DNA of 41,604 nt from Crocosphaera sp. Its GTDB lineage: Bacteria > Cyanobacteriota > Cyanobacteriia > Cyanobacteriales > Microcystaceae. Shown piece after piece: positions 1-41,604 of the stretch. How positions within the stretch are numbered: position 1 is the first letter of the stretch; each line of letters starts with the position of its first letter. The position numbers and the translations under genes were made by a program. The notes below the pieces were generated by a model. It searched no databases and had not been told where the DNA came from. It saw nothing but the letters and a program-made list of their open reading frames with translations. Location of the stretch: assembly GCA_030064935.1 (NCBI GenBank), contig JASJEA010000059.1, positions 1 through 41,604 on the forward strand, written 5' to 3'.

Positions 1-148
1 CGCCATCATTATATCAAGCTAGATTATCATAAACCGCTTAATTATCATCACTACTTATTAAGAGGGTTGATTTTTTAGTCAACTCAGATTCTGAAACCGT
101 TATTTGATCCGTTTTTTCCAACTCTTGTCACCCCGTCAAGCAATTATC

Positions 149-1096
149 TTATGTCGAACTTAGGTCTCCAATTAATATTTTATCATCTAAACTAAAATCA
201 ATCTCAGCTTGATCCCGTTGAGATGCTAAATAATCCTTTTCAAAGGAGTCTTTTAAACCACTAATCAAATCATAATCAGGCTTCCAACTTAAGTCAGATA
301 AAGCTTTATCAATGTCTGCAAAAAAGTGCTGCATTCTTAATGGAAATGCCTTTTTTTTACCAAAGTCGAATTGTTTAGGATCATAGTGAACAATATTAAC
401 CTCATCAGATGATTTGCCCGCAGCAACAGCACAAGCCTTTGCTAATCCATCAAAGGTGACATAACGCTCTCCCGAAATATTGTAAATTTGTCCGATGGCT
501 TTTTTATTATCTAAAACAGCAGCCATTGCTTTCACTAAGTCTTGGACATGACCAAATTGAGTAAAATGTAATCCATTTCCAGGAATGGGTATCGGTCGAT
601 TTCTAACAATTCTATCAAAAAACCAAGCTTCTAAATCATTATAATTTTGAGGACCATAAATATAAGTAGGACGAATGGATGTCCAGGGAATACCTGATTT
701 TTCTAAGTAACTTTCTGTCTCAAATTTACCTTTATGACGACTATTAGGATCAACTTCATCTCCCTCAATATGAGGCATTTGATCTGATTTTAAATAAACT
801 CCTGCTGAACTGACATAGACAAAATGTTGAACTTGATCATTGAAAATTTCAACTAAAGGTCGTGTATCATTTAATTCTCTTCCATTATTATCAAAAATGG
901 CATCAAATTGTTCTGTAGCTAAGGCTTCTTTTAATTTTTGACTATCCTTGCGATCGCCGTGAATTTGTTGTATATCTTCAATCGGTGCAGGTTTATTTCC
1001 TCGGTTAAATAAAACGACTTCATGGCCTTGTTTAACTAATTCTTTAGTCAAATAAACCCCAATAAAACGGGTTCCCCCCATGATTAAAATGCGCAT
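149..1096 (-). CDS. CSP41-like NAD-dependent epimerase/dehydratase family protein
   Basis: This 315-residue protein is an atypical short-chain dehydrogenase. The N-terminal Rossmann motif GGTRFIG is at residues 7-13, and VYVSSAGVYL and RPTYIYGP match the SDR active-site and substrate regions. The order and length fit the CSP41 family, known in plastids as RNA-binding or endonuclease proteins associated with ribosomes and transcription and common in cyanobacteria. In place of the classical YxxxK tyrosine the relevant region reads YLKSDQ, which fits a family that is not a normal sugar epimerase. The ATG start follows a weak purine stretch. It is the last gene of a minus-strand group but is separated from the glycosyltransferase by about 235 bases, so it is probably transcribed on its own. 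A true sugar-nucleotide epimerase is the main alternative. Confidence 0.85.
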   Translation of the reverse strand: MRILIMGGTRFIGVYLTKELVKQGHEVVLFNRGNKPAPIEDIQQIHGDRKDSQKLKEALATEQFDAIFDNNGRELNDTRPLVEIFNDQVQHFVYVSSAGVYLKSDQMPHIEGDEVDPNSRHKGKFETESYLEKSGIPWTSIRPTYIYGPQNYNDLEAWFFDRIVRNRPIPIPGNGLHFTQFGHVQDLVKAMAAVLDNKKAIGQIYNISGERYVTFDGLAKACAVAAGKSSDEVNIVHYDPKQFDFGKKKAFPLRMQHFFADIDKALSDLSWKPDYDLISGLKDSFEKDYLASQRDQAEIDFSLDDKILIGDLSST

Positions 1097-1332
1097 AGTT
1101 CCCTCTATTATTGTCTTTACTTTAGATTAGGATACTACATTTTCATGGGTTTAGAAGCAGAAAAAAGAGAACTTAAGAACTACCCTATACTCTAATATAG
1201 AAATTTATGAGGCGTAACAGCTTAGCAAAGGTGCGAGTAGACTCCCTTAGTGATTTAATTAAAGCGAGCGCTTAATAAGATAAATTTTCATTGAAATTTA
1301 AAAAATCAAAGAAATATTCTTATTTTTTAAGT

Positions 1333-2322
1333 TCAATAATAGGTTTTAGTATCTGAAGAACGTACATCTAATTCAAATCCATAACGCTCTCGAATTAAAT
1401 AGAGGGGTCGTTGTTTAGTTTCTTCATAAATTCGTCCTAAATATTCGCCGAGTATTCCTAAGGTAATTAATTGAACTCCCCCAATAAATAAAATAGTCAC
1501 CATCAAAGAGGCATATCCTGGCACATCAATGCCTAGAATTAAGGTTCTAATAATGAGAAAACTACCGTAAATAAAAGCCAACATAGATAAAACTACCCCT
1601 AAATAACTCCAAACCTTTAAGGGAAGTAAACTAAAAGAGGTAATGCCATCTAAGGCAAAATTCCATAATTTCCAGTAATTCCATTTGGTAGTTCCTTGCA
1701 GTCGATTCGGGCGATCATATACGATGTAAGTCTGTTTAAACCCTACCCAAGCAAAAAGACCTTTCATAAACCGAGTCCTTTCAGGCATCTTTTTCAGCGC
1801 ATCTACTACCCGTCTATCCAAAAGACGAAAATCTCCTGTGTCACGGGGAATAGGAACAGTGCTAATGCGACCGATAATGCGATAAAAAACATTGGCTGTC
1901 ATGCGCTTGAACCAACTTTCTCCCTGTCTTGAACGACGTTTCGCGCAAACCACATCATACCCTTCTCGCCATTTCTCAATCAGTTGTTCGATGAGTTCGG
2001 GGGGATCTTGTAAGTCGGCATCAATAGGAATTATAGCTTGACCTTGAGCGTTTTCTAGTCCAGCACTTAAAGCAATATCTTTACCAAAGTTACGAGAGAG
2101 ACTAATAACTTTAATGGCTGTATAGCGATGATGATATTCGATTAGACATTTCAAGGTGTTATCCCGACTACCATCGTCAACGCAAACTATCTCATAGGGA
2201 ACGTTAAGACCGTTTAAAACCCGCAAAAGTCTCTCAAACAGCGAGTCTAGTCCTTGTTCCTCATTGTAACAAGGGATAATAATTGATATTTCTACCTGAT
2301 TCAGATTAAAGGGCATAGTCAT
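1333..2322 (-). CDS. Family 2 glycosyltransferase, DPM1/GtrB type, with two C-terminal membrane helices
   Basis: The 329-residue product has a GT-A fold start (ISIIIPCYNEEQGL, residues about 12-25), the DxD-like nucleotide-sugar and metal site in PIDADLQDPPELIE, and two hydrophobic helices near residues 236-260 and 268-292. That layout is typical of GtrB/DPM1-like enzymes, which transfer a sugar from a nucleotide donor to undecaprenyl or dolichyl phosphate on the cytoplasmic face of the membrane. The C-terminal LGEYLGRIYEETKQRPLY is the common ending of this subfamily. A second ATG lies two codons downstream. The gene ends and begins in short spacers and sits upstream of ftsI in a cell-envelope neighbourhood. 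The sugar and acceptor cannot be told from sequence. Confidence 0.9.
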   Translation of the reverse strand: MTMPFNLNQVEISIIIPCYNEEQGLDSLFERLLRVLNGLNVPYEIVCVDDGSRDNTLKCLIEYHHRYTAIKVISLSRNFGKDIALSAGLENAQGQAIIPIDADLQDPPELIEQLIEKWREGYDVVCAKRRSRQGESWFKRMTANVFYRIIGRISTVPIPRDTGDFRLLDRRVVDALKKMPERTRFMKGLFAWVGFKQTYIVYDRPNRLQGTTKWNYWKLWNFALDGITSFSLLPLKVWSYLGVVLSMLAFIYGSFLIIRTLILGIDVPGYASLMVTILFIGGVQLITLGILGEYLGRIYEETKQRPLYLIRERYGFELDVRSSDTKTYY

Positions 2323-2364
2323 ATGGGGTTAATATAATTAAATCGATTTTATCCATTTAATGAA

Positions 2365-4179
2365 TTATTGACTCGGAGGGATGCCTTTTAAGGAAATCAA
2401 GGCATCCATGACCAATTTTGCTACTGGTGCAGCTACGGTTGAGCCATAGGTATTAGCTCCTTGGGGTTCATCTACCACCACTAAAACCACGTATCTAGGG
2501 GACTCAACAGGCAAAATTGAGACAAAACTGGTAATTTTAGCATTGGGTAAATAACCTCCTCTGGGCCCTGCTTTTTGTGCGGTCCCTGTTTTACCCCCAA
2601 TTCTATAACCTGCTGTTTTGGCCGCTTTTCCTGAGCCTTTATCCACTACGGTTTCCATTAATTCCACCACTTGCTGACTGACTTTCGGCGAAATAATCTC
2701 TTGGCTTTGATACTTCGGTTGCCAATGTAGGGTTCCTTCCACATCCACTAACCCTTTAACCAGATGGGGGGTAACTAATTTTCCTCCATTGGCTAAGGCC
2801 CCCTGTAGTTGAACTAATTTCATCGGGGTGAGGGAAAACCCTTGACCAAAGGAAGCTGTGGCCACTTCGATAGAACGTTTGGTAAACACTTCCTTACTTT
2901 TTAAGCGTCCCCTCACTTCTCCAGGTAAATCAATCCCTGTTTTTTGATTAATGTCTAATTGTTTTAGACGATTATAATAATCTTCCTTTTTCAACCGTCG
3001 CATCATATGAACCATAGCCACATTGCTAGAGGTTTGTAAGATTTCAGCAATATTAATGGAGCCATTCCCCCTTAAAGTCGCATTCCTAATAGGCCAACCA
3101 TCCACTTTAACCAACCCGGAGTCATGGAAAACAGTATTTGCTTGGATGACTCCTGCTTCTAACGCTAAAGCCACATTGATGGGTTTAAAGGTTGATCCTG
3201 GTTCATAGAGATCACTAACGGTCCAATTTTTGAGTAATTGGAGAGGAGATTCATAAAATTCATTGGGATCAAAGGTGGGTTCACAGACTAAAGATAATAA
3301 AGAACCATCTGTTGCATCCATGACAATCACGGCTCCCCGTTTAGCGTTAAACTTTTGTAGTTGTTGTTGCAAAGCACGACGAGCAGCCCTTTGCAAACGC
3401 ATATCAACGGTTAATTGGACTCTCCAGTCATTAGACTTGAGAAGATCATCCGGTAAAGAATTAGGGAGAATAGCACCCAGTGCAGTCCTTTGAACGGATA
3501 AACTCTCTAAATCTCGTTTCAGCAGTTTTTCTTGACTTAATTCAATCCCGGCTTGTCCCGATCGCTCATGATCCACAAATCCCACCACATCAGCCATCAT
3601 CTTCTCTTGGGGATAAAAACGGCTATAGGTTTCTTCCACATCTATCCCATCTAAACTCAGTGCATCGATTTCTCGCGCCACCCCTTCACTGAGCCCTCTG
3701 GCAATAGGAATTCCTGTCTTACGCTGTTTGAACCGTTCTATCAATTCTTGAGGGGTTTTTGTTTCTAAGATTTCACTAAGTTTTGCTGCTACTGTGGTTT
3801 GAGATTCTTTAAACTGAATGGGATGAACATATAAAATATATTCCAGGCGATCGGTGGCTAATATATTGCCTTGACTATCAATAATCGAGCGTCGTGGAAT
3901 ATAAGGGCGAATATTAACGGTTTGCTGGGAACGGGCCTTTTGTTGTAACTCTTCGGCCTGAATAATTTGCAATTGATAGGTTTTCCAACCCAACCCTAAT
4001 ATTCCAGTTGCTAAAACCAGCCAAACTAAGAGGAGACGAAATTTTGGCAAGGGGGAGGGTTGCTTTTTGTTTTTGGGTTGAGAGGAACGTCGAGTAATCT
4101 TATTTCGGCCAACAGGTTTTTTCCTCAGACGAGTCTGACGAGGTTTAGGGGAACGCTGTTGAGAGCGAAGTTTACTCAT
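2365..4179 (-). CDS. ftsI: Penicillin-binding protein 2 / septal peptidoglycan transpeptidase FtsI
   Basis: The 604-residue protein is a class B penicillin-binding protein that cross-links septal peptidoglycan. It has a basic cytoplasmic tail (1-45), one membrane anchor (about 47-67), a PBP dimer/pedestal domain (about 90-240) and a transpeptidase domain (about 255-595). The catalytic motifs are all present: STFK with nucleophile Ser329, SSN at 384-386 and KTGT from Lys530. There are no C-terminal PASTA repeats. The start is ATG. A small bitopic coiled-coil gene lies directly upstream on the same strand (4371-4934), as in many dcw-type ftsL-ftsI arrangements. No other dcw gene is in the window. 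A general elongation PBP2 (MrdA) is less likely given the compact length and the neighbour. Confidence 0.93.
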   Translation of the reverse strand: MSKLRSQQRSPKPRQTRLRKKPVGRNKITRRSSQPKNKKQPSPLPKFRLLLVWLVLATGILGLGWKTYQLQIIQAEELQQKARSQQTVNIRPYIPRRSIIDSQGNILATDRLEYILYVHPIQFKESQTTVAAKLSEILETKTPQELIERFKQRKTGIPIARGLSEGVAREIDALSLDGIDVEETYSRFYPQEKMMADVVGFVDHERSGQAGIELSQEKLLKRDLESLSVQRTALGAILPNSLPDDLLKSNDWRVQLTVDMRLQRAARRALQQQLQKFNAKRGAVIVMDATDGSLLSLVCEPTFDPNEFYESPLQLLKNWTVSDLYEPGSTFKPINVALALEAGVIQANTVFHDSGLVKVDGWPIRNATLRGNGSINIAEILQTSSNVAMVHMMRRLKKEDYYNRLKQLDINQKTGIDLPGEVRGRLKSKEVFTKRSIEVATASFGQGFSLTPMKLVQLQGALANGGKLVTPHLVKGLVDVEGTLHWQPKYQSQEIISPKVSQQVVELMETVVDKGSGKAAKTAGYRIGGKTGTAQKAGPRGGYLPNAKITSFVSILPVESPRYVVLVVVDEPQGANTYGSTVAAPVAKLVMDALISLKGIPPSQ

Positions 4180-4370
4180 GGTTTAGTAGTGGTGAGAGAT
4201 CAAGGTTTCTACAATTTAGTAAACAGATTTTATCATTGGGGAACTCAGATTAAAGTGAGTTCAATGTTAGGAGTTCGCGGTTATGATTTTTTCAAGGAGA
4301 AAATGAGGATTTGAGACTGCTGATTCAAGTAAGTTGTCTACAAATTTCCTTATCTCGAACTCAAACCGGA

Positions 4371-4934
4371 TTAGTAAGCGATGGGATTATCCGAGATTAT
4401 AGGAGGTTTGGGAGTCTGTTGAACTGCCTCAGACACTTTTAGCTGAGAAACATCAGCAGGGGCTAGAAAGATTGATTGATGGGGATTGGGTTCGGTTAAA
4501 CCTGAGCCAGGCTGTTCAGCTTTTTCTGCCATTTTATGTTTTAAGGATTCATTGGTTGAAGCCAGTTGACGTTCGTTTTGTTGTAAGGTTTTCAGTTTAG
4601 AAAATTCTCGCGTCCAAAGGGTGGGAGAATAAACCGTCCAACTGTAGGCTCCCAAAGTAAGGGCAACTAACCCACAGGTTAGGGTAGTAGAACTTTTCTG
4701 CACCAACAAGAGAAATTGTAAGGCTAGGGGTAATTGTTTGGGTTTGGTTGGCAAAGGAGTAACTTTGGTCGAATAAGCTTTTTTTCTAGGTTCTACTGTG
4801 GTTAGCTTCTTCTGTTGATTCTGTTGCGCAACGGTACGTAATTGATAATTATGATCTCTCGTAGTCTGTCTTTTTCGACGACGGTTTGGACGAGGTGGAG
4901 GAGGTGTGGGCAAATAATCGCGTGCAACAGTCAT
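4371..4934 (-). CDS. Small bitopic membrane coiled-coil protein, FtsL-like candidate
   Basis: The protein has 187 residues. Visible parts are a proline- and arginine-rich cytoplasmic N-terminus (RPNRRRKRQ at 15-23), one hydrophobic helix (about 81-102), and a following predicted coiled coil (about 106-140, with leucine and glutamate-rich heptads such as KLKTLQQNERQLAS), then a proline-rich tail. No enzymatic motif is visible. Size, topology and position about 190 bases upstream of ftsI on the same strand are what is expected of FtsL, a member of the FtsQLB divisome subcomplex that is poorly conserved in sequence. The assignment is by context and topology, not by family motif. The ATG start is the only sensible one in frame. 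Alternative: an uncharacterised cyanobacterial protein unrelated to FtsL. Confidence 0.75.
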   Translation of the reverse strand: MTVARDYLPTPPPPRPNRRRKRQTTRDHNYQLRTVAQQNQQKKLTTVEPRKKAYSTKVTPLPTKPKQLPLALQFLLLVQKSSTTLTCGLVALTLGAYSWTVYSPTLWTREFSKLKTLQQNERQLASTNESLKHKMAEKAEQPGSGLTEPNPHQSIFLAPADVSQLKVSEAVQQTPKPPIISDNPIAY

Positions 4935-5214
4935 AGTTATGGTTTATGCTTTGTGCTAATGCTTTGATTTTAGATTAAAGGTCAGGAGATGATTCTTATC
5001 AGACCCTTAAGGTATGATTGTTGTGTTAGACGGCCAGATAGCCAACTATGTTGCATTCTCCTTGATTTGTTTGTCTTGATTTCTGTTGTGGATTGTTTCA
5101 TCTGATGATGATGTGATAGGAGTGTGCGCATCTTGCTCACTAACGACAAAAATAGCAACCAGGAACTATAGCATTTCTCATGCTGGTGAGGTACAAAATT
5201 TTTGAGCTTTGGGC

Positions 5215-5235
5215 GTTCGGAGTTCGGAGTTTGGG
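5215..5235. repeat. Short tandem heptamer repeat (STRR-like)
   Basis: Two exact GTTCGGA units are followed by a third, degenerate GTTTGGG unit. Short tandemly repeated heptamers are common between genes in cyanobacteria. Three units are few, so this may be a remnant. Confidence 0.6.
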
Positions 5236-5370
5236 AAGAAGACATCAGAGTTAGAAACCTCATATAAAAATTCTAGTTATTGCTTTAGCAACCTAGTATA
5301 ATCTCATCTTTGAGTCAAAAATTTGAGTTTTTTAGTTATACTTTTAACTAAGTATTGAGTGAAAAAAAGC

Positions 5371-5383
5371 GTTCCAAGCCTCC
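5371..5383. repeat. GTTCCAAGCCTCC dispersed repeat, copy 1 (partial)
   Basis: The 13-base core is identical to those at 5468 and 13622. It is followed by TCTTTCAAGGGGATG, which can fold back weakly on the CCTC part of the core. The rest of the longer repeat seen in the other two copies is missing. Confidence 0.5.
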
Positions 5384-5467
5384 TCTTTCAAGGGGATGAA
5401 AAGCAGTCGAGGTATGGCGAAGATGCCTCTCCATATCCAATCGACCAAGAGAAGAAAAATTTTTCTT

Positions 5468-5514
5468 GTTCCAAGCCTCCAAGTTGAGATGGAGGTAATT
5501 CTAAATTCTGATTG
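5468..5514. repeat. GTTCCAAGCCTCC dispersed repeat, copy 2
   Basis: This copy shares GTTCCAAGCCTCCAA, then GGTAATTCTAAATT, then GATTG with the copy at 13622. The 12 or so bases between the first two blocks differ, but the spacing is almost the same. Here the core forms a hairpin, CCTCCA pairing with TGGAGG at 5488-5494. A 16-base palindrome (5452-5467) abuts the left end. Palindromic intergenic repeat is the likely nature. Confidence 0.6.
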
Positions 5515-5703
5515 GCCTCTGCAACAAAATGACGCTTATGGAAGTCTAGGAAAGTAGAAATAAGTGGAAATTTAGGCAATTAAAGCGTTCACATCATAAA
5601 CTGTCACTTTTGATCAGCAATTACCTTCCGATTAATTTTATTCTTAAAACAGTTGATAGTAAATGTAACCAAAATAAGCAATCTGTGAGGAGAAACCAAT
5701 CCT

Positions 5704-6516
5704 ATGAAACAAAAAACTTTAATCAAAGCAACGGGATGCGGTTTAGGATTAATCCTTATTTTTTTCCCATCTCAAATCAATGCTAATCCCTTATTCGACT
5801 TTCTTAGAGACTATACAAATTCTAGAACGAATAATGCCCAAGATTATGATTATAATGTAGCGCAACAGAGTCCTGATGATATCATTATCGATACCAACCC
5901 TCAACCCTCTGGGGCACCACCTCCAACCACTACCAGTTCCAGTGATACTCGTTTTGAATGTCAATTCAACGAGGGAAGATATAAAGTCATGTATCGTCCC
6001 CAGTCTCAGTCTATGCAACCTTATCCTTGGGCAATTCCTAGCAACATGGGGGATGGTTGGACAGCAGAACGTCGTTGTGGTGAAATCAGTCGCCGTTTAG
6101 AAATGTATCGACCGGATGGACTCCTAGAATTAAGGACAGGACAAGAAAACGGCTATGATACCATCTGTGTAACCACCGAAGTTGATCAATCTTGTCGCAT
6201 TGTTTTAACAGTTCCTCCTGGAAAAAACCCAGAAATCACCCGCAATCAAATTTTCCAGACTCTAGTCGCTGCTGAAGAAGGACAATATACCCAAGGGGTG
6301 AGTGCTTTTACCGGAGGGGGAAGTATAGTAAATAATCCTTTAGGTCAACTCCTTAATGGTACCATTCCTCAAATCAATAAACCTACTTCTAATGGTATTA
6401 ACTTGCTTCCTTTCTTAGATAAAGAAGATGGAGGAACAGGGGAAAATTTACAACAGACTTCTACTAATACTAATCCTAATCCTGCTCCTACCTTCAATCC
6501 CGACTTATTTCGATAA
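5704..6516 (+). CDS. Secreted COP23-domain protein
   Basis: The 270-residue product begins with an N-terminal signal peptide (about 1-28, ending INA-NP). A low-complexity linker follows, then a COP23 domain at about residues 80-200 (FECQFNEGRYKVMYRP ... AERRCGEISRRLEMYR ... YDTICVTT ... CRIVLTVPPGKNP). Four cysteines in this domain could form two disulfides. COP23 was first described as a circadian oscillating, membrane-associated 23 kDa protein of a unicellular diazotrophic cyanobacterium; the family's molecular function is not known. The tail (200-270) is rich in Asn, Pro and Thr and probably disordered. The ATG follows GAGGAGAAACC, a good ribosome binding site. It is transcribed alone and ends at a hairpin at 6533. 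Confidence 0.88.
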   Translation: MKQKTLIKATGCGLGLILIFFPSQINANPLFDFLRDYTNSRTNNAQDYDYNVAQQSPDDIIIDTNPQPSGAPPPTTTSSSDTRFECQFNEGRYKVMYRPQSQSMQPYPWAIPSNMGDGWTAERRCGEISRRLEMYRPDGLLELRTGQENGYDTICVTTEVDQSCRIVLTVPPGKNPEITRNQIFQTLVAAEEGQYTQGVSAFTGGGSIVNNPLGQLLNGTIPQINKPTSNGINLLPFLDKEDGGTGENLQQTSTNTNPNPAPTFNPDLFR

Positions 6517-6532
6517 ATATACGCTCTTTAAA

Positions 6533-6554
6533 ACTCCTGTTCTTCAACAGGAGT
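6533..6554. terminator. Hairpin terminator between convergent COP23 and GNAT genes
   Basis: ACTCCTGTT (6533-6541) pairs perfectly with AACAGGAGT (6546-6554) around a four-base loop. It lies 17 bases after the COP23 stop and just before the stop of the opposing acetyltransferase gene, so it may serve both strands. The T-runs on both sides are short. Confidence 0.65.
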
Positions 6555-6558
6555 AACT

Positions 6559-7095
6559 TCAGTTCTCCTCTAAAGTTTTTTTGTATAAAACGTGCTTTCT
6601 CAGGGGATGTGCTTGCGGTAATAAGGGATGTTCAAATTGATCGATATGTTTCATCCCAATACGTTCCATAACCTGACGAGAACGAACATTTTGAGGAACA
6701 GTAAACGACACAATTTCTAATAAATTTAATTCTTTAAATCCGTAATTTAAAGCTGCCTTTGCCCCTTCTGTTGCATAACCTTTTCCCCAATGCTCATAAG
6801 CTAAACGCCAACCAACTTCCACACAAGGTGTAAAAAAAGATTGAAACTTGGGAATGGATAAACCAATCAATCCAATCAAGGTTTTATCCCTCATTAATTC
6901 TACAGCCAAAAAACTATATCCGTCTTCTTCAAACTGTCGTTTTATACGTTCAACAAGTTGATCACTCTCTTCTTTCGATAACGGTTTTGGCATAAATTCC
7001 ATGACCCTAGGATCGGAATTTAGCTTAAAAAATGGTTCTTTATCTTCTTCTTTCCATTGTCTTAATTTTAGTCTTGGCGTTAAAATTTTTATCAT
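6559..7095 (-). CDS. GNAT family N-acetyltransferase (RimJ/RimL-like)
   Basis: The 178-residue enzyme transfers an acetyl group from acetyl-CoA to an amine, probably a protein N-terminus or small molecule. It starts with the family hallmark ILTPRLKLRQWKEED, contains the VGWRLAYEHWGKGYATEGAK acetyl-CoA pyrophosphate-loop region (about 88-107) and ends with NVRSRQVMERIGMKH, the alpha4/beta7 part of RimJ/RimL-type enzymes. I chose the ATG at 7095 because homologues start at this point; an in-frame ATG at 7131 would add 12 residues that do not look like the family. Neither start has a strong ribosome binding site. The substrate is unknown. Confidence 0.85.
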   Translation of the reverse strand: MIKILTPRLKLRQWKEEDKEPFFKLNSDPRVMEFMPKPLSKEESDQLVERIKRQFEEDGYSFLAVELMRDKTLIGLIGLSIPKFQSFFTPCVEVGWRLAYEHWGKGYATEGAKAALNYGFKELNLLEIVSFTVPQNVRSRQVMERIGMKHIDQFEHPLLPQAHPLRKHVLYKKTLEEN

Positions 7096-7270
7096 AATTA
7101 GCTTGAAATAGTAAAGGAAAAGTTTTTGCATTGTGGATAAACTTAAATTTTTCCAAAAATTGGGTCAAAGGAACAACAGGTTTTTCTCTAGTTGTTGTAC
7201 TGTCAGCTTTTTCTGAAGATTGGGAATAATTCTCGGATTCCCTAGTAAGTAAGTAGTCATCAATCGGCAT
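7040..7270 (-). CDS. Small open frame directly after, and in frame with, the polyferredoxin stop codon
   Basis: The frame encodes 76 residues and begins with an ATG immediately after the TAA of the 7271-8950 gene, in the same frame. It overlaps the start of the acetyltransferase gene in another frame. The sequence (Ser/Thr-rich start, then VPLTQFLEKFKFIHNAK and a Lys-rich tail) matches no family I know. It may be a chance frame, a translationally coupled small protein, or the former C-terminus of the upstream protein cut off by a nonsense change. Confidence that it is translated is low. Confidence 0.25.
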   Translation of the reverse strand: MPIDDYLLTRESENYSQSSEKADSTTTREKPVVPLTQFLEKFKFIHNAKTFPLLFQANYDKNFNAKTKIKTMERRR

Positions 7271-8950
7271 TTATCGGAAGACTTCTGTTTTAGAAGATAG
7301 GGAATATTCTTGTCTAATTGCTTCAGCAATTTTTGATTTTTCAGCCGATAGTTGTTGCAGCACTTCTTCTAAGATAACTTTATGTTCATCTTCGCTAATG
7401 TCTAGTTCCATGCGGATTTGTGTGAGTAGATCCAGACTTTTATGAATATCGATAGAACCGTCACTAATTGACTCTTTAACGATACCTTTATAAGCTTGTA
7501 GACGTTTTTGTTTATCAAACCCAGGCAAAATTTGAGCCAAAATATAAACTTCGTCTGCATCGAGATCATCAAGGGATCTTCCTTCCAAAAATTGGTCAAT
7601 ATTTAGTTTCAGTTTACCGAGTTGTTTACGAAGACGACTGGCTAAACTTTCTCGCTGATAAACATGGGGATTTCTTGGCCAAGTTCTATATAACCAGAGA
7701 CTGCTAAGAATTCCAATCATTATCGGGAATAGATATTCTAATTGAATAGGCAACATCCGAACAAAATTACGACCCGCAAAAATGAAGAAGAAATTAAAAA
7801 TCAAGAAAGTTACTAGGGTAAACATACGATGACGAACTATTTCATTATTCACCAATTTGTGGTTACGAAATAGATAAGCCTTGTAACGTTTTTCTACTTT
7901 CTTACCTAACCAATAACCAGCTAAACCAAAGGAGCCAATGGTTAAAGGCGCAGCTATTAATTTGGGAATCGCAATGGGATGGCCAAAGAGGTAAAATCCT
8001 GGACGGAGTAAATTCGCCAACTGATTTTCTTCATGAGCCCAAACCCCAGACATATAATATTCCCAATTGCCTGCATAAAGGTAATAGTAAACAAAGTAAC
8101 CAATTACTAACCCAAAATAAGCATAATAGAGCCATTGTTGTTCGGGCTTAGTAATATTTTCCCAGTAGCTCTTTTCGGCATCAATATCCATACAAGTCGT
8201 TTTACAAGCAACACAGTTACTATATTCTTGTCCTTCGGAATCGACACCACGACACATAGATTGTGTTATTTTCTGACGTTTTCCTTCATGAGCGGTACTA
8301 TTTAGTAATGCTCTTGGTTCTCCATAAATTTTTTGGACAGGAGCCATGGGACAAAAATAGTGACACCAAGATTTACCTCCATAGAGATAACCCACTAACA
8401 TCGAGGCTAAAATTACACCAATCAAAAACAAACCCAAGACAAGTCGGTCGGAATTAACAAACAAAATTCTCGCATTTATTCCTAGGTAAAAAAGTCCTAA
8501 CTGTAGATATAAATGATTACGACTTAACCAGGAATTTTTATCAACCTTTATGAGTTCATAACGAGTTCTTCCTGTCTTAGAATCAACGCGCTTACGATGT
8601 CTTTGCCACCCCAATGCACGAGGAATTTGAGAGAGAAAAGATAAAGGACAAATACGCCGCCATAGCTCATGGCCTCCAATCATTAAAATGAAGACACCTG
8701 CCGGCACAATCAGGCCCCAAAATAAAGCTGCTCCCATAGCAAAAGGTTGTTCACTTAAGCAAATCCCTTGTACTTTCACACATTCCAATTCTGTGATTTT
8801 GTCAATGGTAAAAGGACTCCAAGTAGTTTGCGGTTGGGTTAACCAAGGAGAAATTGGGTCATAGAATAAAGAAGCAATGAGTAATAACCAACTGAGGGTT
8901 AAAACCCATCTAAGTAGGTGCATGTATTTTTCAGAAATTCTGTTAAACAT
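7271..8950 (-). CDS. Multi-spanning membrane 4Fe-4S protein (NapH/NosR-like polyferredoxin) with helical C-terminal domain
   Basis: The 559-residue protein has at least eight hydrophobic helices spread between residues 12 and 420. Cysteine motifs characteristic of membrane-bound polyferredoxins are present: RRICPLSF (Cys101), WCHYFCPMAPVQ (Cys196, Cys200), and Cys233 followed by NCVACKTTC (Cys246, 249, 253), enough for one clear [4Fe-4S] cluster. The probable role is electron transfer across or along a membrane. The last 120 residues are soluble; the stretch SDGSIDIHKSLDLLTQIR followed by MELDISEDEH recalls TerB-like helical domains. No quinone- or flavin-binding partner gene is adjacent. The ATG start is clear, although its upstream region is long and contains a 20-base palindrome. 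The biological substrate is unknown. Confidence 0.75.
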   Translation of the reverse strand: MFNRISEKYMHLLRWVLTLSWLLLIASLFYDPISPWLTQPQTTWSPFTIDKITELECVKVQGICLSEQPFAMGAALFWGLIVPAGVFILMIGGHELWRRICPLSFLSQIPRALGWQRHRKRVDSKTGRTRYELIKVDKNSWLSRNHLYLQLGLFYLGINARILFVNSDRLVLGLFLIGVILASMLVGYLYGGKSWCHYFCPMAPVQKIYGEPRALLNSTAHEGKRQKITQSMCRGVDSEGQEYSNCVACKTTCMDIDAEKSYWENITKPEQQWLYYAYFGLVIGYFVYYYLYAGNWEYYMSGVWAHEENQLANLLRPGFYLFGHPIAIPKLIAAPLTIGSFGLAGYWLGKKVEKRYKAYLFRNHKLVNNEIVRHRMFTLVTFLIFNFFFIFAGRNFVRMLPIQLEYLFPIMIGILSSLWLYRTWPRNPHVYQRESLASRLRKQLGKLKLNIDQFLEGRSLDDLDADEVYILAQILPGFDKQKRLQAYKGIVKESISDGSIDIHKSLDLLTQIRMELDISEDEHKVILEEVLQQLSAEKSKIAEAIRQEYSLSSKTEVFR

Positions 8951-9038
8951 AGTCTTTAAGTCCTCGATAGAGATTAGAAAAACTCAATAAAACCTGAGAA
9001 ATTTTTTGAATGTTGTGTTTAGTTGAGTTCAATATAAG

Positions 9039-9058
9039 GTAAGTTGTCGACAACTTAC
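9039..9058. promoter_or_regulatory. Perfect 20-base palindrome, possible operator
   Basis: GTAAGTTGTC is followed immediately by its exact reverse complement. It lies about 90 bases upstream of the polyferredoxin ATG. A symmetric site without a loop is more like a dimeric-repressor operator than an RNA hairpin. A related half (AAGTAAGTTGTCTACAA) occurs at about 4327-4343, upstream of ftsI. No regulator can be named. Confidence 0.4.
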
Positions 9059-9670
9059 ACAATAAGAAGTCTCAAAGCCTCAATTCTCTGTCTTGAGTGG
9101 TGACTGTACGTGGAGAAAAACTCCCACATAGATAGTCCTGTTGCATATCACACTGGCCATAGGACTGCAAACAGCACACTCACTCATTGAAAAAATCATC
9201 ACTCCAAACACCGAACCCTGAACACTGAACTCAAGTTGGTGTTAGTAGGCAGGGAACTTAAACCCTATCATATTAGGAAAACTAGCTAAACGGTAGCCGA
9301 GTTTTCACGCAACTGATTGAACCTTTTGCAGGGATTGTAGTTGTTCTAAAGACTAAAACAAGGTTAGGGTCCCATCAACACCACTATTCTAACAACCCCT
9401 TGATTGCTTTGACCATAGATTTTTAGGGTTTTAAGGTCTGAACTTAAATGAACAAAAATAGAACTTATTAATATTTTTTAAAATAAAGGTAGTCGGATTG
9501 AATTTCTAGAAAAAAGGCAATGCCAGATTGTTAGCTGTCTAAGGTAAGTTTGGGTGGCTCAAAGGCTGAACAATATTTTCAAAGTGTTAATAGGATAGTC
9601 TTTTCTGCTTAATCCTCTCAAGTTAGTAGCGATTTTCAATTTGGATAATTTGCGGAGTCTGGGATGAGTC

Positions 9671-9700
9671 TTCGTATTTTCACCAAAGTGGAAATACGGA
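9671..9700 (+). other. 13-bp hairpin in the leader region of the kinase-like gene
   Basis: TTCGTATTTTCAC (9671-9683) pairs with GTGGAAATACGGA (9688-9700) around CAAA, with two G-U pairs on the plus-strand RNA. It lies about 145 bases upstream of the kinase-like ATG. No T-run follows, so it is not a standard terminator; a leader-RNA structure is possible. Confidence 0.45.
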
Positions 9701-9842
9701 TAATCCTTGTGAGCCATCGATTTTATCTTCTTATTTTAATTCCCTAAACTTGAGTAGACATTTTGGTATTTTTAGGACAAACTGTAAATCAATCACCCAA
9801 TGTTTCAAGTTTTAACCTTTAGGCCTTAACACTTATATAAAA

Positions 9843-11282
9843 ATGAGATTCCTGATCAATTCCATCCAAAAGTTAGCGAAGACTTCTCCATTTTTTCAAC
9901 GTTTTTCTCCCGAAAAACAAGTATATTCGGATGCACTCCAACAAGTTCAGAAAAATAGTGAGTTACTAGCAGATTATCTTAAAGCTGATGAAGAGGTGGT
10001 AGGATTTGGAGAAGGAGGAAGCGAGTCTATGACTCTTTTCCTTCAACAACCCAGTCGTGAAAAATTTGTTCGTAAAGTCTTAAGTGAGCGTCTCATTACT
10101 GCTCAGTGGAGCAGAGATGGGCAGGGTGTAATGTTACCTCCTTGTACTAAAGCAATGAGACAAACTCAATATTTACAAGGTCTCCCCGACTCGGTTAGAC
10201 CTTATTTTCCCCAGGTTTTAGACGTAATCGAACGCCAAAAAACTACACAAAAAAAGGGAAAAAATCTAACTTATCAGGAATATATCTATGATATGAGTTT
10301 TGTGCCTGGGATTGAAGTCAGTCAATTCATCAGAAAGTACCAGCCTTCAAAGGAAGTTGTTGCAGCACTTTACTACATCATCTTCCAACTTCAAAACAAC
10401 AAAATTCATTCTCAGCGTCGTCGCCAACCTTCTGAGCCAACCTTAGAACCTTCTTACTTTACCAAGATAGAAAAACGTCTGGCTTTAGCCCAAGAAACCG
10501 CACCAAAAACCTTTGGAGACAGTCTTCTTAAAACAGAAGAAATTGTCATTAATGGGCGAAAAATGAGAAATGTCTCCGCTTTGTTGCGGGAATTTCGCCA
10601 GAATGAAGCCTATCAGCAAATCCTCGAACCCAGATTCCATAGTTTGGTCATGGGAGATACCAACACAGAAAACATCAAAATTGGCAACATTGAACCTTTA
10701 TTAAGGGAATACCAAGATTTTTCAGTGACTAATCCTCCTTTCACTGCCGAAGAACTAGAAATTCGTTTTCTAGATCCTCGTGCCATTGGTTTTCATGAAA
10801 ATGGTGTGGATACTGGTTCGGATGATCATATGTACGATAATAAGCCTTGGCACAATAGTTTAGGTAATTATGACCTCATTCACGGAGAGCATTTTGATGT
10901 TTTCTACTGGTCTAGTGGCGATACTCCTGTCATCTTAATCGATGAACATGAAGATCATCCTTACGTTTATTCCTACCTAGGGATTGAAAAATACTTTAGT
11001 GAAGTTATGAATGCCGCTTGGGACTTAAATAATCCTGAGTCTGATATTAATCGCAATGATCCTTATTGGTTAGTACGCTTTGTCTTTATCATGGGGACTC
11101 ATTTCATGGCTATGCCTCCTTTCCACTTCAGCAAAAATAAGGAGGGCATTTTGATCGATGAAGCATCTCATCAGAAACGCCCCCTAGCTATTTATGCTGA
11201 AGGTATCAAGTGGTTGAATCTGGCCGTGGATATGCTTGAAGGGAAGGTTAAGGATTTTCATGGCATTCCTGTTAATCTTTAA
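9843..11282 (+). CDS. Divergent kinase-fold (APH-like) phosphotransferase candidate
   Basis: I do not recognise a named family for this 479-residue protein, but the sequence has the ordered marks of a protein-kinase-like/aminoglycoside phosphotransferase fold. A glycine-rich segment GFGEGGSE (54-61) is followed by KFVRKVL, with Lys74 or Lys78 as candidate ATP-anchoring lysine. A hinge-like YDMSFVPGIEVSQFI is at 149-163. The catalytic-loop-like MGDTNTENIKI has Asp272 and Asn277, and IRFLDPRAIG has Asp311 as metal ligand. APH-like kinases of polysaccharide clusters typically show GDxxxxNI followed by DPR, as here. The last 160 residues (HEDHPYVYSYLGIEKYF and so on) are extra. There is no signal peptide. 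It is a single-gene unit with an ATG after TATAAAA. The substrate is unknown. Confidence 0.65.
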   Translation: MRFLINSIQKLAKTSPFFQRFSPEKQVYSDALQQVQKNSELLADYLKADEEVVGFGEGGSESMTLFLQQPSREKFVRKVLSERLITAQWSRDGQGVMLPPCTKAMRQTQYLQGLPDSVRPYFPQVLDVIERQKTTQKKGKNLTYQEYIYDMSFVPGIEVSQFIRKYQPSKEVVAALYYIIFQLQNNKIHSQRRRQPSEPTLEPSYFTKIEKRLALAQETAPKTFGDSLLKTEEIVINGRKMRNVSALLREFRQNEAYQQILEPRFHSLVMGDTNTENIKIGNIEPLLREYQDFSVTNPPFTAEELEIRFLDPRAIGFHENGVDTGSDDHMYDNKPWHNSLGNYDLIHGEHFDVFYWSSGDTPVILIDEHEDHPYVYSYLGIEKYFSEVMNAAWDLNNPESDINRNDPYWLVRFVFIMGTHFMAMPPFHFSKNKEGILIDEASHQKRPLAIYAEGIKWLNLAVDMLEGKVKDFHGIPVNL

Positions 11283-11326
11283 GCTGAGTTCAAAAGCCCT
11301 TTAGAGAAGGCTTCTAAGTAGTCTAA

Positions 11327-11345
11327 GGTGGGCAACGCCCACCCC
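11327..11345. repeat. GGTGGGCAACGCCCACCCC palindromic repeat
   Basis: GGTGGGC and GCCCACC form a 7-bp stem around a short centre. It is 45 bases after the kinase-like stop and immediately beyond the 3' end of the DUF29 remnant. A near-identical copy is at 11821-11840, and a relative forms part of the terminator at 26392. Such GGGTGGGCANTGCCCACCC elements are widespread intergenic repeats of cyanobacteria. Confidence 0.7.
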
Positions 11346-11363
11346 ACTGTTTTAATCATTAAT

Positions 11364-11812
11364 CTAGCTTTTCGGAAACCAATTAATATTTAATAACTCT
11401 TCCAAAGAGTAAATATATTCCGAGGGAAACTCAACCTCAAAGTTAGTTTTTTGGTTGACATAAGCTAAAGCATATTCATAAAGCGATGATAATTCTTTTG
11501 GTAAATTATTTTGCAAATAAGTGGTTAATTTTCGTTTTAATTGTGTGCGAAACCCTGCAATGTCTGCTCTCCAGTCATATTTATTGTATTGATATGCGAG
11601 CAATATTGGAGTAGTAATAAATGGCGTATAACTTGTTCTAAAAGAGTTTTTACTGCATTCTTTTCACTCCTACCCAATGGTTCTAATTCCTCAATTAAAT
11701 TATCTAAATCTAACTCGTTATAGCGACCTGATTTTAAGCTTTTAACAGTTTCTTCAAGCCATTAGTTAAAATCAATTTCATATAATTTTTGTAAATTAGT
11801 AATAATAGTCAT
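11364..11812 (-). pseudogene. DUF29 family pseudogene with stop and frameshift
   Basis: Reading from the ATG at 11810-11812, the frame gives MTIITNLQKLYEIDFN, a TAA stop, then WLEETVKSLKSGRYNELDL and DNLIEELEPLGRSEKNA, which is the conserved DUF29 N-terminal half. At about 11600 the frame reads LLLLQYC; the rest of the family sequence (LAYQYNKYDWRADI ... YIYSLEELLNINWFP) continues in another frame. One extra G would restore QYWLAYQYNKYDW. So there is one nonsense codon near residue 17 and one single-base deletion. DUF29 proteins are short cyanobacterial proteins of unknown function present in many copies. The remnant is enclosed by two copies of one palindromic repeat. The C-terminal fragment alone has only a TTG start and is unlikely to be made. 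Confidence 0.85.
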
Positions 11813-11820
11813 GATCAAAA

Positions 11821-11840
11821 AGGTGGGCATTGCCCACCCT
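11821..11840. repeat. GGTGGGCATTGCCCACCC palindromic repeat
   Basis: GGTGGGCA pairs with TGCCCACC; this is the best-conserved form of the repeat also seen at 11327. It lies between the DUF29 remnant start and the stop of the NDH-2 gene (both minus strand), so it may also act as the NDH-2 terminator. Confidence 0.75.
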
Positions 11841-11846
11841 ACTATT

Positions 11847-13205
11847 TTAGCGAGTCACAGAGATAGCCTTTTCTGTTGATTCTTGAGAAGTTTCTTGGGG
11901 TTTTGTTTTGCGTTTTCCTTCACCAACCCCAGTAACTAAACGTGCGCCACGACCTCGTGTAAAATAATTCCAGCCCCATTGAACCATAACGACTAATTTA
12001 TTATCAAATTCAATGAGATAGTAAATGTGCGCCCAAACCCAAATAAACCAAGCTAAGAAACCTGATAGTTTAGTAAACCCTAAATTAGCCACGGCCTTAT
12101 TTTGACCAATCACAGCCATATTACCGTAGTCTTTATAGACAAATTGAGGTAAGGTCTCTCCTTGTAAGCGTTGCTTGATTAATTTAGCAATATAAGCCCC
12201 TTGCTGCATCGCCACTGGTGCAACTCCAGGTAAGGGGCGTTCCCCTTGGTGGGGAAAATTGGCTAAATCCCCAATCACAAAAATGTCGGAATATCCAGGA
12301 ATACTGAGGTCAGGTTCTACTACCACCCTTCCTGCTCGATCTAGTTCTGCTCCAGTGCGTTCTGCTAAGATTTTACCCATTCTCGACGCTTTGACACCGG
12401 CAGCCCATAAAATGGTACGAGAGTTAATTTGTTTAATCTGTTCCCCTTGACGAACTGTTACCACATGGTCATTAATATCCGTGACAAGAGATTGGGTTTG
12501 TATCGTTACTCCTAAATGGCGTAAATCTTCTGCTGCTTTTGCTGATAACTCAGGGGGATAAGGAGGTAAGACCCGATCTAACCCTTCAATGAGTAAAATT
12601 TTGGCTTCTTTGGGATCAATACTACGAAAATCACCTGCTAACGCCCCGTGAGCAATTTCTGCGATCGCCCCTGCTAGTTCTACCCCGGTTGGACCTCCTC
12701 CGACGATAACAAAGGTTAACCAAGCTTGACGTTTAAGGGGATCGGTTTCCTTTTCGGCTGCTTCAAAAGCCATAAAAATGCGGCGGCGAATTTCTATTGC
12801 ATCCTCAATAGTCTTTAAACCGGGGGCTAAGGGTTCCCATTGATCATTCCCAAAATAATGATGACTAACCCCTGTGGCTAAGACTAACATATCGTAGGGA
12901 ATGGGTTCATGATTATCTAAGATAACCTCTTTTTTCTCTGGATCGATGTCGATAGCATGATCCAAAAGAACTTTAGTATTTTTATGGTGACTTAATACTA
13001 AGCGTAGGGGGGAAGCAATATCTGCGGGGGAAAGAGCTCCTGTGGCTACTTGATACAGTAAGGGTTGAAAGAGGTGAAAATTGCGTTTATCAATGAGGGT
13101 TACTTCCACAGAGGTGTTTTTTAGGTCTTTCGCCGTATATAAACCTCCAAAACCACCACCGACAATCACAACTTTAGCTTGCTTTGTCAAGGTTTTACCG
13201 TTCAT
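11847..13205 (-). CDS. Type 2 NADH dehydrogenase (NDH-2)
   Basis: The 452-residue flavoprotein oxidises NAD(P)H and reduces quinone without pumping protons. The FAD-binding Rossmann motif VVIVGGGFGGLYTA starts at residue 12, followed by RNFHLFQPLLYQVATG, a hallmark of NDH-2. A second dinucleotide fold FVIVGGGPTGVELAGAI binds NAD(P)H, and the C-terminal FVIGDLANF contacts FAD. Near the C-terminus, hydrophobic FLAWFIWVWAHIYYLIEF probably attaches the enzyme to the membrane. I chose the ATG at 13205, preceded by CAGGAG; a TTG at 13256 would add 17 residues without a ribosome binding site. Cyanobacteria carry several NDH-2 paralogues thought to sense or balance quinone redox state; which one this is cannot be settled here. 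Confidence 0.92.
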   Translation of the reverse strand: MNGKTLTKQAKVVIVGGGFGGLYTAKDLKNTSVEVTLIDKRNFHLFQPLLYQVATGALSPADIASPLRLVLSHHKNTKVLLDHAIDIDPEKKEVILDNHEPIPYDMLVLATGVSHHYFGNDQWEPLAPGLKTIEDAIEIRRRIFMAFEAAEKETDPLKRQAWLTFVIVGGGPTGVELAGAIAEIAHGALAGDFRSIDPKEAKILLIEGLDRVLPPYPPELSAKAAEDLRHLGVTIQTQSLVTDINDHVVTVRQGEQIKQINSRTILWAAGVKASRMGKILAERTGAELDRAGRVVVEPDLSIPGYSDIFVIGDLANFPHQGERPLPGVAPVAMQQGAYIAKLIKQRLQGETLPQFVYKDYGNMAVIGQNKAVANLGFTKLSGFLAWFIWVWAHIYYLIEFDNKLVVMVQWGWNYFTRGRGARLVTGVGEGKRKTKPQETSQESTEKAISVTR

Positions 13206-13560
13206 AACTGTTTTAAACTCCTGTTTCCTTACTGATAATGTCAAGGGAATTCCCAATAAACTTTCTTAGTTTAACTCATAATGTCTTAACAATAAGTTAC
13301 TGATTTAACTTATGTTCGCAGTTGGGATTTTTTCAGTCCCTTGGTGAAGGCTGAAAAATCACATCAATTGTCAGTTATCCATTATCTATTTATAAGTTTT
13401 TTTGATAGATTATATAAATAAAAATAATGAAATATTTTGGCTAAAAAAATTGATTATTTTTAGCCTAACCTCTTTTTGAGTCATAGTATTGTAATTTAAA
13501 CTTTACTTTGTTGATGTGTTATTAACTATCAAGGATGATGTGATTGTGTACAATAAGTCT

Positions 13561-13690
13561 ATTTTGATTTAATTGGAACAGTATTCAGTAGTCTTAATAC
13601 TACCACTGACCGAAAACAAGGGTTCCAAGCCTCCAAATTTAATGATCGGTAATTCTAAATTATACATTTTGATTGACCTTGTTTTTTTAT
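13561..13690 (+). ncRNA. Candidate small RNA containing the GTTCCAAGCCTCC repeat
   Basis: This is inference. A possible -10 box TACAAT is at 13549-13554, without a good -35. The RNA would contain a small hairpin (GTAGT ... ACTAC, near 13589-13604), then a closing stem AAAACAAGG (13613-13621) with CCTTGTTTT (13677-13685) that encloses the GTTCCAAGCCTCC repeat, and would end in a T-run at 13682-13688. Two further plus-strand terminator-like hairpins follow. No protein-coding gene on that strand needs these terminators. The alternative is a non-transcribed repeat with fortuitous folding. Confidence 0.35.
13622..13675. repeat. GTTCCAAGCCTCC dispersed repeat, copy 3
   Basis: GTTCCAAGCCTCCAA (13622-13636), GGTAATTCTAAATT (13648-13661) and GATTG (13671-13675) match the copy at 5468 with similar spacing. 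The bases between the blocks differ. In the minus-strand reading both copies give a similar peptide (LELP, four residues, GGLE), but no gene context supports translation. Confidence 0.6.
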
Positions 13691-13720
13691 AAACATTAGT
13701 TATGATTAATGTTTATTTTT
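13689..13720 (+). terminator. AT-rich hairpin with plus-strand T-run
   Basis: ATAAACATTA (13689-13698) pairs perfectly with TAATGTTTAT (13707-13716) and is followed by TTTTA. It is AT-rich, so it is weak as a terminator. Confidence 0.4.
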
Positions 13721-13727
13721 ATGATTG

Positions 13728-13763
13728 GGGATACTATTAATAGTATCCCTATTTTCTTTTTTT
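13728..13763 (+). terminator. Perfect 22-base palindrome followed by a T-rich tract
   Basis: GGGATACTATT is followed directly by its reverse complement, then TATTTTCTTTTTTT. The T-tract is only on the plus-strand side. It lies just beyond the stop of the minus-strand glycosylase gene, so it might also mark the end of that transcript, but its orientation fits a plus-strand RNA better. Confidence 0.5.
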
Positions 13764-13772
13764 AGAACTATT

Positions 13773-14393
13773 CTAATATTGTACAGGTAAAGGATCAAGA
13801 CTCCGCCAAAGATACCATGTTGCTACTGTACGATAAGGTTTCCAAGGTTTTGAAAGTTCCACAATTTGTTCTTTAGTTAAGGGTTTTTCTTTCCCATAAT
13901 GATGTTGAATGGCATTGATAAGTCCTAAATCACTAACAGGAAAAATATCCGGTCGGTGTAAATAAAAAATCAAAAACATTTGCGCAGTCCAAGGGCCAAT
14001 TCCTTTGATAGATGTTAATTCTTTGCTTACTTCAATATCACTCATCTCTTCCCAAGTTTGGGGATTTAAAACACCCTGCTCAAATCCTTGACAAATATTA
14101 GTAATGTAGCTAACTTTTTGACGAGATAATCCACATTGACGTAAAGCTTTTTCATCGGCAGCTAAATAATTTTTAATAGAAATATTGCCTAGTAAAGATT
14201 CCAGTCTTTCACTGATAGCATTAGCTGCATTGACAGAAATTTGCTGCCCTATAATAGCTTTAACTAATGTCAAAAAAGCATCGTTATAATTAATCATTAT
14301 TTCTGAGGGATATGAAGAAATTAAATAAGCTAAAACATTATCTTTTTCTGTTAAATAATTCTTTGCTTGCTGCCAATAATTAGTACAATTCAT
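13773..14393 (-). CDS. DNA-3-methyladenine glycosylase II (AlkA-type, HhH-GPD)
   Basis: The 206-residue enzyme should remove alkylated bases in base excision repair. The helix-hairpin-helix motif LTSIKGIGPWTAQMFLIF (126-143) is followed by the Gly/Pro-rich FPVSDLG segment with catalytic Asp155. The N-terminal AFLTLVKAIIGQQISVNAA (39-57) is the conserved first helix pair of HhH-GPD glycosylases. There are no C-terminal cysteines for an iron-sulfur cluster, which excludes EndoIII/MutY. The length matches the short AlkA form that lacks the N-terminal TBP-like domain. The ATG start follows AGATGTT with only a weak ribosome binding site. It is monocistronic. Confidence 0.9.
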   Translation of the reverse strand: MNCTNYWQQAKNYLTEKDNVLAYLISSYPSEIMINYNDAFLTLVKAIIGQQISVNAANAISERLESLLGNISIKNYLAADEKALRQCGLSRQKVSYITNICQGFEQGVLNPQTWEEMSDIEVSKELTSIKGIGPWTAQMFLIFYLHRPDIFPVSDLGLINAIQHHYGKEKPLTKEQIVELSKPWKPYRTVATWYLWRSLDPLPVQY

Positions 14394-14549
14394 AACATCT
14401 AAATATATATCAAAAGTTTCTTGTTTATCTAGCTTAACATCTTTTTTTAAGAAGTGATTTAAACTAAAATTATATCTTACTAAAACTCATGAATCTAAAA
14501 GTTGTTATATAATGAGTATAATCAACTTAATTAAGCAAGGGTATAAATA

Positions 14550-14897
14550 ATGGATTTATTAATTTCTTGGCTCATTACAGCCATTAGTTTATTAATTATT
14601 GCGCAACTACCTATTGGTGTTGAAGTAGATAATTTTGGTAAAGCATTAGTATCTGCTATTGTTTTTGGTCTTCTTAATGCAATAATCAAACCAATTTTGG
14701 TAGTCTTAACGATTCCTATCACAATATTAACATTGGGCTTATTTGGGTTTATTATTAATGCCATTATTTTTGGTTTAGCTGCTGCCTTAGTTCAAGGCTT
14801 TCGTTTACGTTATGGATTTTGGAGTGCTATTTTTGGCTCAATTTGCTTAAGTTTTGTTAATGGTATTTTATCTCAAATAATAGCATCAGCAAGTTAA
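14550..14897 (+). CDS. Small membrane protein, phage holin family 4 / YvlD-like
   Basis: The 115-residue protein consists almost entirely of four hydrophobic helices. The pattern NFGKALVSAIVFGLLNAIIKP (two parts, residues about 30-50) followed by LTIPITILTLGLFGFIINA is the signature of the family annotated as phage holin family 4, which in bacteria is a chromosomal membrane protein of unknown role rather than a lysis gene. There is no phage context. The ATG has AAGG eleven bases upstream. A weak terminator hairpin follows at 14932. Confidence 0.85.
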   Translation: MDLLISWLITAISLLIIAQLPIGVEVDNFGKALVSAIVFGLLNAIIKPILVVLTIPITILTLGLFGFIINAIIFGLAAALVQGFRLRYGFWSAIFGSICLSFVNGILSQIIASAS

Positions 14898-14931
14898 TTA
14901 AACTTAATAGAATATTATTATAAAAAGTAAC

Positions 14932-14955
14932 ACGGCCTTCTAGGCTGTCAATTTT
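14932..14955 (+). terminator. Weak intrinsic terminator of the small membrane protein gene
   Basis: ACGGCCT (14932-14938) pairs with AGGCTGT (14942-14948) with one G-U pair around a three-base loop, followed by ATTTTAA. It precedes the helicase start by about 40 bases, so some read-through is likely. Confidence 0.45.
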
Positions 14956-14991
14956 AATCCTTTATGTTCTAAGCGCAAATTCAAACAAAAA

Positions 14992-16461
14992 ATGGATCAA
15001 TATAATAAAATTAATTTAAAAATTGATTGGAAGCAATTAGTTCGAGAATATAAGAAAAAATATTCTAATTATAGAGTTCAGGAAAAAAAGAGATTTTATC
15101 AAGTATTTCCTCAAGTAAATCCTAAAATACCTGAAACAATTCAATTACGGGATTATCAACAGACAGCAATTATTAACTGGTTTAAAAATAAGGGAAGAGG
15201 AACTTTAAAAATGGCCACAGGAAGCGGTAAAACGATTACTGCTTTAGCCATCACTACAGAATTATATCAAAAAATAGGCTTACAAGTTTTATTAGTTGTT
15301 TGTCCATATCGTCATCTCGTTGTTCAGTGGGAAAAAGAATGTCAACGTTTTAATCTTAATCCCGTTTTAGCTTTTGAAAGTATTTATAATTGGCAGAGTA
15401 CCCTATGCAGAGAATTATATAAGATTCAATCTAATCAACAATCTTTTTTAACAATTATTACAACAAACTCAACCTTAATTAAGCAAGGATTCCAATCTCA
15501 AGTTAAATTTTTCCCTGACAAAACTTTGATTGTTGGTGATGAAGCACATCATTTAGGTTCCCCTAGTTTGGAAAGTCGTTTACCCCGCAATATTGGTCTA
15601 AGATTAGCCTTATCTGCTACTCCAGAAAGATATTTTGATGAAGAAGGAACCGAGGCATTATTAGACTATTTTGGAGCAGTTATTAAACCAGAATTTACTT
15701 TGAGTGATGCCATTAAAAAAAAGGCTTTAGTGCCTTATTTATACTATCCTATTTTTGTTAATTTAACAGAATCAGAAGCATTCATTTACGCTAAATTAAC
15801 CCAACGTATAGGTTGGGCATTAGGGAAAAATGAAACTTTGAAAAATAACGAAAATTTAACGGCTTTATTGATTCAGAGATCCCGTTTAATCGGCACAGCA
15901 GAAAACAAATTAACCGCCTTAAGAAATTTGATGAGAACTCACTTGAATACGAATCATACCTTATTTTATTGTGGAGATGGAACGTTAGACAATAATTTCA
16001 CTAACTATCAGAAACAAATTGAAGCTGTGACCCATATTTTAGGAAGAGAATTAGGTTATCGTGTTAATACATATACTACAGAAACAACCTTAGAAGAAAG
16101 AGAAAAAATATGTCAACAATTTAAAAAAGGAGACTTACAAGGATTAGTCGCCATTAAATGTTTAGATGAAGGCATAGATATTCCAGAAATACGACAAGCT
16201 GTAATTTTAGCCAGTAGTGCCAACCCCCGTCAATTTATTCAAAGAAGAGGACGAGTTTTACGACCCCATCCTCATAAAGAACAAGCGATTATCTATGATA
16301 TGATAGTTATGCCACCCGATTTAGAGCGACAAACTTGGGAGGTAGAACGAAATCTATTACGAAAAGAGTTAAAACGGTTTATGGAGTTTGCTAAAATAGC
16401 TAAAAATGCAGAAGAAGCAAGTCAAAAATTTATTGAAATTCAAGAAAAATATAACCTTTAA
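14992..16461 (+). CDS. Solitary superfamily 2 DEAH-box helicase
   Basis: The 489-residue protein has the complete set of SF2 motifs of the type III restriction/UvrB-like group. A Q-motif-like LRDYQQTAI is at 52-60, Walker A MATGSGKT ends at residue 81, DEAHH is at 183-187, LALSATPER is near 206, and motif V/VI is VAIKCLDEGIDIPE and QFIQRRGRVLRPH. It should be an ATP-dependent DNA translocase or helicase. The fold and length resemble helicases annotated as DNA phosphorothioation-linked restriction proteins, but no dnd gene is nearby. The N-terminal 50 residues are Lys-rich and may bind nucleic acid. The start is ATG with a poor ribosome binding site, and yebC follows 65 bases later on the same strand. 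Its function is open. Confidence 0.85.
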   Translation: MDQYNKINLKIDWKQLVREYKKKYSNYRVQEKKRFYQVFPQVNPKIPETIQLRDYQQTAIINWFKNKGRGTLKMATGSGKTITALAITTELYQKIGLQVLLVVCPYRHLVVQWEKECQRFNLNPVLAFESIYNWQSTLCRELYKIQSNQQSFLTIITTNSTLIKQGFQSQVKFFPDKTLIVGDEAHHLGSPSLESRLPRNIGLRLALSATPERYFDEEGTEALLDYFGAVIKPEFTLSDAIKKKALVPYLYYPIFVNLTESEAFIYAKLTQRIGWALGKNETLKNNENLTALLIQRSRLIGTAENKLTALRNLMRTHLNTNHTLFYCGDGTLDNNFTNYQKQIEAVTHILGRELGYRVNTYTTETTLEEREKICQQFKKGDLQGLVAIKCLDEGIDIPEIRQAVILASSANPRQFIQRRGRVLRPHPHKEQAIIYDMIVMPPDLERQTWEVERNLLRKELKRFMEFAKIAKNAEEASQKFIEIQEKYNL

Positions 16462-16526
16462 ACTTATTTATTCTTGATTCGTCCCTTCATCGGTAAAATC
16501 AATAAAATCAATCAAAACGTATTATT

Positions 16527-17294
16527 ATGGCAGGACATAGTAAGTGGGCTAATATTAAACGACAAAAAGAAAGAGTTGACGCAAAAAAGGGTAAAACCTT
16601 TGCTCAATTATCCCGCGCTATTATTGTAGCAGCTAAACACGGAACTCCTGATCCGGCCGGAAACTTTCAATTACGGACAGCCATCGAAAAAGCAAAAGCC
16701 GCCGGTATTCCTAATGATAACATTGAACGGGCGATCGCTAAGGGGGCAGGAACTTATGAAAATGACGATACTATCTACGAAGAAATTCGTTATGAAGGCT
16801 ATGGAGTAGGAGGCGTTGCCATCCTCATAGAAGCGTTTACTGATAATAGAAATCGCACCGCAGCAGACTTACGCTCTGCCTTCAACAAAAATGGAGGAAA
16901 CTTAGGGGAAACTGGATGTGTGAGTTGGATGTTTGCACAAAAAGGTGTGGTCAGGATTGAAGGGAATATTAATGAAAATGCCTTATTAGAAGCTTCAATG
17001 GAAGGAGAGGCCGAAACTTATGACTTATTTGAAGATGGGGATGAGCCGGGGGCAGAAGTCTTTACCGAAAGGCCAAACTTAGATACTTTAAGTCAAATTT
17101 TCAGTGATAAAGGTTTTAATGTTACTGAAGTTGAATTGAGATGGATTCCTAATAATGTAGTCGAGATTGATGACGGTGAACAAGCAAAATTGATTATTAA
17201 ATTAATTGAAGTTTTAGAATCTTTGGATGATGTGCAAAATGTAACTGCCAATTTTGAGATGTCTGATCAATTAATGACTTTAAGTTTAGCGTGA
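16527..17294 (+). CDS. YebC/PmpR family DNA- or ribosome-associated regulatory protein
   Basis: The 255-residue protein carries the full family sequence: MAGHSKWANIKRQKERVDA at the N-terminus, the GIPNDNIERAIAKGAG segment, and the central YEGYGVGGVAILIEAFTDNRNRT. YebC-family proteins are small three-domain proteins reported as transcription regulators and, more recently, as translation factors that help ribosomes at difficult sequences. Length and motifs are normal. It lies 65 bases after the helicase gene on the same strand and could be co-transcribed with it. A perfect terminator hairpin follows at 17337. Confidence 0.95.
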   Translation: MAGHSKWANIKRQKERVDAKKGKTFAQLSRAIIVAAKHGTPDPAGNFQLRTAIEKAKAAGIPNDNIERAIAKGAGTYENDDTIYEEIRYEGYGVGGVAILIEAFTDNRNRTAADLRSAFNKNGGNLGETGCVSWMFAQKGVVRIEGNINENALLEASMEGEAETYDLFEDGDEPGAEVFTERPNLDTLSQIFSDKGFNVTEVELRWIPNNVVEIDDGEQAKLIIKLIEVLESLDDVQNVTANFEMSDQLMTLSLA

Positions 17295-17336
17295 ATATTT
17301 ATCTTGTTCTGATCTGGGTTTAGTATTACGGAGTAT

Positions 17337-17363
17337 TAGGGGCTTAATAATATTAAGCCCCTA
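17337..17363. terminator. Strong bidirectional terminator between yebC and the ABC permease gene
   Basis: TAGGGGCTTAAT pairs perfectly with ATTAAGCCCCTA around a three-base loop. The two flanking genes converge here, so it probably stops both transcripts. Confidence 0.75.
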
Positions 17364-17402
17364 CAAACTCATTTTATTGAATTAAGTTTGAATTTGAATG
17401 TC

Positions 17403-19151
17403 CTAACTAATTTTTGTACTGCTATACTCCTTAGAACTTGCTAAAAAGTGGGTTTGAGATTCTCCTGCTTTTTGCAAGTGCTTACTCATTTCAAACACCC
17501 CTAATACAATCATGATCCATTCAATGAGTAAGGGGGCAACAACAGATGTCACCGTTAAGGTTTGTGAATAATTCTCGAAAACCACTAAACTGAAAATTGT
17601 AAAAAACCAAGGGCTCGAAAAATCATCAGGACTAAGCTCTAACAAGCCAAACAAAATAGGTGGAATTACCATTAAGAGTGCAATGACAGCAGTAGCTATT
17701 AAACTGGGTTTTGGGAGTTTAAATAAGAGGATTCTTTGACCCACAATACCATAAAATATCAGTATATTTGAGGTAATAAATAGCCCCAATAAAATTTCCC
17801 AAGGATTGTGCAATGGTACTAGGAAAATACTAGGAATAATATAAGCCAGAAGAATCACTAGATTCAAGGTTATTGCTAAAGTTGAAGGACTTTTTTCTCC
17901 TAAGATTAAATCTTGTAGCAAAGAACGGCTATGTTTAGGATTTTGGTGGCGATATCTTGCCCAATCATGTAATACTTGACGCTGGGGACTAAGGGCAACC
18001 ATCAATAAACAAGCAAAGATGACAATGAAGATTTGTAAAATGATTAGATTTTCAAAAAGATGATGTTCAAAGCGTCCATGACGTCCTGATTGAAAAACAA
18101 ATCCTGTGGTAATAGCAATAAAACTAACAGAGATACCATAACTATTGATTTTACTTAACCAGGTAGTATTTGGAGTGCGAAAACGGCGGTTTAAAGCTTG
18201 ATTAATCCAATAAGTCCATAACAGATAATTGGCAAAAATAAAGCTGATTCCTAACCAAGAATTGTCCCAAAATTGTTTACCATACCAAGCAAAATTATTC
18301 AGGGTTTCATAATCAAGATCGACTGTTTTAACAGGAATATAAGTGGACTTAACTAGATAAGATAATAAGGTCCCTGGATAAAACAGCATCATCCAATCGA
18401 AAGGATTATGGAAAATAAAATCATGACCAGAAAGAAGAATGCTGGTAGTAAAAATCAGGAATTGTAAAATAATTCCACTACCAAGAAAAGATTGAAATCC
18501 CCCTAACCCTGAACTAATTAAACCAAAAAATAAGGATAGACTAAAGAAAAAAGCACAACTTATAAGAATTCCTCCATAGTAAGACAAAATTAAACCAGGA
18601 GCAATGTGTGCTTGCAATCCAGCTAGTAAATGTAAGGGAAATAAAAGGAGGCACAAAAAGTAGATAATAGAGGGAACTCCTAATATTTTTCCCAGAAAAA
18701 TATTGTTAGAAGAACGAGGACTTAAACGAATGAAATTTAGAGTGCCTCTGTTTTCTTCTTTTGATAAATCAGCAATTAGTAAATAAGTTCCCGCAGCTAA
18801 TAGAATAAACAAACCAATGACACTAAGAGATTTAAAAATATCTAACCACCAAAGTTGCCAATTAATAACCCAATTTCCCAATAAATCTGGTATACAATAG
18901 AGTTGTTTATAAGGGGCATAAGCATTTGGGGGTGGGGTAGCAGTACAATAGCGACTATATTGCAAATCAGGGGCATTGATTACGTTAGGATCAATAGGTA
19001 GCTTTCCACTATATGTTAATAATAGTAAAATTTGAATGCCAATAGCAATAACGGCTGCAATCGATAAATTACGAGTTTTTAAGCGTCCTTTTAATTCTCG
19101 AAATAATTGGGGATTCCAGTCTCCAATTTTATCAAAATAAGTGAGTAGCAT
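17403..19151 (-). CDS. ABC-2 type transporter permease
   Basis: The 582-residue integral membrane protein has about ten or more hydrophobic segments. The order is an amphipathic N-terminus (NPQLFRELKGRLKTRN), a first helix at about 30-50, a large loop, then the helix group from about 115 to 270 with the ABC-2 typical LLIADLSKEENRGTLNFIRLSPRSSNN loop (quoted region near 125-151, in two parts). It pairs with the ATPase gene 69 bases upstream on the same strand, so together they form an export ABC transporter. The substrate is unknown; nothing nearby suggests a drug or polysaccharide locus. The start is ATG. Confidence 0.85.
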   Translation of the reverse strand: MLLTYFDKIGDWNPQLFRELKGRLKTRNLSIAAVIAIGIQILLLLTYSGKLPIDPNVINAPDLQYSRYCTATPPPNAYAPYKQLYCIPDLLGNWVINWQLWWLDIFKSLSVIGLFILLAAGTYLLIADLSKEENRGTLNFIRLSPRSSNNIFLGKILGVPSIIYFLCLLLFPLHLLAGLQAHIAPGLILSYYGGILISCAFFFSLSLFFGLISSGLGGFQSFLGSGIILQFLIFTTSILLSGHDFIFHNPFDWMMLFYPGTLLSYLVKSTYIPVKTVDLDYETLNNFAWYGKQFWDNSWLGISFIFANYLLWTYWINQALNRRFRTPNTTWLSKINSYGISVSFIAITTGFVFQSGRHGRFEHHLFENLIILQIFIVIFACLLMVALSPQRQVLHDWARYRHQNPKHSRSLLQDLILGEKSPSTLAITLNLVILLAYIIPSIFLVPLHNPWEILLGLFITSNILIFYGIVGQRILLFKLPKPSLIATAVIALLMVIPPILFGLLELSPDDFSSPWFFTIFSLVVFENYSQTLTVTSVVAPLLIEWIMIVLGVFEMSKHLQKAGESQTHFLASSKEYSSTKIS

Positions 19152-19220
19152 AAACTTGAGTCTCCTCTTTTTGGGTGGTGTTGACGTTGATAAGATATCG
19201 TCGTTAACGACAGGGTTTAA

Positions 19221-20171
19221 TTATGAGGCTTGTTGATGACCTAAATTGAGAAAGATCGATTCTAAGTCTTCTTGAGTACAATGAAATTCAGCAATGGGAA
19301 GCCCTTGATTGATGAGATATTTTAACAATTCTGCACTCTCTTCATCTCGTCCTGAAAAATTCACCCGCAAACTATTTGTGTGGGGCATGATTTCCCAAGT
19401 TTCGACTTGAGCAAATTGTTTGATTTCTATTTCTAAGCGTTCTAAATTTCCTAAGGTTTTGATAATGATTTGTTGATGGGATAACCTTTCATAAAGGTCT
19501 TTTAAGGTGGTACTTTCCACTAAACATCCCAATTCCATAATACCAATAGATGTACATAATTCAGCTAAATCACTCAAAACATGAGAAGAAATTAAGATAG
19601 TTATCCCTGCCGTTTGTAAGACTCTAATGATTTCTCTAAACTGCATCCTAGCAATAGGATCTAAACCAGAAACTGGTTCATCTAATAACAATAAAACGGG
19701 ATCATGTAAAATGGTTCTGGCTAAACTTAAACGCTGTTTCATCCCCCGTGATAGGTTTTTGATTTTACTGTTTCTTTTACTGGTTAATTGAACTAATTCT
19801 AGGATTTCTTGAAGACGACGATGACGGTGGGGGGATTTAAGATGATAGAGTCTAGCAAAATAGTCTAAATAATCCCAAACATTTAGGTCTTCATATAAGG
19901 GAAAATCATCGGGAAGATAGCCTAGTTTTTGTTTGAGATGGGGACGACTATTGTCTCTTAATAAGCGATCGCCATAGATATAAATTTCTCCCGTGGTGGG
20001 TTCTTCTGCGGCTGCTAACATTCGGATTAATGTGGTTTTTCCAGCACCATTAGGTCCAATTAATCCATAGACTTCCCCCGCCTCGACTTCTAATTCCAAC
20101 TTATTGACAGCAATATGACGCTCAAATTGCTTGGTTAGGTTGGCCGTAGCGATCGCTAATTCTTTGGTCAT
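19221..20171 (-). CDS. ABC transporter ATP-binding protein
   Basis: The 316-residue ATPase has Walker A GPNGAGKTT (near residue 40), the signature LSRGMKQRLSLA, Walker B LLLLDEPVSGLDP and the switch histidine in ISSHVLSDL. Its C-terminal 90 residues form the accessory domain common to ABC-2/DrrA-type exporters. The start at 20171 is an ATG preceded by AAGGGGAA; a TTG at 20189 would add six residues and is less likely. It is upstream of its permease gene in an apparent two-gene operon and is divergent from the tamB-like gene. Confidence 0.92.
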   Translation of the reverse strand: MTKELAIATANLTKQFERHIAVNKLELEVEAGEVYGLIGPNGAGKTTLIRMLAAAEEPTTGEIYIYGDRLLRDNSRPHLKQKLGYLPDDFPLYEDLNVWDYLDYFARLYHLKSPHRHRRLQEILELVQLTSKRNSKIKNLSRGMKQRLSLARTILHDPVLLLLDEPVSGLDPIARMQFREIIRVLQTAGITILISSHVLSDLAELCTSIGIMELGCLVESTTLKDLYERLSHQQIIIKTLGNLERLEIEIKQFAQVETWEIMPHTNSLRVNFSGRDEESAELLKYLINQGLPIAEFHCTQEDLESIFLNLGHQQAS

Positions 20172-20256
20172 CGGATTCCCCTTTGACAATGATTCATAAG
20201 CCTAGCTTAGCTTTTTATAAGCGAAAATGACTACTCTAGGTCGATATTAATCTTTT

Positions 20257-20270
20257 ATATTGCGCAATAT
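20257..20270. promoter_or_regulatory. 14-base palindrome in the divergent exporter/tamB promoter region
   Basis: ATATTGCGCAATAT is a perfect palindrome about 85 bases upstream of the ATPase start and 185 bases upstream of the tamB start. It is followed by a near half-repeat TGGGCAAT. It could be an operator for either gene, but no regulator can be named and the AT-rich ends make chance possible. Confidence 0.3.
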
Positions 20271-20453
20271 TGGGCAATGTGTGCGCTAAAGTAATTTGAA
20301 TTAATATTTTTGTAACTTTGTCGACATAATTCACTTTAGGTTGATTATTAAAGCTAAAGTTCGTTATCATGTTCGTCAAGATTAACCTACAGTTACGGTC
20401 ATACTGTGCTAATAGGTTACTCTCTTTTGGTGAGGAGTGTTCGACACGGAATT

Positions 20454-23400
20454 ATGACTAATTTACCCCCCAGCCCACCCCCAGATCCTTCTGGGGGAGG
20501 TACAAGTGTTTTTCGCAAGTTGGTTAATTTTATTAAAAAACCCTCTACCATCATTACAGGTGGGGTGTTATTTTCTTTGGGGATTGGGACATACGCAGGT
20601 GTTAATTATTTTGTCTATCAAAAGTTATCCCCTCTCTTATCAACGGAGTTGAGTAAAGTATTAGAAAGAGAGGTAAGAGTTGGAGAGGTTGAAAGTTTTT
20701 CTTTGAACAGGATTCGCATTGGACGTTCTTCTATTCCCACCACAGAAACAGATTCTGATCGGGCTGATATTGAGGGACTAACGGTTCAATTTAATCCTTT
20801 GCCTCTTTTAATGGGACAACCGTTAGATGTTGATATTACCATCGACGATCCTAATTTATATATAGAACAAGATTCGTCAGGAGAATGGGTAAAATTACCA
20901 GAATTTGAAGAAGGAAAAGAGCTAAATTTACCCATTGATATTCGGGCTGATATTATTCTCAATAATGCTAACATTTCTATCCTTCCTCAAGGTTTTGACG
21001 AACTGGTTAAACTGAAAGCGGATGGCAAGGCCGGATATATTTATAAATCTAATGATGATCAAGTTGTTAGTTATAATTTAGATGTTGATTTACTCAGTAG
21101 TGCCGTAAACATTGAAGGGAAAACAAATATCAAATCATGGCAAACTGAAGCTCAATTGATGATTTCTCAATTATCGTTGCCTGAATTAGCTGGATTAATT
21201 CCTGATTTACCTGTTAGTATAAAAGAAGGTTTGATCGAGAGCAATTTAAACATTAACTTACCTTCCTTAGAAGGAATAGAAGCAACAGAAGGATTGGGAA
21301 AATTTGAAATTTCTGATCTTGAAGCAGCCCTGAAACCTTTAAAGGTTCCTATAACCCTTAGTTTAGGACTGGAATTTTTAGGAAAAAGCGTTAATTTTAG
21401 GGATACTCGATTAAGTTTAGGGGAGTTTAATACGGATGTTGAAGGGTCAGTAAATTGGCAAGATGGTTATAATATTGATATTAATGTGAATCCATTTCTT
21501 CTCAGTAATTTATCCAAGATTTTAGAGATTAAGTTACCTATTAATTTACAGGGAGAAATTGGAGGCAAAATAAGTTTAAGAGGAGAAATAAAGAACCCGA
21601 TTTTAACAGGCAGCATTAACAATACTCAAACATTATTAATAGAGAAAACAGCCATCCGAGATTTTAAAACTGTCTTTCAAGCAACCTTAAATCAAATCAA
21701 TCTTCAACAATTACAAATTAAACCAATAGTCGGTGGTGATATTACTGCAACAGGAAAAGTTGATTTAGGCATTCTAGAAGCCTTAGAAGAAAACAGAAAA
21801 ATAGATTGGCAAAAGATGCCCATTGCTCTAGCATTTACAGCAAATTTACCAGGAGAAAAGTTAGCCCAACCTTATTATCAGTCTCCTCAAAATGTTAGTA
21901 TTGGAACCATTACTGCTAAAGGTCAAGTGGGGGGTGAATTAGGAGATCCAAAAGGAAAAATAGAATGGTCTGCCCCTGGTATTATAAATGTTTCAGGGGA
22001 AAATATTTCAGGTAGAGGTTCTATTCTTTTAGGGAATAAAAATATCTTAATTCAAGATACTGTTTTAAGCTCTAATCAAGGCAATATTACAGTACAAGGA
22101 TTAGGAAATATCGATAAAAAACAATGGCAAACTTTGATTAAAGCTAATCAATTCTCCCTTAATCCTTTTGTCGAACTTGCTTGTTCTTTCGTCCCGTGTA
22201 ATAACGAAATTTTAAGCCAAACTGTTACCCTCAGTAGTGGCAATATTAATCTTACCGGAAAACTCGATAATTTTGCTCTCGATACCATTAAAAGCCAAGG
22301 AAACCTGAATCTACAGATAGGACAAGGTGCGATCGCTTTAGAAACAGCCTTATCTCAAGGAAATATTAGTGGAAGGGCAGTAGTTTCTGGCTTACCCCTT
22401 GATCCATACATTCCTAATGTAACTGTTCCTGTACAACTCAATAGAAGCAATGTCAATCTATCGGGTTCCCTCACCAATATCTTCCAAAATGGACAGTTGA
22501 ACATTAACCGTCTCAATGTCAATGGTAATGTACAGTTAAGTGTCAACCGAAGCCCCATTAACGCGAATATAGAGGTCAGTAACGGTATTTTAACTACTTT
22601 AGCTCAAGTGGGAACCATTGCCCTCAACCCTATCATTGCCAACTTACCGGTACAATCAACTTTAGTCAGCAGTGATATTATTCTCACGGGCAACCTCAAC
22701 TCTCTCCTGTCTTCCCTAGGCGACACCCCCGATATTAGTAGTTTTCGGGGCAATGCTGATGTAAAATTAACGGTAGATGGTAGTCCTATCAACGTCGTTG
22801 GTGACTTAGGCAGTGGTCAAGTTCGAGGGGTGGTAGACCTTTCTGGCTTATCCTTGGATAATCTGGTTCCTAACTTGCCCATTACTGCTCAATTAGTGGG
22901 AGGGCAAGCGATCGTTTCTAGTCAAGTTCTACCTCTACTCTCCACAAAACCCGATCTTAGTACCGCCCAAGCACTCGTTAACCTACAACTGGCAACCGCA
23001 GACGGAACTATCGACACTTTAACCCGTTTACAAAATAATCAGTGGACAAGCGAAATCACTGCATCTAACCTCAAACCTGCACTGATTCTGACTCAAATTC
23101 TTCCAGATGCCCCAAAAGTTGATATAAATGACTTAAATGCTGAAATTTCTCTTTCAGGCAGTATCTCCAGCCTTTTCGACGAGGGTGGAATTTTACCGAT
23201 TAATGCCAACAATATTACAGTTCAGGCCGATGGACAAAGCTTAAATGCCACTGGGCAGATTCTCGTTTCCAACCCCCTCACTGCCCCAGATGCCACGGTT
23301 AACCTTTCTGTAGAAGCCACTTCCACCCTAGATGATTTACCCTTAACTCAACTCATTTCCTTAGTTCCTCTAGAACAAGACTTTCTCCCCGAAGAACTAG

Positions 23401-26393
23401 AACTCAAAGGGGTTGGGGAGTTTCAAGGAACCCTGAGCGGGAAAAACCTACTAACCGCCCCCACCAATCCTGGCAATATTCAACTTATAGGAGACCTAAC
23501 CTTACGCAACTTTGCCTTTAACGATCGCATTTTTGAACCCTTACTAACAGGTAAAATCGAGGCCAGTCTAGGTCAAACCATTGCTCTAGACTTACGAGGG
23601 AATGAAGATGTCATTGCTGCATCTTTGCAACCTTGTATCCGTGAAGACTGTCCCTTGCCTTACCTTCCCGTCGCCTTTGAACTGCGTCAGCAAGCAGGGG
23701 AGCAAGCCCCCATTGCCGTAACAGGTAGGTTACGAGGAGAAGAATTAGTCACGAAGATTGAGCAATTTCCTCTGGACATCTTTAAAATTGCTCCAGGACA
23801 AAACTATGGTATTCCTGGCTTTTTGTCAGGGAAAGTAGAAACGGAGGTTGTTATTAACCCCTACACCTTAGAAGGAAGAGGAAGACTGATCATCGACAAT
23901 CCCAGTATTGGCTTTGTAGAAGCAACCCAACTCACCGCAGATGTCATTTATCAAAACAATATTGCCCGCTTGCAGAACGCAACTCTTAGCTTAGGTCAAA
24001 GTTTATATGCTGTGCAAGGATCACTTAATTTAGAATCAGGGGATATCGATGGTCGGTTAAATATAGAAGAAGGTCGTGTCCAAGACCTCTTTATTGCTCT
24101 TAAAATCTCCAATGTGGAACGTTTGCTAGACTTACTAAAGATTAAACCCATTGACTATCAAAATGCCACCGCCATACCTCCCCAGTCCGTAGGAAACCCC
24201 GATGGCAATATTGCTGAACAAATCAACTTACTAGCTGTAATTGACCAAAAAATTCGAGAAATAGCCAATCAACGAGAAAAAGGTGGAGTTCCCACTGAAC
24301 TCGATATTCGAGGTAATTTTAATACAGAGATTGTCTTAGGAGGGACGATTTATCGACCCAATATTAGTGTTGCCTTAAGCGGAACAAACTGGGAATGGCA
24401 TCCCCAAACTTCCTATCCCGATGTCATAGAACCTTTGGGGTTAGTAATACGCGATCAATCGTTTATTCCCATCAATGAAATTACCCTGAATGCTGATTTA
24501 ACCAATAATGTCTTGACTATTAATCCTGCTGCTATTCAGATTAATAGAACTCGTTTAGGTTTAGAAGGAACGTTTTCTTTACAAGAAGTGGCCGCAAATT
24601 GGCAGGTTAATTATTTATCTATTGATACCATTAATAACTTTATCAAGGTTCCCCTCGATGCAACCGGTGCCTTAAATGCTTCAGGATCGATTGGTGGTAG
24701 TCCCTTTAATCCCCAACTCCAAGGACAATTTGCCTTGGTGGATGCAACCTTTCAAGGAAGACCTATAGATGCTACGATCAGTGGAGAATTTGCCTATGAA
24801 AATGCGAGATTTCAACTCTTAACCAATGATAATTCCCTAGTTTTTGCCTCTCTAGATATTCCTTTTCCTACTTACGCCGATAATGATGCTTTTGCTATCA
24901 ATATTAGGTTAGATACAGAAGCATTAAAATTGGTCAGTATTTTAACAGGTGAACAGGTTTTCTTAGCAGGGGGAGAAGGGGAAATTAATGCCCAAGCAAC
25001 GGGGAACCTAGATATGTCTGAAGGTTTGTTAATATCGAACTTAAATGCAGGGGGAACGATAACTTTAAACGAAACCGTTTTTCAAAGCGTAGCCTTACCG
25101 CAACCCCTAACGGTTACTGGCAGAGTTTCCATTAATGATCAAGTGATTAATGTTGAACAAATACAAGGCAACTTTGCTGATAGTAACCTCAATATTTCCG
25201 GAATTTTACCCTTATTTCAACCCCAAAATAATTTAGAAAACCCGTTAACGGTTGCTATCGATAAAGGAGAAATTAACCTGGAAGGATTATATAGAGGATT
25301 AGTGGATGGTAAAATAACTGTCAGAGGTTCAGCTATTCAGCCCGTGGTTGGTGGCAATGTAAAATTAGCAAATGGAGAAATATTTATCCCAACTAACTTA
25401 GCAAGTCAAGAAGAAACCGTAGCGGAAATTAATCGATGGATTTTGCCCAGAAACCGTAGTCGAGTCGCTAGTAATCAACCGACTCCTTTTGTGCCAGAAT
25501 TAGATGGCTTTGAGGTAAGTTTAGAAAATTTATTTGTTGAAATTTTTCCTATTTTTAGATTCGATTTTGGTGGAGATGTTGTAGTAGATGGTTCTTTAGC
25601 AGATTTAACTGCTTTACAACCAGAAGGGTTTATTAATATTAATCGAGGGGTGGTAAACTTTTTAGAAACTCGCTTTTTTGTGCAACGTCGTAATAAAAAT
25701 CAAATCGCTTTTTCACCAGATAAAGGGTTATTAGATCCTCGACTGGATCTTTCTTTAAGAACAATTGTATCAGAAGTTCCAAATACTACAAAAAATATCC
25801 GTTCAGCCGATACAACCGAAATTCCTGATGATAGTCTTAATAAAGTACAACGGATTAATATTAATTTAGGGCTTAATGGACAATTATCTCAGTTAGTTCC
25901 CAACTTAGGGAAAGAGGAATTTCAAATTTGTCAAATACAAGATCCTCTTAAACCCATTGATACGACAACTAGCTTATCTCAAGAAGACTTGGATAAAGTG
26001 AGTACCTGTTTACAAACTCTCGCAGCACAAGGAACGAGTAATGAACAATTATTAGCTAATCCTGTGATCAGTTTAACAAGTAGTCCCCCTAGAAGTCAGG
26101 GACAAATTGTGCGTTTACTAGGAGAACAATTGATTGTTTTAGCAGAAGCCTTGCAAGGACAAAGTACCTCACAATTACTACAATTTGGGATTGTACAACT
26201 TGCCTTACCTATGGTATTCCAAACGGTTATCTATGACATCGAAACGACAGTCAGCGATACCATTAATAGTGCAGAATTCAGGATTGTTCCTTTTCTAGAA
26301 ACCATCTATGAAGTAGAAGATAAAGGTTATGTTCGTCTTTCCTACGATTACGCCTTTAATGAGTTTCGTATGAGATATGAGAAACGATTTTAA
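20454..26393 (+). CDS. tamB: TamB / TIC236-type translocation and assembly module protein
   Basis: This 1979-residue protein is the largest gene in the window. It has one N-terminal membrane anchor (about residues 33-53, TIITGGVLFSLGIGTYAG) after a Pro-rich cytoplasmic tail. A very long repetitive beta-rich body follows, and a C-terminal TamB/DUF490 domain ends in YVRLSYDYAFNEFRMRYEKRF (quoted end 21 residues in two parts: YVRLSYDYAF, NEFRMRYEKRF). TamB-like proteins bridge the inner and outer membranes and help outer-membrane protein assembly or lipid transport; the plastid relative is TIC236. I chose the ATG at 20454, which follows CACGGAATT; a GTG at 20406 would add 16 residues. It is monocistronic with a strong terminator at its stop codon. 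Confidence 0.92.
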   Translation: MTNLPPSPPPDPSGGGTSVFRKLVNFIKKPSTIITGGVLFSLGIGTYAGVNYFVYQKLSPLLSTELSKVLEREVRVGEVESFSLNRIRIGRSSIPTTETDSDRADIEGLTVQFNPLPLLMGQPLDVDITIDDPNLYIEQDSSGEWVKLPEFEEGKELNLPIDIRADIILNNANISILPQGFDELVKLKADGKAGYIYKSNDDQVVSYNLDVDLLSSAVNIEGKTNIKSWQTEAQLMISQLSLPELAGLIPDLPVSIKEGLIESNLNINLPSLEGIEATEGLGKFEISDLEAALKPLKVPITLSLGLEFLGKSVNFRDTRLSLGEFNTDVEGSVNWQDGYNIDINVNPFLLSNLSKILEIKLPINLQGEIGGKISLRGEIKNPILTGSINNTQTLLIEKTAIRDFKTVFQATLNQINLQQLQIKPIVGGDITATGKVDLGILEALEENRKIDWQKMPIALAFTANLPGEKLAQPYYQSPQNVSIGTITAKGQVGGELGDPKGKIEWSAPGIINVSGENISGRGSILLGNKNILIQDTVLSSNQGNITVQGLGNIDKKQWQTLIKANQFSLNPFVELACSFVPCNNEILSQTVTLSSGNINLTGKLDNFALDTIKSQGNLNLQIGQGAIALETALSQGNISGRAVVSGLPLDPYIPNVTVPVQLNRSNVNLSGSLTNIFQNGQLNINRLNVNGNVQLSVNRSPINANIEVSNGILTTLAQVGTIALNPIIANLPVQSTLVSSDIILTGNLNSLLSSLGDTPDISSFRGNADVKLTVDGSPINVVGDLGSGQVRGVVDLSGLSLDNLVPNLPITAQLVGGQAIVSSQVLPLLSTKPDLSTAQALVNLQLATADGTIDTLTRLQNNQWTSEITASNLKPALILTQILPDAPKVDINDLNAEISLSGSISSLFDEGGILPINANNITVQADGQSLNATGQILVSNPLTAPDATVNLSVEATSTLDDLPLTQLISLVPLEQDFLPEELELKGVGEFQGTLSGKNLLTAPTNPGNIQLIGDLTLRNFAFNDRIFEPLLTGKIEASLGQTIALDLRGNEDVIAASLQPCIREDCPLPYLPVAFELRQQAGEQAPIAVTGRLRGEELVTKIEQFPLDIFKIAPGQNYGIPGFLSGKVETEVVINPYTLEGRGRLIIDNPSIGFVEATQLTADVIYQNNIARLQNATLSLGQSLYAVQGSLNLESGDIDGRLNIEEGRVQDLFIALKISNVERLLDLLKIKPIDYQNATAIPPQSVGNPDGNIAEQINLLAVIDQKIREIANQREKGGVPTELDIRGNFNTEIVLGGTIYRPNISVALSGTNWEWHPQTSYPDVIEPLGLVIRDQSFIPINEITLNADLTNNVLTINPAAIQINRTRLGLEGTFSLQEVAANWQVNYLSIDTINNFIKVPLDATGALNASGSIGGSPFNPQLQGQFALVDATFQGRPIDATISGEFAYENARFQLLTNDNSLVFASLDIPFPTYADNDAFAINIRLDTEALKLVSILTGEQVFLAGGEGEINAQATGNLDMSEGLLISNLNAGGTITLNETVFQSVALPQPLTVTGRVSINDQVINVEQIQGNFADSNLNISGILPLFQPQNNLENPLTVAIDKGEINLEGLYRGLVDGKITVRGSAIQPVVGGNVKLANGEIFIPTNLASQEETVAEINRWILPRNRSRVASNQPTPFVPELDGFEVSLENLFVEIFPIFRFDFGGDVVVDGSLADLTALQPEGFININRGVVNFLETRFFVQRRNKNQIAFSPDKGLLDPRLDLSLRTIVSEVPNTTKNIRSADTTEIPDDSLNKVQRININLGLNGQLSQLVPNLGKEEFQICQIQDPLKPIDTTTSLSQEDLDKVSTCLQTLAAQGTSNEQLLANPVISLTSSPPRSQGQIVRLLGEQLIVLAEALQGQSTSQLLQFGIVQLALPMVFQTVIYDIETTVSDTINSAEFRIVPFLETIYEVEDKGYVRLSYDYAFNEFRMRYEKRF

Positions 26394-26426
26394 TAAGCAG
26401 GGTGGGCAATCCCCACCCTACTTATT
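26392..26426 (+). terminator. Terminator at the tamB stop codon, built on the GGGTGGGCA palindrome
   Basis: The stem runs AATAAG, a two-base mismatch, GGGTGGG and then CCCACCC, mismatch, CTTATT, so the outer arms include the last bases of the tamB stop codon. The inner part is related to the repeats at 11327 and 11821. A T-run is lacking, and the core also resembles the 3' end of the adjacent tnpB element. Confidence 0.65.
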
Positions 26427-26486
26427 CATGGTAAAGATTTATCCTAATGTCGGGCAGAATACCCCATACTTCTACAAGATGGGGAC

Positions 26487-26530
26487 GGGGCTTTTAAAGT
26501 GCGGAAGTGGTTCCGCACTTTAAAAGCCCC
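26487..26530. repeat. Perfect 20-bp stem hairpin left of tnpB
   Basis: GGGGCTTTTAAAGTGCGGAA pairs without mismatch with its reverse complement, with only GTGG as loop. It is preceded by a smaller hairpin, CCCCAT (26462-26467) with ATGGGG (26479-26484). It stands 113 bases before the tnpB ATG. It may be the left-end structure of the element or a terminator protecting tnpB from tamB read-through. Confidence 0.75.
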
Positions 26531-26642
26531 TCATGAATGACCGACCAAAATATAAACCGACCGAAGGGAGTCCACATAAAACTTAACTTTTTTGCACAAA
26601 ATAGATAACAGATGCTAGAGTATCCTTAAGGAGGTACTAGAC

Positions 26643-27794
26643 ATGGGTAATAAAGCGTATAAATTTCGGTTGTATCCAAATCAAGAACAGCAACAATTCT
26701 TAGCAAAATGTTTTGGTTGTTCAAGATTTGTGTATAACTATTTTCTGCGCTTAACTACTGATATCTATGCCGACTGTAAAAAGAGCTTAAGATACAAAGA
26801 ATGGGCTAAATTACTAACATCTCTAAAAAAAGAGTTTGAGTGGCTAAAAGAGGTCAATTCTCAAGCATTACAGCAAACGCTTAAAGATTTAGAAACTGCT
26901 TATTCTCGCTTTTTTAAGGGATTAGCCAAGTTTCCTAGATTCAAGAAAAGGTCTAATAAGCAATCCTTTCGAGTTCCTCAACACTTTTCTATGACCTCAG
27001 AAGAGAAGTTACAACTTCCGAAAATGTCTCCTATTAAGATGATAATTCATCGAGAAATAGAAGGAGATATTAAAAGTGTAACGATTAGTAAAACTGCATC
27101 AGGAAAATATTATGCCTCAATTATTACAGAGTTAGACATCCCAAAAGCTCCCTTAAATGGGGAAAAAATCGGGATGGATCTAGGACTTAAAGATTTTTGT
27201 ATTACCAATAAACCTGAAAAGTTTGAGAATCCTCGTTATTTCCAACGTTCATTAAGAAGGTTAAAAATTAGACAAAGGAGGTTAAGTCGAAAAGACAAAG
27301 AATCTAACAATAGAAAAAAAGCTAGAGTTAAAGTAGCCAAAATTCACGAAAAAGTTGCTAACCAAAGATTAGACTATCAACACAAAATAAGTCTCAAGTT
27401 AACTAACGAGAACCAAGTTATTAGTTGTGAGGACTTGAATATTAAGGGGATGGTTAAAAATCGAAAACTAGCCAAGCAAATTAGTGACGTAGCATGGGGA
27501 CAGTTCCTAACCCTTTTAGAATACAAAGGTGACATCTATGGATGTGAAATAAAACTCGTGAAAAGATTCTTTCCTAGTTCTAAAAGATGTTCTAGTTGTG
27601 GGTATATCAAAGAAGATTTAACCCTAAAAGATAGAGATTGGACTTGTCCAAAATGTCATGCACATCACGACAGAGATATTAACGCCTGTCATAATTTGCT
27701 GCAATTCTCTGATGGATATATAGGGCAGGAAGTGTCCGAATCTACGCCTAACCAGACAGTTGAAACACTGTGTATCAAGAGCAGTAGTTCTTGA
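26643..27794 (+). CDS. tnpB: RNA-guided endonuclease TnpB (IS200/IS605 family)
   Basis: The 383-residue protein has the complete TnpB architecture. An N-terminal helix-turn-helix/wedge region is present (KAYKFRLYPNQEQQQFLAKC). The RuvC-I site is GMDLGLKDF (Asp179), RuvC-II is SCEDLNIKGM (Glu263), a zinc ribbon uses Cys316, Cys319, Cys335 and Cys338, and RuvC-III is DRDINACHN (Asp345). All three catalytic acidic residues are present, so it should be active as an RNA-guided DNA nuclease, the ancestor-like relative of Cas12. The ATG follows AAGGAGGT, an ideal ribosome binding site. The guide omega RNA is expected from the 3' end of the gene and the following hairpins. No tnpA neighbour exists. 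Confidence 0.93.
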   Translation: MGNKAYKFRLYPNQEQQQFLAKCFGCSRFVYNYFLRLTTDIYADCKKSLRYKEWAKLLTSLKKEFEWLKEVNSQALQQTLKDLETAYSRFFKGLAKFPRFKKRSNKQSFRVPQHFSMTSEEKLQLPKMSPIKMIIHREIEGDIKSVTISKTASGKYYASIITELDIPKAPLNGEKIGMDLGLKDFCITNKPEKFENPRYFQRSLRRLKIRQRRLSRKDKESNNRKKARVKVAKIHEKVANQRLDYQHKISLKLTNENQVISCEDLNIKGMVKNRKLAKQISDVAWGQFLTLLEYKGDIYGCEIKLVKRFFPSSKRCSSCGYIKEDLTLKDRDWTCPKCHAHHDRDINACHNLLQFSDGYIGQEVSESTPNQTVETLCIKSSSS

Positions 27795-27838
27795 GGGTAG
27801 GAAGCCCCACCCTCAACGTAGTAGGGTGGGGTACTTCA
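27791..27838 (+). ncRNA. Right-end hairpins of tnpB, candidate omega-RNA 3' scaffold
   Basis: TTGAGGGT (27791-27798) can pair with ACCCTCAA (27809-27816). Alternatively CCCCACCCT (27805-27813) can pair with AGGGTGGGG (27823-27831). The two pairings share bases and exclude each other. In characterised TnpB systems the guide RNA scaffold ends at the element right end and continues into the flank, so the guide would start just after about 27838. The exact border is inferred. Confidence 0.5.
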
Positions 27839-28399
27839 CTAAGTACGGTTAAAGGAAACAATCCAAGTACCGATATAAACCCTTAAAGGAATTTGTCCTG
27901 AGGTTAAAACATCACAGATGAAATAATAAGTGCCAGAACTTGGGTTTTTCAGATTAGAAAAGACAATTTCGGCTGCATTCCCTGCTTCGAGGGGTTCTTT
28001 GAGATCAATTTCTATAACGCGACTTTCCTTATCCCAATAAACATCTTTAAGGGGAAGGGACTCGCCGTCAACTCTTACCTCTACGGAATTGGTGTTAAAT
28101 TTACCATCAAATTCAGGATCTTTAAGATAAGAGATAAAAAACTTACTGACTCCTTGACTTAACTTCTTCTTTTTGATCCGAAGTCTCATCCGTTCACCCA
28201 TAAATCTGGGCCGTCCATCGAAGTCTAGTTTATACCCTAGAATATCACTCCGTTCTTCTACACCACTAAAAATCACTAACCCTGGATTACCATTGGCTAG
28301 GGATAGGGGTTGCACACCGGTTAAGACACACCCAGACAAGGCTAAAGCTGCTATAACACGCTTTGATAGCCCTCTGGCTATGTTTGTTACTTTACTCAT
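27839..28399 (-). CDS. DUF2808 family lipoprotein
   Basis: The 186-residue protein has a signal peptide ending in the lipobox LSGC (Cys24), so it is probably lipid-anchored. The body is a DUF2808 domain: NPGLVIFSGVEE, the LRIKKKKLSQGVSKFFISY segment, and a closing YYFICDVLTSGQIPLRVYIG followed by TWIVSF. The family is found mainly in cyanobacteria and has no known activity. I chose the ATG at 28399, which places the signal peptide normally; an upstream frame extension to 28474 does not look like a signal sequence. The stop codon is formed at the edge of the tnpB element, and the two genes converge. Confidence 0.85.
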   Translation of the reverse strand: MSKVTNIARGLSKRVIAALALSGCVLTGVQPLSLANGNPGLVIFSGVEERSDILGYKLDFDGRPRFMGERMRLRIKKKKLSQGVSKFFISYLKDPEFDGKFNTNSVEVRVDGESLPLKDVYWDKESRVIEIDLKEPLEAGNAAEIVFSNLKNPSSGTYYFICDVLTSGQIPLRVYIGTWIVSFNRT

Positions 28400-28534
28400 A
28401 ATTAACTCTGTTTTAGAATCACTCGTTTTCAATACAGAGCGATAATTGTTCACTCCTGATGATAAGGATAACAAAAGAGTGACCTAAAAGGCTTGACAAT
28501 TTTTGTTGACGTTCTAGGGCAATTTTCTTTATAT

Positions 28535-29191
28535 TTACTGAGGAGGACTCTCAGAAGAGGGTTCTTCGGAGGGAGTTGTTTCCGTAGGAGGTGGGGATAA
28601 TTGAGGTTCAGGTTCTGTAATTTCAGGACTAGGAATGAAAAACAGAGCAAAGGCAGCCACAACCAAACTAGCAATGCCTAAAGTAGCAGGAACCGCTCGC
28701 TGTGCCAAGGGTTCATCTGGGGGACGATAACGACGAGAGATAGGTTGTAATTGTAGAGTTAGGTCTGGTAAGGTGCGACTATCAGCAAAAAATTGATCAA
28801 TGCTTTCTACTAAATCAAATAATTGAATGGTTGTTAAGAGAATTTCTACAGGGTTTTCACTTTCGGGGCCAGGATACCAGGTGAGGCGATGACGATATTC
28901 CCCTGGAACGCTTTCTAAATTAAATTTATCCTCTTGTGCTTGACCATAAACAGGGTGAGGAATACCACTTAGATACCCTTGAGCGTATTCACTGACCGTT
29001 TTAACCAAATTCTCCAAAAAATCACGACCTCCTTGTAATTTTTGCTCTACCCCCATAAATTGACATTGAGCATTGACTAAAATTGAAAGAACAGGACGAG
29101 GATCGCTGGTATCACTGGGGGATAAACTATTACTCATTCCTTCTAAGAGTAAAGTGCAATTGGGTAAACTATACTTACGTTGAATATTCAC
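28535..29191 (-). CDS. DUF4335 domain membrane protein
   Basis: The 218-residue protein begins MNIQRKYSLPNCTLLLEG, typical of DUF4335. It has a conserved middle part (LTWYPGPESENPVEILLTT), one membrane helix at about 166-186, and a Pro/Glu/Ser-rich tail outside it. It starts with GTG, and this GTGA overlaps the TGA stop of the DUF3038 gene by four bases; GGGGAGG lies a few bases upstream, so the two genes are translationally coupled. DUF4335 and DUF3038 are cyanobacterial families usually found together. No function is known; a small membrane complex is a reasonable guess from the coupling only. Confidence 0.88.
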   Translation of the reverse strand: MNIQRKYSLPNCTLLLEGMSNSLSPSDTSDPRPVLSILVNAQCQFMGVEQKLQGGRDFLENLVKTVSEYAQGYLSGIPHPVYGQAQEDKFNLESVPGEYRHRLTWYPGPESENPVEILLTTIQLFDLVESIDQFFADSRTLPDLTLQLQPISRRYRPPDEPLAQRAVPATLGIASLVVAAFALFFIPSPEITEPEPQLSPPPTETTPSEEPSSESPPQ

Positions 29192-29817
29192 GCAACCTCC
29201 CCATCAAATAAACTAATCCAAAAGCGTTGCAAGCCAGTGGTTCCTGTACAAAATAATAGCTGTTTTAGTAATAATAAAGCCAGTTCATTTAACTCTTCTT
29301 CCGATGCAAGATAGACTGAAACCTTAGCACGACGGGGGTTCATGCGACTACGAAAATGGGCACGAAATTGATCTAAATACTCAGCTAAGAGAAAGTGACA
29401 AGTCACAGGTAAGCCTTTGTCACGCATTTGCTGTTCTGCCAATAATAATTGACGAATCTGTACAGTTAACGGTTTGACACGATAATTGGCGATAACGACT
29501 AGGGCTTTTGCTTGTTCAATGGTCAAGGTATTACGGGTGTAAGCCCGTCGCCAAGGGTTACTCGAACGGAGTCGCCAAAGTGCAATACGATTTTTGATGA
29601 TCTCCTGAAGATTGAAATGTTTCACCGTTGTTAACATCTTCTCTGAAGCCCCTAACTCCAGGGCTTCAAGGGCTAATAATAAAAGATCGATGTGTTGTTG
29701 AATACGCGCAGCACATCGTTGTCCAGAAATCGTAAAATCTGGCAAAACATCTAAAACCATTGGTTTTGAATCAACAGAAGAATTGGAATCGGACATTGTG
29801 CTTACAAAAGGACTCAT
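29188..29817 (-). CDS. DUF3038 domain protein
   Basis: The 209-residue soluble, helix-rich protein shows the DUF3038 core from about residue 30 (DFTISGQRCAARIQQHIDLL, then LLALEALELG) to the end. There is no signal peptide or membrane segment. It is the first gene of a coupled pair with DUF4335 (four-base overlap). A second ATG seven codons downstream (29796) could also be used; neither has a strong ribosome binding site. Function unknown. The upstream spacer (29818-30085) carries an array of hairpins. Confidence 0.88.
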   Translation of the reverse strand: MSPFVSTMSDSNSSVDSKPMVLDVLPDFTISGQRCAARIQQHIDLLLLALEALELGASEKMLTTVKHFNLQEIIKNRIALWRLRSSNPWRRAYTRNTLTIEQAKALVVIANYRVKPLTVQIRQLLLAEQQMRDKGLPVTCHFLLAEYLDQFRAHFRSRMNPRRAKVSVYLASEEELNELALLLLKQLLFCTGTTGLQRFWISLFDGEVA

Positions 29818-29861
29818 CTAACCATAGCATTAGATATCATATCTCAAATCTAGGATAAGGG

Positions 29862-29937
29862 TTGACTTCTCCTCCGCATAAATGACGGAGGATTCTAAGC
29901 AGATGCAAAGCAACGGGTTAAAACCAGGTTGCTTTGC
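29862..29937 (-). repeat. Two-hairpin module, copy 1 (IS605 right-end-like)
   Basis: Plus-strand reading: TTGACTTCTCCT leads into stem 1, TCCTCCG (29870-29876) with CGGAGGA (29886-29892) and a nine-base loop. Next comes TTCTAAGCAGAT, then stem 2, GCAAAGCAAC (29905-29914) with GTTGCTTTGC (29928-29937), with GGTTAAAACC in the loop. A second module with the same plan is at 41477-41553. The reverse strand ends in GAATCC, hairpin and AGTCAA, the style of IS200/IS605 right ends, but no tnpB is adjacent. Two more hairpins follow at 29968-29988 and 29999-30018. Confidence 0.65.
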
Positions 29938-30085
29938 CTCTTTTAGCTGATCAGAACTTTAATTTCTGGGGACGCGTCAAAACGCCCCTAGACACTCGAC
30001 TTAAATCAAAATTTAAGTGTTGTGCTTACTTCTTGATTCAGTGGCTCATAGGGTAAACCTTTGTTTATCATTGCCTAATGCCCAT

Positions 30086-31267
30086 TTAGCTTTGAGACAA
30101 CCTTTGTACTGATTCTCCTCCTAACAAGTCATGGGCATCTACCAGAAAGTCAGGAATTTTATCGCGATGAGGACTATGGATTAAAGCTTGAGATAAATCC
30201 AATTTTTGAACATTCTCAGCATTTTGCCCAGGAAACCAATGGCCTCCATTTCCCAATAAGTTATATCTCTTTTTTCCATATTCGACCATGTCGTAAGATA
30301 AGGCTAAATTCCGTAACCATAAAATTGTTTTAATATTAATATTTCCTGGGGTTGCCTGATGCTCCGGTAAACCATGCTCCCAAGTTTTAAACCAATCTTC
30401 CCCTAATGTTTTTTTTGCTTCTTCTTCTAATCGAGTCAAAATCGGCTCTAAGATAGTTTGGGCATCTTCAAATAAGGAAATGGTCTTTAAATGCTCATCA
30501 AAATCCGTAGCACGAGCAGCCCCTAAGCTGAGGGTATGCACTTGCGGATGGGATAAACAAAAAAGATCATTAAATACCATCGGACTTAAGGGTTGACATA
30601 ATTTTACTAATTTTTCGGGGGGATCATACAGTTTTCCTCCTTTATCAGAAGGACTAATAATAAAGACTCCTAGATCATGTTTTTTCGCTGTCTCTATGGC
30701 TGGCCAATTCGTTTGGTTAATATAGTACCAATGGAGATTAACATAATCAAAACAATCCGTTTCTATGGTTTTTTGAATAACTTTCGTTGAACCATGAGTA
30801 GAAAAGCCAATAAAACGAACTTTTCCCTGTTGTTGTAATTTTAGAGCTTCATCTAAACATCCCCCCGGACGGATGCAGTAGTCTAAAATTTCATCTGTAT
30901 TAATTCCGTGTAAACCTAATAAGTCAACATAGTCCAACCGTAAAAATTTCAAAGATTGATTAAATTGATCACGAAATTGTTTAGGATCTTCTTTAGGTGA
31001 TACTTTAGTCTGAATAATTAATTTATCCCTAGGAAATTTAGGGAGTATTTTTCCTAGCTGCATCTCTGATGTACCGTAACCTCTAGCGGTTTCAATATGA
31101 TTGATGCCTACTTCTAAAGCTCTGTTAATGGTTGCTTCTAAATTACGTTGATTCTCCTGAGGAATTTGCCAGTTAGGAACATCTTTCCACTTATATTGAT
31201 AACGCATTCCTCCACAGGAAAAGACTGGCATCTCTAATTCTGTACGACCAAATCTTCGATATTCCAT
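30086..31267 (-). CDS. Aldo/keto reductase family protein
   Basis: The 393-residue protein has the AKR (alpha/beta)8 barrel sequence: MEYRRFGRTELEMPVFSCGG start, YG in ETARGYGTSEMQLGKIL (catalytic Tyr), Lys in IIQTKVSPKED, His in LLGLHGIN, and a C-terminal NADPH-binding part. The usual catalytic Asp before the Tyr (D-x-A) is Glu here (IETARGY). About 100 extra residues at the C-terminus (from about 275) distinguish it from minimal AKRs and fit the longer cyanobacterial/plant subgroup. No ferredoxin-type cysteine cluster is visible. The start is ATG. The SDR gene lies 53 bases upstream on the same strand, so an operon is possible. Substrate unknown. Confidence 0.88.
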   Translation of the reverse strand: MEYRRFGRTELEMPVFSCGGMRYQYKWKDVPNWQIPQENQRNLEATINRALEVGINHIETARGYGTSEMQLGKILPKFPRDKLIIQTKVSPKEDPKQFRDQFNQSLKFLRLDYVDLLGLHGINTDEILDYCIRPGGCLDEALKLQQQGKVRFIGFSTHGSTKVIQKTIETDCFDYVNLHWYYINQTNWPAIETAKKHDLGVFIISPSDKGGKLYDPPEKLVKLCQPLSPMVFNDLFCLSHPQVHTLSLGAARATDFDEHLKTISLFEDAQTILEPILTRLEEEAKKTLGEDWFKTWEHGLPEHQATPGNINIKTILWLRNLALSYDMVEYGKKRYNLLGNGGHWFPGQNAENVQKLDLSQALIHSPHRDKIPDFLVDAHDLLGGESVQRLSQS

Positions 31268-31320
31268 GATAATTAATTGGTAATCCTTAAATAGTTGAAC
31301 CTAGAAGTTTGTTGATTTTT

Positions 31321-31944
31321 TTAGGACTGAGCCGGTTGAGTAATTATTTCTAGAATTTTTTGTTTATATTCATCTTGGAACAGAGAATCTACGCAAACCT
31401 GAGCGACTTTTGTTCGGGGAATACTACCCTCAAACAGAGTATCTGCGGATGACACCAAAATCGGATCTGAGTTATCCTCGTTCTTAAGGCCACCAGGGCG
31501 AACAATAGTGTATTTTAATCCACTATTTTCTAAATAGGTTTCGGCTTGTTTTTTCCAATACAAAACTAACCAGAAAAGATTTAAGGGATGAAAGAATTGG
31601 GAGACACATAAAGAAGAAACCAGGACAAATTGTTCTATTCCTCGGTCTTTAGCAATGTTAACTAAGTTTTTTGTCCCTTGATAGTCCACCTGGTAAGGTC
31701 CGCTAGGATCAAAGCTCGGTCTAGCACCTGTGGCACAAACCAAAACGGTACAGTCAGCTATGGCCTTGGTCAAACTGTCGAGATCCAAGACATCCCCTAC
31801 CACTAACTCAACTTCGGGGGGCAATATCTTTTTACCTGTATCGAGATCGCGGATTAGTGCTCTAACTGGAATTTGACGATTGACCAATTCTCGGACAATT
31901 CGACGGCCAGTTTCCCCTGTTGCTCCTGCTACTAATGCTTTCAT
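31321..31944 (-). CDS. NAD(P)-binding atypical SDR protein (TIC62/NmrA-like)
   Basis: The 207-residue protein has the NAD(P) motif VAGATGETGRRI (residues about 5-16), acidic strand end and SDR5-type features (DYQGTKNLVNIAKDRGIEQF and FVLVSSLCVSQ, in order; YTIVRPGGLKNED). This is the compact single-domain atypical SDR group related to TIC62 and HCAR-like proteins, where redox sensing or binding rather than catalysis is common. I chose the ATG at 31944, with AGGAG eight bases upstream; a GTG two codons earlier is possible. It may be co-transcribed with the aldo/keto reductase 53 bases downstream. Confidence 0.85.
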   Translation of the reverse strand: MKALVAGATGETGRRIVRELVNRQIPVRALIRDLDTGKKILPPEVELVVGDVLDLDSLTKAIADCTVLVCATGARPSFDPSGPYQVDYQGTKNLVNIAKDRGIEQFVLVSSLCVSQFFHPLNLFWLVLYWKKQAETYLENSGLKYTIVRPGGLKNEDNSDPILVSSADTLFEGSIPRTKVAQVCVDSLFQDEYKQKILEIITQPAQS

Positions 31945-32090
31945 AGTCACACTCCTTGGACTTGATTTAGAATAAATACTGTAACATTTCTTTATTGTAT
32001 GAAGTTTCGTAACTTTAGTGAAATTTTAGGAGTTTGAGCAACCAAGATCACCCCCTAAATCCCTGTAAACTAACTTTTTAAGAGATCATT

Positions 32091-32837
32091 ATGCAATGTC
32101 AATGGCTCAATAATAATCCTCAGAACCTCTCTGAGTTATCTGTTACTCATCTTGAAGATAAGCAGCTATTACAACCGTTAGAAACCAACCCTGTGCATTT
32201 TAAGACTGAATTTGTCGGCTATATGGAAATGTATAGTGACACTGAAACGGTGGCTAATTATCTCAATGCTCATCAAGGTTGGTTTTGTCGTTGTGCTGCC
32301 CCAATGAAAACAGAGCCTATTGGCCAAAATGGTTATGTTTTGAAAGTGGGGCGGTTTGGTTCTTTTGGTTACGAGGTTGAGCCAAAATTAGCGGTTGTTC
32401 TTGAACCTCCTCTGAATGGGGTTTATTGGATGCACAGTATTCCTATTCCTGATGAAACCTCTTTAGGCTATGAAGTTGATTATGAAGCTTCTATGACTAT
32501 TAAAGAGATACCTGCTAATTTAGGAGGGAAAGGCTTAGAAAAAGCCTTTAAAAAACATAAAATTTCTCAAATTCCTCAAAAAATAACCAAAGTGGAATGG
32601 CATTTGGCTATGGATGTCGCAGTTCAGTTCCCTCAGTTTATTCATAAGTTACCCCTTTCTATGATTCAAAAAACAGGCGATCGCTTGTTGACTCAAATCG
32701 TTCGTCAGATTTCTCCCCATTTAACCCAGAAAGTCCAGCAAGATTTTCATAGTGGACAAAAACTGCCTATCCCTCCAAAAAGTAGCCGTCATTTGGAAAA
32801 GATTGACCTATCCATTGATCAAGAAGAAGCCGCATAG
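32091..32837 (+). CDS. DUF1997 family protein
   Basis: The 248-residue protein matches the DUF1997 family of cyanobacteria and plastids. The core from about residue 38 (FKTEFVGYMEMYSDTETVANYL) to about 210 contains the conserved WFCRCAAPMKTEPIG and LKVGRFGSFGYEVEPKLAV. It has no signal peptide or membrane helix, and its pattern of beta strands is like START/SRPBCC-type lipid-binding folds, though that is inference. The start is ATG without a clear ribosome binding site. It is followed 156 bases later by psb30 on the same strand. No function is established. Confidence 0.82.
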   Translation: MQCQWLNNNPQNLSELSVTHLEDKQLLQPLETNPVHFKTEFVGYMEMYSDTETVANYLNAHQGWFCRCAAPMKTEPIGQNGYVLKVGRFGSFGYEVEPKLAVVLEPPLNGVYWMHSIPIPDETSLGYEVDYEASMTIKEIPANLGGKGLEKAFKKHKISQIPQKITKVEWHLAMDVAVQFPQFIHKLPLSMIQKTGDRLLTQIVRQISPHLTQKVQQDFHSGQKLPIPPKSSRHLEKIDLSIDQEEAA

Positions 32838-32993
32838 TCTTATCCAATCAAGATAATAGGGACTGTAACAAAAGTTTATATATTTTTGTAACGTTACTTA
32901 AAAAAAAAGAAGCTATCCCAGGTATTATGGACTATGGATTTTTTGGCCTCGCTGTCCTTAAATATTAATCATTGGGTAAATTCAGGAGAAAAC

Positions 32994-33113
32994 ATGGAGT
33001 TATTAGCAGCACTCAATTTAGAACCAATTTTTCAATTAACCTTTATTGGGTTGATCGTCATTGCCGGTCCCATCGTCATTGCTGTCTTAGCATTTCGAGG
33101 TGGTGATCTCTAA
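32994..33113 (+). CDS. psb30: Photosystem II protein Psb30 (Ycf12)
   Basis: A 39-residue protein is encoded here: [19 protein letters not shown] then [20 protein letters not shown]. It is a single transmembrane helix (about 14-34) with the conserved FRGGDL ending of Psb30/Ycf12, a low-molecular-mass subunit at the periphery of photosystem II near cytochrome b559 and PsbJ. ATG is preceded by TCAGGAGAAAAC, a good ribosome binding site. It is too short for most gene finders with a length cut-off. A terminator follows at 33148, so it is a single-gene unit. The length is normal for the family. Confidence 0.95.
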
Positions 33114-33147
33114 AGGACTAGAAAAATTCAATTTTTTGTCCGTTTCT

Positions 33148-33180
33148 CATACCTTCCTAGTTTTAGGGAGGTATGTTTTT
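33148..33180 (+). terminator. Intrinsic terminator of psb30
   Basis: CATACCTTCC pairs with GGAGGTATG with one bulged base around TAGTTTTA, followed directly by TTTTT. It lies 35 bases after the psb30 stop. Confidence 0.8.
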
Positions 33181-33334
33181 GAGTTAAGAATTAAGAAGTA
33201 TTAACTTCTTAAAAGTTAATTACTTTACTTTAGAAAATTAAAGGAATTTTTTAGGTTGATCAAGTTGGATTAAAGAGGTGATTCCCTATAATAAATACTA
33301 AGAAATAACGAATTATCGCCACAGGAAACTATCA

Positions 33335-33994
33335 ATGAGTAGTGATCACAGTGCTGAATTACCCCTTTGGGTACAAGATCGCAATACGGTTTTAGATCAT
33401 GATGAAGGAGTAAAATGGCGAAATGGAGAAAGGCCAGACTATTCCCATACAGACCAATATTTACATAAAGAAAGTCGGTACAATCATGCTCCAGGATCAT
33501 TAGAAGCCATCGCCCAAAACCTAGTCAGAACGTTTGAAATGGAAGCGTCTCATAAAACCGATCCGCAGCAATGGTTATCGATTGTTGCTGACAAGTTTCA
33601 AATGAGTAGTAATGGCGGTCCTCTTTACAGCGCACAAGATGTAAGTGATCAAGGGACTTATAATCTTTTTATTGATAAAACCCCAGGTTACGATCCCAGC
33701 GCAGAAGATTTTGAATCCTCTTTTGAATTGTTTCATAAAGCTTTTCCCAATGGTTTTTTATGGGAACTAATTGAGGTGTTATCTGGACCACCTAATGTTA
33801 CGTTTAAATGGAGACATTGGGGAACCTTTAGCGGTCCGTACAAAGACTATCAACCTACGGGAGAAACCATTGAGATTAGAGGAATGAGTATTGCTAAAGT
33901 CACAGATGACCTCAAAATTCTCTCGGTTGAGCATTATTTCGATAATAGTACCTTTCTCAAAAAGTTAACCTCTGGTTGTCCTTTTCATCAATAG
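33335..33994 (+). CDS. SnoaL-like / NTF2-fold family protein
   Basis: The 219-residue protein belongs to the cyanobacterial group annotated as SnoaL-like polyketide cyclase. The NTF2-type cone fold is indicated by FELFHKAFPNGFLWELIEVL, the beta-strand VTFKWRHWGTFSGPYKDYQPT and IEIRGMSIAKVTDDLKILSV. In true SnoaL cyclases similar residues shape a hydrophobic pocket. The N-terminal 100 residues are extra. There is no polyketide gene nearby, so a polyketide role is unlikely; the real substrate is unknown. The start is ATG after ACAGGAAAC. The C-terminal CPFHQ is an odd cysteine-containing end. Confidence 0.75.
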   Translation: MSSDHSAELPLWVQDRNTVLDHDEGVKWRNGERPDYSHTDQYLHKESRYNHAPGSLEAIAQNLVRTFEMEASHKTDPQQWLSIVADKFQMSSNGGPLYSAQDVSDQGTYNLFIDKTPGYDPSAEDFESSFELFHKAFPNGFLWELIEVLSGPPNVTFKWRHWGTFSGPYKDYQPTGETIEIRGMSIAKVTDDLKILSVEHYFDNSTFLKKLTSGCPFHQ

Positions 33995-34158
33995 TTTAAA
34001 TTAATTGAGAATGAAGAATGAAGAATGAACACAAAAATTACTTGTAAATTCTAAATTCCCAAAGGTTTTTCATTCTCAATTTGTACTTCTTCTGCACATC
34101 TTCCAATTTTAATAATGTAATATAATTAATCCATAATTCACAACTTTCAAGACAAGAT

Positions 34159-35517
34159 ATGGTTAAAATTATTGGCCGTCAATCTCTCGGAATACAAAAT
34201 GTCTATGATATTGGAGTCGCTAAAGATCATAACTTTTTACTAGAAAACGGACTAATTGCTTCTAACTGTTTCAATAAATCCCATTCTACTGCTTATGCTT
34301 ACGTCACTTATCAAACAGCTTATTTAAAAGCCAATTATCCCGTTGAATACATGACAGCATTACTAACAGCCAGTAGTGATAGTCAAGATAAAGTCGAAAA
34401 ATATCGGGAAAACTGTCAAAAAATGGGCATTGATGTTTTACCTCCTGATATCAATCGTTCTCAAAAAGATTTTACTCCCATTGGCAAACAAATATTATTT
34501 GGTTTGTCAGCAGTTAGAAACTTAGGAGAAGGGGCTATTGATAGCATTTTACAAGCCCGTGAAGAGGCCGAGGGAGCGTTTAAATCCCTTGCTGATTTTT
34601 GTTCTCATATTGATTTACGTTCTGTGAATAAAAGAGCGTTAGAAACCTTAATTTATGCCGGTGCATTTGATGGCATTGATAATAATCGAAAACAACTCAT
34701 TAATGATCTAGAGTTAGTAATTTCTTGGTGCCAAAAACGTGCAAAAGAGAAAGAAAGTGGACAATTAAATATTTTTGATTTAATGAGTGGACAAACCCAA
34801 GAAAAAGCAGAATCAAATGCCGATTTTCAACACGCTCCTCGATCTTCTCCCGTAGAAGATTATTCCTTACAAGATAAACTAAAACTAGAGAAAGAACATC
34901 TAGGATTTTATGTGTCTGAACATCCTTTGACGGCGGTCAAAAAAGCTGCAAAAATTTTATCCCCTATTAACTTAAATGAAATAGCAGAACAAAAATCCAA
35001 AACGAAAGTCAGTGCTGTAATTATACTCAATGAAGTTAAACAATACACCACCAAAAAAGGTGATCAGATGGCTTTTTTAGTCTTAGAAGATGGTTCAGCA
35101 CAAGTGGAAGGAGTGTGTTTTCCTGAAAGTTATAAAAGAATTAGAGAGATTTTAACAGAAGATTCTCGTCTCATTGTTTGGGGAAAAGTTGACCGTCGAG
35201 ATGATAAAGTACAATTGATTTTAGATGATGCTGAACCAGTAGAAACGGTGAGAATGGTAATGGTAAACTTGAGTCTTGAACAAGTCGCTAAACCGAATTA
35301 TTATCATAGTTTGAAGGGAATTCTTCAACAACATTCTGGAGATAAAAATCAAGGAAAAGTGCCTGTTATTGCTATTATTGGTAATGGACAAAATCGGCAA
35401 CTGATTCGTTTAGGTCAAGATTATTGGGTACGCAATGAAAACTCAGTCATTGAAGCACTAAGAAAGGCGAATTTTAATGCCTATCCTACCCCCTTAGTGA
35501 GTGACTTATCATCCTAA
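34159..35517 (+). CDS. dnaE: DNA polymerase III alpha subunit, C-terminal half with split intein C fragment (DnaE-C)
   Basis: The first 36 residues, [18 protein letters not shown] and [18 protein letters not shown], are a DnaE split-intein C fragment. They include the block F motif DHNF and the terminal Asn36. Residue 37 is the nucleophilic Cys of the extein (CFN). The other 416 residues are the C-terminal part of the replicative polymerase: the end of the fingers region ([18 protein letters not shown]), the tandem HhH region ([16 protein letters not shown]) and an OB-fold ([19 protein letters not shown]). The N-terminal half with the intein N fragment is encoded elsewhere, and the two are joined by protein trans-splicing to give the functional subunit. 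The ATG has only a weak ribosome binding site. Length fits other cyanobacterial DnaE-C proteins. Confidence 0.97.
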
Positions 35518-35688
35518 CTAAGTTCAGAAGTCAGAAGTTCCTTACTCCCCCCACCTCTATCGCACATAATTTGTTTTTGAGATAGAGATTTATACGCCAT
35601 CTGAAAAACTATAGGTTCCTTAAAAGGCGGTGTTTTAGCCCCAATTATTTTCCATAAACTGTTGATTATTAATGATTACCAATAACCT

Positions 35689-36792
35689 ATGAATACTTGG
35701 TTTTCTCGTCCTCAAAAAATTTTAGTTACTTGGCTACTGATTTTAATCACAGGTTGGTTAACGATTAAAACATTAAGTTATATTGGTGGCTTAATTAGTT
35801 TGATCTTAACCGCTTCTTTGATCGCTTTTTTATTAAACTATCCTGTACGAGGTTTGAAAACTGTTTTACCTCGTTCATTAGCTGCTACATTGGTTTATTT
35901 AGGGGCAATTTTTATTGTCATTATCCTAGGAATAACCCTACTTCCTCCTGTGGTTAATCAAGGGAAACAATTAATTACTAAATTGCCGATTTTATTAGAA
36001 GAAGGGCAACAACAATTGATCACATTACAAGGGTCGATAAATACAAAAAATTTACCTATCGATCTTGAATTTTTAACTTCCCAAATATTAACTAAAATAG
36101 AGGCACAAACAAAGGATATTGCTTCCACTGGTTTTGGTTTAGTATTGGGAACATTCAATTGGTTTATAGATTTAATTGTTGTGATCGTTGTTTCATTTTA
36201 TATGTTATTGGATGGGGAAAAAATTTGGAAAGGCATAATGAGCTTTTTTTCTCCTCAAGTTCGTGAGGTTTTAACCATTACCCTAGAAAAGAATCTACAA
36301 CGATTTTTTACAGGTCAATTAATACTGGGTTTGTTCATGGCTGTTACCCTAACGATTGCTTTTCGCTTGTTAGGAATTCCCTTTTTTCTTCTCTTTGCTG
36401 TTTTTATTGGAGTGATGGAAGTTCTCCCATTTATCGGGGCAACTTTGGGCATTGGAACCGTTACTATTATTTTAACTTTTATTAATTGGTGGTTAGCAAT
36501 ACAAGTATTAGTAATTGCGGTTATAATTCAACAATTTAAAGATAATTTAGTCGCCCCTCGAATCATGGGAAACTTAACGGGACTCCCTCCAGTGGTGATT
36601 TTTATTGCTTTATTACTTGGGGCAAAAATTGGGGGTTTATTAGGGGTGATTCTTGCTATTCCTTTAACGGGAGTGATTAAAGGAGTAACAGAAATTATCG
36701 GAGATCCCACCTTACCACCTCAAACAGGGAGTCTTTTTTATAATCCCTTTTCTAAACTTCCCGCAGTGAAAGACGAGATTAAGGAAGGTTGA
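35689..36792 (+). CDS. AI-2E / PerM family transporter
   Basis: The 367-residue protein has eight or so hydrophobic helices, in the arrangement of the AI-2E/PerM family: helices at about 10-90, an amphipathic domain at about 90-150, then helices from about 150 to 330. The family core FIGVMEVLPFIGATLGIGTV and IQQFKDNLVAPRIMGNLTGL is clear. Members export signals or ions; substrate assignment from sequence is not possible, and only some have been linked to autoinducer-2. The start is ATG. It converges with the TolB-like gene, with only seven bases between the stop codons. Confidence 0.9.
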   Translation: MNTWFSRPQKILVTWLLILITGWLTIKTLSYIGGLISLILTASLIAFLLNYPVRGLKTVLPRSLAATLVYLGAIFIVIILGITLLPPVVNQGKQLITKLPILLEEGQQQLITLQGSINTKNLPIDLEFLTSQILTKIEAQTKDIASTGFGLVLGTFNWFIDLIVVIVVSFYMLLDGEKIWKGIMSFFSPQVREVLTITLEKNLQRFFTGQLILGLFMAVTLTIAFRLLGIPFFLLFAVFIGVMEVLPFIGATLGIGTVTIILTFINWWLAIQVLVIAVIIQQFKDNLVAPRIMGNLTGLPPVVIFIALLLGAKIGGLLGVILAIPLTGVIKGVTEIIGDPTLPPQTGSLFYNPFSKLPAVKDEIKEG

Positions 36793-36799
36793 CGACAGT

Positions 36800-37354
36800 T
36801 TATTCAGGACTTCCTGGAAGGGATAAAGGGGTATTTAAACCACGATCATAAATAATAATGTCCCATTGTCCTGAACCGTTAGACTCAAAGGCGATTAAGC
36901 GGCCATTGCCACTAATGGTTGGATGACGTACTTCCCCCAAGATATTTTTAGTGATGTTATCAGCCCGTAGGGTTTGGCGATCGTAAACAAAAATATCTTG
37001 TTTTCCTTCTTGTTCGGAAACATAAACAATATAACGTCCGTCAGAACTTATGTCGGGTTGGTCTTGTATAGTACCTGGTTGATTCAATCCTGGTAAAGGC
37101 AATAAGCGGCCATTAATTTGATCGTACAACCAAATGCTACGCTTTCCTTGACGATCCGAGGCAAACACTAGATATCTACCCTCGTAAGAAAAACGAGGAT
37201 GCTGTTCGGAAGACCGAGTATTTAAGGTATTTCCTAATGGTTGAATGGGAGGGGTGACAAACCCTGAGTTAGTACAACCAACTAAACTAAGAACAATACT
37301 GCTAGTTGAAAGCTTAACGTAACCATTCAATACTTTAGGATGCAACTTCACCAT
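36800..37354 (-). CDS. TolB-like beta-propeller lipoprotein (PD40 repeats)
   Basis: The 184-residue protein starts with a signal peptide ending in a lipobox LVGC (Cys27). Three PD40 (TolB-like) repeats follow, each of the form HPRFSYEGRYLVFASDRQGK with an IWLYD-type end, at about 50-75, 95-120 and 138-165. Three repeats are too few for a closed propeller, so it may act as a dimer or be a partial one. I chose the ATG at 37354 because it gives a compact lipoprotein signal; an upstream ATG at 37384 adds ten hydrophobic residues. Its start overlaps the 3' end of pedR by 20 bases, so the two genes are coupled. Function unknown. Confidence 0.8.
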   Translation of the reverse strand: MVKLHPKVLNGYVKLSTSSIVLSLVGCTNSGFVTPPIQPLGNTLNTRSSEQHPRFSYEGRYLVFASDRQGKRSIWLYDQINGRLLPLPGLNQPGTIQDQPDISSDGRYIVYVSEQEGKQDIFVYDRQTLRADNITKNILGEVRHPTISGNGRLIAFESNGSGQWDIIIYDRGLNTPLSLPGSPE

Positions 37355-37607
37355 TAGAGGGAAGCAAACAACAATTAACATCATTGAGGCAAACTTTACC
37401 CCATTGTAATCCCCAGCGAACTAATTCAACACGATTTTCCGTTTTGGTTTTGGTCAAAATATTGCTGATATGATTATCAACAGTACGCTTACTAATCTCA
37501 AGTTTCTGGGCAATTTCAAGATTAGTCAAACCGGTCGAAACGAGATCCAGAATTTGCATTTCTCGGCCAGACAGAGATACAGGGTTTTGAAACTTGGTAC
37601 TGGTCAT
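37335..37607 (-). CDS. pedR: LuxR-type redox-responsive transcriptional regulator PedR
   Basis: The 90-residue protein is a stand-alone LuxR-type HTH: LSGREMQILDLVSTGLTNLE and IAQKLEISKRTVDNHISNIL (residues 12-51). It has no receiver domain. The C-terminal tail GKVCLNDVNCCLLPS carries Cys73, Cys79 and Cys80. This matches PedR of cyanobacteria, a small regulator whose conserved cysteine responds to photosynthetic electron flow through thioredoxin and whose targets include light-stress genes (recalled from published Synechocystis work). The start is ATG. A TolB-like lipoprotein gene overlaps its end, so both may be expressed together. Confidence 0.85.
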   Translation of the reverse strand: MTSTKFQNPVSLSGREMQILDLVSTGLTNLEIAQKLEISKRTVDNHISNILTKTKTENRVELVRWGLQWGKVCLNDVNCCLLPSNGEVAS

Positions 37608-37853
37608 AGGTATTTGTCCCGGTAGTACATTTACTTATCTATTTTCTCTATTGTAGTGGATAGTTGACAGTTCGGGGAGATCAATTTGCAAAACGCAAAT
37701 TATTGATTATCCGATGCCCCCTATTGTTGACGAACAATCAATAATTATTACACAAAGGTTTGACCATTATCATAGCAGTTTTCATATCAAGAGACTAAAT
37801 CTCTCTCCCCACATCTCCCACACTCCCCATACCCACTCAATTGAAAACTCCTG

Positions 37854-38453
37854 TTATTGGCGAGACGCACAAGCATTTAAAGCATCTAAGACCTTATCAG
37901 GGTGTTTTTCCATGAGAAAAGCTTCCCCTTCATAGGGCAAATCCTGGGGATCATAAAGATTTAAACTTCGCCAATCTGCCGAATTTAAACTTGCTAGAAT
38001 TGAGCGGAAAGTAGCAGCATCAGTCTTCATAATTGGTACAATTGAGCCATTATTTAATCCTGAAGCACAATCTTGAACAACGTGCCAACTTTCATGGGCT
38101 AAAGTTTCAATATAAAGCTTAAAATCTTGTCGATTGTTTTGACACATGGTTATTCGATTATAATGAGGTTGATAATAACCCAAAAGGCCAGCTTCACAAC
38201 TTTCGTAACTGATAGAAATTCCGACATTTTTTAAAGCTGTAAAAAATTTTGCCTCATAAAAATTATAGCGATTGGACTCATCTCCAGATAAGTCAACACA
38301 ATTACCACTGTTGGTGACTATATAATTGCTATAGTCACAATTATCAAAATTATTAGGACTGGTGCGAGAATAATCTTGTGCCACGGCTGCTCCACCAGCG
38401 AGAAAAAGACTACCAGAAAGTACCGAAGTACAGAGAGTAAGATTAATTTTCAT
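37854..38453 (-). CDS. Secreted zincin-like protein with HESWH motif
   Basis: I do not recognise a named family. The 199-residue protein has a signal peptide (1-25, cut after AVA) and six cysteines in the mature part (39, 52, 86, 104, 129, 195), which suggests disulfides in an oxidising compartment. The motif LAHESWHVVQDC (119-130) is HExxH, the core of zinc metallopeptidases. Further on, LPYEGEAFLMEKHP (172-185) offers Glu175 or Glu177 as a third ligand, as in gluzincins. A secreted small metallopeptidase-like protein is the best reading, but catalytic activity is inference. The start is ATG. It is monocistronic and its terminator region is between 37690 and 37750. Confidence 0.65.
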   Translation of the reverse strand: MKINLTLCTSVLSGSLFLAGGAAVAQDYSRTSPNNFDNCDYSNYIVTNSGNCVDLSGDESNRYNFYEAKFFTALKNVGISISYESCEAGLLGYYQPHYNRITMCQNNRQDFKLYIETLAHESWHVVQDCASGLNNGSIVPIMKTDAATFRSILASLNSADWRSLNLYDPQDLPYEGEAFLMEKHPDKVLDALNACASRQ

Positions 38454-38703
38454 GGGTTATAAATACTAGAATAGGGTTTATTATCAAGTATTCCCAAATT
38501 GTGAATAAAACTTTCTGTTACTTCCATGATTTTGATCACTAACTACCTGTGATACGCATCATGCTGATTCAATTATTTTTTGCATCTTTGATAATATTCG
38601 TAATACTACTTAAGTGTTATGCCTACCTAATGTGCCTGCTTCCCATGCTTTCCCTTGGTTTAAATGATCAAGATTAAAGTTTTAATAGAGTCCAAATTGA
38701 GGT

Positions 38704-38757
38704 AATCTAACACTATATTTTGGGTCCTTATTAGACCATTAAATATAGTGTTAGATT
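38704..38757. repeat. Orphan 17-bp inverted repeat
   Basis: AATCTAACACTATATTT (38704-38720) is the exact reverse complement of 38741-38757. The 20 bases between can form an inner TGG(G)TC / GACCA stem. No T-run follows on either side. It may be a remnant of a small mobile element or a structured RNA. Confidence 0.6.
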
Positions 38758-38841
38758 GATAATATTAACAACCTGATTCTGTGTAGTTTTGAAGTTTATT
38801 TTACTCTGATTGATATTAGCTTATTATGTAAATTACGACAA

Positions 38842-38895
38842 AAAAATAGACCTATGATGAGAGGATTTTGATCCTCTAATTATAGGTCTATTTTT
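38842..38895 (-). terminator. Bipartite terminator hairpin of the IRR-repeat protein gene
   Basis: An outer stem, AAAAATAGACCTAT with ATAGGTCTATTTTT (14 bp), and an inner stem, AGAGGAT with ATCCTCT around TTTG, are separated by a small internal loop. Runs of T exist on both strands, so it can act in both directions. It is 55 bases beyond the minus-strand stop. Confidence 0.75.
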
Positions 38896-38949
38896 CCTTA
38901 TTCTTAAATACGGTCTTTTGGACTTCCCTATACAACAAAGGGTTTGAGT

Positions 38950-39774
38950 TTAATAAGTGTTGGATAGACGTACATATCCTGAAGACTCTCTTATTTCCAT
39001 CACTCCTGCGCGATTTAAAATATATTGAACGGGAAGATCCGTTGAGACACTACTGCTGACTGGGTTTGACAATGTATCCAACCCAATTGTTCTTCTGATC
39101 AGATAGTCATTTCTTGAATAAGCACCTGAATTGAGATTAGTTGATAAACGATCTAACCCATCTATTCTTCTAATAGGAACTGTTGATAAACTAGCTACAC
39201 CCTCTGTTGTTCCCCTGGGGGTTGAGATAGTACCTGCCCCAATGCTTCTTCTAATAGGAGTATCTAAATCGTCTAAGGCAACAGTTCTTGCTGTTCTTCT
39301 GAGAAGAGCTTCTGGTTCTGCATAAGAACCTATGCTGGTTCCTCTAATCAAAGCACCATTAGAATTTACGACGTTAGGAATACTTCCCCTTCCACCATAA
39401 AGCGCACCATTGATGCTGGGAGCACTTTGGTTGCTTCCTTGCCCAACAACAACTCTACGACCAACAGTAGAAAGAGTTTCGGGATCAATTTCTATTGTGA
39501 TATTAATGTTGCCGTTGCCGTTGCTGTTCCCATTGGCAATTCTACGACCCAGAAAAGACCTTTCTTGTCCATTTTCATGGCTTATTGGTCTATCTCCCCC
39601 TATACTCTGCCTAATCGTATTCTGAGTACACATAGAGGATAGATCAATGGTTTGACCAGATCCATCTACCATATAACATACAGGACTAGCTTGAGTGGTT
39701 TCTAGACCAATAAACATAGTCATTAAGCTAGACATCCCGGCAATCAGTAAACTTCTGTTTAAAAACCCCGTCAT
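38950..39774 (-). CDS. Secreted protein with repeated IRR motifs, unknown function
   Basis: The 274-residue product has a signal peptide (about 1-30, ending TQASP). Two cysteines follow (CYMVD and MCTQN). The rest is rich in Arg, Ser, Gly, Asn and low in complexity. A short motif of the form (P/L)IRRxIGxxxLS occurs repeatedly: TIRQSIGGDRPIS near 53, PIRRSIGAGTIS near 173, PIRRIDGLDRLS near 200, LIRRTIGLDTLS near 225, plus a weaker LLRRTARTVALDDL near 157, with 25-27 residue spacing in the last three. A (GN)n run lies near 82-89. I chose the ATG at 39774, with AGGAGGTG directly upstream; a GTG at 39783 overlaps the binding site. No family is recognised. Confidence 0.6.
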   Translation of the reverse strand: MTGFLNRSLLIAGMSSLMTMFIGLETTQASPVCYMVDGSGQTIDLSSMCTQNTIRQSIGGDRPISHENGQERSFLGRRIANGNSNGNGNINITIEIDPETLSTVGRRVVVGQGSNQSAPSINGALYGGRGSIPNVVNSNGALIRGTSIGSYAEPEALLRRTARTVALDDLDTPIRRSIGAGTISTPRGTTEGVASLSTVPIRRIDGLDRLSTNLNSGAYSRNDYLIRRTIGLDTLSNPVSSSVSTDLPVQYILNRAGVMEIRESSGYVRLSNTY

Positions 39775-39964
39775 AGCATTCACCTCCTAATTTTTCCACA
39801 AAACCTTTAGCTAGAGTTTTCTGCTACTCTATTTCTATTTCAATGGTAGTCAAATAGTTATTGTCTTGCTTATCTCTCTTTTAAAAGCGATAAATAAATT
39901 AACATAAGTCTTAAAAAGTCATTAAAATACAGAGAATAAAAGGAATTAAAAGGTGTTATAACCC

Positions 39965-41467
39965 ATGACCAATAATGAGCAACAATATGTCTTAGCATTA
40001 GATTTAGGAACCACAGGCAATCGTGCCATCATTTTTGATCATCAAGGAGATATAGTAGGCCAAGCTTATAAAGAATTAACCCAATACTATCCTCAACCAG
40101 GTTGGTTAGAACATGATGCACTTGAAATTTGGCAAGATACTCGTAGCGTTTTAGAGCAAGTTCTTGCAAAGACTCATCTTCGAGCTAAAGACATCGCAGC
40201 CATTGGCTTAACGGTACAACGAGAAACCTGTCTCTTATGGGATAAAACCACCGGAAAACCTCTCCATAAGGCGATCGTTTGGCAGGATAGACGGACTTCT
40301 CCCATGTGTCTTGAGTTAAAATCAGAAGGGAAAGCAGCAGATATTGAAAAACGCACCGGATTGATTTTAGATCCCTATTTTTCTGCCACTAAACTCGCTT
40401 GGTTAATTAATTGGGTCAAAGAAAATAAACCAGAGACGAATTTTGAGAATATTATCGCAGGAACCGTTGATACTTGGATGTTATGGAACTTAACGGGGGG
40501 AAGGATTCACGCTACGGATCACAGTAATGCTTCTCGTACCATGTTAATGAATCTTGATACCTCTAATTGGGATCAGAGTTTACTGGACTTATTTAATATT
40601 CCTGCTCACATAATGCCAGAAATTAAACCCAGTATGGGGCTGTTTGGTCACACCGATCCAGAATTATTGGGGGTTGAAATTCCTATTACGGCTCTTTTTG
40701 GAGATCAACAGGCTGCTTTATTTGCTCATGGTTGCAATCGGCCAGGGTTGCTCAAATGTACCTATGGAACTGGTTCTTTCTTAATTGTGCAAGCCGGTCA
40801 TCAAGTGATGCGTTCGTCTAATGGACTCTTATCAACGGTGGCATGGACAAGGGGAGAATCTACGAATTATGCTCTAGAAGGCGCAATTTTTACCGCAGGG
40901 GCTTCGATTCAATGGTTACGAGATGGACTAAAAATTATTAACAATGCTTCTGAAACTGAAGCCATCTGTAATCAAGTATCTGATACCAATGGGGTCTATT
41001 TTGTTCCTGCTTTAAGTGGCTTAGGCGCACCTCATTGGGATATGACTGCACGGGGGACATTTATTGGTATTACTGGGGGTGTGCAACGAGAACACATGGT
41101 TCGGGCTGTTTTAGAAGCGATCGCCTATCAGGTTAAAGAGGTGGTAGATGCGATGAACCAAGGCTCAGATATGGCTGTAGCAAGGTTAAAAGTCGATGGT
41201 GGGGCTTCCCAAAATAACTTTTTAATGCAGTTCCAAGCAGATGCTTTAGGGGTTCCTATTGAACGCCCTATCGTCTTAGATGCGACGGCACAAGGGGCGG
41301 CATTTGGTGCTGGTTTAGCAGTTGGTTTTTGGGATGAATATGATACATTGATTGCCAGCCGTAAAATTGACCGCATCTTTGAACCTGGAGAGAATGCTCA
41401 GGCGGTACAAGATAATTTTATTCCTTGGACAAAAGCAGTGGAAAGAGCTAAATATTGGATTGAGTAA
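39965..41467 (+). CDS. glpK: Glycerol kinase
   Basis: The 500-residue enzyme phosphorylates glycerol to sn-glycerol 3-phosphate with ATP. FGGY-family features are complete: the ATP phosphate-1 motif LALDLGTTGNRAIIFD (11-26), VQRETCLLWD and AIVWQDRRTS (the substrate-binding region), GDQQAALFAHGC, and the C-terminal KVDGGASQNNFLMQ with adenosine-binding GAAFGAGLAVGFW. Length is normal. It stands alone without glpF or glpD next to it. The start is ATG with AGGTG a few bases upstream. A two-hairpin module follows ten bases after its stop and may act as terminator. Confidence 0.96.
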   Translation: MTNNEQQYVLALDLGTTGNRAIIFDHQGDIVGQAYKELTQYYPQPGWLEHDALEIWQDTRSVLEQVLAKTHLRAKDIAAIGLTVQRETCLLWDKTTGKPLHKAIVWQDRRTSPMCLELKSEGKAADIEKRTGLILDPYFSATKLAWLINWVKENKPETNFENIIAGTVDTWMLWNLTGGRIHATDHSNASRTMLMNLDTSNWDQSLLDLFNIPAHIMPEIKPSMGLFGHTDPELLGVEIPITALFGDQQAALFAHGCNRPGLLKCTYGTGSFLIVQAGHQVMRSSNGLLSTVAWTRGESTNYALEGAIFTAGASIQWLRDGLKIINNASETEAICNQVSDTNGVYFVPALSGLGAPHWDMTARGTFIGITGGVQREHMVRAVLEAIAYQVKEVVDAMNQGSDMAVARLKVDGGASQNNFLMQFQADALGVPIERPIVLDATAQGAAFGAGLAVGFWDEYDTLIASRKIDRIFEPGENAQAVQDNFIPWTKAVERAKYWIE

Positions 41468-41476
41468 ATAAAGAAT

Positions 41477-41553
41477 TTGACATCTCCTTTGGTTGAAACA
41501 CAAAGGATTCTAAGCGGATGTTGTGAAGGTGGTTAAAAACACACCTTCACAAC
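41477..41553 (-). repeat. Two-hairpin module, copy 2 (IS605 right-end-like)
   Basis: Plus-strand reading: TTGACATCTCCT leads into stem 1, TCCTTTG (41485-41491) with CAAAGGA (41501-41507) and a nine-base loop. Next comes TTCTAAGCGGAT, then stem 2, GTTGTGAAGGTG (41520-41531) with CACCTTCACAAC (41542-41553), with GTTAAAA in the loop. Single-stranded parts match copy 1 at 29862, while stem sequences differ but stay paired. No tnpB is seen in the remaining bases of the window. Confidence 0.65.
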
Positions 41554-41604
41554 GCTTACGATATAATTTATTTAAGTTTTTATACAAATCATACCGTTTT
41601 GGGA

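Follow-up and report, generated by a model that had tools for sequence, protein, structure and literature searches.

Two covarying hairpin modules on a Crocosphaera contig as probable right ends of IS200/IS605-family elements

Two hairpin modules on one contig

The stretch of Crocosphaera sp. DNA analysed here (the window) is 41,604 nt long and carries the full pattern TTGACNTCTCC...GGATTCTAAGCNGATG exactly twice, at positions 29862 and 41477, and nowhere else. The stop codon of a glpK-like FGGY kinase gene precedes the 41477 module by 9 bp. An intact TnpB gene at 26643-27794 (NCBIfam IS200_TnpB, 447.7 bits, cut-off 425) is unrelated to the modules, and is followed by a different GC-rich hairpin. 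No Y1 TnpA gene was seen in the window, no tRNA was found in it, and Rfam searches of it at gathering thresholds gave no match.

Read on the minus strand, each module runs ...GCTTAGAATCC-hairpin-GTCAA. Folded as minus strand, both modules greatly exceed shuffled sequences in stability (z = -4.58 for 29862 and -5.68 for 41477), with none of 200 shuffles equally stable in either case. Stem 1 is TCCTCCG/CGGAGGA in one copy and TCCTTTG/CAAAGGA in the other, a difference of two compensatory pairs, and nearly all bases of stem 2 are exchanged between the copies with pairing retained. The original prediction of modules whose stems differ and yet remain paired was thus exact in its coordinates and is borne out by the folds. 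It had also described the blocks shared by the two copies as unpaired throughout, but part of one shared block (TCC...GGA) sits in stem 1.

Within the window, the 16-base core alone, allowing up to three mismatches, is no rarer than chance: two matches were found where 1.01 are expected, and 27 of 100 shuffles held at least two. At the same tolerance the genome to which the window belongs (G000) has 116 matches, compared with 77 in a reversed control, and it contains 16 exact copies of the core and three with one mismatch. The excess over chance resides in the exact core and the structure, not in the loosely matched core.

Covariation across the family

The genome of the window is a draft of 319 contigs that is 89% complete. 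A longer version of the pattern was matched in five of 59 genomes, and named records that carry the pattern include two Crocosphaera metagenome-assembled genomes (L063 and L064) and other cyanobacteria. We aligned 21 right ends (alignment A1), whose consensus has two hairpins with 20 base pairs. In this alignment 90.7% of cells are paired (62.9% in shuffled versions), 126 cells carry changes on both sides of a pair (41 when shuffled), and the covariation score is 0.734 (0.211 when shuffled). None of 500 shuffles reached the observed values, except in the count of pairs that show a double change, where one of 500 did. Versions of the alignment in which the structure was slid along the sequences scored only 0.06-0.12 for covariation. 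The three outer pairs of hairpin 1 are invariant, but they were fixed by the pattern used for collection, as was the terminal GTCAA of most A1 sequences.

A covariance model built from A1 (R1) gave at least 106 matches with E <= 0.01 in nine genomes of the genus, at least 30 of them in the genome of the window; since the search scored 150 of the 1448 to 1888 first-look candidates per genome, these counts are possibly lower bounds. The two modules of the window, both among the 21 seeds, scored 91.6 bits (29862-29954, minus strand) and 93.2 bits (41477-41570, minus strand).

A second alignment (A4) was made by the model on 32 chosen loci. Of the 38 regions searched upstream for tnpB (see below), it omits L195, L196, L199 and L212, which were already in A1, and L204, L205, L214, L215, L219, L222 and L227, which were weak, cut short or near-copies of rows that were kept. 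Its 33 rows (32 distinct, two of them repeating A1-type copies) are paired in 94.8% of cells as opposed to 65.9% after shuffling, and they have 171 double-change cells versus 46, a value that none of 500 shuffles reached. Change on both sides occurs in 18 of the 20 pairs, and covariation is 0.712 compared with 0.05-0.12 in slid versions, although A4 was fitted to R1 and so is biased towards it. Shuffled controls ignore the relatedness of the sequences, whereas slid controls retain it.

The two hairpins of the right end thus covary strongly across the family, in the 21 seed sequences as in the 32 rows from the genus. The genome-wide search that the original prediction had proposed revealed far more than two copies, with covariation in relatives. 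Its argument for selection on structure stands insofar as the structure is kept and covaries across the family; the two copies on their own, from which it had been drawn, could not show selection. A covariance model with strong covariation is now available for these ends.

Association with tnpB and element termini

Upstream of 38 of the 106 matches (25 regions from sister genomes and 13 from the genome of the window), we searched for tnpB with five TnpB proteins of the clade as queries. Eleven of the 25 sister-genome regions contain a long stop-free tnpB match that ends 49-107 nt before the end of the right end. In one more the long match has a single stop; the other 13 regions are partial, break off at a contig end, consist of ends only or are empty. 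None of the 13 right ends with upstream sequence in the genome of the window has an intact tnpB, and no aligned piece there exceeds 71 residues. Further full elements are L129 and L136, with tnpB genes of 478 and 449 codons, respectively; the TnpB of L136 matches NCBIfam guided_TnpB (176.2 bits, cut-off 100), and Pfam OrfB_IS605 likewise speaks for a TnpB identity. Genome G018 holds two 1.87-kb copies, 99.9% identical to each other, in which a tnpA gene (full-length Y1_Tnp, 135.8 bits) is divergent from the adjoining tnpB. No complete TnpA was found in the genome of the window, where two partial Y1 matches were the only ones seen.

The family also has members that consist of ends only. In the genome of the window, a 128-bp unit (G000:C286:19423-19550) extends from just after TTAC to TCAA, with both ends and no gene. 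Others, sized from their positions, measure about 300 bp in G008 (L040) and about 304 bp in G003 (L261). For a comparison of left ends we pooled 20 newly fetched sequences that match the 128-bp unit at its left end with L015, L040, L136 and L129. Of these 24 sequences, 21 have TTAC immediately at the left boundary (the exceptions are L258, L265 and L129); the set is mixed, in that only five of the 20 newly fetched stretches include an R1 right end and several are cut by contig ends. At the opposite terminus, TCAA is present in 30 of the 33 A4 rows. We take TTAC and TCAA to be the cleavage sites of IS608. No clean empty site that would separate TTAC as target from TTAC as element was found, and, as regards target duplication, the left junction of the 29862 copy is lost and the sequences on either side of the 128-bp unit differ among relatives. 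The left-end hairpin (of the CCATCG...CGATGG type) was recognised by eye, whereas those of the right end were recognised by covariation.

The right end thus overlaps the 3′ end of tnpB, and related left ends start at a conserved TTAC. This architecture resembles that of the IS605 group (IS608 and ISDra2) in its divergent Y1 tnpA and tnpB, hairpins near the ends, TTAC left boundary and right end terminating in TCAA. It differs in having two right-end hairpins, in a tnpB from a clade that lacks the CxxC zinc ribbon and has its glutamate at an alternative RuvC-II place, and in that tnpA was observed next to tnpB in only some members. We consider it very probable that both modules are right ends of tnpB-bearing IS200/IS605-family elements moved by Y1 TnpA, the 41477 copy being a tail cut by the contig end and the 29862 copy a 5′-truncated remnant, with hairpins presumably kept for the reading of single-stranded DNA by TnpA and as a scaffold of the TnpB reRNA. 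The suggestion that the reverse strand resembles an IS200/IS605 right end is corroborated by the overlap with tnpB and by the Y1 tnpA and tnpB of relatives; tnpB genes that end in the module, which the prediction had advised looking for, are those of the 11 sister-genome regions, L129 and L136. Its statement that no tnpB is present has to be corrected, as the last tnpB codons are found at 41477, where the contig cuts the gene, and a broken 3′ remnant is found at 29862.

Used as a query, the window TnpB found few relatives of the right-end family, because this protein is only about 20% identical to the family clade. We aligned ten TnpBs of the family (alignment A3: P0001 from L136, L060, L074, L133, L129, L128, L217, L221, L223 and L232), some of which adjoin Y1 TnpA. 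All ten have the asparagine of a GWN motif in the column of the canonical RuvC-II glutamate of the window TnpB. Their glutamate is at an alternative place, within EE[SA]Y[TS]S[KRQ]xSFLD, and no CxxC is found there; RuvC-I reads DPG in three and DHG in seven. DPG together with the alternative glutamate has been tied to IS607 pro-Fanzors in a survey whose search pattern required CxxC (PMC10711439), so that IS605-linked TnpBs like these could have escaped it. An AlphaFold model of TnpB made from three sequences was discarded (pLDDT 38.3). A single-sequence search of the PDB with TnpB gave no match up to E = 1; a profile search, whose alignment also included the window TnpB, recovered 12 sequences, which include TnpB and Cas12f entries.

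The two copies and their possible roles

To judge from its sequence, the 29862 copy is a 5′-truncated remnant. It comprises 198 bp (29862-30059, minus strand) with a broken tnpB 3′ end and the right end, and no left end is recognisable in it or beyond 30059. The segment matches element tails in G003, G001 and G004 with 82-84% DNA identity, and the copy matched in G004 has an intact tnpB. At 29862, by comparison, the TnpB tail is frameshifted and contains stops in tblastn alignments. In all five informative sister genomes (G003, G004, G005, G006 and G008) the flanking genes are 17-82 bp apart, by their matched ends, and lack the insertion; G001, G002 and G007 are uninformative, with the two genes on different contigs. 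By arithmetic the net insertion relative to G003 and G008 is 209 bp, made up of the 198 bp and about 11 further, unassigned bases. Two other assignments within this segment were rejected: that of the 198 bp to a MITE shared with other genomes, as the matched copies extend into longer elements, and that of the 31-bp piece at 30029-30059 to a left end, as it belongs to a palindromic repeat that occurs within tnpB sequence. This repeat, GATTCAGCGCGG...GACTGAATC, lies in frame and in a diverged form inside the tnpB of L136, and it is also present in L115-L120, within what looks by eye like another tnpB.

The 41477 copy is probably the tail of a full, multi-copy element. The contig stops 128 bp from the end of its right end, inside the 3′ end of tnpB (41477-41604, minus strand), and the stretch encodes the TnpB C-terminus PKRYDLYKNLNKLYRKRCEG, with 75% identity to the TnpB of L060 over 20 residues. 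A relative in G003 with 98% DNA identity has an intact tnpB of 478 codons and a shortened tnpA of 108. Near-identical right ends occur elsewhere in the draft, mostly at contig ends, and two of them extend 201 bp inward. The contig break could thus make the end of a full element resemble the solitary unit that had been predicted here.

The position of the 41477 module so close to the kinase stop codon might suggest that the modules are common intrinsic terminators, a possibility that the original prediction had itself named. Neither module has a GC hairpin followed by a T run, neither region contains any terminator-like site, the core GATTCTAAGC is conserved and the tnpB reading frame enters the module; this reading is almost certainly wrong. 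Ends-only units, which would need movement in trans, are known from Haloquadratum, where they are called PATEs (PMC3119063); in Halanaerobium a single PATE-like sequence consists of a left end, the end of tnpB and a right end (PMC7290912). The short derivatives of the present family (L015, L040 and L261) are like them, and in this respect the idea of trans-mobilised units applies to the family, but not to either copy in the window. Lacking a recognisable left end, the 29862 copy is not a mobilisable unit. That it is nevertheless a PATE or MITE moved in trans is extremely unlikely: the same genome does hold the 128-bp unit, but no left-end-like sequence follows 30059, and the matched 198 bp are interior tnpB tail, with about 11 bp extra. 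For the 41477 family, a high-copy ends-only element in the genome of the window is rather unlikely. Most right-end copies and eight left-end-side pieces lie at contig ends, as they would if any repeat broke the assembly, and close matches to the element interior do not exceed 50 bp in the bin, where otherwise only some matches of 67-77% identity were found. A 1.8-kb repeat could equally drop out of the bin, however, and the 98% identical element in G003 is full length. Moreover, two copies reach 201 bp, into tnpB sequence (the C66 copy), and the C264 copy reads into a group II intron.

Within the reading of both modules as right ends of IS200/IS605-family elements, two uses would preserve the hairpins. 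As single-stranded DNA they would be recognised by TnpA during excision and insertion; transcribed into RNA, this stretch would be the scaffold of the reRNA (omega-RNA) with which TnpB is loaded, and the sequence flanking GTCAA on its 3′ side would act as guide. The ISDra2 reRNA comes from the tnpB 3′ end and the right end, and its guide is about 16 nt of flanking sequence (PMC8612924). The present family is alike in that a structured right end overlaps the tnpB 3′ end and a flank would lie in guide position; the structure in this place is conserved, given the covariation in A1 and A4. The module fits an reRNA scaffold by anatomy and TnpA-read hairpins by position; most likely it would act in both ways, and either could drive the covariation. 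Two archaeal omega-RNA families are in Rfam (RF02656 and RF02657; PMC12558985), and both are absent from our Rfam results for the window at gathering thresholds and for the two modules at permissive ones. The permissive searches gave five weak matches to five different families at 41477 and a single one at 29862, to HgcC RNA (RF00062; full length, 29849-29990, minus strand, 17.9 bits, E = 0.075). We rejected membership of 29862 in RF00062, whose gathering threshold is 50 bits. HgcC1-3 of T. kodakarensis lie in sense orientation inside transposase genes, a likeness that makes the match a lead only; the HgcC RNA of P. furiosus is antisense, and HgcC4-5 have no tie to transposases (PMC4247193).

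The flank of the 29862 copy (29843-29861, minus strand) would be in guide position if an reRNA were made. A domesticated stand-alone guide RNA, transcribed from this module and used in trans by a TnpB, could account for two hairpins that are intact beside a broken tnpB remnant, and the genome does have open TnpB frames of related kinds. Well-paired stems are expected in a young remnant anyway, at up to three mismatches the presumed guide has no match in the draft but itself, and none of the five informative sister loci has an orthologous insertion. A weak promoter-like match (9/12) on the minus strand lies inside both modules, though the start would fall within the module, and the right ends beside the inspected TnpBs of the genome either belong to a different type or reach only low R1 scores (20 bits or less). 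We regard such a role as very doubtful. Near 41477 there are five promoter-like matches where 0.7 are expected, an excess to which we attach no weight. It is likewise highly improbable that orphan guide RNAs are still produced by the 29862 remnant and by some of the genome's other right ends without tnpB, for use in trans by intact TnpBs; were these tnpB-less copies expressed, they would allow trans-acting guide RNAs of TnpB to be tested in a natural setting.

The two-hairpin modules are real, but of an already known kind, the ends of IS605-family elements. This explains a class of small, structured repeats found in the genomes of cyanobacteria. Literature searches listed papers on PATEs and on reRNAs and, among those listed, none that treats the cyanobacterial right-end family of 29862 and 41477.

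Several further arrangements were seen around these right ends. Group II introns (RF00029) lie just upstream of this type of right end in three cyanobacterial records, L031 (G000:C264; 683-758), L037 (1830-1906) and L068 (4586-4673), and the reading frame that follows the intron in L037 encodes TnpB. At L006 (1138-1470), a 41477-type right end abuts a stretch weakly similar to another tnpB (27.5%, E = 5e-7), which suggests an element inserted into another. A repeat of about 122 bp (L199, 2721-2842) occurs, whole or in part, many times in the genus and adjoins the 128-bp ends-only element.
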